Assembly: GCA_947259575.1 (NCBI GenBank)
Contig: CAMYMU010000024.1
Location: forward strand, 124,001-188,000
From: an uncultured Ectothiorhodospiraceae bacterium
Lineage (GTDB): Bacteria > Pseudomonadota > Gammaproteobacteria > UBA6429 > Thiohalophilaceae
DNA: 64,000 nt
Direction of reading: 5' to 3'
Of the stretch, positions 1 to 64,000 are shown piece after piece. Within the stretch, counting starts at the first letter, position 1. Each line of letters opens with the position of its first letter. A program made the position numbers and the translations under genes. The notes under the pieces are model-generated. The model had not been told where the DNA came from. It searched no databases and saw only the letters and a program-made list of their open reading frames with translations.

Positions 1-2
1 CA

Positions 3-245
3 GATTCGCGCATTAGCAAGGAAGGGGTGATTGTCCTTAAAGCCCAGCGCTTTCGTACCCAGGAAAAGAACCGTGACGATGCACTTGAGCGCCTGAAGGC
101 ATTAATTCGAACTGTCGCGGTGACACAAAAGAAACGTAAGCCCACCAAACCCAGTAAATCTGCAAAGAAAAAGCGTCTAGATCAGAAGACACGCCGTGGA
201 AAGGTTAAGGCCTCACGAGGCAAGGTAACTGATTACAACAGTTAG
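3..245 (+). CDS. arfB: Alternative ribosome-rescue factor ArfB, 3' part only
   Basis: This is the C-terminal part of a peptidyl-tRNA hydrolase-type release factor that frees stalled ribosomes. The gene is cut by the window start: the frame is open from base 3, so a GTG at 27 is an internal codon and not the start. The visible residues match the end of the catalytic domain (GVIVLKAQ, then a QEKNRDDALERL helix) followed by the basic tail typical of ArfB (PTKPSKSAKKKRLDQK and RRGKVKASRGKV), which in the family inserts into the empty mRNA channel of the ribosome. The catalytic GGQ motif would lie upstream of the window. The tail is complete and ends in a normal stop. Confidence 0.9.
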   Translation, partial: DSRISKEGVIVLKAQRFRTQEKNRDDALERLKALIRTVAVTQKKRKPTKPSKSAKKKRLDQKTRRGKVKASRGKVTDYNS

Positions 246-326
246 GGTATAGCCCTAAGGAACTCTCTTTTTAGCCATTTTTAGTCCCGACACGCACTCT
301 AAGGCCTCCTGATGCGGCCGAATCTC

Positions 327-346
327 TCCTGGATTATCATCCAGGA
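327..346. repeat. Perfect 8-bp inverted repeat in the arfB-downstream gap
   Basis: TCCTGGAT and ATCCAGGA flank a 4-base loop, about 80 bases after arfB. No T-run follows at once, although an AT-rich tract with several short T-runs begins about ten bases later. It may help end arfB transcription, but this is weak. Nothing else is recognisable between 246 and 470. Confidence 0.35.
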
Positions 347-470
347 ATCAAATAACTTATTGTTTTTGTTGAGATTATTGTTTTTTTGCTTGTGGTTTAT
401 CAAACCGGAGGTTGCAGTCAGTACGCCTGGCTAATCTGTCCCTTATTCATAGCAAAAAAGAGGCGAAACG

Positions 471-1403
471 GTGAAACCAAGCATCTACACAAAGCGCAAA
501 AAACTGGTCTTTTGGCTGATTATGATTGCTTTGTCCTCATTGGCTGTTCGTGTCCTGGCCGGCTATCACTTCCATGAGTCGGCGTTATTGTATGTCGGCA
601 TCCCATTTGTGATAGCACTTGTATTAATCCTACTGCGGCCAGTCGGAGAAGTCAGTTGGAAAAAACGTTACCTGATTCGACTAATGGATGCCTTCATTAT
701 CATGTGCGGTAGTTCAGTCGTGTTGTTTGAAGGCTTTGTCTGTGTGGCAATGTTCATCCCGATTTATCTGCTGATTATACTGCTAATGTTTTTGTTTGAA
801 GCTTTCACGCAACGTGCCCGGCGCAAAGGTCGCAGTACCTTGTCGGTGCACCTGTTACCGGTACTGGTTTTATTTTCTTCGTTCGAAGGTGTTAGCTCTG
901 AAACGAGTTTTGATCGTAATGAATCGGTAAGTGTTACTCGTGTCGTCTCAGTTAGTGCCGCAGAGATAAAAAACAACTTGCAACAACCGATGGATTTACA
1001 AACTACAAGGCCCTGGTTTTTACATCTGTTTCCGATGCCTTATGCAATTAATGCTGGCAGTCTTAAAGTGGGGGATGTACATGAGATCCATTTTCGGTAT
1101 TACCGCTGGTTTGTGACCAATCTGCATGAAGGAAAAATGCTGTTGGAAATCTCACAAGTCGAAGAAGATCGTATTAAGACCCGATTTATAGAAGACACCA
1201 GCTATTTTTCCAATTATCTACACCTTAAGGGAACCGAGATTTTGCTCGAAGCATTAGGGCCGGAGCAAACTCGTGTGACTCTGCGGATCGATTATGAACG
1301 CACGCTGGATCCTTATTGGTATTTCGCTCCTGTTTCACGTTACGGCGTGAGTAAAACAGCTGACTTTTTAATTACGGAGGTGTTAACCGATGGTCGCCAT
1401 TGA
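471..1403 (+). CDS. Membrane protein with C-terminal SRPBCC-like domain
   Basis: The 310-residue product is not a family I can name. Residues about 10-30, 38-56 and 70-110 are strongly hydrophobic and look like membrane segments. From about residue 190 the protein becomes soluble, with an alternating beta pattern (VGDVHEIHFRYYRWF, then TRVTLRIDYERTLDPYW) that resembles the lipid-binding SRPBCC/polyketide-cyclase fold. The GTG start at 471 has a purine-rich AGAGGCGAAA stretch in front. Its last 14 bases overlap the desaturase gene, so the two are probably translationally coupled and act in one lipid-related process; that role is inferred. Confidence 0.6.
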   Translation: MKPSIYTKRKKLVFWLIMIALSSLAVRVLAGYHFHESALLYVGIPFVIALVLILLRPVGEVSWKKRYLIRLMDAFIIMCGSSVVLFEGFVCVAMFIPIYLLIILLMFLFEAFTQRARRKGRSTLSVHLLPVLVLFSSFEGVSSETSFDRNESVSVTRVVSVSAAEIKNNLQQPMDLQTTRPWFLHLFPMPYAINAGSLKVGDVHEIHFRYYRWFVTNLHEGKMLLEISQVEEDRIKTRFIEDTSYFSNYLHLKGTEILLEALGPEQTRVTLRIDYERTLDPYWYFAPVSRYGVSKTADFLITEVLTDGRH

Positions 1404-2361
1404 ATTGAATACACAAGCTTACGACAATGCTCGTATTGTGGAACAGACAGGTACCAATGCCTGGCAAGGTAAAGTTGTCTGGTCCTGGAGCAAATCGCTA
1501 TGGATTACCATGATGACATTGGTTGGTGTGGTGGGGGCGCTCTTTACATTATCGCTAGAGAACAGCCTGGTGTTTCTGATAAGCACCGCTATCACACTCA
1601 ATCTCGGGCATTCGCTGGGTATGCATCGACGTTTTATCCATCAAAGTTATAACTGTCCAAAATGGTTAGAACATTTATTTGTCTATTTTGGAGTATTAGT
1701 CGGCCTGGCCGGACCCTATGGCATGATGCACACACACGATTTACGTGATTGGGCACAACGCCAGAAACGCTGCCATCCTTATTTTGGTCACAAGGCATCC
1801 TTTTTCAAAGATGGCTTTTGGCAGATGCATTGTGATGTCATTCTGGAATATCCACCAATGTTTGTTCCTGAAAAGGAAGTAGCAAAAGATAGATTTTACC
1901 AATTTGTTGAAAAGACCTGGATGTGGCAACAGTTGCCAATCGCTTTGTTGTTCTATTTTATTGGCGGGATTGACTGGGTGATTTGGGGGGTCTGTCTGCG
2001 CGTGGCAGTGTCGGTAACAGGTCATTGGTTTATTGGACACTTTGCGCATAACACTGGTCATCGTGAATGGCACGTCGAAGGCGCTGCAGTACAGGGATTT
2101 AATATCAAGTTTTTTGGGCTTATTAGCATGGGGGAGTGCTGGCATAACAATCATCACGCCTTTCCGAATTCTGCGCTGTTAGGGATCCACGATAATCAGT
2201 CCGACCCAGGTTGGTGGGTATTGCGTTTCCTGGAAAAAATAAACCTGGTTTGGGATATAAAACAACCTCAGGATCTGCCAGACAGACCAGAGCTGGTCGA
2301 GATTAATAACAATAATAGTGATAAAGCGTCATCTTTGCTATATAAGTTTAGATTGCTATAA
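1390..2361 (+). CDS. Membrane fatty-acid desaturase family protein
   Basis: This 323-residue integral membrane di-iron enzyme probably introduces a double bond, or another oxidation, into a fatty acyl chain. Hydrophobic segments flank three histidine clusters: H74-x4-H79-x4-H84, a second cluster at H114/H116 followed by a conserved-looking DLRDWAQRQ, and the terminal box H252-NN-H255-H256. Additional His residues at 212-228 sit near the third box. The second cluster does not follow the HRxHH pattern of classic acyl-CoA delta-9 desaturases, so this is a divergent subfamily and the substrate is uncertain. The ATG start overlaps the upstream membrane protein by 14 bases. Confidence 0.85.
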   Translation: MVAIELNTQAYDNARIVEQTGTNAWQGKVVWSWSKSLWITMMTLVGVVGALFTLSLENSLVFLISTAITLNLGHSLGMHRRFIHQSYNCPKWLEHLFVYFGVLVGLAGPYGMMHTHDLRDWAQRQKRCHPYFGHKASFFKDGFWQMHCDVILEYPPMFVPEKEVAKDRFYQFVEKTWMWQQLPIALLFYFIGGIDWVIWGVCLRVAVSVTGHWFIGHFAHNTGHREWHVEGAAVQGFNIKFFGLISMGECWHNNHHAFPNSALLGIHDNQSDPGWWVLRFLEKINLVWDIKQPQDLPDRPELVEINNNNSDKASSLLYKFRLL

Positions 2362-2520
2362 AAATCAGATAAAACGATTATGAATCGATCTACTAGAATT
2401 TAGATCTGAGTAAAATGGTTAAGATCCGCGTCTATATAGATTTACCAGTAATAGTTATTTAGCGATACCCTTATTTGCTATACTATTCGCAGTATTCCGC
2501 ACTGATGCAATCCATTATGA

Positions 2521-2527
2521 AAGGAGG
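2521..2527 (+). promoter_or_regulatory. Strong Shine-Dalgarno that fixes a TTG start
   Basis: AAGGAGG lies 8 bases before TTG 2536. No ATG or GTG lies at a suitable distance, so the TTG start of the downstream gene is well supported. Confidence 0.7.
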
Positions 2528-2535
2528 ATTAGGCT

Positions 2536-2949
2536 TTGATTACCTATTTTTATTGGGCACTGGTATTTGCTGTAGCTGTTAGTTTTTTGTTTTTCCTTGG
2601 CCGTGCAGATAAGTGGAAGATTGGTTTTATTGGTATGGGGGTGGTGTTATTCATCGGTTGGATAGCTTATTTTTTCCACTTTCAGCAAGTTTTCGTTAAG
2701 CATTATGGTGGTGTAATGTCGATATCGGTTCCTAAAGGTCAGCAACACATTGCTGCTACCTGGAAAGAAGATAATTTATGGATAGAAAATTATGATCCTG
2801 AAACGAATACCTGTTACTTCAACGAATATTCAAAAGGTAACCTACTGCAAGGCAAGGTCAGCATTAAAAACTGTAATCCACTGCGCGCTGCACCAGGCAC
2901 ACATTCTGCATCGGCTCCGGTTCCATCTACGGATAAACCGGCAAAGTAA
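2536..2949 (+). CDS. Small membrane-anchored protein of unknown function
   Basis: I do not recognise this 137-residue protein. It opens with two hydrophobic segments (about residues 2-21 and 30-50) separated by a short charged turn (GRADKWK). The remaining soluble part contains ISVPKGQQH and CYFNEYSKG and ends in a Ser/Ala/Pro-rich tail. The start is TTG, supported by a near-perfect ribosome-binding site. It stands alone, 64 bases before efpL. Confidence 0.6.
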   Translation: MITYFYWALVFAVAVSFLFFLGRADKWKIGFIGMGVVLFIGWIAYFFHFQQVFVKHYGGVMSISVPKGQQHIAATWKEDNLWIENYDPETNTCYFNEYSKGNLLQGKVSIKNCNPLRAAPGTHSASAPVPSTDKPAK

Positions 2950-3013
2950 TTCAGTTCTGTATATTATATAATTCATGTCGAATTTGTTAACCAGATAAAT
3001 CAGGAATATTATT

Positions 3014-3580
3014 GTGCCAAAAGCAAGTGAATTAAAAAAAGGGATGGTGGTTGAAATTGATGATACACCTCACGTGGTTAAAAATATTGACTGTAAAAGC
3101 CCGTCCTCCCGCGGCGCATCAACTATCTATAAAATTCGTTTTAATAACCTTAAAACAAAACGTAAGCTAGACGAATCACTAAAAGCCGACGAAATGTTGA
3201 AGCTAAGTGATTGTGAGCGTGTCTCTGTACAGTATTCCTATAAGAATGACGATGAATATGTATTCATGAATACCGAGGACTACAATCAGTATTCGATGAG
3301 CGCTGAAGATCTTGATGGTATGGAGTTGTATTTAACAGAAGGACTTGAAGGTATCGTTGCCTTATTATTAGATGAGGTGGTGATTAGTGTAGAGCTGCCT
3401 CAATCAGTAAACTTGGAAATAATCGAAACCGCACCAGGCATTAAGGGGGCAAGTGCCAGTGCGCGCACAAAACCCGCTACATTATCGACAGGATTGGAAA
3501 TCCAGGTTCCAGAGTATCTAGAACCTGGGGAAATTGTTAAGGTAAATACCACAAATAAACTATTTATGTCGCGCGCTTAA
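3014..3580 (+). CDS. efpL: Elongation factor P-like protein EfpL (YeiP)
   Basis: A 188-residue paralogue of elongation factor P that binds ribosomes stalled on difficult motifs such as polyproline. The three beta-barrel domains are present: a KOW-like N-terminal domain, the central OB domain and a C-terminal OB domain with the family signature ETAPGIKGASASAR. The tip loop reads SPSSRGAST with Arg33 where true EF-P carries its modified Lys or Arg; this loop and the whole-length match to E. coli YeiP separate it from Efp. The GTG start has AGGA 8 bases upstream. It is single-gene and converges on the YbaK-type gene. Confidence 0.93.
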   Translation: MPKASELKKGMVVEIDDTPHVVKNIDCKSPSSRGASTIYKIRFNNLKTKRKLDESLKADEMLKLSDCERVSVQYSYKNDDEYVFMNTEDYNQYSMSAEDLDGMELYLTEGLEGIVALLLDEVVISVELPQSVNLEIIETAPGIKGASASARTKPATLSTGLEIQVPEYLEPGEIVKVNTTNKLFMSRA

Positions 3581-3595
3581 TTAAATGCTGAAATA

Positions 3596-3627
3596 GGTCA
3601 GAGAACAATAAGTATTGTCCTCTGACC
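3596..3627. terminator. Long hairpin between convergent genes
   Basis: GGTCAGAG-A-ACAATA and TATTGT-C-CTCTGACC form a 15-position stem with one mismatch and a two-base loop, between the ends of efpL and the YbaK-type gene. There is no T-run on either side, so it may be a bidirectional or 3'-end-protecting structure and not a classic terminator. Confidence 0.5.
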
Positions 3628-3657
3628 ATAAACTATAATAGCTATCTGGCATTATCC

Positions 3658-4125
3658 TTAATGTAGACAAATGCTTGAGTGCGGCGCCCCCTTCATCAAC
3701 TGTTGAAAGTCTTTGCCTTTAATATGGATGAGTTCATGATGATTTCCAGCCTCGAAATAAATATCATCGCACTTTAATAAATCATCATCGACAATACTCT
3801 GCATGCCATACGCTGGCCCGATGGGTGGTATTGCACCTACAGCGCAATCAAAAAACACCTCTTTGAGTTCTTCTTCAGTAGCCAGGCCCATATGCCGATC
3901 AAGCAAACGGTTAAGTTTTCCTATCTTAACTCGGTGGGTTGCGGGTACCACGGCCATCAGATAGCCGATTTCATCTTCAAGGATGACTGATTTAGCGACC
4001 ATGTCACCACGGATGTGGGCAGACTGAGCAGAGCTAAGTGTTGTTGAGGTTGTATTGTGGGGAACGATATCATAGGCAATACCGTTTTTTGCAAGAAAGT
4101 TTTGTATGGTGGTTGTCATAGTCAT
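3658..4125 (-). CDS. YbaK/ProX-type aminoacyl-tRNA deacylase
   Basis: A 155-residue, single-domain member of the YbaK/prolyl-tRNA-editing superfamily, which hydrolyses mischarged aminoacyl-tRNAs in trans. Seen in the sequence: the VAKSVIL strand carrying the conserved lysine, VVPATHRVKIGKL, the family glycine-proline stretch GAIPPIGPAYGM, and a late substrate-loop region EAGNHHELIHI. Length and order fit stand-alone editing domains. Which mischarged tRNA it corrects cannot be told from sequence by eye. Confidence 0.8.
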   Translation of the reverse strand: MTMTTTIQNFLAKNGIAYDIVPHNTTSTTLSSAQSAHIRGDMVAKSVILEDEIGYLMAVVPATHRVKIGKLNRLLDRHMGLATEEELKEVFFDCAVGAIPPIGPAYGMQSIVDDDLLKCDDIYFEAGNHHELIHIKGKDFQQLMKGAPHSSICLH

Positions 4126-4261
4126 GGCGAACCTCCTGTAAGGTAAGAGAGAACGAAAGACGATTGGGTAAGATGAGTATAGTTGATACTCTGCAAGGTG
4201 TGGCCATCTAGAGTTTAAAGTTCAATAAAACTATTTTATCAGTTGTTATAATCCAAGCTTA

Positions 4262-4819
4262 TTAGCGAGTTCCATTTGTTGTCGAATCGCTTAGCGTTTC
4301 AAGTATTGCACAGCCATAATCATTTGGCAGGTTTAGCCATACTTTTTCCAGACAAGTCGGCTGGTTTTTTCTGAGACTTTCACCCAGTAGTAATAGTGCA
4401 TCCTTGACCGATATCTTCCCGTGCACGGTGCCGAGCAGTGGTATTGAGGCAGTAGTGAATTGATTTTCCTGGATTGCAGCCATTACATTAAGCCAGGCCG
4501 TTTGGATATATGCTGGCTGACAGGTCGGGCTGCGTTCTATGTCATGCACAATCGCCATCAGCCTTCTTGGCCGTTGCCCTTTTACAACAACTGAACCGAG
4601 TGGATGGCTTGGGTTATCTTCTAGCGTATTAGCGAGATACCAGGCGGGTTTGCCGGGGTCATGTAGAGTTGTTGGCGGGTTTAGTAGTAGCGCCGTATCC
4701 TGCTCTTCGATGATCGCTTGAGGAGTAAAGGGTGGATAGTCTCTGGGGGCAGCATGGATTGTAATTCCCTGATATTCAAGGACACAGTCTGTTTTATTCC
4801 AGATGAGTTCAATGCTCAT
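4262..4819 (-). CDS. Unknown protein with possible macro-domain-like C-terminal half
   Basis: No certain family for this 185-residue protein. The second half has the order of elements seen in macro domains (ADP-ribose binders): a strand ending in AIVHD, a helix with an alanine-rich face, then SIPLLGTVHGKIS resembling the macro-domain IPxLGTGxxG loop, an alpha helix (VKDALLLLGESL) and a final strand LEKVWLNL. The Gly after GT is replaced by V. The N-terminal half begins with short beta strands and has no landmark. It is transcribed alone and away from mtfA. Confidence 0.5.
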   Translation of the reverse strand: MSIELIWNKTDCVLEYQGITIHAAPRDYPPFTPQAIIEEQDTALLLNPPTTLHDPGKPAWYLANTLEDNPSHPLGSVVVKGQRPRRLMAIVHDIERSPTCQPAYIQTAWLNVMAAIQENQFTTASIPLLGTVHGKISVKDALLLLGESLRKNQPTCLEKVWLNLPNDYGCAILETLSDSTTNGTR

Positions 4820-5002
4820 GCGACCAACAGTTTTTGCTCATCAGCTATATACGTGCTCAGATTCGACGTTTAAATGTAAGGCTAGCAGACCCACCGATGT
4901 AGTAAAACACATTATTCATACCAGTATTTTGTATCAGTTTCGAAGCCATTTATTGCTAGAATAGCTGAGTTTCCACTATCACGTACAGCGATAGAACTTC
5001 TT

Positions 5003-5776
5003 ATGTTTAAATTAATTCGCAACTGGCTAGACCGCCGAATCATTCATGGTTCTACGATTAGCGCTGAGCAGTGGGAAGAGGCTATGTCCGCACTACCGCT
5101 GCTGAAAGGTATGATGCTGGATGACAGAAAGAAGCTATGTGAACTCGCCATTTTATTTTTACATCGCAAGGTGTTCGAAGGTGCGCAGGGCTTTGTCGTA
5201 ACACAACCCATGGCGTTAATTATTGCTTTGCAGGCATGTCTACCTATTTTGAACCTAGGGCTACATGTGTATAACGGGTGGTATTCGGTGATTGTTTATC
5301 CCTCCGGGTTTGCACCAAAGCGGGTAGTGACCGATGAGTATGGTGTGGAGCATCATGTGCAATCAAATCTGTCAGGTGAGTCCTGGCAGAAAGGGCCTGT
5401 AGTGCTATCGTGGGATGATAGTGAATATGCAGGTGTGATCGATGGACATAATCTGGTGATTCATGAATTTGCCCATAAACTCGATATGCAAAATGGGACC
5501 GCAAATGGTTTCCCACCTTTACACAAAGGCATGGATCGCAGTGTATGGGTATCCGCCTTTAGTGAAGGCTTTAAAGATTTTCAGAAAAAGTGCGATCGTG
5601 GTAAACACATTGGTATCGATTGTTATGCGGCGAGCTCTCCCGCTGAGTTTTTTGCAGTATTAAGTGAAGTATTTTTTGAGCGACCCGACGTTATTCAGTA
5701 TTACTATCCAGCGGTCTACGACCAATTAAGTCATTATTATCGGCAGGCTACACTCACTCGCCTGAGTCAGGTCTAG
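5003..5776 (+). CDS. mtfA: MtfA-type zinc peptidase
   Basis: A 257-residue cytoplasmic M90-family protein. In E. coli MtfA binds the glucose-responsive repressor Mlc and has zinc-dependent aminopeptidase activity. The zinc motif HEFAH is at residues 154-158 (H154, E155, H158), and the expected downstream glutamate lies in the helix SPAEFFAVLSEVFF. The N-terminal helical region and the VVLSWDD stretch before the zinc motif also fit the family. Length agrees with E. coli MtfA (about 265 residues). No Mlc-like gene is in the window, so the partner here is unknown. Confidence 0.9.
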   Translation: MFKLIRNWLDRRIIHGSTISAEQWEEAMSALPLLKGMMLDDRKKLCELAILFLHRKVFEGAQGFVVTQPMALIIALQACLPILNLGLHVYNGWYSVIVYPSGFAPKRVVTDEYGVEHHVQSNLSGESWQKGPVVLSWDDSEYAGVIDGHNLVIHEFAHKLDMQNGTANGFPPLHKGMDRSVWVSAFSEGFKDFQKKCDRGKHIGIDCYAASSPAEFFAVLSEVFFERPDVIQYYYPAVYDQLSHYYRQATLTRLSQV

Positions 5777-5911
5777 TTTAATCACGATTCAATCCCAATT
5801 CAATTCTAGCGAATTAATAAACGCTGACCACCTGGATCATGTTGACCAATTTTATTTGAATGTGGCCTAATGATACTATTAATAAAGAATAAGATTAAAC
5901 AAGGAACCAGA

Positions 5912-6955
5912 ATGAGAGCGGTTGTATTTTTATTAGTACTGATAAGTTTATCCGGTTGTGATTTTTTAAATCGCTTTGAGGATAAGACACAGGTAATACT
6001 TGAGATTGATTCACGCTGGGCGGGTCAGGCCAGGCTGGATTACCTTCAAGATGAAATCCGTAACTTCATGCGTAGCAAGAATCAACGCTATGATTCGTTG
6101 CAACGGCAAAATGATACATTAAGATTAAAATATAAGCCGAACTCTCAATTTGAATTAATGGCGTCGTTGCGAAAAGAGTTTCCTGAGCTAATAATTAATG
6201 ATGATCTCACTCAAACAGAAACACCTTATCGATATCTTGTGCTGAGAATGCCCGACAAAATACGCGATGAGATTATTGGGATGGCTCGTGATTACAACAT
6301 GGATGTGATTGCACGTTTGTTGAACGATCGTGGTATTGATACAAAGTTTAAATCGATAGGTATGGATCGTATTGAACTAGAGCTCGCTGAGAATAATGTC
6401 GATCAAGGGTTATTAAATTTAATAACGCGTTATCAGCACCTGGCGTTATATCTGGTAAGTAAGGATGATGCCTCTTATGGGTTTACAGTCACTATGGCAG
6501 ATCAAACACCCTTGCATTTAGAGCATGAGAGTGTCATTACAGGGGATTCGATTATTAAGGCGTTTGCAGAAGAGGATAGAATGTCTCAGCAGCCCGCAAT
6601 TGCCGTCGAACTCGATGATACAAGTGCAGAACATATGAGAACTGTGACACGCGCGAATCTAGGTAAAAAAATGGCCGTTCTGTTGGTTGAGTATAAATAT
6701 GGTGAAGATAAAGTACAGGGCTACCAGGATGCAAAAGTTCTCTCTGTTGCGACTATTCAGGGAGTATTTGGTAAACGTTTTATAATAACGGGCCTTGATG
6801 ATATGCAGGAAGCCAGAGCTCTTGCAGATCATATGCGTGCAGGTGAGTTGGCGACACCTTTACGTGTAGTGCGCGTTGATGGAAAAACTATCCCTCTAGA
6901 AAATAAAGTGCGAGAAAGCGCCAAGCCAGAAGCTAGAACACGACAAGCTCAATAA
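5912..6955 (+). CDS. Lipoprotein resembling the periplasmic region of SecD
   Basis: A 347-residue protein with a lipoprotein signal ending LISLSG-C16. The start chosen is ATG 5912, which has AAGGA 6 bases upstream and begins directly with the signal peptide; an in-frame ATG at 5870 would add 14 charged residues before it. The mature protein follows the order of the SecD P1 region: a substrate-like first lobe, a helix-strand repeat with ARLLNDRGIDTKF and MDRIELEL, and a C-terminal lobe with ANLGKKMAVLLV, FIITGLDDMQEARALADHMRAGEL and TPLRVV. There is no SecD-like membrane bundle after it. A role in the export or periplasmic handling of proteins is only an inference. Confidence 0.7.
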   Translation: MRAVVFLLVLISLSGCDFLNRFEDKTQVILEIDSRWAGQARLDYLQDEIRNFMRSKNQRYDSLQRQNDTLRLKYKPNSQFELMASLRKEFPELIINDDLTQTETPYRYLVLRMPDKIRDEIIGMARDYNMDVIARLLNDRGIDTKFKSIGMDRIELELAENNVDQGLLNLITRYQHLALYLVSKDDASYGFTVTMADQTPLHLEHESVITGDSIIKAFAEEDRMSQQPAIAVELDDTSAEHMRTVTRANLGKKMAVLLVEYKYGEDKVQGYQDAKVLSVATIQGVFGKRFIITGLDDMQEARALADHMRAGELATPLRVVRVDGKTIPLENKVRESAKPEARTRQAQ

Positions 6956-6963
6956 CATAGTTT

Positions 6964-8031
6964 TCATTTAACAGTATAATCTCTCGCTGCCAGACAGGCA
7001 CTAATTGCACGTTTGTAATTACTCCTTTCTTGCTCACTCAACTCATCACCGTCATCAAGACTAGGATCTATACGGGTTTCACTGACAGCCCAACGATGAC
7101 ATTCATAACGATCTTGCGCTTGTTGTTCTTCAGACTGACCATGGTTCGGGTAAATGAACAAGCGGCCCTCTGTAGCCTCAGAAATAGCTGATTCAGCCGC
7201 CCGAGGCTTTTTGACGACGACATAGGCTTCGTAGTTTTCATCCCAGATATAGTAGACATCGTTAACATAGTAATAAGCTTGGCCACCAATATAGAAGGTT
7301 ATAAAACCGATAGGTAGTTCATGAACAATGGCGCCGATGGGAGCTCGCACCACGACATAGGCATTGTCATAGTAACGGTAATAGACTCCGCCATAATAGA
7401 AATACGGTAGGCCTCCGATAAATATTCTGACATGCGCATGAGGTAAAAATGTGATGCGAAAACCTATGGAGTGATAGTGCCGATGTATCGGTGCTAGATA
7501 ACGCGTGTGGTAATGATAGGTCTCATGACGATGGTGAGGATGCCGTCTATGTTTTGTTGAATAGCGCCTATAGTGGCGATCATGTGCGCTGCGTGCGTGA
7601 CGTTGCTTTATGCTGCCGCGATGGTGTGGTTCTGCATGCCGACGTTTTTCAGATCTGCGATTTTCCCTATGTGGAGGTAACGGTTGGTGCCTGTCCCGGC
7701 GGTTGTGCGAGTCGCTGTGATCAGAACGCCTCTGTCGGTCGGCTCTATCTATTCTTGGTTTTTCGCGTTTCGATCGCCTTTGTTCGGGGTGCCGTTGTTC
7801 TGGTTGTCGACGCTCAGAGCGATGGCCATCGTATTTTCGCTTTTGCTGCTCTTTTGAAGGGACTCTTTTTAACGGGCCGCTTGGAGAGGGTTCTCCGGGT
7901 AAAAATTGTTTCTGTGCGCCCTTATGTTGCTTTTTGCCCTGCCAGTCACTGGCCTCGCTGGTGACAGCTAATAGTGAGAACACGCATAGACAAACCATAA
8001 GCGTGTGCCAGGTTGTAAGTTTTACAGACAT
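6964..8031 (-). CDS. Secreted His/Arg-rich protein with DUF6515-like repeats
   Basis: A 355-residue exported protein (signal peptide about 1-27, ending TSEAS). Residues about 60-190 are extremely rich in Arg, His, Glu and Gln, with clusters such as HRRHPHHRHETYHYH. Then come two similar Tyr-rich beta units, about residues 205-275 (YFYYGGVYYRYYDNAYVVV and YYYVNDVYYIWDENYEAYVV), as in DUF6515-type proteins. The last 60 residues contain DRYECHRWAVSET and a final SACLAARDYTV, a tail often linked to such domains. The His-rich part could bind metal ions or polyanions; that is inferred. It ends convergently 8 bases from the SecD-like gene. Confidence 0.65.
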   Translation of the reverse strand: MSVKLTTWHTLMVCLCVFSLLAVTSEASDWQGKKQHKGAQKQFLPGEPSPSGPLKRVPSKEQQKRKYDGHRSERRQPEQRHPEQRRSKREKPRIDRADRQRRSDHSDSHNRRDRHQPLPPHRENRRSEKRRHAEPHHRGSIKQRHARSAHDRHYRRYSTKHRRHPHHRHETYHYHTRYLAPIHRHYHSIGFRITFLPHAHVRIFIGGLPYFYYGGVYYRYYDNAYVVVRAPIGAIVHELPIGFITFYIGGQAYYYVNDVYYIWDENYEAYVVVKKPRAAESAISEATEGRLFIYPNHGQSEEQQAQDRYECHRWAVSETRIDPSLDDGDELSEQERSNYKRAISACLAARDYTVK

Positions 8032-8178
8032 ACTCCTTCCCCTTCGTCTGAGATGATATAGGTCAAATTATATGCACTTTCGATTTATAACGTTGATCCA
8101 GGACAAATCCGTCGAAAATAATTGTATTTTTTTTACTTTTCGAAGGATCTTATGGAAGTGATAGAAGTGAGCCAGAAG

Positions 8179-8203
8179 ATAGGGGGGCAGAACTACCCCC
8201 TAT
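8179..8203. repeat. Perfect 8-bp inverted repeat
   Basis: ATAGGGGG and CCCCCTAT flank a 9-base loop downstream of the small gene at 8255-8485. A second imperfect pairing (CCCTATA with TATAGGG) overlaps it. No T-run follows on either strand, so termination is possible but not shown. Confidence 0.4.
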
Positions 8204-8254
8204 ATTGGCTAGCGATTAAGCTATAGGGATATTACGCTCTAGCGCAGTAACAAT

Positions 8255-8485
8255 TTACGATGCTACGCGGTTGGCTACATGAGACCAGGCGACATGAGGA
8301 TGCATGATCTCATCATCAATAATCATTTCCATCTGCAACATGTCCATAATTTGGCCAAGTGAAAATCGTTCATCAAATGCCGATTTTAAGTGTTCGCTAT
8401 GAAAACGACTCAAATAGAGCAGGTTTGGCTGAACGCCGTGTTCTTGTTCAAAGCCTCTTACGAGTTGATAGATATAACCTAGCAT
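8255..8485 (-). CDS. Small conserved-looking protein of unknown function
   Basis: A 76-residue acidic protein with no family I can name. It begins MLGYIYQLVRGFEQEHG and ends near HPHVAW, alternating predicted helices with a short strand. The ATG at 8485 is preferred over an upstream TTG at 8503 because GGGGAGGG lies directly in front of it. It is monocistronic with a 280-base AT-rich region upstream, in which I see no other gene. Confidence 0.55.
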   Translation of the reverse strand: MLGYIYQLVRGFEQEHGVQPNLLYLSRFHSEHLKSAFDERFSLGQIMDMLQMEMIIDDEIMHPHVAWSHVANRVAS

Positions 8486-8766
8486 GTCATTCCCTCCCCA
8501 CAATGGTTTGGTTTCATTCCCTAATTGTTAAGGAGCACATTTCATGCCAGGGAATGCGATTGCTAACAATTCAACAAGTTACATTAATCTATTAATAATG
8601 CACATTAACTAAATGCGCACCAACTTGGTATAGATAAAAGCTACTTGCACCAATTTGAGCAGACGATAACAAAATTATGTGACAAAAATGTGATCAAAAA
8701 AGCGGCTGAGAATTTCTAGAGTTGCAGTACTATTCGTTATTAAGCTCTCTATTGTAATTAAAAGGG

Positions 8767-9693
8767 ATGACAAATTTGAACACGGCCGACATTAGTGAAT
8801 TAAACCAACGCTATGCCATTGCGGAGAATGAGCGGCAGCTAGTATTTAAAACAGGCGAGGGAGGGCTCCCTGTTGTCGAGATTCAGAATCAGCTGGCCAC
8901 CGCCGTGATCGGTTTACAAGGCGCTCATTTGCTTAGCTGGATACCCAGGGGTGAAGAGGAGGTAATCTGGTTATCAGAAGCGGCAACATTTGCGCCTGGC
9001 AAATCTGTGCGTGGTGGTATCCCCGTTTGCTGGCCCTGGTTCGGCGCGCATGAAAGCAACCCCACATTTCCTGCCCATGGTTTTGCCCGTACGACCATGT
9101 GGGCAGTTGCCGATGTCTTTCCTCTAGAGAGCGGAGAGATACAAATCAACTTTGAACTCAACACTGAAGTGTTGGATGCCTCCCTTCAGAAGATGTGGCC
9201 CCAGCAAACACGTTTGACATACAACATCACTATCGGCCAAAGCTTAAGTCTTGAACTCACTACGAGTAATAATAGCGAAGAGACAATCACGATAGGACAG
9301 GCCTTGCATACTTATTTCAACGTCGGTGATGTCACCAGGACCATTATTTTAGGTCTTGATGGTACAGAGTACCTTGATAAACCTGATGGTTTTAAGCGAA
9401 AAAAACAGTCTGGGCCGGTGCGCATTGAAAATGAAGTAGACCGTGTGTATTTGCAAACGCCTGATGATGTTGTGATCGATAATGGAGTAAGAAAAATCAG
9501 CATCAGTAAACAGGGTAGTCATTCAACGATTGTCTGGAATCCATGGCAGGCCGTGGCGGAAAAAATGGGAGATCTTGGCAAAGAAGGTTATTTAAAAATG
9601 TTATGTGTTGAGTCTGCCAACGCAGCAGAAGATACCATTGTAATTAAACCTGGTGGGCAGCACAGTTTATCGGTTGTCTATAAGCTGGAATAG
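8767..9693 (+). CDS. D-hexose-6-phosphate mutarotase (YeaD-like)
   Basis: A 308-residue cytosolic aldose-1-epimerase-fold enzyme that interconverts alpha and beta anomers of hexose 6-phosphates. The family landmarks are visible: SVRGGIPVCWPWFGAH, PAHGFARTTMW (active-site His and phosphate-binding Arg), QALHTYFNVGD, TIVWNPW and MLCVESANA. The exact start is unclear: ATG 8767 follows directly after AAAAGGG with no spacing, while TTG 8776 would sit 9 bases from it. It has its own promoter region and converges on the MipA-like gene. Confidence 0.9.
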   Translation: MTNLNTADISELNQRYAIAENERQLVFKTGEGGLPVVEIQNQLATAVIGLQGAHLLSWIPRGEEEVIWLSEAATFAPGKSVRGGIPVCWPWFGAHESNPTFPAHGFARTTMWAVADVFPLESGEIQINFELNTEVLDASLQKMWPQQTRLTYNITIGQSLSLELTTSNNSEETITIGQALHTYFNVGDVTRTIILGLDGTEYLDKPDGFKRKKQSGPVRIENEVDRVYLQTPDDVVIDNGVRKISISKQGSHSTIVWNPWQAVAEKMGDLGKEGYLKMLCVESANAAEDTIVIKPGGQHSLSVVYKLE

Positions 9694-9701
9694 ATTTTAA
9701 T

Positions 9702-10520
9702 TTAAAAGCGATATACCAGTCCAATAGCTATGGTCGCGATGCTATCGTCATCCACGATCGGGCTATCACTTATGCCGCTACCCAGTTGTTCATACTTTAA
9801 TTGTCCTAATAGCTGAATATGTTTTGTGGCATTCCAGCTTGATGTCAATGATACATGATAATTGATGCTGGCATGACCACCATAGGCAGGGCGACCGGAG
9901 ATGACTTCATTTGATTGCACACCATAAAAATGATCAACAAGCTTTTTATCCTGGTAAGTAATTCCAATAGCCGGAGCCAGGGTAATAGCATTGCCAGGTT
10001 TAAAGGTTTTACTAGCTGTCAGCAAGATTTCTGTGCCATCACTTTCCTTGATATCTGTTAGTAATTGAAGAGTGTAGATGAGAGGTTTAGTACGGTATTG
10101 CGAAGACAGTCCAGCAAAATAAGTGGGACTTGTTTTGTCGATCCCATCAAGCTCACCATTTTTAGCAAATCCTGCTTCAACTTCATAAAATCGAGGCGTT
10201 GCAAGAAGGTCTAGTGACAAGTTTTTGTCTTTCCATAGATGATAACCTGCATCTAGTCCTTCAATATAAAAATCTTTATACCGCAGAGAAATATATATCA
10301 GTGAGGAATCCTGGCTATCTACACCAACGAAAGGACGTTGTGCAATTGAGCTGGTAAACCCAAGCCCGAAACGTGTTTTTGTGTCATCACCTCTATCCAG
10401 CGTGCTACTTGAGATTGCTACAGGGGCTGCATGCGAAATAGTTGAAACAAGTAGCATACTGCAGATGCTAAACACTGAAGATATTGTAAAAGCGGGCTTT
10501 GTGATAGGCATAGTTTTCAT
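9702..10520 (-). CDS. MipA/OmpV family outer-membrane protein
   Basis: A 272-residue exported protein: signal peptide about 1-31 ending ISHA, then alternating beta strands of an outer-membrane barrel and a C-terminal aromatic residue (IGLVYRF) as expected for Bam recognition. MipA/OmpV members either scaffold MltA with PBP1B or act as general porins. Sequence by eye does not tell these apart, and a PBP1B gene lies far away at 59176. The 3' ends of this gene and the mutarotase lie 8 bases apart. Confidence 0.8.
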   Translation of the reverse strand: MKTMPITKPAFTISSVFSICSMLLVSTISHAAPVAISSSTLDRGDDTKTRFGLGFTSSIAQRPFVGVDSQDSSLIYISLRYKDFYIEGLDAGYHLWKDKNLSLDLLATPRFYEVEAGFAKNGELDGIDKTSPTYFAGLSSQYRTKPLIYTLQLLTDIKESDGTEILLTASKTFKPGNAITLAPAIGITYQDKKLVDHFYGVQSNEVISGRPAYGGHASINYHVSLTSSWNATKHIQLLGQLKYEQLGSGISDSPIVDDDSIATIAIGLVYRF

Positions 10521-10677
10521 TTATTTTGTATGTGAAATTGCATTCTAGCTTCGCAAAAAAATATAACAAAACCATCACAAAATGATTATAAACAGGTTTT
10601 TTTATTGTTTATTTGTTCATGCAGGCTAGGGTACGGTATATTGCGGATGTCATCACAAAATATATGCACTAACTGTT

Positions 10678-11709
10678 ATGGATATAATTACTCAGGGTTT
10701 GCTCGGCGGCCTGCTTGCCCAGTCTGTTGCCAAAAAGGACAAATCTGGAAGGAGTGAACGAAAACGCGCGACCCTGGTAGGTGTTTTAGCAGGCTTGCTA
10801 GCAGATGCCGATATCCTGATTAGCTCAGCAAGTGATCCGCTCCTCACGATTGAATACCATCGCCACTTTAGTCATTCGCTGTTATTCATCCCGGTTGGCG
10901 CAGCCATTGCCTTCATGCTCTTGTGGCCATTCATGCGTCGCTATCTATCACTACAGCGACTCTATATATATTGTTTTATGGGTTATAGCATGAGTGGTCT
11001 GTTGGATGCATCTACTAGCTATGGCACACACCTGTTCTGGCCATTCTCAGATGAACGAGTTGCCTGGCATCTTATTTCGATCATTGATCCCCTTTTTAGC
11101 CTGATCCTGTTAGTTGCACTTATCTCTGGTCTGCTAATGAGTCGTCGTTACATAACTCATGCCGGATTGGTGTTGGCGTTCAGTTATATGCTATTTGGTT
11201 TTATACAATTACAACGGGCATCAGACATCGCGACTGATTTGGCTTCGTCGCGTGGTCATACGACTGCGCAGCATGTTGTGAAGCCTACAATCGGTAATTT
11301 ATTATTATGGCGTTCTACATATATCCATGAACAGCGTATTTATGTTGACGCCGTTAGAATTGGTTTGTTTAGTGACAATCAGATATATGAGGGTGAATCT
11401 GTAGAATTATTCGGCGTAACAAAAAATTTACCTGATCTGCCTCTGGATTCGCAACTGTATGCCGACATTGAGCGCTTCCGCATATTTTCAGATGGATTTG
11501 TTGCAGTAGATCCCACTCAGGCGAACGTGATTGGTGATGTCCGGTATAGTATGTTGCCGACCAGCACGAAACCGTTGTGGGGAATTGTTATCGACAACAC
11601 GCAGCCACAACAACATGCCGATTATCAATTTTTTCGTGACTTAAGCCAGGAAGGTCGCCAGACATTTAAAAATATGTTGTTCGGCCGTTGTGCGGCAGGG
11701 AATTGTTAA
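10678..11709 (+). CDS. YdjM-like membrane-bound metal-dependent hydrolase
   Basis: A 343-residue inner-membrane protein of the PF04307 (DUF457) type. The N-terminus MDIITQGLLGGLLAQSVAKK and the metal-site stretch LADADILI followed by YHRHFSHSLLFIP, with His and Asp residues in place, match the family. Several membrane helices follow, and the C-terminal about 130 residues are soluble. E. coli YdjM is LexA-controlled; I see no SOS box at this promoter. The substrate of the family is unknown. Confidence 0.85.
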   Translation: MDIITQGLLGGLLAQSVAKKDKSGRSERKRATLVGVLAGLLADADILISSASDPLLTIEYHRHFSHSLLFIPVGAAIAFMLLWPFMRRYLSLQRLYIYCFMGYSMSGLLDASTSYGTHLFWPFSDERVAWHLISIIDPLFSLILLVALISGLLMSRRYITHAGLVLAFSYMLFGFIQLQRASDIATDLASSRGHTTAQHVVKPTIGNLLLWRSTYIHEQRIYVDAVRIGLFSDNQIYEGESVELFGVTKNLPDLPLDSQLYADIERFRIFSDGFVAVDPTQANVIGDVRYSMLPTSTKPLWGIVIDNTQPQQHADYQFFRDLSQEGRQTFKNMLFGRCAAGNC

Positions 11710-11717
11710 CTTTCCCT

Positions 11718-12359
11718 ATGTCGTACCCAATATTATATTCTTTTCGTCGTTGCCCATATGCAATCCGTGCACGCCTTGCCTTGAGAGTAAGCGGTATTCA
11801 AGTGGAATTAAGAGAGGTCGTACTCTCAGATAAACCTGCTGCGTTTCTTGCCTGTTCCGAGAAAGCGACCGTGCCTGTATTGGTTCTTGATGAACAACAT
11901 GTCATCGATGAAAGCCTGGATATAATGTATTGGGCGCTAGAGAAAAACGATCCGGAGGACTGGTTGGTGCAGGAGCCTGGGTTACAAGAAGTAACGGAGC
12001 ACCTTATAAATTACAACGACAATGAATTTAAAACCCATCTAGACCATTATAAATATTTTGACCGTTTCCCAGAATACAGCATGGAATACTATCGAGAACA
12101 GGGCGAGATTTTTCTTGCTGATTTAGAAGCACGCTTAAACAAAACGAATTATTTATTAGGCCAGCGACCGACATTAGTGGATATGGCGATCTTTCCCTTT
12201 ATTAGACAATTTTCTTATGCCGACAAAAACTGGTTCGACCAAAGCCAATACACAAGGCTACAAGCCTGGCTAACACAACTGCTTGAAGGGTCTTTGTTCG
12301 CTAGTGTGATGGTGAAGTACGAACAATGGCAGCCAGGAAATCAGCGAGTATTATTTTAA
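11718..12359 (+). CDS. Glutathione S-transferase-like protein
   Basis: A 213-residue cytosolic GST-fold protein. A thioredoxin-like domain starts at once (YPILYSFRRCPYAIRARLAL) with Cys12 in the CPYAIRAR active-site position, then the cis-Pro segment KATVPVLVL and IDESLDIMYWAL. The all-helical C-terminal domain follows (YLLGQRPTLVDMAIFPFIRQF). A CPxx-type Cys instead of Ser or Tyr suggests thiol transferase or disulfide reductase activity. The ATG at 11718 is chosen because homologous N-termini begin right there; a GTG at 11688 would lie inside the upstream gene. Confidence 0.85.
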   Translation: MSYPILYSFRRCPYAIRARLALRVSGIQVELREVVLSDKPAAFLACSEKATVPVLVLDEQHVIDESLDIMYWALEKNDPEDWLVQEPGLQEVTEHLINYNDNEFKTHLDHYKYFDRFPEYSMEYYREQGEIFLADLEARLNKTNYLLGQRPTLVDMAIFPFIRQFSYADKNWFDQSQYTRLQAWLTQLLEGSLFASVMVKYEQWQPGNQRVLF

Positions 12360-12391
12360 AGCTTCAAAGCTGATCGCGAAACTTTTGCAAA

Positions 12392-12649
12392 TTACAGCTT
12401 GCTGCGGGAAGATTCCCAAACATTTGTGGGTTTCTGTTTTAGATGTAGGTAGAGCGCCTCTACCTTTTCTCTCGCCCAGGGAGTCTTGCGCAGAAATTTT
12501 AGACTTGAGTTGATGCTCGGGTCATTAGTAAAGCATTTAATTTTGATACGTCGGCCAAGCTCTTCCCAGCCATACTCTTCTACTAGCTCTGTGACAACCA
12601 TTTTTAGTGTCACGCCATGCATAGGATCCTGGTTGCGATGGCTTTGCAT
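12392..12649 (-). CDS. VF530 family DNA-binding protein
   Basis: An 85-residue protein of the VF530/DUF2132 family, small helical proteins reported to bind DNA. Landmarks: [51 protein letters not shown]. The start codon immediately follows the stop codon of the RRM gene (TAA-ATG), so the two form a coupled operon. A link to cold or nucleic-acid stress is inferred from this pairing. Confidence 0.85.
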
Positions 12650-12934
12650 TTACTCAGCGTCGCCACTGCTGTCTGGTTTGGCTGTCTTGTCTGATTTTGG
12701 CTCGGCTTTTTTTACTCGAATACGGTTACCGGCCACTTCCGTACCATTGAGGCTTTTCATGGCGACTTTGGCTTCTCCTGCCTTCGGGATTTCTACAAAT
12801 CCAAATCCTTTTGAACCCCCTGTTGCTTTATCAATCACCAGGGTGCATGACTGGACTGTACCGAATGCCTCGAATAGTTCGCATAGCTCGGCTTCCGTGG
12901 TGCTGCGTGCAAGATTACGTACCAGTAGTTTCAT
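12650..12934 (-). CDS. Single-RRM RNA-binding protein
   Basis: A 94-residue protein that is almost entirely one RNA-recognition motif: RNP2 LLVRNL near the N-terminus and RNP1 KGFGFVEI at about 43-50, then a short Lys/Ser/Asp tail. Such proteins act as RNA chaperones and are often cold-induced in bacteria. ATG 12934 is chosen because the RRM starts at residue 2; the upstream in-frame codons from 12997 encode nothing RRM-like. It is distinct from the second RRM gene at 19855. Confidence 0.85.
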   Translation of the reverse strand: MKLLVRNLARSTTEAELCELFEAFGTVQSCTLVIDKATGGSKGFGFVEIPKAGEAKVAMKSLNGTEVAGNRIRVKKAEPKSDKTAKPDSSGDAE

Positions 12935-13032
12935 GGGCTGCTTTTGTTCTGCTGAATGATTCGATATTATACTCCTAAGCGATAAGTAGGTCGCCATGAA
13001 AGTGAAACTTTATTGGATATGGAGTGTTAGAA

Positions 13033-13380
13033 ATGAAACTATGGATTGTGCTGGGCGGGTGTTTGCTTACAGGTAATGTTTTTGCGGAGGCTTGTATGCT
13101 TGAGTCAAATCCGGGGGAGTACCCAAATAAGTGGTGTATGGAGAATGCCGGCGCCCCGACGAATGTATTTAATAACTTTTGTTCAGGTTCGGCCGATGAA
13201 GCAAATACCGTTACTAATATTGCTAGTTGCCCAAAAAACAGTATTGCAACTTGTAAGCTAACCTTAAATGGTGTTAACGGAAAGTTTGTGCAACATGTTT
13301 ACACGGTATCACTATTAAAGGCTTATGAGATGACGTGTAAAAATAATGTGGCCGGTAAAGGTGTTTGGAAATTAAAATAG
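13033..13380 (+). CDS. Small secreted cysteine-containing protein
   Basis: A 115-residue exported protein with signal peptide about 1-19 (ending NVFA-EA). The mature part contains seven Cys residues, which suggests periplasmic disulfides. I do not recognise the family. ATG 13033 is preferred over GTG 13024 because GGAG lies 8 bases upstream and the signal peptide begins there. Confidence 0.6.
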   Translation: MKLWIVLGGCLLTGNVFAEACMLESNPGEYPNKWCMENAGAPTNVFNNFCSGSADEANTVTNIASCPKNSIATCKLTLNGVNGKFVQHVYTVSLLKAYEMTCKNNVAGKGVWKLK

Positions 13381-13470
13381 CTCTACGCAGCTCGAGGTTT
13401 TCTTGGCAGGTTCAACGAACAATTTAGCTATGAGTAAAGTAGCAGACCCTGTTGAAGTAGTATGTAGCGC

Positions 13471-14328
13471 ATGAAAATTGTAAAGGCAGACAATCTGATT
13501 TGCCCTATTGATGGGGTAGAGCTTTTCTGCCAGGAAAAACAGCTTATTTGTGAAAATGGCCATAGCTTTGATATCGCACGTCAGGGTTATGTAAATTTGC
13601 TGCCGGTTCAACATAAACGCTCAAAAGAACCTGGTGACAGCAAAGAAATGGTCAGTGCAAGGGCGTCTTTTCTGAATACGGGAGTATATGCTCCAATTGC
13701 GAATAAGCTAACTGAATTGGTTGATTCTTATGTATCAGGAAATCAATCAGCATGCTTGATGGATGCAGGCTGTGGTGATGGATATTATTTGGACATGATG
13801 TTTAACCACTTAAAAGATAAAGAAGGACAGGGTGAGCTTTCTTTCATCGGTATGGACATATCCAAGCCAGCCATCATGGCAGCTGCAAAACGAAATAAGC
13901 TAATAACCTGGATCGTTGGGACAAATCGCCAGCCTCCGATTTTAAAATCAAGTGTTAATATTATTGTCTGTGTGTTTGGCTTCCAGAGTTTCGAAGGGTT
14001 CTACCAAACACTTGTTCCAGGTGGGAAAATCATACTCGTTGAGCCGGGTGCAAACCATCTCAAAGAGCTACGGGAAATTATTTACGCTGACGTTAAAAGC
14101 TCTGATCCATCTGATCTCTCTAATTTAGAGGAAAAGGGAATATATTTAATTGAGGAACAACTGTTGCAATTGAATACTGGCGCTATCGATAATGAACAGA
14201 TTAAATCCTTATTGTTAATGACCCCACATTTTTATCGGGCGAATAAAGAAGGTAGAGTCAGTGCAACTAATCTGCAAAAACTCGATTTAACTATCGATAT
14301 TGTCTTTCGTGTTCTTGAAAAACGGTGA
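13471..14328 (+). CDS. rlmA: 23S rRNA (guanine-N1)-methyltransferase RlmA
   Basis: A 285-residue SAM-dependent enzyme that methylates N1 of a guanine in helix 35 of 23S rRNA (G745 in E. coli). The N-terminal zinc finger is present (CPIDG, then CQEKQLICENGHSFD), followed by the conserved YVNLLPVQHKRSKEPGDSKEMV. The Rossmann methyltransferase motif I is LMDAGCGDGYY and a later motif is GGKIILVEPGANHLKEL. Length agrees with E. coli RlmA. The following BrkB-like gene begins 8 bases after the stop. Confidence 0.9.
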   Translation: MKIVKADNLICPIDGVELFCQEKQLICENGHSFDIARQGYVNLLPVQHKRSKEPGDSKEMVSARASFLNTGVYAPIANKLTELVDSYVSGNQSACLMDAGCGDGYYLDMMFNHLKDKEGQGELSFIGMDISKPAIMAAAKRNKLITWIVGTNRQPPILKSSVNIIVCVFGFQSFEGFYQTLVPGGKIILVEPGANHLKELREIIYADVKSSDPSDLSNLEEKGIYLIEEQLLQLNTGAIDNEQIKSLLLMTPHFYRANKEGRVSATNLQKLDLTIDIVFRVLEKR

Positions 14329-14335
14329 TATAAAC

Positions 14336-15196
14336 ATGTCTTCTTCGCGCGCCCGTATTGTCATGAAGGACCCACTGCTTTTTTTCAAGCAGGTTGTGGT
14401 GGGATTCCGTGCTAACCAGGGATTTCTCTTGTCCGGTGCGATAGCCTATTACACCTTGTTGTCTATTATTCCAATGATAGCGTTGATCCTGGTTGGTCTC
14501 TCACAATTTAAGGAACCCGAAGAGTTACTTACGGTATTAAGAGAGTATTTGGTCATTGTAACGCCCGGGCAAACTGACGCGGTTCTAAATCAAATCAGTA
14601 TCTTTTTACTGAATTGGAAAGTGATCGGTATTCTTGGTTTTGTGTTGTTATTATTTTTTAGTTCTTTTGCATTCACAGCATTAGAAAACGCGATGTCAGT
14701 TATTTTTTTACACCGGGTATCTATTAAACGCAGGCGCTTTCTGGTTTCAGCCATAATACCCTATGTTTATATCTTACTTTTGGCTATAGGTTTATTGATA
14801 GTCAGTATGGTGAGTGGTTATATGCGAAGCCATGAGTGGTCGCAAGGTGGGCCGGAAACGGTACTCATTTATTTGCTTGGCGTGAGTGGAGAGATTATTC
14901 TGCTAACTTCGCTTTATCTGGTGATGCCGGTCGGAAGATTGTCGCTACGACATGCCCTGATCGGCGGTGTTACTGCAGCCTTGTTATGGGAAATTACGCG
15001 CCATATCCTGGTCTGGTATTTTTCTACTCTGTCGTTGGTTAATATTATCTATGGTGCATTTACTGCAACCATCGTCATCCTCATTAGTCTCGAAGCCGCA
15101 GCAATTATTCTATTACTCGGTGCCCAGGTTATTTCAGAATACGAGCGACTAGACACCGCAGGCCAACAACCCGAACCGGGAATGCATACCGATTAG
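14336..15196 (+). CDS. YihY/BrkB family inner-membrane protein
   Basis: A 286-residue polytopic membrane protein with about six hydrophobic segments. The family hallmark GAIAYYTLLSIIPM is at the first helix, and LSLRHALIGGVTAALLWEI and SLVNIIYGAFTATIVIL are near the end. Despite old annotation as ribonuclease BN or virulence factor, the biochemical role is unknown; a transport function is usually suspected. ATG 14336 is chosen, with GGTGA 7 bases upstream. It probably shares a transcript with rlmA. Confidence 0.85.
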   Translation: MSSSRARIVMKDPLLFFKQVVVGFRANQGFLLSGAIAYYTLLSIIPMIALILVGLSQFKEPEELLTVLREYLVIVTPGQTDAVLNQISIFLLNWKVIGILGFVLLLFFSSFAFTALENAMSVIFLHRVSIKRRRFLVSAIIPYVYILLLAIGLLIVSMVSGYMRSHEWSQGGPETVLIYLLGVSGEIILLTSLYLVMPVGRLSLRHALIGGVTAALLWEITRHILVWYFSTLSLVNIIYGAFTATIVILISLEAAAIILLLGAQVISEYERLDTAGQQPEPGMHTD

Positions 15197-15339
15197 GCTG
15201 AAAAAGCCCGTCGATAGACGGTGCGTGTTGTTTGACATTCTGCTAGAATCGCCGCGAATTTGAACATCTCCATCAATCTTAATGCAATCTTAATGCGTCG
15301 CGAACGCATTTAAGCATAAACAATTATCAGGGTACTATT

Positions 15340-16932
15340 TTGATTTCGACAGCCAATATCACGATGCAATTTGGGCCTAAGCCCTTGTTTGAAAACATTT
15401 CAGTCAAATTTGGCGAGGGCAACCGATATGGTCTAATCGGTGCTAATGGCTGTGGAAAATCTACTTTCATGAAAATACTGGGGGGAGATCTGGAACCAAC
15501 TTCTGGCTCTGTCAGTATTGATGAGAATGAACGTGTTGGTAAGTTACGACAGGACCAATTTGCATACGAAGAATTTACCGTACTAGACGCAGTCATCATG
15601 GGGCATGCTGAGTTGTGGGAGGTAAAAGCTGAGCGGGATCGTATTTATGCGTTAGAGGAGATGAGCGAAGAAGAGGGCATGAAGGTAGCAGAGCTTGAAG
15701 TGACCTTTGCTGAGCTCGATGGCTATACTGCTGAATCGCGCGCCGGTGAACTCCTGTTAGGGCTGGATATTCCATTGGAACAACACAACGGGTTGATGAG
15801 TGAGGTCGCACCCGGTTGGAAGTTACGGGTCTTGCTTGCCCAGGCTTTGTTTGCTGATCCAGATATTATGTTACTGGACGAACCAACTAACGGACTTGAT
15901 ATTAACTCTATTCGCTGGCTGGAAAATATTCTTAACCAGCGTAACAGCACTATGATTATTATTTCCCATGATCGTCACTTTCTTAATAGTGTTTGTACTC
16001 ATATGGCAGACCTGGATTACGGTGAATTACGTATGTACCCAGGTAATTATGACGAGTATATGACGGCGGCAACGCAAGTGCGTGAGCGTCTATTGTCAGA
16101 TAATGCAAAAAAGAAAGCACAAATAGCGGAATTACAAAGTTTTGTCAGTCGTTTTTCTGCGAATGCATCAAAAGCAAAGCAAGCCACTTCACGGGCAAAA
16201 CAAATCGAAAAAATAAAACTTGAAGATGTTAAACCCTCAAGCCGTCAAAACCCCTTTATCCGATTTGAACAGGAGAAAAAGTTATTCCGATTGGCTTTAG
16301 AAGTTGAAGATGTCAGTAATGGCTATGGTGATGAATTGCTATTTAGTGATATCAATATGCTTGTTGAAGTAGGCGAGCGTATCGCCGTCATCGGTCAGAA
16401 TGGTATTGGTAAAACTACTTTGTTACGCACACTGGTTGGCGAGATGCCACCAAAGAGTGGTGCGGTGAAGTGGTCTGAGAATGCATCGGTTGGTTATTTT
16501 GCGCAGGATCATGCTGCAGAGTTTGCCAAAGATATGACTTTGTATGACTGGATGGCACAATGGGGTAATGATGAAGATGACGAGCAGGCAATTCGTGGTA
16601 CTCTGGGACGTTTGCTGTTTTCTCAGGATGAGATAAAAAAATCAGTGAAAGTACTCTCCGGTGGTGAGCAAGGCCGCATGTTATTCGGTAAATTAATTCT
16701 ACAACGACCAAATATATTGGTAATGGATGAGCCAACCGATCACCTGGATATGGAATCAATCGAATCGCTTAACCTTGCGCTAGAAAATTTTGAAGGCACT
16801 TTGATTTTTGTCAGTCATGATCGTGAATTTGTATCATCTCTGGCGACACGCATTATTGAAATGAAATCTGATGGTGTGGTCAACTTCAGTGGTAGCTATG
16901 ATGATTACCTGCAAAGCCAGGCAATTGAATAA
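15340..16932 (+). CDS. ybiT: ABC-F ATPase YbiT
   Basis: A 530-residue cytosolic ABC-F protein, matching E. coli YbiT almost throughout, including length. Two ATP-binding cassettes: Walker [10 protein letters not shown] and GQNGIGKTT; Walker B regions IMLLDEPTN and ILVMDEPTD; the second signature is [10 protein letters not shown], while the first is the degenerate form [12 protein letters not shown] typical of the family. The linker with [15 protein letters not shown] is the ribosome-contacting arm. ABC-F proteins act at the ribosomal E site; YbiT has no firmly fixed role. The start is TTG 15340, right where family N-termini begin. Confidence 0.93.
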
Positions 16933-16980
16933 TAAAGGTGGCAATGTATTTACCTTTGTCATCAATGATGTTGAAAGTAG

Positions 16981-17112
16981 CGATTCACTAGCCTGTTTCC
17001 GGATAATAGCCAAGACATCACAACATTAGTGAAGCAAGCTGATATAGCCATGTACAAGGCCAAGAAAGAGGGTAAAAACCGTTTCAAATTTTTCGATGCC
17101 TCGATGAGTTAA
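16981..17112 (+). pseudogene. 3' remnant of a GGDEF (diguanylate cyclase) gene
   Basis: Read in one frame, bases 16996-17112 encode FPDNSQDITTLVKQADIAMY and then KAKKEGKNRFKFF before the stop TAA. This is the canonical C-terminal end of GGDEF domains (the ADxAMYxAKxxGRN motif). The catalytic GG(D/E)EF part is absent: in-frame stops and unrelated sequence lie immediately upstream, and the preceding gene is ybiT. The bases just before FPD look like a damaged SIG-x-SLFP segment. It is a decayed fragment of about 40 codons, not a functional gene. Confidence 0.8.
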
Positions 17113-17114
17113 TC

Positions 17115-17588
17115 TTAGAGCAATAAATCTTCTTTTATTGGATGATATATGCTGGCTGCAGCGATCAGAGAGTTTGCGGTGAGGGCTGGGGCACCATAGA
17201 CTTCGGCGGTGACACCATAATCATTTATTATTTTTTTCAGCAAAAGATCAAAATCACCATCACCTGATAGTAAAATAACAGTATCCACATCTTTAGCCGC
17301 ATCAATAATATCAATGGTGATGCCCACATCCCAGTCACCTTTGGCTGAGCCATCACTACGTTGTATGTATGGTTTGAGTTTAACCGTAAAGCCGATATGC
17401 TTTAATGCATCTTGAAATTTAGTCTGTTTGTCGTCACCTCGACTGGTTGCGTAAGCGAATGCAGAGACAATTTCCCCTTGCTTAGCAATTTTTTCCCATA
17501 GCAGTCGATAGTTAAACTGGCGAGCATAGGACTGACGCGTGGTGTAGTATATATTTTGCACGTCGGCAAAAATAGCAATTTTTTTCAT
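17115..17588 (-). CDS. NYN-domain (LabA-like) putative nuclease
   Basis: A 157-residue single-domain protein of the PIN-like NYN family, metal-dependent RNases or close relatives. Acidic active-site positions are visible in IAIFADVQNIYY (Asp9), KGDWDVGITIDII and LLSGDGDFDLLL. The length is that of the domain alone, without the LOTUS/OST-HTH domain that LabA proteins often add. It ends 2 bases from the GGDEF remnant and is transcribed toward it. The substrate is unknown. Confidence 0.85.
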   Translation of the reverse strand: MKKIAIFADVQNIYYTTRQSYARQFNYRLLWEKIAKQGEIVSAFAYATSRGDDKQTKFQDALKHIGFTVKLKPYIQRSDGSAKGDWDVGITIDIIDAAKDVDTVILLSGDGDFDLLLKKIINDYGVTAEVYGAPALTANSLIAAASIYHPIKEDLLL

Positions 17589-17731
17589 GATGCTGTCTTC
17601 TTGAAATCCTGATGGAAGTTCTATTATGATTTTTAGACTAGTTGAGCTAGAGGAAGTGGATGATGATTAGCGCGATAATAAGGAGGGCAGCGAATGCGCT
17701 CGCTGCCCTATATTAAGTTAGACCTTTATCG

Positions 17732-19039
17732 TTAGGCACCCTGACGAGCACGATTACCAGAACGACTCTGGTTATTTGAACGTCCTTTGTAGGGGCCTTT
17801 GCTGTTTCGAGAGGCACCTGGTTTATTACCTGAACGCTTTCGTGAATTTTGCTGTTGGCGACCGCGGCCACCTTTGTTGATAGGTTCTGGTTTAATAGTG
17901 GGATCAGGTTCAAAGTTATCAATCACAACTTTAGGTATTTCACGTTTTATAAGACGTTCAATATCCTGCAGCAGTTTAAGCTCATCAACGCACACCAAGG
18001 ACATGGCTTCGCCTTCGTTACCCGCGCGGCCGGTACGACCAATGCGATGTACGTAGTCTTCGGCTACGTTAGGTAATTCAAAATTCACGACATGCGGCAA
18101 TTGATCAATATCGAGCCCACGCGCCGCGATATCGGTTGCAACCAGGACACGTACTTTTCCTGATTTGAACTGTGCAAGTGCACGAGTACGGGCCCCCTGA
18201 CTTTTATTACCATGGATTGCCGCTGCGCTGATACCATCACGATCGAGCTGTTCTGCTAGTTTATTGGCACCGTGTTTAGTGCGGGTGAAAACCAGCACCT
18301 GACGCCAGTTTTCGGAACCAATTAAAAGAGAAAGTAGCTCACGTTTGCGTTTTTTATCAACGGGATGCACAACCTGAGTGACACGTTCTGCAGTTGTGTT
18401 ACGTTGAGCGACTTCAACTAGCGCTGGCGACTTTAATAAATCATTAGCCAGTTTCTTAATTTCACCGGAAAAGGTAGCTGAGAACAGTAAGGTCTGTTTT
18501 TGTTTTGGCAAAAGGGCGAGTACTTTACGGATATCTTTAATGAATCCCATATCAAGCATACGATCTGCCTCATCAAGCACTAAAATATCGACTTTTGATA
18601 AGTCAACAGAACGCTGGCTGACGTGATCAAGCAATCTACCGGGTGTTGCAACGAGAATATCGACGCCTTTAATGAGTTTAATTTTCTGTGGATTGATACT
18701 GACCCCACCAAATACCACCGTGGACTTCAATGGCAGGTGTCTGCCATAGGTTTGTACGCTCTCAGCTACCTGTGCAGCCAATTCCCGGGTAGGTGTGAGC
18801 ACCAGGGCGCGGATGTTGCGACGGCCTTTTACAGGTTTTGTCGAAGACATCAGTCGTTGCAGTAGTGGCAGTGTAAAGCCGGCAGTTTTTCCGGTACCAG
18901 TTTGTGCGCCACCCATGATATCTCGACCTTCAAGGACGAGCGGTATAGCTTGTTGTTGTATTGGGGTAGGGTTGTTGTAGCCTTTTTCGGATACAGCACG
19001 GAGTAATTCGGTCCTTAGACCGAGGCTTTCAAATGACAT
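17732..19039 (-). CDS. rhlE: DEAD-box RNA helicase RhlE
   Basis: A 435-residue ATP-dependent RNA helicase that remodels rRNA and mRNA, especially in the cold. Motifs in order: Q motif TPIQQQAIP (residues 25-33), AQTGTGKT (45-52), PTRELA (83-88), TPGR (132-135), DEAD (156-159), SAT (187-189), then [10 protein letters not shown] and [10 protein letters not shown] in the second RecA domain. The C-terminal 50 residues form a basic Gly/Arg/Ser/Asn tail for RNA binding. It is divergent from the cold-shock genes, whose leader begins about 400 bases away. Confidence 0.93.
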
Positions 19040-19330
19040 GCGTTGACGTTCTCCAAATGGATTATGACCGGCCTACAACTCAATTCATATGCATGAGGCA
19101 CATGGTTGGGGACGGTCTAGGCGGACGTTCTATGTGCGTTTCGAGGTGAATCGGGAAGGATTACTGCTCAGGAAACAGGTGCAGACCGATGTGCACCAAA
19201 GCTGGAACGGAGTATATCTGATAACAGGTGAAAAAGGGGAGTAAATAACAGTAATTTCTAATATTCGAAGGTATTTCTTAGTGTTTGAGTGAAAGAAGAC
19301 AGTTTGCTGAGTTGCGAAGGGTGTTTAATC

Positions 19331-19344
19331 TTGATAATTATCAA
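19331..19344. promoter_or_regulatory. Perfect 14-bp AT-rich palindrome upstream of the first csp gene
   Basis: TTGATAATTATCAA lies in the 524-base space between rhlE and the first csp gene. It could be an operator for either gene. It resembles half of a Fur-type GATAAT array, but only one unit is present. No other gene is visible in 19040-19446. Confidence 0.3.
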
Positions 19345-19446
19345 AAAGTGACTTTTTAAACCCAAATCCTGCCTGAATCTGCTGTATTTAAGCGAATAAT
19401 ATTAACCGCTCGTGTTGTTTTTAATAAAAATTCAGTTACAATTCAT

Positions 19447-19563
19447 GACGCTACATTCTATCCTGGTTCTTGTCAGAAGTGCGCTCTAAGTTTTCTCCTG
19501 TTAATTACCTCGTATGATTTGTAACACGTTATATTTTTTTGATACTTAATGAGGTAATTTACT
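19447..19563 (+). promoter_or_regulatory. Cold-shock mRNA leader with sequestered ribosome-binding site
   Basis: This 117-base untranslated leader is shared, with substitutions, by the second csp gene (20330-20445). AATTACCTC at 19503-19511 is the exact reverse complement of GAGGTAATT at 19551-19559, which contains the ribosome-binding site of the cold-shock gene at 19564. The resulting 9-bp helix would close a loop of about 39 bases and hide the GAGG. Temperature-dependent refolding, as known for E. coli cspA mRNA, is inferred. Confidence 0.6.
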
Positions 19564-19767
19564 ATGGCAACAGGAACCGTTAAATGGTTTAACGAATCCA
19601 AAGGCTTCGGCTTTATCACTCCTTCTGATGGCAGCAAAGACGTATTCGTACATTTCTCTGCAATCGCCAGCGAAGGTTTCCGCACACTGGCTGAAGGCCA
19701 GCAAGTGGATTTTGATGTTGAAGACGGACCTAAAGGCCCACAAGCAACAAATGTGAAGGCTGCGTAA
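19564..19767 (+). CDS. CspA-family cold-shock protein, copy 1
   Basis: A 67-residue single cold-shock domain, an RNA chaperone that melts mRNA secondary structure. RNP1 KGFGFI and RNP2 VFVHF are both present in the standard CspA frame ([39 protein letters not shown]). The ribosome-binding site GAGG lies 9 bases before ATG. A strong terminator follows. It differs from copy 2 only near the C-terminus, with nearly identical DNA over the first 150 bases, so the duplication is recent or kept uniform by gene conversion. Confidence 0.95.
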
Positions 19768-19794
19768 GCTGTCAACAGATTTGCTGTTCTGAGT

Positions 19795-19820
19795 AAACCC
19801 CGCGAATTTTCGCGGGGTTT
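19795..19820 (+). terminator. Rho-independent terminator after csp copy 1
   Basis: A perfect 12-bp inverted repeat (AAACCCCGCGAA with TTCGCGGGGTTT, two-base loop) followed by ATTTTTTC, 27 bases after the stop codon. It separates the first csp gene from the RRM gene. Confidence 0.9.
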
Positions 19821-19854
19821 ATTTTTTCTAACAAGACGATAAGGGAGCTTCACA

Positions 19855-20121
19855 GTGAAAAAACTGTTTGTTGGCAGTTTACCACCCACGACCACGGAAG
19901 AGTCCCTGCAGGATCTGTTTTCACAGTTCGGTACAGTGCGCTCTATCAAGCTCGTAAAAGACCTTTTTTCAGGCAACTGTAAAGGTTTTGGTTTCCTGGA
20001 AATGGAAGGCCATGAGGCACGTGCAGCGATAGCCGGACTCAATGGCAAATCTTTTGAAGGCAATCTTCTTAAAGTTAAATACGAAGAAGACAAGAAAGGT
20101 CATGCGGGTAGACGCCGCTAA
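19855..20121 (+). CDS. Single-RRM RNA-binding protein
   Basis: An 88-residue RRM protein with RNP2 LFVGSL at residues 4-9 and RNP1 KGFGFLEM at about 43-50, ending in a Lys/Arg tail (HAGRRR). The start is GTG 19855 with AGGGAG upstream. It sits between two cold-shock genes and next to rhlE; a shared cold-response role is inferred. It may be expressed by read-through of the terminator at 19795. Confidence 0.85.
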   Translation: MKKLFVGSLPPTTTEESLQDLFSQFGTVRSIKLVKDLFSGNCKGFGFLEMEGHEARAAIAGLNGKSFEGNLLKVKYEEDKKGHAGRRR

Positions 20122-20329
20122 AATCTGCACCAGCTTAACGTCGCGCAGAGTCATACCTGAGTTCTCTAGTGCTCTAGAAATCCTCTACTAGTCATTTATT
20201 ACACTTCGATTACAATATTCTAATTAACCTTATTATTAACAGGTTTTTGAAGCTGGTTTTGCGGCAGTTAGTCCCATGTTCGGTTAATCAATGGCTGGTT
20301 TTTTTGATCAAAAACCGGTTAGAATTCTA

Positions 20330-20445
20330 GACGCGACATTCTATCCGGGTTTTTTTTCAGAAGTACTCTCGAAGTTTTCTCCTGTTATAAACCTCGTAAG
20401 ATTTGTACCGCGTTTTAATTTTTAATATTTAATGAGGTAATTAAC
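20330..20445 (+). promoter_or_regulatory. Second copy of the cold-shock leader
   Basis: This leader matches the one at 19447 over nearly its whole length, from GACGC-ACATTCTATCC to AATGAGGTAATT. The anti-ribosome-site segment is shortened: ACCTC (20391-20395) can pair with GAGGT (20434-20438), 5 bp instead of 9. The two genes may therefore differ in their temperature set point. The preceding space, 20122-20329, holds only an inverted repeat around TTTTTGATCAAAAA and no gene. Confidence 0.55.
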
Positions 20446-20646
20446 ATGGCAACAGGAACCGTTAAATGGTTTAACGAATCCAAAGGCTTCGGCTTTATCA
20501 CTCCTTCTGATGGCAGCAAAGACGTATTCGTACATTTTTCTGCAATCGCCAGCGAAGGTTTCCGCACACTGGCTGAAGGCCAGCAGGTGACATTCGATGT
20601 GGAAGACGGACCCAAAGGCCCGCAAGCAGCTAACGTACAGACTTAG
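20446..20646 (+). CDS. CspA-family cold-shock protein, copy 2
   Basis: A 66-residue cold-shock domain protein. Residues 1-50 are identical to copy 1; the differences are Asp to Thr in QQVTFDV and a few residues at the end (AANVQT against ATNVKAA). All RNA-binding residues of RNP1 and RNP2 are kept, so both copies should be functional. It has its own leader and terminator and is thus an independent unit. Confidence 0.95.
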
Positions 20647-20670
20647 ACTGAATAACCAATATTTTTAGAG

Positions 20671-20698
20671 ACCCCGCTGACAACGCGGGGTTTTTTTT
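20671..20698 (+). terminator. Rho-independent terminator after csp copy 2
   Basis: ACCCCGC and GCGGGGT form a 7-bp stem with a 7-base loop, followed by an uninterrupted run of eight T. It lies 25 bases after the stop codon. Confidence 0.92.
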
Positions 20699-20757
20699 GG
20701 ACAAAAAAACCGATTTTTTTAATAGATGCTATCGAAATTATTATGCTGGAAAGAAAA

Positions 20758-20778
20758 CGGGTGTCCTAAAGACACCCG
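20758..20778 (-). terminator. Terminator of the small secreted-protein gene
   Basis: CGGGTGTC and GACACCCG form an 8-bp stem with loop CTAAA. On the minus strand it is followed by TTTTCTTTCC, so it ends transcription of the gene whose stop is at 20806. Confidence 0.75.
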
Positions 20779-20805
20779 CATAATTGAATATTAATTATTT
20801 TATAA

Positions 20806-21225
20806 CTATTTTCGTTTCATTGTAATGCGATCGCTTTCGCTTAAGGCATCAATACTGGTAGGATTCCTTTTAGGATCCTCAACAATTCCCAAACGAATCT
20901 TATCCTTATTTACGATTTCAAAGATCATATAAAATTTTGAAATTGTGCTGTTATCGCTTTTGTTCTTCATAGTCAGAATAATGCGCATTGGTTTGCTGTC
21001 GGTCTCGGTTTCCCACATTAATTTGTATTCGGAGGTTTCGTTATAGACGTCACTACCCGCAATCATTTCTGCACTGCCGTCTGCGTTAAAAGAAAAACCA
21101 CCTTTTATGCCCTCTGAATCTACGCCACTCCATTTTCCAATTAAGGTTGAGTTAGGGCTGGCTGCATGGGCAAATAAGGGCGCCATGACGGTAATTAAAA
21201 TTAAGAGTCGTTTGACTAACCGCAT
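20806..21225 (-). CDS. Small secreted beta-rich protein of unknown function
   Basis: A 139-residue exported protein with signal peptide about 1-21 (ending FAHA). The mature part starts with LIGKWSGVDSEG and continues with alternating strands (GGFSFNADGSAEMI, MRIILTMKN, KFYMIFEIV, DKIRLGIVED). This arrangement resembles lipocalin-like copper- or ligand-binding domains found in small periplasmic proteins, but I cannot assign a family. No Cys is present. Confidence 0.6.
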   Translation of the reverse strand: MRLVKRLLILITVMAPLFAHAASPNSTLIGKWSGVDSEGIKGGFSFNADGSAEMIAGSDVYNETSEYKLMWETETDSKPMRIILTMKNKSDNSTISKFYMIFEIVNKDKIRLGIVEDPKRNPTSIDALSESDRITMKRK

Positions 21226-21326
21226 CTATATTTCCTCAATTCTGGTGAATATTTAAAATCTATACGTATTTCTTATACGAATTATCGGTTAATACTGGGT
21301 TAGCCTTAAGTGCCCAGGTTGAGAAA

Positions 21327-21836
21327 TTAAGAGCCTTCCATTTCCAAATCGGCAAGTACCGCTTCCAGGCCCGCTTTTGCGCACTTTTCATCAGTTTCAC
21401 CTGATGGGGCTCCGCTTACGCCAATACCACCAAGGATACTGCCACCTACATTAATAGGGATACCGCCAGCCCCCAAGATGAGTCCATCAAGTTTAGGAAC
21501 TTGATAGGGCTTGTTAAATCGGCCCGATAGCTGTGAAAGGGGGGTGTTGAATGCCATGGCGGTATGAGCTTTTTGCTTGCTGATGGGCAGGGTAATATCC
21601 ATCGCAAGTACGTCACGTAACACCACTTGTGCATGACCGCTCCGATCAACCACGGTCACTGCTACCTGGACACCTTCCTTACGGCATTGTGCAATGGCTC
21701 CCTGAGCAATGCGTAGTGAGGATTCCAGGGTTAAGCGTTTGACAGGGATCGTCATCTTTTCATCATCTGCATAACTGGGCGTGCTGAGTCCAGTACCAAG
21801 CGCAAAGATAAAAATTGTTTTTGACAAAGTTTTCAT
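21327..21836 (-). CDS. Exported heme-binding protein (HbpS/GlcG, DUF336 family)
   Basis: A 169-residue periplasmic protein: signal peptide about 1-23 (ending PSYA), then a single HbpS/GlcG-type domain with LTLESSLRIAQGAI, VAVTVVDRSGHAQVVLRD, KAHTAMAF and the glycine-rich end GGIPINVGGSILGGIGVSG. Members bind heme or cobalamin-like ligands; function in this context is unknown. ATG 21836 is chosen because GGAGGA lies 8 bases upstream and the signal peptide begins there. The gene is divergent from the bufferin operon and shares its promoter region. Confidence 0.8.
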   Translation of the reverse strand: MKTLSKTIFIFALGTGLSTPSYADDEKMTIPVKRLTLESSLRIAQGAIAQCRKEGVQVAVTVVDRSGHAQVVLRDVLAMDITLPISKQKAHTAMAFNTPLSQLSGRFNKPYQVPKLDGLILGAGGIPINVGGSILGGIGVSGAPSGETDEKCAKAGLEAVLADLEMEGS

Positions 21837-21884
21837 AAGTGATTTCCTCCGAAGATTCATCTGGCCCAATACTGGGTAATCAAT

Positions 21885-21901
21885 GTTACGTAAATAGTAA
21901 C
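21885..21901. promoter_or_regulatory. GTTAC-N7-GTAAC inverted repeat between divergent units
   Basis: Two perfect 5-base arms, 7 bases apart, lie between the heme-binding-protein gene and the bufferin operon. GTAAC-like cores occur in -35 elements of some ECF sigma factors, so this could be an operator or part of a divergent promoter. It is a short match and may be chance. Confidence 0.3.
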
Positions 21902-22047
21902 GAGATCTGCTGAGTTTGTGAAAAAAATTTCACTATTGGTGCAATCAAATCCGGTGTTGGTTCGTCTTAGCCATATCAGGTACCGCCGATTTAATCTTTT
22001 TGGTAGTTTTCTTGTGGTGCCTGCCTAGTAAACACTCAGGAGGTTAT

Positions 22048-22341
22048 ATGAAAAACAAAAATACTCTAATTAGCTCTACTGTAGCTGGCATTGTGGCACT
22101 TGGTTCACTAGCCGCAACAAGCGGTGTTTCAGCAGTGCCCGATCAACCCAAGTTTTGGGAAAAATGTGCAGGTATTTCTAAAAAAGGGATGAATGACTGT
22201 GGATCGTTGGATGGTAAACACAAATGTGCAGGCCAGGCAGCGATGGATAATGATCCACAGGAATGGATTTATGTCCCTAAAGGGACCTGTGCCAAAATTG
22301 TTGGCGGCAAGGGCGGTAAAGTGAAGCCAGCAAAGTCGTAA
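22048..22341 (+). CDS. bufA: Bufferin precursor peptide (DUF2282), BufA-like
   Basis: A 97-residue exported precursor of the bufferin class of ribosomally made, modified peptides. A Sec-type signal peptide (about 1-29, ending GVSA) is followed by a core with four cysteines at 40, 51, 60 and 81 in the family spacing (EKCAGI, NDCGS, HKCAGQ, PKGTCAKIVGG). In characterised bufferins, core Cys residues are converted to thiooxazole-type heterocycles that bind copper in the periplasm. ATG 22048 is preferred (AGGAGG upstream); an in-frame GTG at 22000 would precede the signal peptide with 16 unlikely residues. Confidence 0.88.
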   Translation: MKNKNTLISSTVAGIVALGSLAATSGVSAVPDQPKFWEKCAGISKKGMNDCGSLDGKHKCAGQAAMDNDPQEWIYVPKGTCAKIVGGKGGKVKPAKS

Positions 22342-22352
22342 TCTTTAAATCT

Positions 22353-23219
22353 ATGTTGCTACAAGAAAAACAAAAAGCGCCAGGACCAATATCCGGAACG
22401 GGTATTGGTCTGCGCTCATCCCATGTGGGTGAGATCCTGATGAAACAGCCGGACATTCCCTGGTTGGAGCTATTGGCCGATAACCATATGGCAGCAGGAG
22501 GGTTGATCCCTGAGCAGCTAGCGGCTGTCTGTGAAATTTATCCGGTAACTTTTCATAGTGTTGGTTTGTCTCTGGGTTCTATCGATCCACTCGATTTTAA
22601 GTATCTGGGTAAACTTAAGAAGTTGATGCGACAACACCATGTCGCCTGGTTATCAGAACACCTCTGCTTTACATCGGTAGATGGTTTTCATTCACATGAC
22701 TTATTACCGATGCCTTATTCTCAGGAAAGTTTGCAGCATATGGCGCAGCGAATTACTCACGTACAAGATTTTCTTGGCGAACGTATTTTGGTAGAGAATG
22801 TCTCTAATTATATGAAGTTTGCTGAAAGTGAAATGGATGAAGCTGAGTTTATTACAGCACTTGCTATACAGGCTGACTGTGATCTTCTGATTGATGTCAA
22901 TAATATTTATGTCAATCATCTTAATCTGGGAATTGACCCAGTACGATATATTAAACAACTTCCCTTTGAGCGTGTGCGGGAAGTACATTTGGCAGGATAT
23001 GAGCAGAAAGATGGTTTTGTGCTGGATGCCCATAACAATCCTGTATCCGATCCTGTCTGGGATTTATATGGTCAACTTATTCAACATTTGCCCAATGTGC
23101 CTGTATTGATTGAATGGGACAACGATATTCCACCGTTGTCGCGCTTAATGGAAGAGGCACACAAAGCGGATGTTATCAAACAGCAGTATAGACAAGGGAT
23201 AAGCTATGCCATTAGCTGA
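22353..23219 (+). CDS. bufB: MNIO-family (DUF692) peptide-modifying enzyme, BufB-like
   Basis: A 288-residue TIM-barrel, multinuclear non-heme iron-dependent oxidase that modifies cysteines of the preceding precursor. Candidate metal ligands in family positions: H68 (TFHSVGLSLGS), H103 (LSEHLCFTS), E148 (VENVSNY), D181 (DVNNIYVN), H212 (VHLAGYE), D225/H227 (LDAHNNPVSDPVWDLY) and E254 (IEWDNDIP). The gene starts 12 bases after bufA and its last 14 bases overlap bufC, indicating translational coupling. Confidence 0.92.
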   Translation: MLLQEKQKAPGPISGTGIGLRSSHVGEILMKQPDIPWLELLADNHMAAGGLIPEQLAAVCEIYPVTFHSVGLSLGSIDPLDFKYLGKLKKLMRQHHVAWLSEHLCFTSVDGFHSHDLLPMPYSQESLQHMAQRITHVQDFLGERILVENVSNYMKFAESEMDEAEFITALAIQADCDLLIDVNNIYVNHLNLGIDPVRYIKQLPFERVREVHLAGYEQKDGFVLDAHNNPVSDPVWDLYGQLIQHLPNVPVLIEWDNDIPPLSRLMEEAHKADVIKQQYRQGISYAIS

Positions 23220-24015
23220 TGTCGAACAAACGTTTATGCAGTGCTTAATCAAACCCTATCACGATGTAGACATGTTTATGTCAAAGTTGGTGGTGGCAGG
23301 TTCATTATCACCGGAAAAACAAATCTCGATTTATCGAAGCAATATCAATGGTGCACATGAGTCAGTATTGGTGCAAATATATCCTGCCTGTAAGACTATA
23401 TTGGGTGAAGGCTATTTTAACCAGTTATGTTTACTCTATCGTATTCAATTTCCTTCTAAACATGCTGATTTGAATAAATATGGAAAACATTTTCCTGTTT
23501 TTATCAAAGTTTTTTTAGAAAAACATAATGAATTACAGGTGTTCAGTTATTTACACGACCTGGCTTTGCTTGAATGGTATTGGCATGCTATTTACTATTC
23601 TAGCAATGATTTACCCTTTGATTTTTCTCTGCTCGCGAATGTCGCGAAAGATCAACAACAGAAACTAGTTTTTCATTTAAGTAATACCGTTTCATTACAA
23701 TCCAGTTGTTATCCAGTGCTTGCGATTTGGGACGCTAATCGTGCCGAACTGAGTAGTGAAAAGCAAAAAAGTGAGCAATCGTTTGAGATGCCAGACGAGG
23801 AAATATGCTTTTGTATTTTTCGGGATAATTATGAGATGGCGTTAAAGGAATTGTCGGCTACTCAGTTCGAGATCTTACAAGCAATAAATGCAGGTCAGAC
23901 TCTTGGTGAATTAAGTGACAGGTTTGGTGGTGACTTACAGTCTGCCTTAAATTACTATATTCAACAGGGCTGGATAAGTGGTTTTAGCGTTGATGAGATG
24001 AGTAATGTACGATAA
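23206..24015 (+). CDS. bufC: Bufferin maturation partner (DUF2063), BufC-like
   Basis: A 269-residue cytoplasmic protein. The N-terminal DUF2063 part (about residues 5-110, with ISIYRSNINGAHESVLVQIYPACKTILGEGYF) is the usual MNIO partner that recruits the precursor. The C-terminal half resembles the winged-helix, RRE-like part (LSATQFEILQAINAGQTLGELSDRFGGDLQSALNYYIQQGWI). It overlaps bufB by 14 bases at its start and the sigma-factor gene by 11 bases at its end. Confidence 0.88.
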   Translation: MPLADVEQTFMQCLIKPYHDVDMFMSKLVVAGSLSPEKQISIYRSNINGAHESVLVQIYPACKTILGEGYFNQLCLLYRIQFPSKHADLNKYGKHFPVFIKVFLEKHNELQVFSYLHDLALLEWYWHAIYYSSNDLPFDFSLLANVAKDQQQKLVFHLSNTVSLQSSCYPVLAIWDANRAELSSEKQKSEQSFEMPDEEICFCIFRDNYEMALKELSATQFEILQAINAGQTLGELSDRFGGDLQSALNYYIQQGWISGFSVDEMSNVR

Positions 24016-24493
24016 AGAGATGCTACAAAAATTATATCGATATTGCTACGCGCTGACCTGCAATGAGCAAAATGCCTATGACCTTCTGCAAAATGCATTA
24101 GAAAAGTATTTGGCCTCTAACATTACAGTTGACCACGTGAGTGCTTATATAAAAAAAATTATACATAATCAATTTATTGATGATTGTCGTCGTCAGAAAA
24201 TAGTCCAGTTTGATGATATTGAAGAGGAAAATTTGCCAGCAGATTTTGATATGAGGACACTTGAATCGATAGTAATTAATGACGATCTGGCTGAAAAAGT
24301 ATTAGCATTTCTTGCCCCTGGAGAGCGTGAGCTAGTTTACTTCTGGGCAATTGAGGGATATAGCACCTCACAAATCGCAGAGCACATGGAAATTCCTCGT
24401 GGCACTGTGCTTTCGAAGATATATAGGATGCGTGAAAAGCTAGTAAAGCATTTTGATGGCGATGTTCGCTCAGTAGCAGGAGCGCAATTATGA
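24005..24493 (+). CDS. ECF-type RNA polymerase sigma factor
   Basis: A 162-residue extracytoplasmic-function sigma factor. Region 2 spans about 5-80 (LYRYCYALTCNEQNAYDLLQ, then SAYIKKIIHNQFIDDCRRQK) and region 4 about 100-150 (ERELVYFWAIEGYSTSQIAEHMEIPRGTVLSKIYRMREKL, a clear helix-turn-helix). It overlaps bufC by 11 bases and shares an ATGA junction with the next gene, so the sigma factor is co-produced with the bufferin machinery and probably controls it. ECF factors also occur beside bufferin operons elsewhere, for example SigF in Caulobacter. Confidence 0.9.
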   Translation: MYDKEMLQKLYRYCYALTCNEQNAYDLLQNALEKYLASNITVDHVSAYIKKIIHNQFIDDCRRQKIVQFDDIEEENLPADFDMRTLESIVINDDLAEKVLAFLAPGERELVYFWAIEGYSTSQIAEHMEIPRGTVLSKIYRMREKLVKHFDGDVRSVAGAQL

Positions 24494-25101
24494 AACAGAA
24501 AAATATTAAAGAGTCGATTGGTGAGCACGTTAACCGTCAGTCTTTGTCTGAAGCACAGCTTGATCGGTTAATGGGCTTGCAAAATAATGTTGAAGAGATT
24601 AATCCTCCAAATCGGGTGCAGCAGTATCGATTAGTTGCTACGTTTTCAACGGTGATTGTTATTTTACTAACCACGTTGTATTTTAATTTGGGCCCAGATC
24701 AATCACTGGATAAGCGCATTGGTAATGAAGTTGCGTTGAACCACATAAAGCTAAAACCACTTGAAATACAGAGTGCCGATCTGGATGTATTGCGTGAATA
24801 TTTTACGGAACTCGATTTCGTACCAATTGAATCAAGTTTGATTAAACCTTCGGCGAAGACGCTTTTGGGAGGCCGGTATTGTTCAATACAAGGCATAACC
24901 GCGGCACAGTTACGCTTTAAGGATAATCAGTCTGGCCAAATTCAATCACTCTACCAAACTACTTATTCGCCAGATGTGTTTAACAATTTGCCAAAACTAG
25001 AAGAAGGGCAGCAACCCATCACGGTTTATTCCGGCGGCCTGGAAGTGGATATCTGGGTGGAAAAGGGCCTGTTATTTGCTCTGACGCGTCAAGTCCAGTG
25101 A
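24490..25101 (+). CDS. Putative one-TM anti-sigma factor
   Basis: A 203-residue protein starting inside the stop of the ECF gene (ATGA). About 45 cytoplasmic residues with LSEAQLDRLMGLQ are followed by one membrane helix (about 47-66, ATFSTVIVILLTTLYF) and a periplasmic domain of about 135 residues with a single Cys (GGRYCSIQG). It lacks the HxxxCxxC zinc anti-sigma motif. Topology and position argue for an anti-sigma factor that senses a periplasmic signal, perhaps copper, but no anti-sigma domain is certain by eye. Confidence 0.65.
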   Translation: MKQKNIKESIGEHVNRQSLSEAQLDRLMGLQNNVEEINPPNRVQQYRLVATFSTVIVILLTTLYFNLGPDQSLDKRIGNEVALNHIKLKPLEIQSADLDVLREYFTELDFVPIESSLIKPSAKTLLGGRYCSIQGITAAQLRFKDNQSGQIQSLYQTTYSPDVFNNLPKLEEGQQPITVYSGGLEVDIWVEKGLLFALTRQVQ

Positions 25102-25185
25102 GACTATAAATAATACAGAATAGTCTGAACTATCTACATTATTGCCCATCCAATTTATTACCCGGATGAAAATGTCGAGCTGAGT

Positions 25186-26178
25186 ATGCGTTTGCGAAAC
25201 CCCACAATTTTACAGGGAAAATATGCCCGCTGGGTTATATACAGTGTTGCGCTTGTCTTTATCGCATTTTTTCTTTCAAACCGTACTATTTCTTTTAGCA
25301 GCACCAATGGCTTTGACCTAACTAACACTCTCATCCCTGCCGAAAACATTTATCATGGAGGTCCAGGGCGTGATGGAATTCCTTCGATTGATAAACCGAA
25401 ATTTATCAGTGCTTCAGCCGCAAGCTTTCTCAAAGATAATGATCGAATACTTGGTTTAGAAGTTAATGGAGTGGTACGTGCCTATCCGATTAAAATATTG
25501 AATTATCATGAGATTGTTAACGACACTGTGGCGGGACATGCAATTGTGATTAGTTACTGTCCGTTATGTGGTAGTGGAATAGCCTTTAAAACTGAGCTAG
25601 AGCATCAGGACACTACCTTTGGCGTCTCTGGGCTCCTGTATAACAGTGATATGCTTTTGTATGACCGTGCTACGGAGTCATTATGGTCGCAAATTATGGG
25701 TACAGCGATTAGCGGCGAACTAAAAGGTCATAAGCTTACGATGCTGGTCCTGGAAAATACGACCTGGAAGCAATGGCAACAACAATACCCAGCAACTGAA
25801 GTTTTATCAACACGTACGGGTTTTTCACGTGACTATAGCCGCCATCCATATGGTGATTATGATATCAATTCAGCTGTTTATTTTCCTGTGTCAAATGCCA
25901 GTTCCCGTTATCACCCGAAAGAACGGGTGATTGGCCTTGTGCAAGGCGATCGTTCCAAGGTATGGCCTATATCTGAACTTGCAAAACAAAAAAGAGCGAT
26001 TATTAAAGATGATTTTGCAGGGCAGAGTTTGACCATTCATTATGATGCTGATAGTCAAAGTGCAGTAATCTATAGTGCTGAACATAAACAAATGCCCAGT
26101 GTGACATTATTCTGGTTTGCCTGGGTTGCGTTTCATCCTGATACTGAGGTATATAATAGTCCGGGCAATAAAGAATAA
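25186..26178 (+). CDS. DUF3179 domain protein, membrane-anchored
   Basis: A 330-residue protein with a single N-terminal membrane helix (about 17-31) and a large periplasmic DUF3179 domain. Landmarks: GGPGRDGIPSIDKPKF, VRAYPIKILNYHEIVNDTVAG, the CPLCGSG motif with two Cys and a nearby His, LYNSDMLLYDRATESLWSQ. The conserved Cys/His set suggests metal or heme binding, but the family has no fixed function. It begins 84 bases after the anti-sigma gene, so co-transcription with the bufferin operon is possible. Confidence 0.85.
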   Translation: MRLRNPTILQGKYARWVIYSVALVFIAFFLSNRTISFSSTNGFDLTNTLIPAENIYHGGPGRDGIPSIDKPKFISASAASFLKDNDRILGLEVNGVVRAYPIKILNYHEIVNDTVAGHAIVISYCPLCGSGIAFKTELEHQDTTFGVSGLLYNSDMLLYDRATESLWSQIMGTAISGELKGHKLTMLVLENTTWKQWQQQYPATEVLSTRTGFSRDYSRHPYGDYDINSAVYFPVSNASSRYHPKERVIGLVQGDRSKVWPISELAKQKRAIIKDDFAGQSLTIHYDADSQSAVIYSAEHKQMPSVTLFWFAWVAFHPDTEVYNSPGNKE

Positions 26179-26191
26179 TAAGAAAGATACA

Positions 26192-27508
26192 GTGAGCGAC
26201 GGACTGCATTCAATTCAAGGGGGAAAGACGATTAAACCTAGTCTGCTAAAGATTGTTTTTTTTATCGCGATGAACAGTCTTGTGAGTTCGACTCTAGCCG
26301 ATGTATATAAGTGTGCGGATAAAAATGGCAAGGTTTTCTACCAAAACGAGCCCTGCGGTGAAGGGGCAGCTGAGTTAGGAATAATTCGTACTGACAAACC
26401 TGTACCGAAACGTGATACGCCAACAACTGGTTCATCATCTGACCCATCAGCTCAGAAGTCTACTGCGAATTCCACAGACAAGCCGATAGGTAACTCTATT
26501 CTGCAAAAAAACTTATTGAGCAATCCAGGCTTTGAAAATAATCTAGCACGCTGGTCTTATAAAACTGACGTGAGATGGCAGCCAGGTAAAGGCGAATTTG
26601 GGTCAAGTGCACTTAAGATCCATGCAAGAAAACCACCCGACGATAAATATATTCATGAAACAATTGTTAGCCAATGCGTACCCATCTGGAATGGTGTGAA
26701 ATTTAAATTAGGCGGTAGTTTTTTATATGAAGGTTTCCCGCAAAAGAGCCATGCTAATCGTATTCGAGTTATCTGGTATGAATCAAAGGATTGTACGAAG
26801 GGGGGGCAGTTTGGCTCGTATGCAGAACCAAAAAACATATCTGGCTGGCAACAGCTCTCAAGGGAAAATATAACCCCAGCGCTGTTAGCGAAAGCGGCCA
26901 AAATTGAAATCAAGCAAAATGGCCGTTATACCAATAACGGTAAAGCTTATTGGGATAACGTCTATTTAATGGCGACAGAAGTATCTGATGAAAAGCCAGA
27001 GACTCCGGGTTACACATTACCAGTTGGATTCGATTTTATTGAAAACGGGCACTTTAACCAGGACTTGTCAGCCTGGCGCACAGGCTGGAAACCTTCTTGG
27101 GTTAGCTATCCCGGCGATCAAAACAATGGCGCTGCTAAAATAGTGGCGACTTCTGACAAGAGTTCCAGAGGTGCAGGTGCACTAAGCCAGTGTGTCGATT
27201 TTGGTGCCGGTGGGACTTTCGATGTCGGCGCAAGTTACAAACGTGGAGCCTCATCCACGCAAAAAGGCGGAGCACGGCTACGTGTGACCTGGTACGAAAA
27301 TGCTGGATGTCGTGGACGGGCTAAAACAACTAATCGCCACGCAGATACCGATGACTCACTGGAGTGGCAACGACTACGCATTACAAAAATAACATCAGCA
27401 CAGGGTTCAATTAGTGCAAAAATTGAAATCATTCAAACTGTACTGGGCCCTGGTCAGCACACAGCGTATTGGGATGATATATATTTCAAAACGGTCAGCG
27501 CAGATTAG
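26192..27508 (+). CDS. Exported DUF4124 protein with duplicated beta-sandwich module
   Basis: A 438-residue exported protein. After a signal segment (about 17-36) comes a DUF4124 domain (YKCADKNGKVFYQNEPCGEG), a Ser/Thr/Lys linker, then two homologous modules of about 150 residues. Each has an N-P/G-F opening (NPGFENNLARW; NGHFNQDLSAW), SQCV, an RV-WYE-xxC strand, a W-Q-L turn, AKIEI-Q and AYWD-N/D-Y at the end, like carbohydrate-binding galactose-binding folds. GTG 26192 is chosen because the upstream frame lies inside the DUF3179 gene. Ligand unknown. Confidence 0.75.
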   Translation: MSDGLHSIQGGKTIKPSLLKIVFFIAMNSLVSSTLADVYKCADKNGKVFYQNEPCGEGAAELGIIRTDKPVPKRDTPTTGSSSDPSAQKSTANSTDKPIGNSILQKNLLSNPGFENNLARWSYKTDVRWQPGKGEFGSSALKIHARKPPDDKYIHETIVSQCVPIWNGVKFKLGGSFLYEGFPQKSHANRIRVIWYESKDCTKGGQFGSYAEPKNISGWQQLSRENITPALLAKAAKIEIKQNGRYTNNGKAYWDNVYLMATEVSDEKPETPGYTLPVGFDFIENGHFNQDLSAWRTGWKPSWVSYPGDQNNGAAKIVATSDKSSRGAGALSQCVDFGAGGTFDVGASYKRGASSTQKGGARLRVTWYENAGCRGRAKTTNRHADTDDSLEWQRLRITKITSAQGSISAKIEIIQTVLGPGQHTAYWDDIYFKTVSAD

Positions 27509-27564
27509 GGCAACACTCTATGTGCGTGAATAGGTTTTTTCTTCTGTGTATATTAAAATCTAAA

Positions 27565-27578
27565 CAGTTCTCGAACTG
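27565..27578. repeat. Perfect 14-bp palindrome
   Basis: CAGTTC-TC-GAACTG lies 56 bases after the DUF4124 gene, in a 208-base gap with no other visible gene. It could be a weak hairpin in the 3' region or an operator for the gene at 27718. Confidence 0.3.
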
Positions 27579-27717
27579 CAATGTGTTTTAGTTCCGGTTT
27601 AGGGCAAATAATCAGCGTTTTTCCTTGTCATACTTTCACGTATTACCGAGCCAGTGCTAATATTATAGATGTCAGTATAATGGATGATTTTTTCGTTTAG
27701 GGATCGCAAAGGTGTGC

Positions 27718-28071
27718 ATGATGCGTACTTGTTTAGGTTTGTTAGCTGTTTTTGTGTTGATGTTACCGTTATCGAGTTATGCAAGTGAACTCGGTGACTT
27801 GCCTGCTGATCAACAAGGCTTTCAGAATAAACTCAATGCATTTATGGTCCCTGGTGGTTCGCTTAAGCTAGCGACTGATCTGTTGGAACGGAATGATTTC
27901 CGTTGCTTTGACAACACGGCACTTGGTCAGACATTTTATTGTGTGCGTCACCGTGGCGGGGCAATGGGATCAACCGAAACCGTTCATGAAGTGTGGCTTG
28001 AATATAGTTCAGACAGGAAGATCACCAGTGTCTTGTCAGGAGTCACGGTTCTACCCGGTGTCACCAAGTGA
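27718..28071 (+). CDS. Small secreted protein of unknown function
   Basis: A 117-residue exported protein, signal peptide about 1-22 (LMLPLSSYA). The mature part includes LKLATDLLERNDFRC, GQTFYCVRHRGGAM and VHEVWLEYSSDRKITSV; the two Cys may form a disulfide. The fold pattern (helix, then beta strands) recalls small periplasmic inhibitors but I assign no family. Two in-frame ATG codons (27718, 27721) both lie at fair distance from AAAGG; either may be used. Confidence 0.55.
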   Translation: MMRTCLGLLAVFVLMLPLSSYASELGDLPADQQGFQNKLNAFMVPGGSLKLATDLLERNDFRCFDNTALGQTFYCVRHRGGAMGSTETVHEVWLEYSSDRKITSVLSGVTVLPGVTK

Positions 28072-28134
28072 ATAGTTAATGGACACTAAGTAAGTTATTC
28101 TGATTGTTTCTATTAACTTTTTGGAGGCGTGCCC

Positions 28135-29124
28135 TTAAAGGTTTTGTTGCAGCAGGGAACGGTTGTGCAGGGTAGTCAAGTCCTGTTCTGGACCGATGGG
28201 CACGATCTGAGTTGGGTTTATTTCTATATGGCTATAATAATAGTGTTGCTTGATGTGCTCAAAATTCACTGTTTCAGCAATGCCCGGCCATTGATAAAGC
28301 TCCAACATAAAGTTATATAAGTTAGGGTAGTCGCTGATTCGGCATTTGTTGCATTTGAAGTGGCCGACATAAACAGGATCAAAGCGTATCAATGTAGTGA
28401 ATAAACGCCAATCTGCTTCGGTAATTTGTGCGCCAGTCAGGTATCGCTGCTTTCCTAATAGTTCTTCGACGTAATCGAGTGCGTCAAATAAGCGATTATA
28501 ATTTTTCTCATAGGCGCGTTGTGTAGCAGCAAATCCCGTTCGGTAGACGCCATTATTGATGTTGTTGTATATGCGTTTGTTTATTTGATCTATTTGCTCG
28601 CGTAAGGCTGCGGGATAATAATCGTAGCGATTATCTGTCCACTGATTGAAGCTACTATTTAGCATGCGAATGATCTCTGATGACTCGTTGTTGACAATGG
28701 TTTCGCGTTGCTTATCCCAGAGTACCGGAACAGTGACGATGCCTGAGTAATGGGATTCGGCCTGTGTATAAAGTTGGTGCATAAACTTGTGATTATATAA
28801 TGTGTCTCCAGTTGCACCGGGATAGCCTTCAAAACGCCAGCCTTCTTTGCCCATATGTGGATGTACTACTGATACCGAAATAACGTCATCAAGTGCTTTT
28901 AGCTTTCTAAAGATCAGGGTTCGGTGTGCCCAGGGACAGGCATGCGATACATAAAGGTGGTAACGATTTTCTTCAGCTTTAAAACCATCTTTGCCACTGG
29001 GGCCAGCCGTACCATCGATGGTCACCCAGTTTCGAAACTGTGAGTCCTGGCGAATAAATTCACCATCCTTGGTTTCTGCATCCAGCCAGTCTGAATGTAA
29101 TTTTCCATTGATCATTAGGCTCAT
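28135..29124 (-). CDS. yqjG: Glutathionyl-hydroquinone reductase YqjG
   Basis: A 329-residue xi-class glutathione transferase that reduces glutathionyl-hydroquinones. The catalytic Cys63 is in the family motif SHACPWAHRTLI; VTVPVLWDKQRETIVNNESSEIIRMLN is the glutathione-binding segment, and the C-terminal helical domain carries GAQITEADWRLFTTLIRFDPVYVGHFKCN. Length agrees with E. coli YqjG. A second in-frame ATG lies 9 bases later. It is divergent from the DUF4105 gene. Confidence 0.93.
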   Translation of the reverse strand: MSLMINGKLHSDWLDAETKDGEFIRQDSQFRNWVTIDGTAGPSGKDGFKAEENRYHLYVSHACPWAHRTLIFRKLKALDDVISVSVVHPHMGKEGWRFEGYPGATGDTLYNHKFMHQLYTQAESHYSGIVTVPVLWDKQRETIVNNESSEIIRMLNSSFNQWTDNRYDYYPAALREQIDQINKRIYNNINNGVYRTGFAATQRAYEKNYNRLFDALDYVEELLGKQRYLTGAQITEADWRLFTTLIRFDPVYVGHFKCNKCRISDYPNLYNFMLELYQWPGIAETVNFEHIKQHYYYSHIEINPTQIVPIGPEQDLTTLHNRSLLQQNL

Positions 29125-29310
29125 GTCAGCGTCTCAGAGTAAAATAGTTGTGATGTTTGGCATATTCTAAGCGTAAATAGGCCTATTGTTAATCAACATA
29201 GCTTTTATTTTACCCGATTTTTCAGCGATGAACGATAAGCGCTAGACAGGTCAAGCAGGATATAAAATAATGCTGAATAGAATATTCCATCGGGAAACTC
29301 ATGTCAGCGT

Positions 29311-30300
29311 ATGTATGCCGTGCAAATCATAGGTCAAGTTTTACTGGTTGTTCTTATCTTGCTTGTCTGGGGATGGGGAAGTCTAGCTATTTTTGTCGCC
29401 GGTCCTGAATCTGTCTGGTTGAAATATTTCCTGCTTGCATCCTTTATTTTATCCTTACCCTTTATTTTTTATCTGGATATCACTGGTTGGCAAAAAACGT
29501 TTGCCATTGTGGTTATTATTGCATTGTTGATGACATGGTGGGTGCCATTAAAGGCGACAAATGAAAAAGAATGGGCGCCTGAAGTGGCGAGAATACCTTA
29601 TGGTGAGATCGATAACGATATTCTTGTTTTACATAATGTACGAAACTTTAAATATCAAAGCAGGAATGAATTTGTCGAGCATTGGGAGACGCGCAGGTAT
29701 AACCTGAAAGAGCTTCAATCCTTAGATATATTTCTATCTTACTGGAAGTCGTCACATATCGCGCATGTTGTTATGAGCTGGGGGTTTGATAATGGTGAGC
29801 ATCTTGCTATTTCAATTGAGACACGAAAAGATAAGAATCAAACATATTCGGAACTTAAAGGCTTTTTCAAACAATATACTTTGGCCTATGTTGCTGCGGA
29901 TGAACGTGACTTGATTGGTCTCAGGACCAATTACCGTAAAGAGCGGGTTTATGGTTATCGCATCAATGTCCCTGACCAATATAAGCGATATTTGCTGGAG
30001 TCATATCTCAGACACATGAATAAGCTGATTGATGAGCCGGAGTTCTATCATGCACTACTACAAAATTGCACCACCGGCATTAGTCAGCATTATAAAACGT
30101 TTATGCCTGACTCAAGCTGGATAGATTGGCGGCTTATCGCCAATGGTCATATGGACAAGCTGTTATATGATCTAGGATTAATAAAGACTGACATACCCTT
30201 GGAAGAACTTCGAAAGCAAAGCAGAATTGATCTTCGTATGCAAAAACTAGGCGAGGAGGATTTTTCAGACAATCTGCGTGAGGGAGTTGTCTGGGAGTAA
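29311..30300 (+). CDS. DUF4105 membrane protein
   Basis: A 329-residue inner-membrane protein. Three hydrophobic segments (about 5-27, 36-54, 64-82) precede a DUF4105 domain: DILVLHNVRNFKYQS, IAHVVMSWGFDNGEHLAISIETRK, and FYHALLQNCTTGISQH with a conserved NCTT. DUF4105 resembles papain-like or NlpC-type folds, and Cys in NCTT with the earlier His in SHIAHVV might form an active site; this is inferred. No operon partner. Confidence 0.82.
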   Translation: MYAVQIIGQVLLVVLILLVWGWGSLAIFVAGPESVWLKYFLLASFILSLPFIFYLDITGWQKTFAIVVIIALLMTWWVPLKATNEKEWAPEVARIPYGEIDNDILVLHNVRNFKYQSRNEFVEHWETRRYNLKELQSLDIFLSYWKSSHIAHVVMSWGFDNGEHLAISIETRKDKNQTYSELKGFFKQYTLAYVAADERDLIGLRTNYRKERVYGYRINVPDQYKRYLLESYLRHMNKLIDEPEFYHALLQNCTTGISQHYKTFMPDSSWIDWRLIANGHMDKLLYDLGLIKTDIPLEELRKQSRIDLRMQKLGEEDFSDNLREGVVWE

Positions 30301-30375
30301 CTGTTAGGTATGTGACTGATCTTACATCGATCTACTTAATGGTATTACATATATAATAGGGTTAGACTAGCATTT

Positions 30376-31272
30376 ATGGATAATCAAGAAGAACAAAAAC
30401 TGATAGCGTCGCTTACTGCTGGCGGCAATTATAAAGTTATAAAACGTTTTACGCCGGTTGAGTATTATCACGACGCCAACCCGGATGCTGATACAAAAAT
30501 TGGCATTTTTATCGATACCGAGACAACTGGCATGGACCCGCGCGAGGATAAAGTTATTGAACTAGCCATGGTGCCGTTTGAGTTTGATAGTTATGGTAAT
30601 ATTTATCGAGTTCTACCCGAGTATAACGCCTTACAGGATCCGGGCGAACCTATTCCAGAACTGATTACCCAAATAACAGGGATCACGGATGAGATGGTAA
30701 AAGGGGAGTCCATTGATCTGCAGCAAGTGACTAAGTTACTTTCAGAGGCTGTGATAGTCATTGCACATAATGCGCGATTCGACCGACCCTTCTGCGAAAA
30801 ATTACTCGAAGATTTTAAAGATATCTCATGGGGCTGTTCGATTGCAGATGTAAATTGGAATGCCGAGGGATTTGAAGGTGTTAAATTAGAGTTTCTTGCC
30901 TACAAACATGGCTTTTTCTTTGAAGGGCACCGCGCAACAATTGATTGTCAGGCGGGAATTGAGATCCTCAGTCAGACATTGCCAAAATCGGGCACCCCAG
31001 TGTTAAAACAACTTTTAGATAATGCCCGCCGCACTGATGTTCGCTTGTGGGCTGACAAAGCACCTTTCGACATGAAAGATGTTTTGAAAAAACGTGGCTA
31101 TCGTTGGTCGCCTGGTGATCATGGTAAACGCAAGGCCTGGTATAAAGATTTACCTGAAGATAAGGTTGATGAAGAAATGCTTTTTCTTAACGAGCATGTT
31201 TATCCTCGTGCAGTCGGCGTACTGCCGACGGATCGTTTTAATGCAAAAATTCGTTATTCACAACGCATTTAA
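30376..31272 (+). CDS. DEDDh 3'-5' exonuclease
   Basis: A 298-residue DnaQ-like exonuclease. Active-site motifs: ExoI FIDTETTG (D47, E49), ExoII AHNARFDRPF and ExoIII HRATIDCQA (His and Asp), so all DEDDh residues are present. About 90 residues follow the nuclease domain (WADKAPFDMKDVLKKRGYRWSPGDHGKRKAWYKDL), a C-terminal extension that occurs in a group of stand-alone proteobacterial exonucleases and may bind DNA. It is not the replicative epsilon subunit; a repair or RNA-processing role is open. Confidence 0.88.
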   Translation: MDNQEEQKLIASLTAGGNYKVIKRFTPVEYYHDANPDADTKIGIFIDTETTGMDPREDKVIELAMVPFEFDSYGNIYRVLPEYNALQDPGEPIPELITQITGITDEMVKGESIDLQQVTKLLSEAVIVIAHNARFDRPFCEKLLEDFKDISWGCSIADVNWNAEGFEGVKLEFLAYKHGFFFEGHRATIDCQAGIEILSQTLPKSGTPVLKQLLDNARRTDVRLWADKAPFDMKDVLKKRGYRWSPGDHGKRKAWYKDLPEDKVDEEMLFLNEHVYPRAVGVLPTDRFNAKIRYSQRI

Positions 31273-31309
31273 TACCATATTAGAAACTACGATTAACTCC
31301 TTATAAGGA

Positions 31310-31705
31310 TTATTGAATTCCGTGCAGCACCATGTCAGTAAAGCTGACAATTCCGACAAGCTTACGATTATCTATTACAGGTGCTCTGGATAAGCCGAAT
31401 TTTTCAAACATGCGGGCACAATAACGAATATCCATTTCTGGATCGACAGATATCACCGGCTTTGACATTACTTCGTATACATTAGTGCGTTCCGGTGATC
31501 GGTCTTTTGCAAGTACCTGTTTTGCAATATCTGATAGCAAAACAATCCCGTATTCGTCGTCATCATGTCGTTTATCGATAATCAAACACTTGGTTTCAGT
31601 GTGGTGCATTTTACTTAGGGCATCCTTGACGGTCGTCATACCATCAACAATGTCATATTTTCCCTTCATAACATCACGCACTCTGACTACAGTTCTATCA
31701 CTCAT
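31310..31705 (-). CDS. Tandem CBS-domain protein
   Basis: A 131-residue protein made of two CBS motifs (about 8-65 and 75-131), which form an adenosine-nucleotide sensing Bateman module. Landmarks: VRDVMKGKYDIVDGMTTVKDAL, and VYEVMSKPVISVDPEMDIRYCARMFEKFGLSRAPVID. It has no catalytic domain. Its start overlaps the P-II-like gene stop (4 bases), so it belongs to the DUF1538 operon and probably reads energy state for the membrane proteins. Confidence 0.85.
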   Translation of the reverse strand: MSDRTVVRVRDVMKGKYDIVDGMTTVKDALSKMHHTETKCLIIDKRHDDDEYGIVLLSDIAKQVLAKDRSPERTNVYEVMSKPVISVDPEMDIRYCARMFEKFGLSRAPVIDNRKLVGIVSFTDMVLHGIQ

Positions 31706-32052
31706 AGTTCATCCTCCACAGCCTCTGTTAAACTTGCTACTTGTTGGGCTACACCGACAGCATCTTCGACATCAACTTGAAACGCAATACCTGTTCCTGG
31801 TTTATTATCAAATTCACCGATACTGGCGATCTTCTCTAATATCTTTCGTGATAAGTGTTCTTCCACCAGGAAGAGCAGTACATCACGTTGGGTTTCGAGT
31901 GTCAGACCAAAAAATGATTTACTCCTCTTTAGGCCTTCACCTCTTGCATGGTTAATGACAGTCGCACCTGTAGCGCCGGTTTCTCTAGCCGCATCAAGTA
32001 CGGCATCAGTCTTGTCGTCTTCAACCAGGGCAATGATCAATTTAAAATGCAT
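31702..32052 (-). CDS. P-II-like regulatory protein
   Basis: A 116-residue protein with the ferredoxin-like P-II fold: FKLIIALVEDDKTDAVLDAARETGATGATVI at the start, a short T-loop region (HARGEGLKRSKSFFGLTLET), then RDVLLFLVEEHLSRKILEKI. The canonical uridylylated Tyr of GlnB is not visible in the loop. P-II-like proteins beside transporters often gate them in response to nucleotides or metabolites, as SbtB does for SbtA; this role is inferred. It lies between the DUF1538 pair and the CBS gene. Confidence 0.82.
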   Translation of the reverse strand: MHFKLIIALVEDDKTDAVLDAARETGATGATVINHARGEGLKRSKSFFGLTLETQRDVLLFLVEEHLSRKILEKIASIGEFDNKPGTGIAFQVDVEDAVGVAQQVASLTEAVEDEL

Positions 32053-32054
32053 GA

Positions 32055-32861
32055 TTAGCCTCCATGTGTATATTCTGATTTAGATTGTTTGTTTGCTCGC
32101 CAATGACTTATTTGTGCATACCCCATTACAGTAATCATTGGAAACAGGCTGGCAAAGGCAATCAGTCCAAATCCATCAATAAGGGGGCTGCGACCTGGAA
32201 TGGTTGTTGCTAACCCAATACCAAGTGCGGTTACCAACGGTACAGTTACGGTTGATGTCGTGACTCCACCAGAGTCATAGGCGAGTGCGATAATAGCTCG
32301 TGGTGCAAAAAATGTTTGGATAATGACAAAGATATAACCGGCAATAATATAATAGTGTAGAGGGGTGCCGGTGACTATACGGTAGCTACCCAGTGTTATC
32401 CCAATACCGACGCCCATGGCAACAGCACCACGCAGACCCCAAACGCTAATGGCACCACCAGAGACACTGTTTGCTTTGATAGCTACGGCAATCAGCGCCG
32501 GTTCAGCGATGGTGGTTGCAAAACCAATTGCCATAGCAAAAATATAGACCCAGTAATAATCTTGCCAGCGAATAAACTCCAACACGTCATTTGCCGTGCC
32601 ATAAATAAATGCGGGGTCTGTTAGTTGTTGAGCCATGAGCTCACCGAGTGGAAACAGTGCCTTTTCTAAACCGACAAGGAAAAAAGCTAAACCAAAAATA
32701 ACGTAGACTAGACCTATAAGAATTTTTTTTATGTTTTTAATAGGCAGGTGCAACACAAAATACTGAAAGCCAAAAATGACCAGAATAATGGGCAACACGT
32801 CTCTTATGGTATCGATTAGTGTACCGAGGAATTCACTATTGGATATTGAGTCCCAGCTCAT
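32055..32861 (-). CDS. DUF1538 membrane protein, second of a pair
   Basis: A 268-residue membrane protein with about seven hydrophobic segments. The core motifs are [15 protein letters not shown] (in the middle) and [29 protein letters not shown] (later), plus a [13 protein letters not shown] end. The same motifs in the same order occur in the upstream paralogue, so the two probably form a heteromeric transporter. The overlap of 4 bases with the upstream gene and 2-base gap to the P-II gene show one operon. Substrate unknown. Confidence 0.85.
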
Positions 32862-33595
32862 GCGACTATCATCCCGTAGATCATAACGAACATAATGGGT
32901 GTTAATGACGCAAAAGCGATCAAGCCAAAACCATCTATCATCGGGTTGCGTCCTTTAATACTCGAAGCAAGCCCAACACCGAGCGCGGTTACGAGTGGTA
33001 CGGTAATCGTGGAAGTTGTGACACCACCAGAGTCATAGGCTATACCAATAATTTCTTTTGGTGCAAAGCTAGTGATGATTACGATAAGAATGTAGCCACA
33101 AATAATAAACCATTGAATCGGCCAGCCACGAATAATCCGCAATACGCCGAGTAAGATAGCTGAGCCAACGGAGAGGGCGACAGTGATACGTAACCAATAA
33201 GCGTAGTTGCTGCGTGATTCATCTGTGTTGGCAATGGCGCCTGCCTGTGCCGCAAGCGTCGCTGCCTTATCGGCAACCGCAATCAGAGCAGGTTCAGCGA
33301 TCGTCGTCCCAAAGCCTAAAAGAAAGGCAAAGATCAGCAACCAGAACAGGCTGCCCTTGCGAGCAAAGGCATAGGCCATGGACTCACCGATGGGAAATAA
33401 TCCCATCTCCAGTCCCTTGATGAAGAGTGCTAACCCAAGGATCACCATGAACAGGCCACCCATAATTTCCATGAAATTGGGGATGGGTTGTTTAAGAATT
33501 AAGAGCTGGAAAATACTAATAACAAGGATGATTGGCAGCAGATCCCGGGTACTGGATAGAAGTGGATCTATTAAACGTTTTAGTTGTTGCTTCAA
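32858..33595 (-). CDS. DUF1538 membrane protein, first of a pair
   Basis: A 245-residue polytopic membrane protein and first gene of the operon. Motifs shared with its neighbour: [47 protein letters not shown] and [15 protein letters not shown] charged insert ([14 protein letters not shown]) separates two helices here and is absent in the partner. Paired Gly/Ser/Thr-rich motifs in membrane helices are typical of substrate- or ion-binding re-entrant segments, which supports a transporter role; this is inference. Confidence 0.85.
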
Positions 33596-33823
33596 GCGTT
33601 TATCCTGGACCTACTAGCGACACTGTTAACTTTAACAGATTGCTGTATACAAGGGATAGTTTGATTAAATAGATCCGAATGGGCAATATCCTAGGCCTAT
33701 CAAGATATTCGATGCTTATTGCGGATTATTTTTTCACCAGTTAGGATGGCCGGAGCAGTAAAATAGAGCTGTTGATTCGCCGTCGATTGAAGAGATCTAT
33801 CATGCTGGCCGATAAAAGTACGT

Positions 33824-34231
33824 ATGCAAACATTTAAGCCACTATATTTCACGATGGGATGGGTGTTTTTTGGCACCGGGGTTGTCGGTGCATTTTTACC
33901 GGTTTTGCCGACCACACCATTTATGATCCTTGCCCTTTGGATGTTTTCCAAGAGTTCTGATCGGTTTCATCACTGGCTTTATAATCATCGGATTTTTGGC
34001 CCACCACTACAACGTTGGCATGAGTACCGGGTTATTCCATGGCCCGCAAAAATGGCCTCTGTATCAATGATGTCTATAAGTTTTGTATTAATGCTGATTT
34101 ATAGCCCGATGCCAATCTGGAGCGATATCATGGTTGGCCTGTTAATGTTATACGGAGCCTGGTTTGTTTTAAGTAAACCTTCATATGCACCTGAGAAGGG
34201 TAAAGATCATGAACAGGCGGAAGTTAACTGA
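33824..34231 (+). CDS. YbaN-like DUF454 inner-membrane protein
   Basis: A 135-residue membrane protein of the DUF454 family: MGWVFFGTGVVGAFLPVLPTTPFMILALWMFSKSS, then WLYNHRIFGPPLQRWHEYRVIPWPAKMASVSMM, and two closing helices. Function of the family is unknown. It ends in an acidic/basic tail and overlaps the end of the convergent mnmH gene by 8 bases. Confidence 0.85.
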   Translation: MQTFKPLYFTMGWVFFGTGVVGAFLPVLPTTPFMILALWMFSKSSDRFHHWLYNHRIFGPPLQRWHEYRVIPWPAKMASVSMMSISFVLMLIYSPMPIWSDIMVGLLMLYGAWFVLSKPSYAPEKGKDHEQAEVN

Positions 34232-35330
34232 TACCGTGCTGCTGATTTAGATAGTCAAGTACACTTTGTTGATTGCCTCGGAATGTAACCCGTTCAGTCT
34301 TTTTGCTGAGCTGATAGTCATACATTGGATCATAATAATCCTGTAACAACGTTTTAATCCATTCCTTATGTTGTTCAGGATTACCTGATTGACGATGGTG
34401 TTTGATTGCATTGTCCATAATTTCTTTTAATTCTTTGTATCTTGTTCCACCAAGACGCCGTTGAATTTTATTTAAGGCTGTTTGGGGGACTTCTAGCCAG
34501 GCTTCAAACCCTTGTTCTTCGCCAAAGTGGGACTGGTGTTGCGCGAGCGATTCGGTTACGTATTCATGATAGACGTTTTCAATACGTTCGTTAATCTCGG
34601 TTTCGAGTAGAATCAGAGGGGACTTGCTCATTGCATTAAACAAGTATTTTGGAAGTTGTCTTGAACCTATATTCGATGCCTCATCCTCGAAAACGAGCTT
34701 TTTGAATTGTTTTTTGCGTTGTTTTATTAATGCGATCGATAATTGATTTTCAATATCAATCTGGCCTGGTTGGGGTGTAGCCTGTTTGCCGAACGCAGAT
34801 CCTCGATGGTTGTAAATATACTCAAGATCAATCTGTTGTTCTATTTTATTGAGCAGTATGGTTTTGCCTGTGCCGGTACGGCCACCAAGTACAAGAGGTG
34901 AAATATCTTCGACACTGCGCACCAACTCGTCAATTAAAAAACGTCGTAAAGCTTTATAGCCACCAGTAATTCTTGGATACATGATACCGGTTGCTTCGAA
35001 GATCCATTGTTGAGTTATCTTTGACCGTAGGCCACCACGAAAACAATAGAGGGCACCCTGTGGATGTTTATTAGTAAATCCAATCCAATTATTAACCCGA
35101 GCTTGTTTAATCTCATCCGTAACCAGCTCCTGTCCCAGGTCAATTGCTTTTTCCTGTCCTTGTTCTTTATAGCGGATACCGATGAGATGACGCTCTTCAT
35201 CATTCATAAGCGGCAGGTTTTGTGCAAAGGGAAAGGCTCCTTGTTTGAATTCGATGGGAGCACGGACGTCTATTAGAGGGATATCATTCACGAAAATATC
35301 GTGATAATTCTCGAGTTGGGGTAATTCCAT
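34224..35330 (-). CDS. mnmH: tRNA 2-selenouridine synthase MnmH
   Basis: A 368-residue enzyme that replaces sulfur by selenium in 2-thiouridine at the wobble position of certain tRNAs, via a geranylated intermediate. An N-terminal rhodanese domain carries the catalytic Cys96 in YCFRGG; the second half is a P-loop domain (GGRTGTGKT at about 145-153) with LVFEDEASNIGSRQLP. It starts 3 bases after the selD stop and depends on the selenophosphate made by SelD, so the pair is a functional unit. Confidence 0.93.
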   Translation of the reverse strand: MELPQLENYHDIFVNDIPLIDVRAPIEFKQGAFPFAQNLPLMNDEERHLIGIRYKEQGQEKAIDLGQELVTDEIKQARVNNWIGFTNKHPQGALYCFRGGLRSKITQQWIFEATGIMYPRITGGYKALRRFLIDELVRSVEDISPLVLGGRTGTGKTILLNKIEQQIDLEYIYNHRGSAFGKQATPQPGQIDIENQLSIALIKQRKKQFKKLVFEDEASNIGSRQLPKYLFNAMSKSPLILLETEINERIENVYHEYVTESLAQHQSHFGEEQGFEAWLEVPQTALNKIQRRLGGTRYKELKEIMDNAIKHHRQSGNPEQHKEWIKTLLQDYYDPMYDYQLSKKTERVTFRGNQQSVLDYLNQQHGIS

Positions 35331-35333
35331 CGA

Positions 35334-36422
35334 TCAAGTTATACTGATTAGAGGTTGATCATCGGCAATCGCTTCAAGTCGACCGATAACATCAAGTTGT
35401 AAGTTATGTGCTTGTGCGACAGCGATAAAATCATCTTTATCATCCGGTTTTACCGCAACAAGTAATCCACCTGATGTTTGAGGATCACAAAGTATTTGTT
35501 GCTGTATTGAGTTCATGGTCCCCAGCTTGTGACCATAACTTTCAAAATTACGTTGCGCACCACCAGGAGAACAACCAAGCTCAAGATAGGTTTCAACCTC
35601 AGCCAACTTAGGTACGGACTGATAGTCGAGAATGGCGCGTACTTGACTGCCTTCACACATCTCTGTGAGGTGCCCCATTAATCCAAATCCAGTAACATCA
35701 GTCATCGCCATGACTGCAGGAAGACGTGCAAATTTAGCACCCACTTTATTGAGTTGGCACATCGTATCAGGCGCTAGCTGTAGGTGTTCCGGTTTTAAAC
35801 GTTTTTTCTTTTGTGCAGTGGTTAAAATACCAATACCGATTGGCTTGGTGAGATACAGATGACAGCCAGCTTCTGCCTGGTCATTTCTTTTTAGATGTTG
35901 GTTGTCAACAATACCCGTTACGGCCAGTCCAAAGATAGGTTCTGGGGCATCGATCGAGTGGCCGCCAGCCAGGGGTATGCCGGCCTGTTGGCATGTGTAA
36001 CGACCGCCATCGATGACCTGTCGGGCTATCTCGGGGCTGAGTTTATTTATCGGCCAGCCAAAAATGGAAATTGCCATTAGAGGTGTCCCTCCCATGGCAT
36101 ATATATCACTGATTGCATTGGTCGCGGCAATTTGCCCAAACTTAAATGGGGCATCGACGATCGGCATAAAGAAATCAGTTGTACTGACTACAGATGTGCC
36201 ATTGCCAAGGTCAAAAACAGCAGCATCGTCCTTATTGTCGTTGCCTACCAAAAGGTTTGGATGGGGCAACGATGGCATTTCGGATTTAAGAATATCTTCG
36301 AGCAGTTTTGGTGCAATCTTGCAGCCACAACCAGCGCCATGACTGTATTCAGTTAGTCTTACTGGTTCGTCATGTTTAGTGACATCGTCTTGGTTCAGGC
36401 TGGGATCGGTTTGGCTGTCCAT
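35334..36422 (-). CDS. selD: Selenide, water dikinase SelD
   Basis: A 362-residue enzyme that makes selenophosphate from selenide and ATP. The active-site loop SHGAGCGCK holds Cys32 and Lys35, equivalent to Cys17 and Lys20 of E. coli, so this is a cysteine and not a selenocysteine form. Other landmarks: [44 protein letters not shown] and [14 protein letters not shown]. It precedes mnmH in one operon. No selA, selB or selC is in the window. Confidence 0.95.
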
Positions 36423-36505
36423 GGTTGCGCATTATACTGGAATATACGTACAAGTTTAATGCGTTTTAGCGGAGATTAACTTGTAGTACTTGTCGGATCG
36501 ACGAA

Positions 36506-36700
36506 TCATTCTTTTATTTTGTCACATTCTACACAGTCCAGTTCTACACCGATATGACGCTCTCTTTGCTTTGGGTCGATGACCCACGGTCGATTTTGGA
36601 AGGGGGGCTGATGTCTAACATGTTGGGTATGGGAGCAGGCTAGATCAGCCACCCAGTCGTCAAACTCATCCTGATGAAAACCAATAATCTTCTGTTTCAT
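36506..36700 (-). CDS. DUF3565 small protein
   Basis: A 64-residue protein with the DUF3565 pattern: MKQKIIGFHQDEFDDWVADLACSHTQHVRH, then RPWVIDPKQRERHIG and a final CVEC. Two Cys plus clustered His suggest a small metal-binding protein. Function unknown. Divergent from the YcgN gene. Confidence 0.75.
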   Translation of the reverse strand: MKQKIIGFHQDEFDDWVADLACSHTQHVRHQPPFQNRPWVIDPKQRERHIGVELDCVECDKIKE

Positions 36701-36749
36701 TGCGAATCATCTGTCTCAGGGGTATGGTTAAACTTAGCTATGGAACATA

Positions 36750-37199
36750 ATGCCAATGTCTGTTGATAACAATAACCCTTTTTGGGAACGCCTATCGCTT
36801 TCACAAATGAGTGAGTCTGAATGGGAATCCTTGTGTGATGGTTGTGGTCACTGCTGTCTGATTAAAATTGAAGACGAAGATACCGGTGAGCTGTTTGTCA
36901 CGAATGTGGCGTGCCGACTATTAGATGTCGATTCATGCCAGTGTCGCGATTATGAGCATCGTTTCGCGCAAGTTTCAACATGCTTACGACTGGGATCAGA
37001 ACAGCAACAGCTATTCCACTACTTGCCGGAGACCTGTGCCTATCGGTGCCTGAATGAAGGGCGACCATTGCCAACATGGCATCCACTCATCTCTGGGGAA
37101 CAGGACTCTGTCCATAGAGCGGGCATCTCAGTCAGGCCATATGCCGTCTCAGAAGAGTACATCCATCCCGAACAGTTACCTGAACATATTCTCGATTAA
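36750..37199 (+). CDS. ycgN: YcgN family cysteine-cluster protein
   Basis: A 149-residue UPF0260 protein: CDGCGHCCLIKIEDEDTGELFVTNVACRLLD followed by CQCRDYEHRF, CLRL and a later CAYRCLNEG. The Cys pattern (CDGCGxCC and further Cys) is that of the zinc/iron-sulfur-binding YkgJ superfamily. E. coli YcgN length agrees. Cellular role unknown. Confidence 0.88.
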   Translation: MPMSVDNNNPFWERLSLSQMSESEWESLCDGCGHCCLIKIEDEDTGELFVTNVACRLLDVDSCQCRDYEHRFAQVSTCLRLGSEQQQLFHYLPETCAYRCLNEGRPLPTWHPLISGEQDSVHRAGISVRPYAVSEEYIHPEQLPEHILD

Positions 37200-37444
37200 G
37201 TATGCTGGATGCTGATTTGAGTCTTATGAGTCATTCTACCTTGCCAGGGAGTGGATCCTGGCTTACTAAAAGCGAGAATATGTTGCCATTTTGTACCAAA
37301 TAGTCTCTGAATATAAAACAGCAGAAGTTATTGTTCTAAATCATCATTTTAATAGCTGTAATATGGCCTAAAATCTAAAGAATGGGGGGTGTTTCGTCGA
37401 TAATTATCCGGTTGAATCCCCTATTTTTGATGGAAATAGCGAAT

Positions 37445-37450
37445 AAGGAG
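37445..37450 (+). promoter_or_regulatory. Shine-Dalgarno deciding the start of the PhnD-like gene
   Basis: AAGGAG ends on the first base of an in-frame GTG at 37450 and lies 8 bases before a second GTG at 37459; only the latter can be used with it. Confidence 0.7.
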
Positions 37451-37458
37451 TGTATAGA

Positions 37459-38298
37459 GTGCCAAATCGTCTAAGAACTATTATATATGGTTTACTAACT
37501 GCATTAGTGTTCACCCCTATATCAGGTAATACAGCAGAAATGGGTCAGCCACTGCGTTTTGGCTCAGTGGCTATGGACGTCCCGGCTAAAATGCATCACC
37601 GTCTGACTCCATTGACCCAGTATTTGAGTGGCATACTCAAACGACCAGTAACCCTGAAACTGTCGAAAAATATGCCGGGGGCGATCAAAGATGTTTCGTC
37701 TGGTTCGGTTGAATTGGCTTACCTCACACCAGTGGCTTATATCAAGTCGCACAAAAAAGGTAAGACACGCCTGGTGGCCAAAACAGTGACTAAGGGTCGA
37801 GGCTCATTTCAATTGATGATCGTGGTCAAAGAAAACAGCCCCATTAAAACACTCGCAGATTTAAAAGGCCGCTCTTTCGCCTTTGGCGACAAAGCCGCTT
37901 TATTACAACGTGCGGTTGTCGTCGGTTCAGGCACCAAGCTTGAAAGCCTGGGCTCTTATGAATTCCTTGGGCACTATGACAATATCGTAAGAGCTGTCCT
38001 CCATGGTGAGTTTGATGCGGGCATTCTAAAAGATACCAAGGCGTTTAAATGGAAGGGGAAGGGTATCCGTATTCTGTATTCCTCTGATAATTTGCCACCA
38101 TACAATATTGCGGCAAGCAGCAACGTCAGCGATAAAGAATTAGCGCAATTACAGGCTGCATTCCTCTCGCTTGATTCCTCAAATGAGGAACACAAGAAAA
38201 TCATCAAGGCCCTGGATAAAAAATATGATGGGTTTGCTACAACCTCGGATCAGGAGTATGACGTAGTAAGGAAACTGGTTGCTCCATTTAATAAATAG
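37459..38298 (+). CDS. PhnD-like periplasmic substrate-binding protein
   Basis: A 279-residue exported protein of the phosphate/phosphite/phosphonate-binding family (signal peptide about 1-25). It shows the two-lobe fold with LRFGSVAMDVPAKMHHRLTPLTQYLSG, DVSSGSVELAYLTPVAYIKS, VKENSPIKTLADLKGRSFAFGD and AVLHGEFDAGILKDTKAF. There is no permease or ATPase nearby; 10 bases later a hybrid histidine kinase begins. It therefore probably delivers a ligand signal to the kinase and does not feed transport. Ligand unknown. Confidence 0.85.
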   Translation: MPNRLRTIIYGLLTALVFTPISGNTAEMGQPLRFGSVAMDVPAKMHHRLTPLTQYLSGILKRPVTLKLSKNMPGAIKDVSSGSVELAYLTPVAYIKSHKKGKTRLVAKTVTKGRGSFQLMIVVKENSPIKTLADLKGRSFAFGDKAALLQRAVVVGSGTKLESLGSYEFLGHYDNIVRAVLHGEFDAGILKDTKAFKWKGKGIRILYSSDNLPPYNIAASSNVSDKELAQLQAAFLSLDSSNEEHKKIIKALDKKYDGFATTSDQEYDVVRKLVAPFNK

Positions 38299-38308
38299 GT
38301 CTGTGTAA

Positions 38309-40690
38309 GTGAAAAAATACCGTAACTGGTTTCGCCGTCTAAATGTTCGTTTGGCCTTGATGTCAGCGATACTAATCTTTGGTGGTATGACGGCGTTTAC
38401 TTATCTGGTTGCGGAAAAAGAGGCGCGCACACTTTCCGAGGAAATAAAAAAACAAGCAGCAGCTCTGGCCAAGAATATTGCAACGAGTACGGCTTCTTAT
38501 CTTGTTGTAAAAGATTATACCTCTCTTGAATCTATTTTGATTCGTTCCGCTGAGTTCCCTGGCGTGATCGATTTACAAGTGATGAATACGAAAGGCAAGT
38601 TACTTGGAGATGTATTTCAAGACGGTGATGGTGAGATATCAACACGCTACGATCAGACCTATGTCGTACCGTCGGGACCAGTTGAGCGAAGTGTAATTAT
38701 TAGCGAAAATAGTATGGTGGTGTGGGAGCCAGTATTGCTTGGCGATCTAATTGGCTGGGTACGGGTGAGTTACACTCTGAATCGTATTGCTGAAATTCGA
38801 GCTGAAACCTGGCGTTACAATATGTTAATCGGTTTTGTTCTTATTGCCGTAATGATTGTCTCGTTTCTACTTTATATGCGTAAACCAATGATGCTGATTA
38901 GCAGAAATACTGAATTCGCAAATGAGCTCGATGAGCGTGCAGGTGAAGAAATTGAAGTCAATGAGCGTTACTTTGAAATAAATCGTATGACTTTAGCCTT
39001 GAATCGCACATCAAAAAACCTCAAAGCAAAGAACGATCAATTAACTCAAAAAATCCAGGAACAGATGGAGTTCACTGAAGAGCTGGAGAAACGCGTATCT
39101 GAGCGTACGGAAGAACTTTCTGTCGTTAGAGATCAAGCCGTGCAAGCAAATAAGAGTAAAAGTGAATTTCTCGCTAATATGAGTCATGAGATAAGGACAC
39201 CTTTGACTGCCGTCATCGGATTCTCCGAGTCGTTGTTAGACTCTGATCAGAATATCAATGATCGCGTCGATTCGATTCATAGAATTATTCGTGCCGGTAA
39301 GCATTTGCTGCGGGTGATTAATGAAATTCTAGACTTATCAAAAATCGAGGCGAATCAACTCGAAATTGAAACGATACCTGTTTCCTTGCCGGGTATTTTT
39401 CGAGACATCTATTCACTAGTCAGCTTGTTGGCGCAGGAAAAAGGTCTTAGTTTTACTATCGATTGTAGTTACCCTATGCCAGAGACTATTCAGACCGATC
39501 CGGTCCGTCTAAAACAAATATTAATCAATCTTTGCAATAACGCGATTAAGTTTACCAACAAGGGTGGTGTAACGGTCAAAGTTGACTTGGATGAAGAACA
39601 TGAAGATCTAATCGTTAAGGTGATTGACACGGGTATTGGCTTGACTGAAGAACAGATCGATAGGCTGTTTAAACCCTTTTCACAGGCAGATAGTTCAACA
39701 ACCCGACGTTATGGTGGTACTGGGCTCGGGTTGCATTTATCAAAGCAATTTGCGGAAAAACTGGGTGGAGACCTGATGGTAGAGAGTCTAATCGATGTTG
39801 GTAGTAGTTTTATCTTGACTATCAGTACAGGTTCTTTGAAAGAGGTTAACTATGTCACTGAATGCCCGGACTTTGATAAACTAGAACCCACAAAACCAAT
39901 TAAGAAAACTCAGCAAAAACTCAGCGGCCTTGTTTTACTAGTCGAAGATAATCTCGATAACCAACGTCTTGCCTCGCTTTATCTCAAGCGTCTTGGTTTG
40001 ATTACAGAGGTAGCAGAGAATGGAAAGCAAGCATTAGAAATGGCGGATAACCTTAAACCAGATCTTATTTTGATGGATGTGCACATGCCAGTCATGGATG
40101 GTTTAACGGCAACGCGTATTTTACGAGAGCGTAATTATACGGGGCCGATTGTTGCGTTAACCGCAGGTGCTTTGCAGCAAGAGCAGCAGGAATGTTATGA
40201 CGCAGGCTGTAACGATGTCTGCACCAAGCCTATAGAGCAAGAGGCCTTTATAGCTACTTTAGCCAAACATCTTTCTTCAGCAGCAGAGGATATCTCGCAC
40301 GCACCTCCGATAGTGCCAGATCTACTAAAAGAAGACGCGGACATGCTGGACCTGGTATTACAGTTTGTTGAAAGGTTACCTGAAATGATTAAAAATATTG
40401 AGCTGGCTTTTGAAAAAGATGACATGTCTGCACTCAAAAGTGAAGTGCATACCTTAAAAGGCACGAGCGGTAATTTCGGTTACATGGATATTTTTGAGTT
40501 AATGAAACGCGTCGAATTTGAAATTGTAACTAAAAATATGGATTCGATTCGACATATGCTGGATTCGCTACCTGAACTTGTACAACGAATTGAAGAGGGA
40601 CTTAAACCTTATCGTGATGGTGAATCTGCTGCTGAGGATAAGGATGATCTTAGTACAAGTAACGTTAAGCCCTTTCCTGGAAATAACTAA
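38309..40690 (+). CDS. Hybrid sensor histidine kinase with receiver and HPt domains
   Basis: A 793-residue inner-membrane phosphorelay kinase. TM1 about 14-34, periplasmic domain about 35-168, TM2 about 171-190, HAMP-like linker and coiled coil to about 275, HisKA with His293 (NMSHEIRTP), HATPase with N box about 403-415, DTGIGL 440-445 and GGTGLGL 469-475. The receiver (about 540-655) has ED 546-547, D590 and K640, and a C-terminal HPt domain carries H714 (HTLKGTSGN). All phosphoryl sites are intact, but no output regulator is encoded beside it. GTG start, 10 bases after the PhnD-like gene. Confidence 0.92.
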   Translation: MKKYRNWFRRLNVRLALMSAILIFGGMTAFTYLVAEKEARTLSEEIKKQAAALAKNIATSTASYLVVKDYTSLESILIRSAEFPGVIDLQVMNTKGKLLGDVFQDGDGEISTRYDQTYVVPSGPVERSVIISENSMVVWEPVLLGDLIGWVRVSYTLNRIAEIRAETWRYNMLIGFVLIAVMIVSFLLYMRKPMMLISRNTEFANELDERAGEEIEVNERYFEINRMTLALNRTSKNLKAKNDQLTQKIQEQMEFTEELEKRVSERTEELSVVRDQAVQANKSKSEFLANMSHEIRTPLTAVIGFSESLLDSDQNINDRVDSIHRIIRAGKHLLRVINEILDLSKIEANQLEIETIPVSLPGIFRDIYSLVSLLAQEKGLSFTIDCSYPMPETIQTDPVRLKQILINLCNNAIKFTNKGGVTVKVDLDEEHEDLIVKVIDTGIGLTEEQIDRLFKPFSQADSSTTRRYGGTGLGLHLSKQFAEKLGGDLMVESLIDVGSSFILTISTGSLKEVNYVTECPDFDKLEPTKPIKKTQQKLSGLVLLVEDNLDNQRLASLYLKRLGLITEVAENGKQALEMADNLKPDLILMDVHMPVMDGLTATRILRERNYTGPIVALTAGALQQEQQECYDAGCNDVCTKPIEQEAFIATLAKHLSSAAEDISHAPPIVPDLLKEDADMLDLVLQFVERLPEMIKNIELAFEKDDMSALKSEVHTLKGTSGNFGYMDIFELMKRVEFEIVTKNMDSIRHMLDSLPELVQRIEEGLKPYRDGESAAEDKDDLSTSNVKPFPGNN

Positions 40691-40711
40691 ATGCGATTCT
40701 TCCACTGTATG

Positions 40712-41989
40712 CTAAACGTATTGGCCAGCGCACCAGCCGGATGACCAGGCCCATTGAAAATTATATCCACCAAGCCACCCGGTGACATCAACGACCTCTC
40801 CAATAAAATACAATCCCTTCGTGTTTTTTGCTTCCATGGTCTTTGACGATAAGGCGTCGCAATCGACACCACCGAGTGTGACTTCTGCAGTTCTGTAACC
40901 TTCAGTGCCATTCGGTTTTACCTTCCATTCATGTAAACATTTATGGAGTTGTTGAATTTCATTTTTTGACAAGTTTTGTAGTGAAGTATCAAGCAATTCC
41001 TCTGACACAATAGTTGCGATAAGTCGTTTGGGTAGGTATTGGCTCAGAATAGTTTTCAGTTTTTTAGCAGGTGTTTCTTGATGTGCAGTACTGAGAATGT
41101 CGTCAAGTCGGTGTGATGGTAATAAGTCAATTAACACGACTTCCCCTGGTCGCCAGTATGAAGAAATCTGTAGTATGGCGGGCCCACTCAACCCACGGTG
41201 GGTAAATAAAATATTTTCCCGGAACTGATGAGAATGAAAACTAACAAGTGCATCAATCGCAATACCGGATAACTCACTAAATCGTTGTTTGTCTACATCG
41301 TGCAGCGTGAAGGGCACCAGGCCTGCATGAGTGGCTAAGACCTTGATATTGAACTGTTCAGCTATCTTGTAGCCAATTGGGCTTGCGCACATTTTAGGAA
41401 TAGATAGACCGCCAGTGGCAACAACGAGTGACTGGCACTGATAGCAGGTTTGTTCGGTACTACTCCTGGTTGAATGCATGCAGTCAATGATGAATTGTTT
41501 ATCGTCGGCCTGAGTAATGCTGTTGATATGAGTATTAATTTGCACAACAACCCCATTATCACGACATTCTTTCAGTAACATATTGAGTATGTCGCGCGCG
41601 CTATCGTTACAGAACAATTGTCCATGATCACGTTCATGGTAGGGGATCTTGTGATGCTCTACCATGCTAATGAAGTCCCACTGCGTGAATCGGCTAAGAG
41701 CTGATTTACAAAAATGGGGGTTGTGAGAAATATAATGATCTGAACTGACATCATAGTTGGTGAAATTGCAGCGACCACCGCCTGACATCAGGATTTTCTT
41801 GCCGGGCTTGTTCGCATGATCAAGGACGAGCACCTTTCGCTGGCGTTTTGCGGCCTCAATAGCACACATTAGCCCGGCGGCACTGGCACCGAGCACAACA
41901 ACATCGACAGATTGCAGAGGTTTGGACATTTTCCGTGGTGAGGTAGATTTTTGATCCATCTTAGCATGCCTTGTTCTGGCTGAAGTCAC
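40712..41989 (-). CDS. YhiN/BaiN-type FAD-dependent oxidoreductase
   Basis: A 425-residue flavoprotein (HI0933 family). FAD-binding DVVVLGASAAGLMCAIEAAKR is near the N-terminus, followed by the family motif KKILMSGGGRCNFTN, SLVVATGGLSIPKM, and a C-terminal GLYFIGEVVDVTGWLGGYNFQWAWSSG. The GTG at 41989 has AAAGGA 8 bases upstream and is kept; ATG codons at 41959 and 41929 are alternatives closer to the FAD motif. Substrate unknown. Confidence 0.88.
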   Translation of the reverse strand: MTSARTRHAKMDQKSTSPRKMSKPLQSVDVVVLGASAAGLMCAIEAAKRQRKVLVLDHANKPGKKILMSGGGRCNFTNYDVSSDHYISHNPHFCKSALSRFTQWDFISMVEHHKIPYHERDHGQLFCNDSARDILNMLLKECRDNGVVVQINTHINSITQADDKQFIIDCMHSTRSSTEQTCYQCQSLVVATGGLSIPKMCASPIGYKIAEQFNIKVLATHAGLVPFTLHDVDKQRFSELSGIAIDALVSFHSHQFRENILFTHRGLSGPAILQISSYWRPGEVVLIDLLPSHRLDDILSTAHQETPAKKLKTILSQYLPKRLIATIVSEELLDTSLQNLSKNEIQQLHKCLHEWKVKPNGTEGYRTAEVTLGGVDCDALSSKTMEAKNTKGLYFIGEVVDVTGWLGGYNFQWAWSSGWCAGQYV

Positions 41990-42161
41990 TGTTATATTCC
42001 TTTAGGAGGGATAACGCTGTGCTGCATGTTTGTGCTAGACTTGCGCCCGCCTGAGTTCGCATAGAAGATCAAATAAGTTACAAGATATCAGTAAGTTAAA
42101 GAATTATTCTTAGGTTGTTGTGTGTGACTGTTCGGCGATGCGAACCAATAAATTAACAAAT

Positions 42162-42194
42162 AGCGGGTTCATAACAGAGATGGCCCGCTTTTTT
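42162..42194 (+). terminator. Terminator-like hairpin in the bipA leader
   Basis: AGCGGG pairs with CCCGCT (inner helix CAT with ATG, loop AACAGAG) and is followed at once by six T, ending 15 bases before the bipA start. No gene lies upstream on this strand before the divergent oxidoreductase, so this is a candidate attenuator of bipA, or the end of a short leader RNA. Confidence 0.6.
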
Positions 42195-42209
42195 ATGGAT
42201 GTAAGATAT

Positions 42210-44030
42210 ATGCACTCGATAGACAAATTACGCAACATTGCCATTATTGCGCACGTTGATCATGGTAAGACTACCCTGGTCGATCAGCTCCTGCAGCAAT
42301 CGGGAACGCTGGGTGAGCGAGCCGAAGCGCCAGAGCGCCTGATGGACTCCAATGATTTAGAAAAAGAGCGTGGTATCACCATCCTTGCCAAAAACACCGC
42401 GGTTGACTGGAATGGCTATCACATCAATATCGTTGATACGCCCGGACACGCTGATTTCGGTGGTGAAGTTGAACGTATTTTATCGATGGTTGACTCAGTG
42501 CTGTTACTGGTTGATGCGGTTGATGGTCCCATGCCGCAGACGCGCTTTGTGACTCAAAAGGCCTTTGCACTCGGTTTGAAACCGATTGTAGTGGTCAACA
42601 AGGTTGATCGTCCCAGTGCACGCCCTGATTGGGTAGTTGATCAGACTTTTGATCTGTTTGATCGTCTAGGTGCGACTGACGAACAACTGGACTTCCCTGT
42701 TGTTTATGCCTCGGCGTTGGATGGCTATGCCAGCCTGGACTCAGAAGCACGGCAAGGCGATATGCAACCCTTGTTTGAAACCATAGCCTCTAAAGTATCT
42801 GCCCCCGATGTGGATGTGGACGGTCCCTTTCAGCTGCAGGTTATCTCGCTTGATTACAACAGCTACGTGGGTGTTATCGGTATTGGACGTGTCAAACGGG
42901 GCAAAATTAAAACGAATACCCCACTCACTATCATTGATCGCGATGGTAAGACACGTAATGCCCGGATTCTGCAGATATTTGGTTTTGCCGGACTAGAGCG
43001 TGTAGAAGTTTCAGAGGCACAAGCAGGCGACATTATTGCCTTTACCGGTATCGAAGGCCTGTCTATTTCCGATACCTTATGTGACCCGGACAAGGTCGAA
43101 ATGTTGCCGCCACTGACCATTGATGAGCCAACTATCTCGATGACCTTCCAGGTCAATAACTCTCCTTTTTCAGGTAAAGATGGCAAGTTTGTTACCTCAA
43201 GACAGATTCGTGAGCGTCTTGAACGCGAGCTGGTGCATAACGTTGCCTTGCGAGTTGAAGACACAGAAGATCCGGATAAATTCAAAGTTTCAGGTCGGGG
43301 TGAGCTACATCTGTCTATCCTGATTGAAAATATGCGCCGTGAAGGCTACGAGCTGGGCGTGTCACGTCCTGAAGTTATCGTGAAAGAAATCGATGGCGAG
43401 TTGTGTGAGCCTTATGAGCAAGTGACAGTTGATTTGGAAATGGATCACCAGGGTACGATCATTGAAAAACTCAGTACCCGTGGTGGCGAGTTGAAAAACA
43501 TCGAGCCAGATGGAAAGGGACGCGTTAAGGTCGAATACGTAATGCCTTCGCGCGGTCTGATTGGATTTCGTACCGAGTTTCTGACCGCCACACAAGGTAC
43601 AGGCCTAATCTATACACTTTTCGATCACTATGGACCGGTCAAGAAGGGTGACTATGGTCAGCGCCTCAATGGTGTGCTGATCTCAAATGGCACCGGTAAG
43701 ACCCTAGGTTTTGCCTTATTTAATCTGCAGGAGCGGGGACGCCTGATCCTGGGACCGGGTGAAGAGATATATGAGGGTATGATTATCGGTATTCACTCGC
43801 GTGATAATGACCTGGTTGTCAATCCACTCAAGGCTAAGCAGCTGACCAATGTCCGTGCTGCCGGTACCGATGAAAATATCGTTTTGACCCCACCAATAAA
43901 AATGACATTAGAACAGGCATTGGAATTTATCGATGACGATGAGCTTGTCGAGGTGACCCCAAACCATATTCGCATCCGCAAGAAGTTCCTCAAAGAACAT
44001 GAGCGAAAAAGGGCATCACGCGCCAGTTAG
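42210..44030 (+). CDS. typA: Ribosome-associated GTPase BipA (TypA)
   Basis: A 606-residue translational GTPase of the EF-G superfamily involved in 50S assembly, notably in the cold. G1 AHVDHGKTT near the N-terminus, G2 with [13 protein letters not shown]3 DTPGHADF, G4 NKVDRPSA, followed by beta-barrel, the EF-G-like domains and the BipA-specific C-terminal domain. ATG 42210 is chosen because [19 protein letters not shown] matches E. coli BipA; the frame is open further upstream through the hairpin, but that extension is not family-like. Confidence 0.95.
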
Positions 44031-44084
44031 AGCCCTTTCTAGCTGATTTTTCTACAATTACAGCCCTGATTTGCTGTATTTTTA

Positions 44085-44110
44085 GCCTCCCCAAAGGGGG
44101 GCTGATTGTT
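44085..44110 (+). terminator. Terminator after bipA
   Basis: GCCTCCC and GGGGGGC form a 7-bp stem with one G-T pair and a CAAA-type loop, followed by a modest T-rich stretch (TGATTGTTTT). It ends bipA 55 bases after its stop. Confidence 0.65.
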
Positions 44111-44467
44111 TTAATTATACTTGCCTGTTTTATACCCAAACCATTAACCCAAAAGGATAATAATTTAAGACTTTTGCTCGCCCGCCGATATCCAATGCTA
44201 GGAAAGCAACTCTCTAGCAAGCGAAAAGATGGAATTATTTCAACAACTTGGAAAGTGTCTACGGAACGATTTTGCTTTAGCAAACTTTGCCTGTGCACTG
44301 ACATTAGCTACTAAATCATCGTCTGATTCCCAGCCCGAATTCATCCGGGGTGTCTTCTTTTTGACTTCTCAGAGGCTATTCAAAAATCTATATTTTTGGC
44401 CTCGATGCTTCCAGAAAGTTTCTGTCAATTTAAGTTAGAACAACTGTCAACAATAGGACCCTAGTGT
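44111..44467. other. Intergenic stretch without recognisable gene
   Basis: About 350 bases before the STAS gene. Open frames here (for example 44229-44438) have no ribosome-binding site and no protein-like composition. The only structure I see is the pair CAAAAAT/ATTTTTG around 44378-44395. It probably holds the promoter of the partner-switching operon. Confidence 0.4.
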
Positions 44468-44770
44468 ATGCCACTCACTAAAACGAAATCACCTGATTCC
44501 AAATCGGTAACTTTATCGATTGACGGAATGTTTGATCTCTCCATACAGCAAGATTTTAGAAAAGCCTACGAGAGTGAGGAGAAGACAACTAATTTCATTA
44601 TTGATATGGGTAAGACTGAATACATGGATAGTGCGGCATTTGGCATGTTATTGGTGTTTAGAGATTATTTGGGTGGGGATAAAGCATCAGTGGTCGTTAG
44701 AAATGCAAGTGCCGATATAAAGAACTCATTTGAAATACTTCAGTTTGATCGCATGTTTGATTTTGAATAA
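44468..44770 (+). CDS. STAS-domain anti-sigma factor antagonist
   Basis: A 100-residue single STAS domain. The phospho-acceptor region reads YMDSAAFGML with Ser55 directly after the Asp, the position of Ser58 in Bacillus SpoIIAA. Such proteins bind an anti-sigma factor when unphosphorylated. It starts with ATG 44468 after a weak site and ends 2 bases before the phosphatase/kinase gene. The arrangement resembles HsbA/HsbR of Pseudomonas; its sigma or anti-sigma target is not in the window. Confidence 0.9.
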   Translation: MPLTKTKSPDSKSVTLSIDGMFDLSIQQDFRKAYESEEKTTNFIIDMGKTEYMDSAAFGMLLVFRDYLGGDKASVVVRNASADIKNSFEILQFDRMFDFE

Positions 44771-44772
44771 AC

Positions 44773-46512
44773 ATGTCCGCCACCAATAGTATATCTGCCG
44801 ATTTGGCTAAGGAAGATCTTCCACGTATATTCGTCATTGTAAATAATCTGGATGACATTCAAGCATTACTGCGTTACCTGGAGAAAACTTATTATCAGGT
44901 AGAGGTGTCCACAAAAAATAATTCAGTGATAGGAAAATATCAGGAATTTAAACCTGACCTGGTATTGGTTGATATAAATTCGGATAAGCAGGAAGGGTTT
45001 GATCTTGTGGACAAGATGACATTTCTTTCTGGTAGAGAACTTGTACCCATAATCTATCTGGCGAAAGAATACTCAGATGAGGCTTTAAGTGAATGTATTG
45101 CGAACGATGGTGCTGACTTGTTAAGTCAACCATACGATGAAAATATTCTAAAGGCAAAATTATATACCTATACATCTTTAGCGCGACTAGATCGTTCGGC
45201 GAAAACGCAACGGCAAGAATTAGAGGACCATAATAAACAACTAGCTTCAAATTACGAAATCGCTATAGACGTCTTTGAAAATGTTATTCATAGCGACGTT
45301 CTTGATTCACCTGCTATTCGCTATTCTATCTCGCCAACCTCTATATTTAACGGAGATATTCTTCTTGCAGCACATCGGCCGTCAGGTGAGCTTCAGGTTA
45401 TGCTGGGTGACTTTACGGGGCACGGTCTGTCAGCTGCTATAGGTACGATACCCGTGGCGGATATTTTTTATGGGATGACCGCGAAGGGTTTTGGTATCTC
45501 TGAAATAATCGTCGAGATAAATGCCAAGGTTAAAAAGATCTTACCGCGAGGGTTGTTTCTCGCTGCTTGTTTGTTTGAGTATGATATCGATTCAAGCAAA
45601 GTTTCGATTTGGAATGCAGGTCTACCTGATGCGCTAATTTTCGATGATCAAGATAAGCATGTTAAATACCAGTTTAGCTCGCGTAATTACCCCTTAGGTG
45701 TGTCTGACACCGTGTCCTATTCAACAACAGTAGAGAATTATTACATAAGTGAAAACGAGCGTTTGCTTTTCTTTACTGATGGTATTATTGAGGCACGAAA
45801 CCCCAAAGGAAAAATGTATGGTCTCGATAATGTAATTTCCTGTATATCTAATACAAAGGTAGGGGAGAGCGTTATAGATCCATTGACAGAAAACATTAAC
45901 ACATTTACTCAAGGCATCAAGCAAGCTGATGATACAACAGTTATTGAAGTACATTTTTCCAAATTGCAGAAACCAGATACAGCAGAAAAGAATACAAACA
46001 ACAACTGCACTTTTATATTTAATTCTGACTGGCGGATTGATTATACATTCGAGCCAACAATACTGAAGGTGTTTGATCCATTACCCAATATTATTCAAAT
46101 GATTATGGAGGTGCAGAAGCTACACTGTCATAAGCAAAATATCTTTATCATTATTAAAGAATTGTTTGTGAATGCGCTTGATCATGGCTTACTTGGCCTG
46201 GATTCTAAAATCAAAAATGGACCCGATGGGTTTTCAAACTATGTGGTTGAGCGCCAAAAAAGATTAGAGGTACTGACAGAAGGGGAGATAAATATCACTA
46301 TCTCACATACAGGTACTAGTGATGGTGGTAGCCTCGATGTTTACATCAGTGATACCGGAAAAGGCTTTGACACAAGTATCATTACCTCATTGTTGAAAAA
46401 TCATTCCCAGTATCACAGCCGAGGCATTTTTATGACCAATTCAATTTGTGAAAAACTGGAATATTCCGACTCTGGCCGCAAGGTTCATGCACAGTATTGC
46501 TGGAAGGCTTAA
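44773..46512 (+). CDS. Receiver-PP2C phosphatase-HATPase fusion (HsbR-like partner-switch regulator)
   Basis: A 579-residue protein with three parts. Residues about 18-140 form a receiver-like domain keeping D67 (LVLVDIN), but the usual acidic pair is N24-N25, the Thr/Ser position is not conserved (IIYLAKEY) and the usual Lys-Pro is QP (LLSQPYDE). Residues about 190-400 form a PP2C/SpoIIE phosphatase (GDFTGHGLS, FFTDGIIEA, DDTTVIEV). Residues about 440-579 form a GHKL kinase domain (N box ELFVNALDHG, SDTGKGFD). It should both phosphorylate and dephosphorylate the STAS partner. Confidence 0.9.
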   Translation: MSATNSISADLAKEDLPRIFVIVNNLDDIQALLRYLEKTYYQVEVSTKNNSVIGKYQEFKPDLVLVDINSDKQEGFDLVDKMTFLSGRELVPIIYLAKEYSDEALSECIANDGADLLSQPYDENILKAKLYTYTSLARLDRSAKTQRQELEDHNKQLASNYEIAIDVFENVIHSDVLDSPAIRYSISPTSIFNGDILLAAHRPSGELQVMLGDFTGHGLSAAIGTIPVADIFYGMTAKGFGISEIIVEINAKVKKILPRGLFLAACLFEYDIDSSKVSIWNAGLPDALIFDDQDKHVKYQFSSRNYPLGVSDTVSYSTTVENYYISENERLLFFTDGIIEARNPKGKMYGLDNVISCISNTKVGESVIDPLTENINTFTQGIKQADDTTVIEVHFSKLQKPDTAEKNTNNNCTFIFNSDWRIDYTFEPTILKVFDPLPNIIQMIMEVQKLHCHKQNIFIIIKELFVNALDHGLLGLDSKIKNGPDGFSNYVVERQKRLEVLTEGEINITISHTGTSDGGSLDVYISDTGKGFDTSIITSLLKNHSQYHSRGIFMTNSICEKLEYSDSGRKVHAQYCWKA

Positions 46513-46644
46513 TTAGCTTTAATTACCATCGATGTGACTAACTGTTAAAAGACTCATTTCCTTGAGATCTTTAAAAACTCCATAACTAACTGATAATAAA
46601 AGCATTACTACAGTTGTATTTGGTTCGATATTTGCTAAAATTAC

Positions 46645-46662
46645 TAACTGACCAGTCAGTTA
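46645..46662. promoter_or_regulatory. Perfect 18-bp palindrome, likely TetR operator
   Basis: TAACTGAC-CA-GTCAGTTA lies 9 bases before the tetR start codon. The size, symmetry and position fit an operator at which the TetR-type product represses its own efflux operon. Confidence 0.8.
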
Positions 46663-46671
46663 TTTAACGAT

Positions 46672-47313
46672 ATGCACACATCAAGATCAAATTGCGATTG
46701 TAAATGGCGCCGCCGTAAAGAAGCTAGGCCGGCTGAAATAATTGATGCAGCCCTGGATTTATTTGTAGTGAAAGGTTTCAATGCTACCAAACTTGATGAT
46801 GTCGCCCGTAAGGCGGGCGTATCCAAAGGGACTGTTTATCTGTATTTCGAGAGTAAAGAGTCGTTATTTCGTGAAGTCGTAAAACAAATCATCGTTCCTG
46901 AAGTAGAAAAGGCGGAACAAAAGGCCGCTGAGTTTGTTGGCTCGCAGAGCGAACTACTGAAGTTACTCATGGTCAATTGGTGGGAAGTTGTGGGTAAGAC
47001 GCGACTTGGCGGGATCCCAAAACTAATGGTGTCTGAGGCTGCGAATTTCCCTGAATTGGCCGAATTTTATTTAGATAAAGTCGTCTCGCGTGCTCGAAAC
47101 CTGGTGGTAGAAAGTATCAAAAAAGGCGTAGAGAGTGGCGAGTTCAAAGCTTGTGACCCGGTTGCAACAGCACGTTTATTTCTTGCGCCAGTAGTATTTG
47201 CTGTGATTTGGGATAAGTCTCTGGCAACGTATGATAAGGAAGATTATGACAGAGATGAATATATAAGAATGCACGCCAATAATTTTTTCGATGGGTTACT
47301 TCAAACAAAATGA
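46672..47313 (+). CDS. TetR/AcrR family repressor
   Basis: A 213-residue regulator. The N-terminal helix-turn-helix (EIIDAALDLFVVKGFNATKLDDVARKAGVSKGTVYLYFESKESLF) is typical; the C-terminal ligand-binding part is diverse. Residues 1-18 are basic (CKWRRRK). The stop overlaps the tolC-like ATG (ATGA), so repressor and pump are one operon. It probably binds the palindrome at 46645 and is released by a pump substrate. Confidence 0.92.
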   Translation: MHTSRSNCDCKWRRRKEARPAEIIDAALDLFVVKGFNATKLDDVARKAGVSKGTVYLYFESKESLFREVVKQIIVPEVEKAEQKAAEFVGSQSELLKLLMVNWWEVVGKTRLGGIPKLMVSEAANFPELAEFYLDKVVSRARNLVVESIKKGVESGEFKACDPVATARLFLAPVVFAVIWDKSLATYDKEDYDRDEYIRMHANNFFDGLLQTK

Positions 47314-48767
47314 AACATTTTTTCCGACATTTTTTCGTTGTGGCAGGTTTAATACCATTATTGTTTGCTGGTACTAACGTGTATGCAGATGTCAGTCCAA
47401 AAAAGTCTTTGCAGGATGTTATTCATCGTGTTTTGAAAAACTATCCATCACTTAAGATTGCACGAATTGAAATTGAGCGTGCACGGCAGGAATTCTCCAA
47501 GATCGAAAGTCAGCTAGGTTGGACGGCATCGGCGCAAACAGGTGTGTCGCGTGATGTCGGCATGTTTAATATCCCTAGTGAGCGTTTTGATCTGTCTGCA
47601 AGTATCGGCTCACGGCAGAAGTCAGGCCATAGCATTGAGGTGACAGGCCAATATTCATATGAAGACAGTGAATCAGTTGCTGTGCCTTCAATCGTCAACC
47701 CATCGGAAAGAACCGCGCTTGATTTGAATTACCGGATTCCTTTGGGACAGGGTGAAGAAAACCCAGACTATCAACAAGGTCTGATATCAGCAGAAGCAGG
47801 CGTTGAGTCAACGAAAGCTGCCAGGATCAAGCAGATCGACGCTCTAGTGCGACAAACACTTTCACTTTATTACGATATTGCAAATACTTACATGCGGATT
47901 AAAGATGCCAACGAAGCAATTCGACGAGCGGATCGTTTGCGTAAGTTTGTGAAAAAAAATGCAGGTCTGGGATTGTCTGAGAGTAAGGATCTGCTTATTG
48001 TGAATGCACTGCTTAGTGCAAAGGTCTCCGATCGAGATAACCTATTAATTATCTGGAGTCAACAACGTTCAGAGCTAAATCGTTTATTAGGAGTTGAACC
48101 AACAAGTGACTTCAAGCCTGTTATTGTAGCCGATAAAACAGTACCTGAACGGAATGCTGCACTTAATCAGGCATATGCGCAAAATCCAGACATCCTTTTA
48201 CAACAAGCACAACTAAGCACTGCTGATGTCGGTATCGAGCTGGCCAACGATGCAAAAAAAGATAGATTGGATTTGGTTTTTTCAGTTGGCGCGCGCAATA
48301 CATCTGGTGATGTGGCTACGGGTAGTGTTAGTGACAGTGAGTGGGCTGGTGGGGCGCGATTGGAATACCAGTTTTCACTTGATCAGCGAGGATTCGATGC
48401 AGGCATTTTCCAGGCAATGTTAGATAAACAAGCCATTGAAGAAGAAATTGAACGAATCAAACATGATCTTCAATACAGCGTCACTGGATTGCTGGATCAG
48501 ATTAATCAGAACACAATTGCAGCTAGGAGTTCGAAAAAACGGCTTGATATCGAACAAAAAAAAGTTAAAGAGGCATTTGAGCGCTACAAGGTTGGTCGCG
48601 CCGATACAAATGAATTGATAGATAATGAAAATAGTTTGTATATTGCAAGCCTTCTCTATGAAACGAGAAAAATTGAACTAGCAAGAAAATATACTGAGCT
48701 GGAGTTATTGCTTGGTTCATTATGGGATCGCCAGCTTTTGCTTGATGAAAATCAGGCCGTGAACTGA
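47310..48767 (+). CDS. TolC-family outer-membrane efflux protein
   Basis: A 485-residue exported protein (signal peptide about 1-26, ending VYA) with the two-fold repeat of TolC proteins: SLQDVIHRVLKNYPSLKIARIEIERARQEF at the start and the matching second half from NAALNQAYAQNPDILLQQAQLSTAD; a late RYKVGRADTNELIDNENSLY is the usual end motif. It forms the trimeric channel of the adjacent RND pump. Confidence 0.9.
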   Translation: MKHFFRHFFVVAGLIPLLFAGTNVYADVSPKKSLQDVIHRVLKNYPSLKIARIEIERARQEFSKIESQLGWTASAQTGVSRDVGMFNIPSERFDLSASIGSRQKSGHSIEVTGQYSYEDSESVAVPSIVNPSERTALDLNYRIPLGQGEENPDYQQGLISAEAGVESTKAARIKQIDALVRQTLSLYYDIANTYMRIKDANEAIRRADRLRKFVKKNAGLGLSESKDLLIVNALLSAKVSDRDNLLIIWSQQRSELNRLLGVEPTSDFKPVIVADKTVPERNAALNQAYAQNPDILLQQAQLSTADVGIELANDAKKDRLDLVFSVGARNTSGDVATGSVSDSEWAGGARLEYQFSLDQRGFDAGIFQAMLDKQAIEEEIERIKHDLQYSVTGLLDQINQNTIAARSSKKRLDIEQKKVKEAFERYKVGRADTNELIDNENSLYIASLLYETRKIELARKYTELELLLGSLWDRQLLLDENQAVN

Positions 48768-48788
48768 TAACAAAATAGTGATTATACG

Positions 48789-51700
48789 ATGACAGCAATT
48801 ATTCGGTTTATGGTAGAGCGCGGACTAGTGGTATGGCTAGTTTCAATCTTTTTGGTAGCGCTTGGTGTTTTCTCTATTGTAAAAATAAACCGGGAAGCCT
48901 TTCCTAATGTCAATCTCGATGTGGTTCAAATCACGGTCGTACAACCTGGTGCCTCTCCACAGGAGGTCGAGAGGCTTATCGTTATACCAATTGAACAAGA
49001 ATTGAAAGTTTTGACAGGTATAGACAAAGTTACTTCTGTCGCGTTTCCTGGCTCAGCAAGAATAACACTTGAACTTGATCCTGATGCCAGTAATCGTGAG
49101 CAAATAACCAATGAAGTGCAACTGGCTATCGATCGAGCGCGTCTGCCTACCGATCTTCCAGATAAACCATTTGTACTTGAAATTGATGCTCGCGTATTTC
49201 CTGTATTGCAGCTAGCTATATCTGCACCCAGAGACGATCTGTCGATGAAGAAACTTGGCAGCAAGATAGAGGATGACTTGTTGCGCTTGCCGGGTGTGGG
49301 TCGAGTACAGATTCAGGGCGATCGCAAAGAAGAAATTAGCGTTATCGTTAAACCTGAAAAGCTGCATCAACATCGGATAACGGTGGGGGAGATAGCTGAT
49401 GTTATTCGTAAATGGAATGTTAACGCCTCTGGTGGAGGTATCGATACGCACGATGGTCAGAAAACTGTTCGTGTGCAAGGCGAATATCAAAATGATGAGG
49501 ATGTTAGTAATCTGGTTTTGCGTGCGAACGAGTATGGTCAAGGACTATTACTTAAAGATGTGGCAGATGTAAAGTTGGGTCTTGAGAAAGCAAGCACTTA
49601 CCAGGATGTTAGTGGCAAATCAGCTTTACACATTATTGTAATGAAGTTAGAAGATGCGGATATCATTGATACGGTTGCCACTGTAAAAGAATACCTTGCC
49701 AGCGTACCAGATAAGTATGGTCAGGATATAGAAGTTGATACTTTTAATGACTTTTCGAAAATTGCAAAGCTTCGTCTAGGTGTTCTAACCAATAACGGCA
49801 TGGTCGGAGTTGTGCTGGTACTATTAACGTTAGTTTTGTTTTTACGTCCTTCTGTTGCGGTATCAACAACTCTTGGACTACCGATCGTATTTCTGACGGG
49901 ACTATTTGTTCTTTACATGATGGGGGTAACACTCAATCTCTTGTCAATGATGGCATTCATCATGGTGTTGGGAATGTTAGTTGATGACGCTATTATATTA
50001 GGCGAAAATATTGCTTATCACATGGAACAAGGTATGTCGCCTAGTCAGTCGGCTGTAACAGGTGCGAAAGAGTTAATTGGCCCTGTTACTACGACGATTC
50101 TAACCACAGTGGTTGCTTTTATTCCGTTGATGTTTATTTCGGGCATGATTGGAAAATTCATAATCGCTATTCCTGTTGTCGTTATTCTACTGCTGATCTT
50201 TTCGTGGCTTGAATCGTTTTTGATTTTACCAAACCATGTTAGTCATCTGACAAATCCTGATAAACCCGCAGTTGAGCGCGCATGGTTAAAGTGGCTCGAA
50301 AACAAATATGCAGGAGTTTTAAAGTTTACCTTAAGACATCACTGGTTAATGGTCATATTGTCAGTGGCTATGCTGGTGGGCTCTTTTGTCCTGGCGTTTT
50401 CTGATGCAATGCGGTTTCAATTATTTCCACCGGTTGGTATTGAGCAGTATATGATTCGGGTAAGCGCTGAACCAGGGACAAGCCTTGAACAAATGAGAGC
50501 CAAACTCATTGAAGTTGATGAAACTTTGCGTGCTGAAATTGATGAGCGTTATCTCGAAGCAACACTTATCACAACAGGACAAACGGCAAAAGATTCCGGC
50601 GATCCTTTGGTGCAAAAAGGTAGCCGCTTTGGCCAGATACGAGCTGTGTACATTCCTGCTGTTTCACGTCCAGAGCATGATGCTCTAAAAGATATGTTTA
50701 GGATTAAACCGGTACTGATTGATAATCACAATGATCTTGAGTTTGCATTCGAAGAAATGCAGCCCGGCCCACCAACTGGGCGCGCATTACAAGTGGAAAT
50801 CATCGGTGATAACTATGATGCGAGTAAGAAAGTCGCAAACCAGTTGATGCAATATTTACATAGCATTGAAGGGGTTACCACCGTCGAAAGTGATATGTTA
50901 CCAGGAGATGCTGAAATTCGTGTTGAATTTGATCGATCTATAGCAGCCTATGCGGGAATTGACCTATCAACAGCAGTAACACATATACGCGCAGCTGTTG
51001 ATGGCTTGCGCGTCACCACAACAAGATGGGGGTCGGACGAAGTTGATATTACAATCCGTTTTCCTGAAACAAGCTATGAGCAACAACTTCGACAATTAGA
51101 AACATTACAGATTCCAAATGCCCGTGGTGGTATGGTGACGATAAACAAAGTCGCTAAATTTGTTGAATATGATGGCTTTACCAATATTAGACACACAGAT
51201 AATCAACGGGTTGTAAATGTTCTAGCAAATATCGACTCAACTCTGATTACTAGTACGCTCTTGAATAAACAGGTCGCTATAGACGAGTCAGAGTGGCTTA
51301 ACGAAGAGCAGGCCCGCCATGTGATGATTAACTATGGCGGTGAGAACGAAAAAAATCAGGAGTCTCTTGGTGATCTTAGCTTTGCTTTTGCTTTTGCCCT
51401 TATTGCAGTTTTCTTTATCCTGGCAATACAGTTTAATAATCTTGGTTACCCATTAGCGGTTATGCTAGCTATACCCTTTGGTGCTATCGGTGTTATCTTG
51501 AGTTTTTACTTGCATAATTTATTCTGGAAACCATTACCATTGTCCTTTATGTCTACCTTAGGAATGGTTGCGCTGACAGGCGTCGTTGTGAATAGTTCGC
51601 TGGTCTTGTTAGTGTTCATCCAACGCTATATAAAATCAGGCATGGAACGACACGAAGCTGTTATTCAGGCATGTCGACGCCGACTTCGAGCAGTATTACT

Positions 51701-51941
51701 AACAGCGATTACGACTATCGTTGGTTTATTGCCGACTGCTTATGGTTGGGGTGGTCTTGATCCCTTTGTTTCTTCTATGGCATTGGCGCTGTCGTGGGGC
51801 CTGATCTTTGCTACCGTCATTACTCTGATTATGATCCCCGCATTATTTATGGCTGGGGTCGATATCTTCGAGTTTCTGTTCCTCCATGCAAAAAAGAAAG
51901 CTGCATTAAAGGCTAAAATAAAGTTAGATCAGGAGATATAA
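48789..51941 (+). CDS. RND efflux transporter permease
   Basis: A 1050-residue inner-membrane proton-driven pump of the AcrB/HAE class. N-terminal helix, large periplasmic loop 1, helices 2-6 with GMLVDDAIILGENI carrying the proton-relay Asp pair, periplasmic loop 2, then helices 8-12 (MSTLGMVALTGVVVNSSLVLL). Length equals that of AcrB. It lies 21 bases after tolC; no membrane-fusion adaptor gene (HlyD/AcrA type) is present between or around them. The last 13 bases overlap the convergent FHA gene. Confidence 0.93.
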   Translation: MTAIIRFMVERGLVVWLVSIFLVALGVFSIVKINREAFPNVNLDVVQITVVQPGASPQEVERLIVIPIEQELKVLTGIDKVTSVAFPGSARITLELDPDASNREQITNEVQLAIDRARLPTDLPDKPFVLEIDARVFPVLQLAISAPRDDLSMKKLGSKIEDDLLRLPGVGRVQIQGDRKEEISVIVKPEKLHQHRITVGEIADVIRKWNVNASGGGIDTHDGQKTVRVQGEYQNDEDVSNLVLRANEYGQGLLLKDVADVKLGLEKASTYQDVSGKSALHIIVMKLEDADIIDTVATVKEYLASVPDKYGQDIEVDTFNDFSKIAKLRLGVLTNNGMVGVVLVLLTLVLFLRPSVAVSTTLGLPIVFLTGLFVLYMMGVTLNLLSMMAFIMVLGMLVDDAIILGENIAYHMEQGMSPSQSAVTGAKELIGPVTTTILTTVVAFIPLMFISGMIGKFIIAIPVVVILLLIFSWLESFLILPNHVSHLTNPDKPAVERAWLKWLENKYAGVLKFTLRHHWLMVILSVAMLVGSFVLAFSDAMRFQLFPPVGIEQYMIRVSAEPGTSLEQMRAKLIEVDETLRAEIDERYLEATLITTGQTAKDSGDPLVQKGSRFGQIRAVYIPAVSRPEHDALKDMFRIKPVLIDNHNDLEFAFEEMQPGPPTGRALQVEIIGDNYDASKKVANQLMQYLHSIEGVTTVESDMLPGDAEIRVEFDRSIAAYAGIDLSTAVTHIRAAVDGLRVTTTRWGSDEVDITIRFPETSYEQQLRQLETLQIPNARGGMVTINKVAKFVEYDGFTNIRHTDNQRVVNVLANIDSTLITSTLLNKQVAIDESEWLNEEQARHVMINYGGENEKNQESLGDLSFAFAFALIAVFFILAIQFNNLGYPLAVMLAIPFGAIGVILSFYLHNLFWKPLPLSFMSTLGMVALTGVVVNSSLVLLVFIQRYIKSGMERHEAVIQACRRRLRAVLLTAITTIVGLLPTAYGWGGLDPFVSSMALALSWGLIFATVITLIMIPALFMAGVDIFEFLFLHAKKKAALKAKIKLDQEI

Positions 51942-52597
51942 AAGAACTCCATCTGGGTCTGAGCAAGTTCTAAAACATCATGATCTTTTAGCATCATCGC
52001 TTTTTCGGTTAGTGGTTCACCATTGACATTAGGATTATCGTTGGAACGGCGCAATTTGTTACTTTTGATGGCAGTTACTGTATAGCCTTCAGCGGTACGG
52101 GCAATCATGGCCATTTTAACTCCGTTAAAACCAAGGGTGTTGAAGGGTTTACGCAGTTCTAACACTTTGCTCTTAAGTGGACCATTCAAAATTTTAACCG
52201 CCGCGAGTGGCTCGCCCTTGGCATCGCTAGGTTTGGGTGGGTTTGCTACCATAATTTGCGTGTCTTCAATCTCTGCACGCAAAAACATGGTGGGCTCATA
52301 TTCTTCATCTTCATTTTCAAAGTAGGTGAACTGATAATTACCAATCTGAACAACATCACTATGAGTTAAAATCGACTTTGAAACGCGGCCGCCATTGAGA
52401 AGGGTACCGTTGGTGCTACCCAGGTCATCGACATAAGTATTGTCACCCATGACTGTGAATAGTGCATGTCTTCCGCTTACCGTGAGATCATTGAGTTGAA
52501 TATCATTGCCGTGTTTGCGGCCGATGCTGATACTGTCTTTATCAATCATAAATTCGCGTATGATTGCGCCATCAAGTGTCATAATTAGTTTTGCCAT
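51929..52597 (-). CDS. FHA-domain protein
   Basis: A 222-residue cytosolic protein. Residues about 20-95 form a forkhead-associated domain that binds phosphothreonine: SIGRKHGNDIQL, SGRHALF and LGSTNGTLLNG have the Gly, Arg, Ser-x-x-His and Asn landmarks. The C-terminal half repeats an FHA-like strand order without the key binding residues (NTLGFNGVKMAMIARTAEGY, NPNVNGEPL), so it looks like a second, degenerate FHA domain. Last gene of the kinase-PilT operon, probably a phospho-reader of the kinase. Confidence 0.88.
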   Translation of the reverse strand: MAKLIMTLDGAIIREFMIDKDSISIGRKHGNDIQLNDLTVSGRHALFTVMGDNTYVDDLGSTNGTLLNGGRVSKSILTHSDVVQIGNYQFTYFENEDEEYEPTMFLRAEIEDTQIMVANPPKPSDAKGEPLAAVKILNGPLKSKVLELRKPFNTLGFNGVKMAMIARTAEGYTVTAIKSNKLRRSNDNPNVNGEPLTEKAMMLKDHDVLELAQTQMEFFYIS

Positions 52598-52623
52598 GGT
52601 TCTTTACCTGGGTTTATTAGCAA

Positions 52624-53739
52624 TTAATTCATGTTTACGGAGTCTGGTGTATCACTCGGAGTCTTACTTTCATCCACTTCGCGTCCTTCTAATAAGGCTT
52701 CGAAATCTGCTTTTACTCTTGATTTGAAATAAGCTTCTTCCGGACTAATTAGCTGCGCATCGACTAACCTCATGAGTGCCGTATCCATACGTTGCATGCC
52801 TACCATGCCACCACTTTGAATTACATTTTCGATCTGATCAATCTTTCCTTCTCGAATCAAGTTAGAAACCGCCGCGTTATTAATTAGAATTTCAATCGCA
52901 GGGATTCGTCCCTTATTATCTGTCTTACGAACCAGTTGTTGAGATATTACACCAATTAATGAGGTTGATAACATAGTTCGCACATAAGGCTCTTCACCCG
53001 CTGGGAAGGCATTGATCACCCGGTCAACGGCTGGAGCTGCACCATTCGTATGCAAAGTCGCGAGCACTAAAATACCCATTTCGGCTGCAGTCAGCGCCAG
53101 ATGGATTGTCTCCTGATCACGCATTTCACCAACAAGAATAACATCAGGATCCTCACGCAAGGCTGACATTAGTGCTTTTGAAAACGATGGCGTATGTGTG
53201 CCGACTTCACGTTGGCTGAATAGACACCGTTTGGTATGGTGCACAAATTCAACGGGGTCTTCAATAGTAATGATATGTCCATGACGTTCTTCATTTATGA
53301 AGTCAATCATGGAGGCAAGTGTAGTTGATTTACCTGAGCCAGTTGGTCCTGTGACGAGTATGAGTCCTTTTCTGTGTCGCGTTAGATTTTTTAATACTGG
53401 CGGTAGACCTAGTTTATTAAGGCTAATAACTTCTGTGGGTATAACGCGGAAGACAGCACCTAAGCCACCGAGATGTTGAAAAACATTAACACGAAAACGC
53501 CCTGAGGCACCGTAATCATAAGAGAAGTCAGCATTACCTTTCTCTTTAAAATCAGAATGTAGGTTTTCTGGTATTAGATCAAACACCAGGTTGTAAATGT
53601 CATCTGCAGTTAAATCGCGATATTTAACCTCGTAGGCAATGCCATGCAATCTTATCCGAGGTGGATTACCTGCAACAAGGTGAAGGTCTGAACCTCCCTG
53701 GGCCAGTACCAGATCTAAAAATGTATGTATCCGCTGCAT
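52624..53739 (-). CDS. PilT/PilU-type retraction ATPase, second of a pair
   Basis: A 371-residue secretion-family hexameric ATPase of type IV pilus systems. N-terminal PAS-like domain (GGSDLHLVAGNPPRIRLHG), Walker A GPTGSGKSTT, Asp box TIEDPVEFVH, Walker B DVILVGEMRD, His box ATLHTNGA. It ends in an acidic/Ser-rich tail (GREVDESKTPSDTPDSV), as in PilU-like paralogues. Its ATG is 2 bases from the stop of the first ATPase. The two probably work together in pilus retraction. Confidence 0.9.
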   Translation of the reverse strand: MQRIHTFLDLVLAQGGSDLHLVAGNPPRIRLHGIAYEVKYRDLTADDIYNLVFDLIPENLHSDFKEKGNADFSYDYGASGRFRVNVFQHLGGLGAVFRVIPTEVISLNKLGLPPVLKNLTRHRKGLILVTGPTGSGKSTTLASMIDFINEERHGHIITIEDPVEFVHHTKRCLFSQREVGTHTPSFSKALMSALREDPDVILVGEMRDQETIHLALTAAEMGILVLATLHTNGAAPAVDRVINAFPAGEEPYVRTMLSTSLIGVISQQLVRKTDNKGRIPAIEILINNAAVSNLIREGKIDQIENVIQSGGMVGMQRMDTALMRLVDAQLISPEEAYFKSRVKADFEALLEGREVDESKTPSDTPDSVNMN

Positions 53740-53741
53740 TC

Positions 53742-54839
53742 TTAGGTAACCGCCAGATTAACTTGTGGAAGCAACTCAGGATTAGTTACAAAACGTTGGA
53801 AAAGCTTTTTATCCGTTGCATGTAAATATGCGTTATCTGGATCGACTTCTTTCTTTTGTACCGCTTCAAGCAGGGACTGATCGAGCAACTGCATCCCCAT
53901 ATCAACGCTGGTCTGTATAATCGATGGGATCTGGAAAATCTTATTGGTCATGATAAGGTTGCCGATTGCCGGCGTGTTGATCATAATTTCAAGAATTGCC
54001 TTTCGATAACGACCATCTGCGGTCCGTACCAGTTTTTGACTGATAACAGCATTTAAGTGTTGTGATAAAAATGACTTGGTTAGCATTTTTTGTTCTGTGG
54101 GCATCGCATCGATGATCCGATCTAATGTTTTTACTGCACTGGTGGTATGTAACGTTCCCAGGACAAGGTGTCCTGTTTCTGCAGCGGTCATAGCCATGGA
54201 TATGGTATCCGTATCGCGCAACTCACCCACCAGGATAATATCGGGATCTTCGCGTAGTGCAGATCTTAATCCTTCAGTGAAGCTGCTTACATGTGTGCCA
54301 ACAGCACGTTGTATAACGAGCGATTGTTTACTTTTATGCACATATTCGATTGGATCTTCGAGCGTGATTATATTGAAACGTCTATTCCTGTTTAACCAAT
54401 CGATCATGGCAGCTAATGTTGTTGATTTTCCTGTGCCGGTTGCACCCGTCACCAGGATCAATCCCTGTGTGGAGTGCAAGAATTTTTCGATAACAGGCGG
54501 TAGTCCAAGGTCATCAAATGTCGGAATCTTTGGCGCAATGGCTCGGAACGAAGCACCAATCCCAGTAACTTTATGGAACATGTTGACACGGAAACGGCCG
54601 ACTTCCTCATTTTCATAAGAAAAGTCCAGGTCATTTCCCGCTTCAAACAGTTCGATTTGAACCGGAGTTAAAATCTCGTGGGTGAGCTCAGTGATTTCAG
54701 AATCGGTTAAATCTCGATACTTAATTGGGTTTAGCTCACCATGTAGGCGAACCAATGGCGGGGCGCCTACAGCAAAGTGAATATCCGAGCCTCCTTGTTG
54801 TCGCCCAAGCTGTAAAAATGCATTAATTCTGGCTGTCAT
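53742..54839 (-). CDS. PilT/PilU-type retraction ATPase, first of a pair
   Basis: A 365-residue homologue of the following gene: GGSDIHFAVGAPPLVRLHGE, Walker A GATGTGKSTT, LEDPIEYVHKSKQ, Walker B DIILVGELRDTDTI, His box LGTLHTTSA. Overlaps the kinase gene stop by one base (TGATG). No pilin, PilB, PilC or other pilus genes are in the window, so the ATPases must serve a pilus machine encoded elsewhere, or a related one. Confidence 0.9.
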   Translation of the reverse strand: MTARINAFLQLGRQQGGSDIHFAVGAPPLVRLHGELNPIKYRDLTDSEITELTHEILTPVQIELFEAGNDLDFSYENEEVGRFRVNMFHKVTGIGASFRAIAPKIPTFDDLGLPPVIEKFLHSTQGLILVTGATGTGKSTTLAAMIDWLNRNRRFNIITLEDPIEYVHKSKQSLVIQRAVGTHVSSFTEGLRSALREDPDIILVGELRDTDTISMAMTAAETGHLVLGTLHTTSAVKTLDRIIDAMPTEQKMLTKSFLSQHLNAVISQKLVRTADGRYRKAILEIMINTPAIGNLIMTNKIFQIPSIIQTSVDMGMQLLDQSLLEAVQKKEVDPDNAYLHATDKKLFQRFVTNPELLPQVNLAVT

Positions 54840-57226
54840 CAGGCTGCTTCCTCACTAACTACTTTTTCAATTGCAGCATATAATTCTTCAGCTGTCTGGT
54901 AACGCTCCTCAGGATTGACAGACATAGTCTTCATGATGACATTGCTCAGTGCTTCAGATACTTTAGGATTGGCTTTATATGCTGGTACGGCCTTACCTTC
55001 AACATGCTGGAAAAGGGTGGCCAGATGATCCTCGCCTTTATAGGGTGCACGACCGACAAATATTTCATACATCAAAATGCCGAGACTATAGATATCGGTG
55101 CGGTGGTCAATCGCACGTGCACGTACTTGTTCGGGGGCCATGTATGTTGGTGTGCCAACGAGTATGCCGGTTTTTGTGATACGTGAGTCGGCAGAACTAG
55201 CTGCTGCTGCCAGGCCAAAGTCAACGATTTTAACCTGATCATTGTCGTCTACCAAAATGTTCGCCGGCTTAAGATCTCTGTGGACAACATCGCGTGAATG
55301 GGCAAAACCAACACCCTGACAAATTTGTTTAAATATCGAAAGAATTCTTTGTGTATTTGGATTTTTATTGGTTTTAATTTCAAACGCCAATGAATGACTA
55401 TCAAAATACTCCATCGAAATTGCGTAGGTGTTGCCAAAGGTGATGAAGTCATAGATCCGAATAATTTTCTCGTGAGTAATTTTTCGGGCATAGCGGAGTT
55501 CATGAATGAAACGCTGAATGATGTTTTCATCAGATGACATATGGGCATTCAAAAACTTCATAATAATTCGATCTGAAACCATCATATCTTCAACCAGAAG
55601 TACAACACCAAATGCACCTTTACCTATGTGCTTTATTACTTTATAACGATTGGCAATAATGAATCCTGGTGTAAACTTGCTGGCATCAAAGATTGTTGCG
55701 ACTTCAGCAGTATTTTCATTTTCAGATAAATCCAGTATGCCCGCACTGGTTTCGTCCTTTTTCTTTATGTTTACGCTAGTATCGGGTGGCGTTATGGTGG
55801 TTTGCACTGTGGGTCGACTTGTTTGCGACATGCTGGCATCGCTTTGTTGTCCCGTCTTTGCCTGGATGATGTGAGTTTGCGCGTCGGCGATCGAACTGTT
55901 TTGATCCAGGTCTTCTGTTTTTGCGAATTCACTGATGGCAAGTAACATTTCTCTACGTACTTCACCGCTTGCTTCATTAGCCGATTGCATTAGTTCGGGT
56001 ATTACATCCTGACCGCTTATGCTGACGAGTGCCTTGACAATGACATGCGCCGACTCCGAGTATTTTTTAAGGGCCTTAAATAATTCAGGAACTGCACGAG
56101 GATCTGACATGTTTCCTAATGCATCGACTGCGCGTTCGCGTACCCACCAATCTTCATCATCGAGCGCCTGGACCAGGTAAAAATACGCACGCTCGTCTTT
56201 TACAGAATTCAGGATTTCAACTGCAGTACGGCGTAAAAACTCATCTTCATCACTTAATAAGGTAACGACTGCCTCGACAACACGTGGACCACCAATTGAA
56301 CCTAGCGCATCAGCAGCACGGACTCGCACCCACCAGTCAGAATCACGCATTGCATTCAATAAATTTTTAATTGCTCGAGGGTCTGCAACTTCATTCAGTA
56401 CTTCGACCGCAGCACGTCGAATATATTCAGAATCATCATTTAGTATTTCGATGAGGTAAGTGACGGTATTGGGATCATTAATCCTGATTAAGGCTTCAAT
56501 CGCCTTTGATTGAACAGTCATGTCGGGGTCGCGAAGCAAAGGGATCACTTTTGTCGCCGACACTTCCATACCAAGTTGGCTAATGCCATCAAGTGCGACT
56601 TGTCGAATCTGTTTGTTTGAATCTCCCAGTGCTTTGACCAGTGCGCCACGGACCGAATCATTTTTGAATCTCGACAAGGTTTTAATAGTTTGCAAACGTG
56701 TGGAGATATCTGGATCTTCTACATAGTGTAATAAATACGGGACAGCATCCTCTTTGACAACGGCATGAATTAAATGAAAGGCGAGGTTGCGTTTATTCTT
56801 GTCAGGGGTTTCAAGTAGCGCAACAACTTTTTTCACATTAAGGCGCGCCTTTTTTTCGGTCAGAATTTGCAGCAACAACTTTTTCGGTATTTCAGGGTCA
56901 TCAAGTTGTTTTAGCAAACTATTGGGATCGTAATTATTACTTTGTACGAGGATTTTCGCGATACTTGAAATCAGTCGACGATCGGGTTCTGCCAGAGCAT
57001 CGACGTATTCGGGCAGTGATTTGTTATCAAGTAGTATGACTAACAGGTTTTCAACAAGTGGGTTTCCAGGCGCATCCAGTAAGGCATCAATTAATTTTGA
57101 AACGGCGGGTCGACCTATTTGTTTAAGTTTGGAATATGCGACTACTACGTCTGGATCTTTTGGGTTATCCGAATCCAGAAGCGTATTAATTGCTTTGCTA
57201 ACTTTAAAAGAGTCTAACAGTGCCAT
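54839..57226 (-). CDS. HEAT-repeat Ser/Thr protein kinase
   Basis: A 795-residue fusion. Residues about 30-440 contain roughly ten HEAT/PBS-type repeats (for example DPRAIKNLLNAMRDSDWWVR, DEDWWVRERAVDALG), then a flexible Ser/Thr/Lys linker (about 445-520) and a Hanks-type kinase (527-790). Kinase residues are complete: P-loop 535-541, K557, E576, H649-R-D651, N656, D669-F-G671, A697-P-E699, D711. No membrane helix is seen. It is 18 bases after the first gene of the operon and directly before two PilT ATPases, with an FHA reader at the end. Confidence 0.93.
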   Translation of the reverse strand: MALLDSFKVSKAINTLLDSDNPKDPDVVVAYSKLKQIGRPAVSKLIDALLDAPGNPLVENLLVILLDNKSLPEYVDALAEPDRRLISSIAKILVQSNNYDPNSLLKQLDDPEIPKKLLLQILTEKKARLNVKKVVALLETPDKNKRNLAFHLIHAVVKEDAVPYLLHYVEDPDISTRLQTIKTLSRFKNDSVRGALVKALGDSNKQIRQVALDGISQLGMEVSATKVIPLLRDPDMTVQSKAIEALIRINDPNTVTYLIEILNDDSEYIRRAAVEVLNEVADPRAIKNLLNAMRDSDWWVRVRAADALGSIGGPRVVEAVVTLLSDEDEFLRRTAVEILNSVKDERAYFYLVQALDDEDWWVRERAVDALGNMSDPRAVPELFKALKKYSESAHVIVKALVSISGQDVIPELMQSANEASGEVRREMLLAISEFAKTEDLDQNSSIADAQTHIIQAKTGQQSDASMSQTSRPTVQTTITPPDTSVNIKKKDETSAGILDLSENENTAEVATIFDASKFTPGFIIANRYKVIKHIGKGAFGVVLLVEDMMVSDRIIMKFLNAHMSSDENIIQRFIHELRYARKITHEKIIRIYDFITFGNTYAISMEYFDSHSLAFEIKTNKNPNTQRILSIFKQICQGVGFAHSRDVVHRDLKPANILVDDNDQVKIVDFGLAAAASSADSRITKTGILVGTPTYMAPEQVRARAIDHRTDIYSLGILMYEIFVGRAPYKGEDHLATLFQHVEGKAVPAYKANPKVSEALSNVIMKTMSVNPEERYQTAEELYAAIEKVVSEEAA

Positions 57227-57244
57227 CAGTATCTTATGCGGTGT

Positions 57245-57718
57245 TTACGATTGGTTGACGACTTGAATGATATAGGATTTATTCACCATGCATATCTCTT
57301 TGTCCGAGGTATACAAACGGATAAATCGTTCCTGTCCCTGGTTTAGGTAGTCATAAAGTCGCTCATGATCGTTTGGCAAAACTTCTACAATATCACCATC
57401 GATAACCGAACCATCCATTAGGTGTACACGACAGGATAGGTGAGTGTATTTATCGCCATCTGGTTTTTCGTCTTCGTACTCAACGCGCGTAATCGATGCG
57501 CGATTGTAAAAGCGCAGTTCATCGGGATTACTTCGCTTAAGCACCAGAAAGGGCGAATCGTCATTTAGCACATAGCGTGGATCCTCCTGGGTCCCCGTCT
57601 CTTCACCAATAGTGACGAAAATCGAGCCGCTTACCAGCCCTTCCGGATGAACCCACATACTTACATGCCTTAAGGCTTTCGCTATCTTGAGTGGTTTATC
57701 TATCACCACTTTCTCCAA
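57245..57718 (-). CDS. Unknown protein, first gene of the kinase-PilT operon
   Basis: A 157-residue protein of unknown family, mostly predicted beta strands: VSMWVHPEGLVSGSIFVTIG, DDSPFLVLKRSN, ASITRVEYEDE, HLMDGSVIDGDIVEVLP, then ERFIRLYTSDKEICMVNKSYII. The MDGSVIDGDI turn looks like a small beta barrel. No signal peptide, helix bundle or catalytic pattern is evident. Position suggests a component or regulator of the kinase system. Confidence 0.7.
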   Translation of the reverse strand: MEKVVIDKPLKIAKALRHVSMWVHPEGLVSGSIFVTIGEETGTQEDPRYVLNDDSPFLVLKRSNPDELRFYNRASITRVEYEDEKPDGDKYTHLSCRVHLMDGSVIDGDIVEVLPNDHERLYDYLNQGQERFIRLYTSDKEICMVNKSYIIQVVNQS

Positions 57719-57919
57719 TTATGAATTTATACATTTAAATAAGTATATCCAGAAAATTACTAACTGCGAATGGCAAATACTTGTTTTCGCAGTTATTTTG
57801 GGTAAATCTCACTGAAAATTTGCAGACCAGCCTGTTCTAGGAGGAATTGGCTAAATATTATCCTACGAAGTGCCTATAGAGTGATATAGCCACAATTTGA
57901 TAGTGGCAGGGATCAATGG

Positions 57920-58417
57920 CTAGATACGGCCGCCTCTGATAAACCGTTTGCTCCAGTAGCGGGAATTTAACTTGGCAACAGAGACCTTTTTACCGCTAGA
58001 AGGCGCATGCACAAAACGATTATTGCCCAGGTAAATCCCAACATGGGAGACTTTCCCCCCTGATATCCTAAAAAACAGTAGATCACCGCGGCGCAGCGCT
58101 TGCCTCGAGACAGGTTTGCTCGCCTTGTATTGTGCATAGGATGTTCGGGGCAGGGTGATGCCATTCTGGCGATGAGAGAAATAGACCAGGCCACTGCAAT
58201 CAAAGCCACGATTTGGGGATATGCCACCGTAACGATATGGGCTCCCGATCATAGATTCTGCAACACGCACAATATTCTCAGACGTTGTCCCTGAGGATCC
58301 TGTCGCTGAGGAGGGCGTATATGAGCGCTTTTGAGGACCGCTGCTACATGCTGCCAAACTCGTTACAATGAGCAGACAGCACAGTCTAGAAATCCAGTGG
58401 TGGAATATCTTAGCCAT
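57920..58417 (-). CDS. NlpC/P60 (C40) peptidase lipoprotein
   Basis: A 165-residue lipoprotein, lipobox SLAAC24, with a peptidoglycan-cleaving C40 domain. Catalytic Cys74 (FDCSGLV), His125 (SHVGIYLG) and His137 (FVHAPS) are all present, and the domain is full size. It resembles Spr/MepS-type endopeptidases that open cross-links for cell-wall growth. It has its own promoter region; the 200-base gap 58418-58617 shows no gene. Confidence 0.92.
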   Translation of the reverse strand: MAKIFHHWISRLCCLLIVTSLAACSSGPQKRSYTPSSATGSSGTTSENIVRVAESMIGSPYRYGGISPNRGFDCSGLVYFSHRQNGITLPRTSYAQYKASKPVSRQALRRGDLLFFRISGGKVSHVGIYLGNNRFVHAPSSGKKVSVAKLNSRYWSKRFIRGGRI

Positions 58418-58617
58418 ATTTACGTTCTCGGTTGCTGTTCAACAAAGTTTAATCATCAAATTCAAAAAAATCAATTATACGCAATAAAAACAATGAGAAG
58501 CGTTGGATAATTAATGTAAATTCATACATATGATACTGTGATCTTGCTCGCACATTACCACTATTAATATACAGGGAATAGCAAGTTTGTCGATAAACTG
58601 ACCAGGTAGGTATATTA

Positions 58618-59046
58618 ATGCTTGATCAAATCACAGCGTTCTCAGATTCTCAATATAAGCGACAGGTAAATCCTTCAGTCGAGGGACATTTACGTTCAGA
58701 ATCCAGGCAAGAATTTGAGGCAAAACAGAACGAAAGAGTGAGTGCGCGAGAGGCACAGAGAACAGAACGTACAGAACAGTCCAGAAACAGGCTTGAAGAG
58801 CAGTTCACAACTGCAACTAGACGCCAGCAGGGACATACTGCTGCTCAAGAGACAAATCAGGGACCGAGCAAGGCGGCAGAGTTAGCTGAAAAATTAGCCA
58901 AACATGTTAAACAATCGCGTCAACAAGAAGCACGCGATTTCCGCCAAGCCGGTTTCTCGCATGCAAACAAGAGTCGCCAAATAAGTCAGACATATCAGCA
59001 GGACCTACCGACCAGTCAAAACAGAATCATTGATGAAATGGCGTGA
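58618..59046 (+). CDS. Gln/Arg/Glu-rich coiled protein of unknown function
   Basis: A 142-residue soluble protein without hydrophobic core. Composition is dominated by Gln, Arg, Glu, Ser and Ala, with long stretches that could form amphipathic helices or remain disordered (KAAELAEKLAKHVKQSRQQ). I do not recognise a family. ATG start after a purine-poor leader, so its coding status is less sure than its neighbours. Confidence 0.45.
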   Translation: MLDQITAFSDSQYKRQVNPSVEGHLRSESRQEFEAKQNERVSAREAQRTERTEQSRNRLEEQFTTATRRQQGHTAAQETNQGPSKAAELAEKLAKHVKQSRQQEARDFRQAGFSHANKSRQISQTYQQDLPTSQNRIIDEMA

Positions 59047-59175
59047 TAGCCGATTTGGTTTCAGCCGTCAGAATTGATCATCATTTTTAATTATTTATAA
59101 CCTCTTAAACTGCAAAATCATACAGCTATCAGGTATGAAGTTACGTTAAACTAGCGCCAGTGTAAGAGGTGAAGT

Positions 59176-61668
59176 ATGGCGCGGCGTCCCACAAGAAAGC
59201 GAAATCCCAAAAAGAAAGCATCCCGTAGAGTAAACAAAGCTCGAAAACCGGCTAAGTCGAGCAAGACCAGTGAAAGTAAAAAAAAGGGTAAAGCCAAAAA
59301 AACTGGCAAAGCTAAAAAATCGAGTAAAGCCAACAAATCGCGTAAAGCTAAACAATCAGATAATCCAATTGTCAACTTTTTCAAACGTATTCCATGGCGC
59401 CGTTTAATCCTGGCTGGTTTTCTGATCTTTGTTGCTTATACAGTCTATTTAGACTTTGTAGTGCGAGGCCAATTCGAAGATAAACGCTGGGCATTGCCGG
59501 CTCAGGTTTACGCGCGTCCCTTAGAACTTTATGAAGGACTGACATTAAAAGCAAATGACTTTGAACGCGAATTGAATCTACTGAACTATCGATATGCCTA
59601 TGATCCTTCTGAAGCGGGGATGTTTCAGCGCCATGGCAACAAATTTAAGATTGTTACACGACCATTTACATTTTGGGATGTTAAAGAAAACTCTCAACCG
59701 ATAGAGGTGGTTTTTTCTGGCGATCAGATTTCTTCGATTAAAAACATCCATAATAAGAACGAAATTGCGTTACTCAGGCTTGATCCCGTCTTGGTTGGTG
59801 GGATTTATCCGCTGAAAAAAGAAGACAGAAAACTGGTGTCGCTTGATGATGTGCCTGAGTTGTTACCTGAGATTTTGGTGGCAATTGAAGATAGAAAATT
59901 TTATGACCATTATGGTATAGACCCTTTGGCAATTGCTCGGGCATTTATAGCAAATATTCGTGCTGGAAAATCTGTGCAAGGGGGTAGTACGATTACCCAA
60001 CAGCTAGTTAAGAATTTCTTTTTAAGCAATGAACGCACATTGTGGCGCAAGTTTAATGAAGTCATTATGGCTGTATCACTTGATTTTCATTATGAAAAAA
60101 ATGACATTATACAAGCCTATATAAATGAGATCTATCTTGGTCAGGATGGTGCGCGTGCGATTCATGGTTTTGGTCTGGCCAGTGAATATTATTTTGCAAA
60201 ACCTATTCATCAACTTGATCTGAACCAGATGGCTACATTGGTCGCCTTAATCCGTGGTCCTTCTTATTACCATCCTGATAAACACCCCGATCGCTTATTA
60301 GCACGTCGTGATCGTATTCTTGATGGATTGTTGGAACAGAAGGTAATAAGCGCAGATCTTCTGACGCGAACAAAGGCATTGCCGATAAATATTGTTGAAA
60401 ATCGGCGAACAGGTTCACGTCAGCATCCTGCTTTTTTGAACTTGATAAAAAGACAATTGCGGGAGTTGTATCCTGAATCAAAGCTTAGCTCTGAGGGACT
60501 AAGGATCTTTACCACGATGAACCCAGTTGTGCAGTTGGATGTTGAACAACGTGTAAAACAAAGAGTTGAGAAACTGTCAAAACAACGCGGTCTGGGTAAA
60601 AAATTACAATCGGCTGTAGTGATTGCAAATTCAACCAGTGCTGAAGTGATAGCGATGGTGGGTGATCGAAATCCGCGTTTTGCTGGTTTTAATCGCGCAC
60701 TGGATGCCTCTCGACCAATTGGTTCATTGATTAAGCCAGTAGTTTATCTCGCAGCACTTGAACAGTCTGATAAGTACAGCTGGGCAAGCAAGATTGATGA
60801 TAAATCGATTTCTTTGAAGGCGAGAGATGAATCAATCTGGACACCGATGAATTATGATCGACAGTCACACGGCAGTGTGACGTTGATCACTGCGATGACA
60901 AAATCTTATAACCAGGCAACTGTACGATTAGGATTGGATGTAGGCTTTCCTGCGATCAATAAAACTTATAAAAACCTTGGTGGTCCAAATGATCTGCCTG
61001 CGTATCCAGCTATTTTGTTAGGCGCTCAAAATCTGACGCCGTTTCAAGTTACGCAGTTATATCAAACACTGGCCGCTAATGGCTTTCGTAGTCCACTGCG
61101 CAGTATTCGAGAAGTCCTGGACGTTGACGATCAACCGTTGAAGCGATATCCCATAAAAGTTAAGCAGTCGATTGACTCTGATCTGGTTAACGTGATTAAC
61201 AGTGGACTGATACAAGTAACGAAACAGGGAACCGCAAGATCACTTTCAAATCGCTTGCCGGCAGATTTACACGTGGCGGGCAAGACTGGCACCACAAATG
61301 ACACCCGAGATAGCTGGTTTGCTGGATTTACAGGTTCGCATGTCGGGGTTGTCTGGATGGGCACCGACGAAAACTTATCAACGGGTTTAACTGGAAGTAG
61401 TGGAGCACTGAAGCTCTGGGGTGATATATTTACTCAAATCAATACAACGGGACTTGCTTTGGAGCAAACTGACGGTGTTGATATTCAATGGGTAGATCCA
61501 GAAACAGGCCTGCTTTCGAAAGCCTCTTGCAGCAACAGTCTACAGCTGGCATTTATTGATGACACTGCACCCACTGAATCAGGCGAATGCCAGGGTACAA
61601 GGACTGGTTCTGGTATTCGAGATCGATTTGATAGGACATTTGAGTGGTTTAAACGTATTTTTCGATGA
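59176..61668 (+). CDS. mrcB: Penicillin-binding protein 1B, bifunctional cell-wall synthase
   Basis: An 830-residue class A PBP. Cytoplasmic residues 1-60 are very Lys/Arg/Ser-rich with repeated GKAKK-like units, then one membrane helix (about 75-95), a UB2H-like region (about 105-195), glycosyltransferase GT51 with catalytic Glu238 (AIEDRKFYDHYG) and QGGSTITQQLVKN, and transpeptidase with Ser517 (SLIK), SYN 577-579 and KTGT 703-706. All catalytic residues are present. Its end overlaps the TPR-lipoprotein gene by 4 bases. Confidence 0.95.
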   Translation: MARRPTRKRNPKKKASRRVNKARKPAKSSKTSESKKKGKAKKTGKAKKSSKANKSRKAKQSDNPIVNFFKRIPWRRLILAGFLIFVAYTVYLDFVVRGQFEDKRWALPAQVYARPLELYEGLTLKANDFERELNLLNYRYAYDPSEAGMFQRHGNKFKIVTRPFTFWDVKENSQPIEVVFSGDQISSIKNIHNKNEIALLRLDPVLVGGIYPLKKEDRKLVSLDDVPELLPEILVAIEDRKFYDHYGIDPLAIARAFIANIRAGKSVQGGSTITQQLVKNFFLSNERTLWRKFNEVIMAVSLDFHYEKNDIIQAYINEIYLGQDGARAIHGFGLASEYYFAKPIHQLDLNQMATLVALIRGPSYYHPDKHPDRLLARRDRILDGLLEQKVISADLLTRTKALPINIVENRRTGSRQHPAFLNLIKRQLRELYPESKLSSEGLRIFTTMNPVVQLDVEQRVKQRVEKLSKQRGLGKKLQSAVVIANSTSAEVIAMVGDRNPRFAGFNRALDASRPIGSLIKPVVYLAALEQSDKYSWASKIDDKSISLKARDESIWTPMNYDRQSHGSVTLITAMTKSYNQATVRLGLDVGFPAINKTYKNLGGPNDLPAYPAILLGAQNLTPFQVTQLYQTLAANGFRSPLRSIREVLDVDDQPLKRYPIKVKQSIDSDLVNVINSGLIQVTKQGTARSLSNRLPADLHVAGKTGTTNDTRDSWFAGFTGSHVGVVWMGTDENLSTGLTGSSGALKLWGDIFTQINTTGLALEQTDGVDIQWVDPETGLLSKASCSNSLQLAFIDDTAPTESGECQGTRTGSGIRDRFDRTFEWFKRIFR

Positions 61669-62114
61669 AGTGGATTATATATATAGTATCGACCTTTACC
61701 TTGCTGGCATGCGCGACGACAAAGCAAGCATCTGTGCAGCTACCGGGTGAAGACCCACAGCAAACGGTCGCACCGGATAAAAACACCTCGAGCGCAGTTA
61801 TTTCCTTACTTGAAAAGGCTCGCGATGCTACAACCCAAGGTGATTATCAGCGTGCAGAAGTATTGCTTGAACGAACGGTTCGGATTGAGCCCAGGAATGC
61901 CAGTCTTTGGCATTACCTCGCTAAGCTACGCTTACATCAGGCGCGCTTTAGCGAGGCGATTGGCCTGGCGCAAAAGTCTAACAATCTGGCGCGCTCGAAT
62001 AATCATTTAAAAGCTGATAACTGGCGCATCATCGCCCACTCCAAATACCAGCTCGGTGATGTATCTGGTGCCCAGGCAGCTCAGGCTAAGGCAAAAAATC
62101 TCGGGAATCAGTGA
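61665..62114 (+). CDS. TPR lipoprotein, possible PBP1B activator (LpoP-like)
   Basis: A 149-residue lipoprotein, lipobox LLAC16, with about two tetratricopeptide repeats (ATTQGDYQRAEVLLERTVRIEPRNASLWHYLAKLRLHQARFSEAIGLAQKS shortened here to the pattern alone). It overlaps the mrcB stop (ATGA). In Pseudomonas a TPR lipoprotein, LpoP, activates PBP1B from the outer membrane; the same linkage and domain suggest the same role here. That is inferred, not shown by residue-level matches. Confidence 0.75.
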   Translation: MKWIIYIVSTFTLLACATTKQASVQLPGEDPQQTVAPDKNTSSAVISLLEKARDATTQGDYQRAEVLLERTVRIEPRNASLWHYLAKLRLHQARFSEAIGLAQKSNNLARSNNHLKADNWRIIAHSKYQLGDVSGAQAAQAKAKNLGNQ

Positions 62115-62137
62115 GTAAAGTGCATTAAACTGCAGTT

Positions 62138-62620
62138 ATGGCAATTTATGATGTTGGAAAATTGATCGCAGAAACAAGACGTCTGGCCGCTGACTATAAG
62201 CGTGCCACAGGCAAGTCACTGGCCGTCAGTAGTGAAATTGCCAAACATGATGCATGCGAACTCTTGGAACTTGAACCTCTCGAGGAGGACGCAGCTGGCG
62301 GCTATGATGCGCTGGGGCTGCATAGCGCATGGAAAGATCTTAAAGTGCAGATTAAAGGTCGTGCAATTTTTGACGAAGCCAAAAGCGGCCAACGGATTGG
62401 TCAATTAAAATTAGATAAAGAGTGGGATGCCGTTGTATTGGTGCTCATGAATGAAGAATTTGAAACCCAAGAGATCTATATGGCAACGCGTGAAGAAGTG
62501 GAGAATGAGCTTTCTGAAATGGATAGCAAACGCCAAAATCGTGGTGCGATGACGGTAGCTCGTTTTAAGTATCTCGCTCGTTTAGTTTGGACGCCTGCAG
62601 AAGGCATTATTGTTGAATAA
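62138..62620 (+). CDS. Unknown protein with nuclease-like KVQIKGR motif
   Basis: A 160-residue cytosolic protein. Residues about 65-110 read DLKVQIKGRAIFDE and later IGQLKLDKEWDAVVLVLMNEEF, which looks like the beta-hairpin and Q/E-x-K element of PD-(D/E)XK nuclease folds. The first 40 residues are helical (LIAETRRLAADYKRATGKSLAV). I do not know the family's function and no restriction-modification genes are near. It precedes yoaA by 50 bases. Confidence 0.55.
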   Translation: MAIYDVGKLIAETRRLAADYKRATGKSLAVSSEIAKHDACELLELEPLEEDAAGGYDALGLHSAWKDLKVQIKGRAIFDEAKSGQRIGQLKLDKEWDAVVLVLMNEEFETQEIYMATREEVENELSEMDSKRQNRGAMTVARFKYLARLVWTPAEGIIVE

Positions 62621-62670
62621 TGTCTCGATTACCTAATCTGACTTAATATACCTGAAGATTAAACTTTCCC

Positions 62671-64000
62671 ATGTTAGATGATGTTAAAGACTTGCTTGGC
62701 GAACAGGGTCCATTTGTAGAACAGTTGGACCAGTTTAGTATTCGCCCTCAGCAACAGGAAATGGCTGCGGCGATTGTTGATGCAATAGAAGCGCGAAGTG
62801 ATTTAATTGTAGAGGCTGGCACAGGTACGGGTAAAACCTTCGCTTATCTGGTTCCTGCGCTTTGTTCAGGTAAAAAAGTAATTATATCTACGGGAACAAA
62901 GAACCTTCAGGATCAATTATTCAATAAAGATATCCCGCTGGTAAGAAAAGCGCTAAACATTCCAGTAACCTGCGCCTTGTTAAAAGGACGCAGCAATTAT
63001 TTGTGTTTGCATCGCTATCGATTACAGAAACAGGAGTTAGATAAACTCCCACCTCGTTCGATTACACAATTGCAGAATGTAGAGCATTGGCTCACTCAAA
63101 CCAAAACCGGTGATATAGCCGAACATGTTGCTATTCCTGAAGGTGATCAAATTTGGCCACGTATTACCTCGACAAGTGATAATTGCATCGGCAGTGAGTG
63201 TGATGATTATCAACAGTGTTATGTCATGCAAGCCCGTAGAGACGCACAAGCAGCCGATCTCACTGTGATTAATCACCACTTGTTGTTATCAGATATGAAC
63301 TTGCAAGACGATGGCTTTGGTGATCTGCTGCCAACAGCGGATGCCTATATCATTGACGAAGCACACCAGCTGGCAGAGATCGCAACAAACTTCTTCGGTA
63401 CGGGGGTCAGTACCCAACAATTTATCGAGCTAGCCACCGATATCAAAAAAGAATACCTTGCACATATCAACGAGTCACAGGATATAAATAAACTCGCAGA
63501 TCGTATTGTTAAGACAACGCGTGACTTTCGTTTAATTTTCGGTGAAAAATCAAAACGCTCTCCCTGGAACGCTATCAGTGGTAATGAAAATGTCGTAAAA
63601 CAGGTCGATGAGCTTTATGAAGATCTGGAGGCTATGAAAGAGGCATTGAAGCCACTTTGTGAGCGAGCAACAGAGATTGAAAACTGTTTTACCCGGCTAA
63701 CTGTGTTGCAGGATAGACTCAATCAAGTCACGCAGACATCGACACCAGAACATGTGCATTGGTTTGAGGTGCATCATCGCTCGGTGAGTATGCATCTTAC
63801 CCCGTTAAATATTGCTGATGCTTTTCAATCACGTAAGGCGGCGAAAACAGGGGCATGGGTGTTTACCTCGGCAACACTTTCTGTTTCCGGTGGGTTTGAT
63901 TATTTTGTGAAAGGACTTGGCCTGACTGATTATCAAACTTTGCTGCTTGAAAGCCCATTCAATTTCCGCAAACAGGCATTACTGTATACACCGACAGGCT
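62671..64000 (+). CDS. yoaA: ATP-dependent helicase YoaA (DinG/XPD family), cut at window end
   Basis: The first 443 codons of a superfamily 2 iron-sulfur helicase. Walker A AGTGTGKT, the Fe-S cysteines NYLC and CIGSECDDYQQC, DEAH box (IIDEAHQL) and the motif TSATL are all visible, so the open frame is intact to the edge. In E. coli YoaA unwinds DNA with the HolC subunit during replication-fork repair. The remainder, including motif VI, lies beyond base 64000. Confidence 0.92.
   Translation, partial: MLDDVKDLLGEQGPFVEQLDQFSIRPQQQEMAAAIVDAIEARSDLIVEAGTGTGKTFAYLVPALCSGKKVIISTGTKNLQDQLFNKDIPLVRKALNIPVTCALLKGRSNYLCLHRYRLQKQELDKLPPRSITQLQNVEHWLTQTKTGDIAEHVAIPEGDQIWPRITSTSDNCIGSECDDYQQCYVMQARRDAQAADLTVINHHLLLSDMNLQDDGFGDLLPTADAYIIDEAHQLAEIATNFFGTGVSTQQFIELATDIKKEYLAHINESQDINKLADRIVKTTRDFRLIFGEKSKRSPWNAISGNENVVKQVDELYEDLEAMKEALKPLCERATEIENCFTRLTVLQDRLNQVTQTSTPEHVHWFEVHHRSVSMHLTPLNIADAFQSRKAAKTGAWVFTSATLSVSGGFDYFVKGLGLTDYQTLLLESPFNFRKQALLYTPTG

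Follow-up and report, generated by a model that had tools for sequence, protein, structure and literature searches.

A conserved gammaproteobacterial operon joins a HEAT-repeat Ser/Thr kinase and a two-FHA protein to a pair of PilT-type ATPases

Introduction

Several described systems share part of the gene set reported here. The kinase-FHA pathway PpkA-Fha acts on type VI secretion (PMC3953482). In the PilT and PilU retraction ATPases of Vibrio, the His box with its histidine pair is required for function, and PilU, which lacks the AIRNLIRE motif, drives retraction only through PilT (PMC6762196). In Synechocystis, the RNA chaperone Hfq binds the motor ATPase PilB1 and is needed for motility there (PMC7690835). 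Ser/Thr kinases affecting pili are also known, SpkA being one (PMC7076178). The Pil-Chp/CyaB system and SpkA of Synechocystis resemble the pathway proposed here in tying pilus dynamics to phosphorylation and cyclic nucleotides, SpkA being a Ser/Thr kinase without which motility fails. They differ in that Chp relies on a histidine kinase, and SpkA is, to our knowledge, not operonic with PilT.

The window analysed, meaning the whole stretch of 64,000 nucleotides, spans C24:124001-188000 in the genome of a gammaproteobacterium (3.45 Mb in 70 contigs). Its operon resembles the PpkA-Fha-PppA pathway of type VI secretion systems (T6SS) in placing a Ser/Thr kinase, an FHA reader and (here, in relatives) a PP2C phosphatase beside a motor-type nanomachine, with the FHA domain reading phosphorylation, and differs from it in its soluble HEAT kinase, its PilT-type motor pair and an added tandem Sm-like protein. 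The T6SS threonine phosphorylation pathway (PpkA/TagH) was itself rejected as an identity, there being no T6SS genes among the annotated neighbours. We found no description in the open-access papers searched of a module of HEAT-kinase, PilT pair, tandem Sm-like protein and FHA protein; kinase-FHA-phosphatase pathways acting on secretion machines are already known.

Results

Operon layout and flanking genes

Five open reading frames, all on the minus strand, occupy positions 51929-57718 in the ORF list of the window (Table 1). They are transcribed in the order 157-aa gene, kinase, ATPase A, ATPase B and FHA gene, with successive gaps of 18, -1, 2 and 26 bases, the negative value marking an overlap of one base, so that the tightly spaced five-gene operon proposed in the initial annotation stands, as do its HEAT, kinase, FHA and PilT-family domain calls, which Pfam and NCBIfam bear out. 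An NlpC/P60 gene lies upstream, across a gap of 201 bases, and the downstream neighbour, a convergent AcrB-type gene, has a 13-base overlap with the FHA stop. Promoter-like sites were no commoner than in shuffled sequence. We additionally noted, at 58618-59046 of the window, a Glu/Arg/Gln-rich ORF of 142 residues between the NlpC/P60 and PBP1b-like genes, which gave no Pfam or NCBIfam match and has counterparts in other genomes of family f1.

Table 1. Genes, domains and candidate functional residues of the operon, in window positions
Feature	Positions	Strand	Remarks
157-aa protein, probable tandem SH3/Sm-like (Hfq-like) barrels	57245..57718	-	TTG start, uncertain
HEAT-repeat Ser/Thr kinase, 795 aa, soluble	54839..57226	-	HEAT_2 x7 + Pkinase
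PilT-family ATPase A (PTA), 365 aa	53742..54839	-	TIGR01420 427 bits
PilT-family ATPase B (PTB), 371 aa	52624..53739	-	TIGR01420 443 bits
Two-FHA protein, 222 aa	51929..52597	-	PF00498
Protein kinase domain, residues 526-785	54872..55651	-	PF00069; HRD at 55274-55282
Conserved HEAT segment, residues 258-375, putative docking groove	56102..56455	-	conservation
I223 of ATPase B, replacing first His-box histidine	53071-53073 (codon)	-	
T103 of two-FHA protein, candidate phospho-acceptor in YEPTMF(I/L/V)	52289..52291 (codon)	-	conservation
T113 of two-FHA protein, second candidate acceptor, same disordered linker	52259..52261 (codon)	-	invariant, 27 sequences

Conservation of the gene set

Relatives of the kinase were identified at E<=1e-60 in 51 of the 369 genomes sampled across the class, and in 40 of 272 genera. 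A phylum sample yielded no further kinase at E<=1e-100, and the members, among those listed, all belonged to the same class. We searched 60 regions, mostly around the class kinases, in six frames with iterated profiles; counts refer to 47 loci of the class sample in 24 families, with family f154 left out. Both PilT-type genes follow the kinase at 41 of the 43 loci with enough downstream sequence, across 24 families, the 157-aa gene precedes it at 33/42 loci (19 families), and the two-FHA gene follows at 17/41 loci, being adjacent in 10 of the 24 families. The flanks beyond the module differ between families (ribBA/ribD, gltX, metG, mrp) and are unrelated, indicating that the shared gene order is not merely a matter of shared surroundings. 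The arrangement, with the same order in 24 families and differing flanks, is far above chance; conservation of the neighbourhood beyond close relatives, a check set beforehand, is seen over about 24 families. The kinase and the two ATPases show correlated pairwise distances (r 0.85-0.89), which may reflect only joint vertical inheritance.

The HEAT-kinases of f154, at 26-30% identity, stand without PilT neighbours, and four of them (L119, L124, L125 and L136) have the architecture of the operon kinase. Family f65 has a tandem duplication of the two-FHA gene behind the ATPases (L081:3836-5257, L118:12348-13833).

The HEAT-repeat kinase

The kinase matches Pfam HEAT_2 in seven stretches and Pkinase (PF00069) with E 3e-55. 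It has the catalytic residues K557, E576, H649-R650-D651, K653, N656 and D669-F670-G671, whose conservation across 47 operon kinases is at least 95%, and the catalytic Lys, Glu, HRD, DFG and APE of Pkinase members are all found. By these residues the protein is a predicted eukaryotic-like Ser/Thr protein kinase with an intact catalytic set. The initial annotation had described a kinase with complete catalytic residues and no visible membrane helix, and both descriptions hold, no helix being predicted and the strongest 19-residue hydropathy window reaching 1.45.

Within the HEAT region, residues 258-375 match the catalytic core in conservation. This segment carries repeated DxDWWVRxRA and DxExxRRxAxEILN motifs, represented here by DSEYIRR, DWW298-299VR, DEFLRR and DWW360-361VRER. 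The WW/RR motifs are kept in the distant PilT-linked kinases shown (f10, f151, f161 and f182) and degraded in four f154 kinases without PilT, in which HRD and DFG remain. We read the segment, from this pattern, as a putative surface for partner binding whose presence tracks linkage to PilT; the f154 kinases are divergent overall, and the loss of HEAT motifs there may be drift.

The two-FHA protein

In the N-terminal FHA domain, the phosphothreonine-pocket residues G26, R27, S41, H44, N63 and G64 are invariant in 27 orthologues, and by these residues (GR, SxxH, NG) the protein is a predicted phosphothreonine reader. Structure comparison fits the fold of this domain to EmbR, GarA and OdhI, with Z of 15-16 and rmsd of 1.2-2.3. 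The C-terminal half lacks SxxH and matches the N-terminal half in a profile comparison (92.9% probability, E 3.8e-7, controls below 1%), which supports the earlier suggestion that it is a second, degenerate FHA domain, the structural comparison having barely covered this half.

Residues 103-123, which link the two halves, are predicted to be disordered (pLDDT <50). The linker motif YEPT103MF(I/L/V) is found, with minor variation, in all but one orthologue, and its PTM core in 26 of 27, from 10 families. Ile, Leu or Val at pT+3 is a favoured class in FHA specificity. T103 is a concrete candidate phosphosite for the idea that the FHA protein is a substrate. It cannot be a universal one, since no more than 10 of the 24 families have the two-FHA gene next to the module.

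The protein is like GarA of the PknB-GarA pair and OdhI, its nearest folds, in being a small FHA protein with an intact phosphothreonine pocket and a conserved threonine, here a candidate acceptor, in a flexible segment. It differs in that the candidate acceptor lies C-terminal of the FHA domain, between two such domains, in an EPTM rather than an ETT motif; the operon kinase, unlike PknB, has neither PASTA domains nor a membrane segment, and the FHA target is presumably a motor and not 2-oxoglutarate dehydrogenase. Identity with OdhI/GarA was rejected, as the OdhI equivalog model gave 62 bits against a cut-off of 200 and the motif is not the N-terminal ETT, and so was identity with TagH (34 bits against 120).

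The PilT-type ATPases A and B

Both ATPases exceed the TIGR01420 (pilT_fam) cut-off of 319 bits, and Walker A, Walker B and the Asp box are intact in both clades. The AIRNLIRE motif, present in 31/31 canonical PilTs, is missing from every listed variant of the operon ATPases; in the window, ATPase A has AIGNLIMT in its place and ATPase B has AVSNLIRE. ATPase A keeps the entire His box; its first histidine is His in 49/49 A proteins, and Ile or Val in 49/49 B proteins. In a FastTree phylogeny of 159 sequences, ATPase A (with two truncated-locus members) and ATPase B each form a clade of their own, with support of 100 and 98 respectively, separate from the canonical PilT clade (support 100) and the PilU clade (98). 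Orthology to PilT was rejected on the missing AIRNLIRE of the variants listed and the separate clades, and orthology to PilU on a PilU clade that contains no operon ATPases. The initial description of both proteins as PilT/PilU-like therefore holds for membership of the PilT family and fails for orthology, since they represent two further clades. The likeness to PilT/PilU of type IVa pili lies in the TIGR01420 family, the ATPase motifs and the tandem pair, whereas the separate clades, the loss of AIRNLIRE from both proteins and that of the His-box histidine from B set the operon ATPases apart. These motifs suggest a competent, though non-canonical, motor for ATPase A and a divergent partner for ATPase B.

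The host genome carries canonical pilT/pilU on C67 and a pilB match of 849 bits. We additionally identified two single PilT-family ATPase genes in this genome (C12:52245-53264 and C31:39149-40171; L127 and L128), which group nearer PilU and bring its PilT-family genes to six. All 51 kinase genomes have at least three PilT-family genes in total; such genes occur in 309/369 genomes, and co-occurrence with the kinase has a hypergeometric p of 6e-5 with kinship ignored. No pilin, PilC or secretin genes were recognised among the recurrent neighbours of the operon, so that within the neighbourhood the pilus link comes solely from the ATPase family; family membership and co-occurrence together support a link to type IV pilus motors.

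The 157-aa protein, probably a tandem of Sm-like barrels

The AF2 model of the 157-aa protein (pLDDT 91.8, pTM 0.84) contains two five-strand barrels, at about residues 14-87 and 91-157, and profile alignment of one half to the other shows them to be homologous (hhalign 89.6%, E 1.9e-6). The "unknown beta-rich protein" of the initial annotation is indeed beta-rich, and what had gone unseen is its tandem of two barrels, which are probably SH3/Sm-like. VIA-align, which covers only Foldseek's own candidates, returned Hfq for nearly all of 50 listed entries, with both halves, at low Z (3.2-3.8), the clean rows giving rmsd of 1.4-2.9 over 46-57 residues. Foldseek against the PDB gave no match at E<=0.001, with Hfq at E about 1 and the top ranks at TM <0.25. 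There were no phmmer matches in the PDB and no match to Pfam Hfq, a DUF6812 match was rejected as below its cut-off, and hhalign to a low-diversity Hfq profile gave a probability below 9%, with only an Sm1-like stretch aligning. From the model, the protein likely resembles Sm/Hfq in fold; an ordinary hfq gene is present elsewhere in the host genome.

Strong matches to this family were found in 37 genomes, all 37 of them kinase-bearing, and the protein is an obligate partner of the kinase in the sample. We also observed a weak and partial 38th match (G284:C28:20490-20720), which aligns to the second half and may be a single-barrel relative; its genome lacks the kinase. The operon recalls cyanobacterial Hfq-PilB1 in pairing, here by gene adjacency, a likely Sm-type protein with ATPases of a type IV pilus motor family, and differs in that its protein is a tandem double barrel beside PilT-type, not PilB-type, ATPases.

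Signalling genes beside the operon in relatives

We identified three kinds of recurrent signalling neighbour in relatives of the operon. A divergent PP2C-type phosphatase gene adjoins it in six families, with DGMGG and GDSR in all 10 proteins; an FHA-GAF-HD-GYP protein, likewise divergent and some 670 aa long, occurs in five families, f1 relatives included, with HDFGK and HHExxDGxGYP in all nine; and an FHA-guanylate/adenylate-cyclase gene is found in five families, mostly downstream in the same direction. At least one such signalling gene is present at 24/47 loci, in 15 families. The two-FHA protein and the FHA-cyclase never occur in one locus of the sample, which suggests that they are alternative readers.

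The genome to which the window belongs gave no close FHA-HD-GYP gene; PP2C genes exist elsewhere in it. At C29:154797-156543 of this genome, a PP2C-type phosphatase gene is directly followed by two FHA-domain matches, possibly another phospho-signalling cluster. In the FHA-cyclase genes L093, L100 and L123, a Thr in acidic context (for example WEKDDIT, WEDEDYT and WEHGDVT) recurs just before the FHA domain and is a possible phospho-acceptor.

Discussion

As read from its sequences, the locus is a conserved module with intact kinase and phosphothreonine-reader residues, two ATPase clades with motif losses, a probable Sm-like partner found only with the kinase, and, in relatives, recurrent signalling neighbours. 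On balance, and with moderate confidence, we consider the operon a threonine-phosphorylation pathway dedicated to auxiliary PilT-type type IV pilus motors, of which we infer the substrate, the docking and the pilus output. The conserved HEAT face would dock the kinase on the PilT-type hexamers of the operon, on the tandem Sm-like protein or on both. The activity of the kinase could then depend on motor state or nucleotide load, and this would account for its being soluble and having no sensor domain. The kinase would phosphorylate the linker of the FHA protein at T103 of EPTMF, and perhaps at T113, as their conservation suggests, and the phosphothreonine would be bound by the FHA domain in cis or in trans, as in OdhI/GarA. 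This phospho-FHA switch would decide whether the FHA protein engages its target, be it the motors or, for relatives, the cyclase and HD-GYP enzymes, and the output would tune retraction by the main PilT/PilU or report retraction to second-messenger signalling, with PP2C resetting the switch in relatives.

The motif losses could also mean that the PilT-type pair no longer retracts pili and has been repurposed as energy or surface-contact sensors in a signalling complex, the output being either the second messengers c-di-GMP and cAMP or a change in gene expression. The absence from A and B of an AIRNLIRE motif found throughout the canonical PilTs, the uniform loss of the His-box histidine from B, and operon neighbours that are FHA-cyclase and FHA-HD-GYP genes and not pilus genes are consistent with such a change of role. 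We nevertheless think it somewhat unlikely, because Walker A, Walker B and the Asp boxes are intact in both proteins, ATPase A retains a full His box, and PilU too lacks AIRNLIRE yet drives retraction through PilT (PMC6762196). The kinase might also phosphorylate the ATPases themselves, with the FHA protein as a reader recruited to them. The invariant core of the module consists of the kinase and the ATPases, whereas the FHA gene adjoins them in no more than 10 families, and the Fha protein of the Agrobacterium T6SS binds phosphothreonine on TssL (PMC3953482). An unsystematic look at the ATPases revealed no conserved Thr motif of the FHA type, however, and the most conspicuous conserved Thr is that of the FHA linker, so this arrangement appears doubtful to us.

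Co-transcription might finally have some other reason, the kinase and FHA protein serving an unrelated process such as cell-envelope control or phage defence. NlpC/P60 and PBP1b-like genes do flank the operon in f1 and f36, but envelope neighbours are confined to these two families and one unassigned contig, while the kinase-PilT core extends over all 24. Kinase-domain models of defence systems (PD-T4-6, MADS) match the operon kinase, but only in its generic kinase domain (about residues 517-793), leaving the HEAT, Sm-like and FHA parts without a match, and we rejected these systems as identities. We regard an unrelated process of this kind as very improbable.

Returning to a pathway dedicated to pilus motors, a more specific and rather unlikely form of it would have the kinase sense the motor directly, three tandem Sm-like proteins forming a six-domain ring that sits on a specialised PilT-type hexamer and bears the kinase. 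Load on the motor, or its engagement, would then be turned into threonine phosphorylation of the FHA switch and passed on to cAMP or c-di-GMP. Such a phospho-relay, if true, would be mechanosensory and would not depend on the Chp chemotaxis system.

Two PilT-family clades are now distinguished which, in genome annotation, go under the plain name PilT/PilU, and the candidate phosphosite T103 and the His-box loss of ATPase B provide specific residues to mutate. The control of type IV pilus retraction and surface sensing are little settled outside a few models, and the kinase/FHA/PilT module, with its phosphatase, cyclase and HD-GYP neighbours, offers a testable route for phospho-control of pilus motors.
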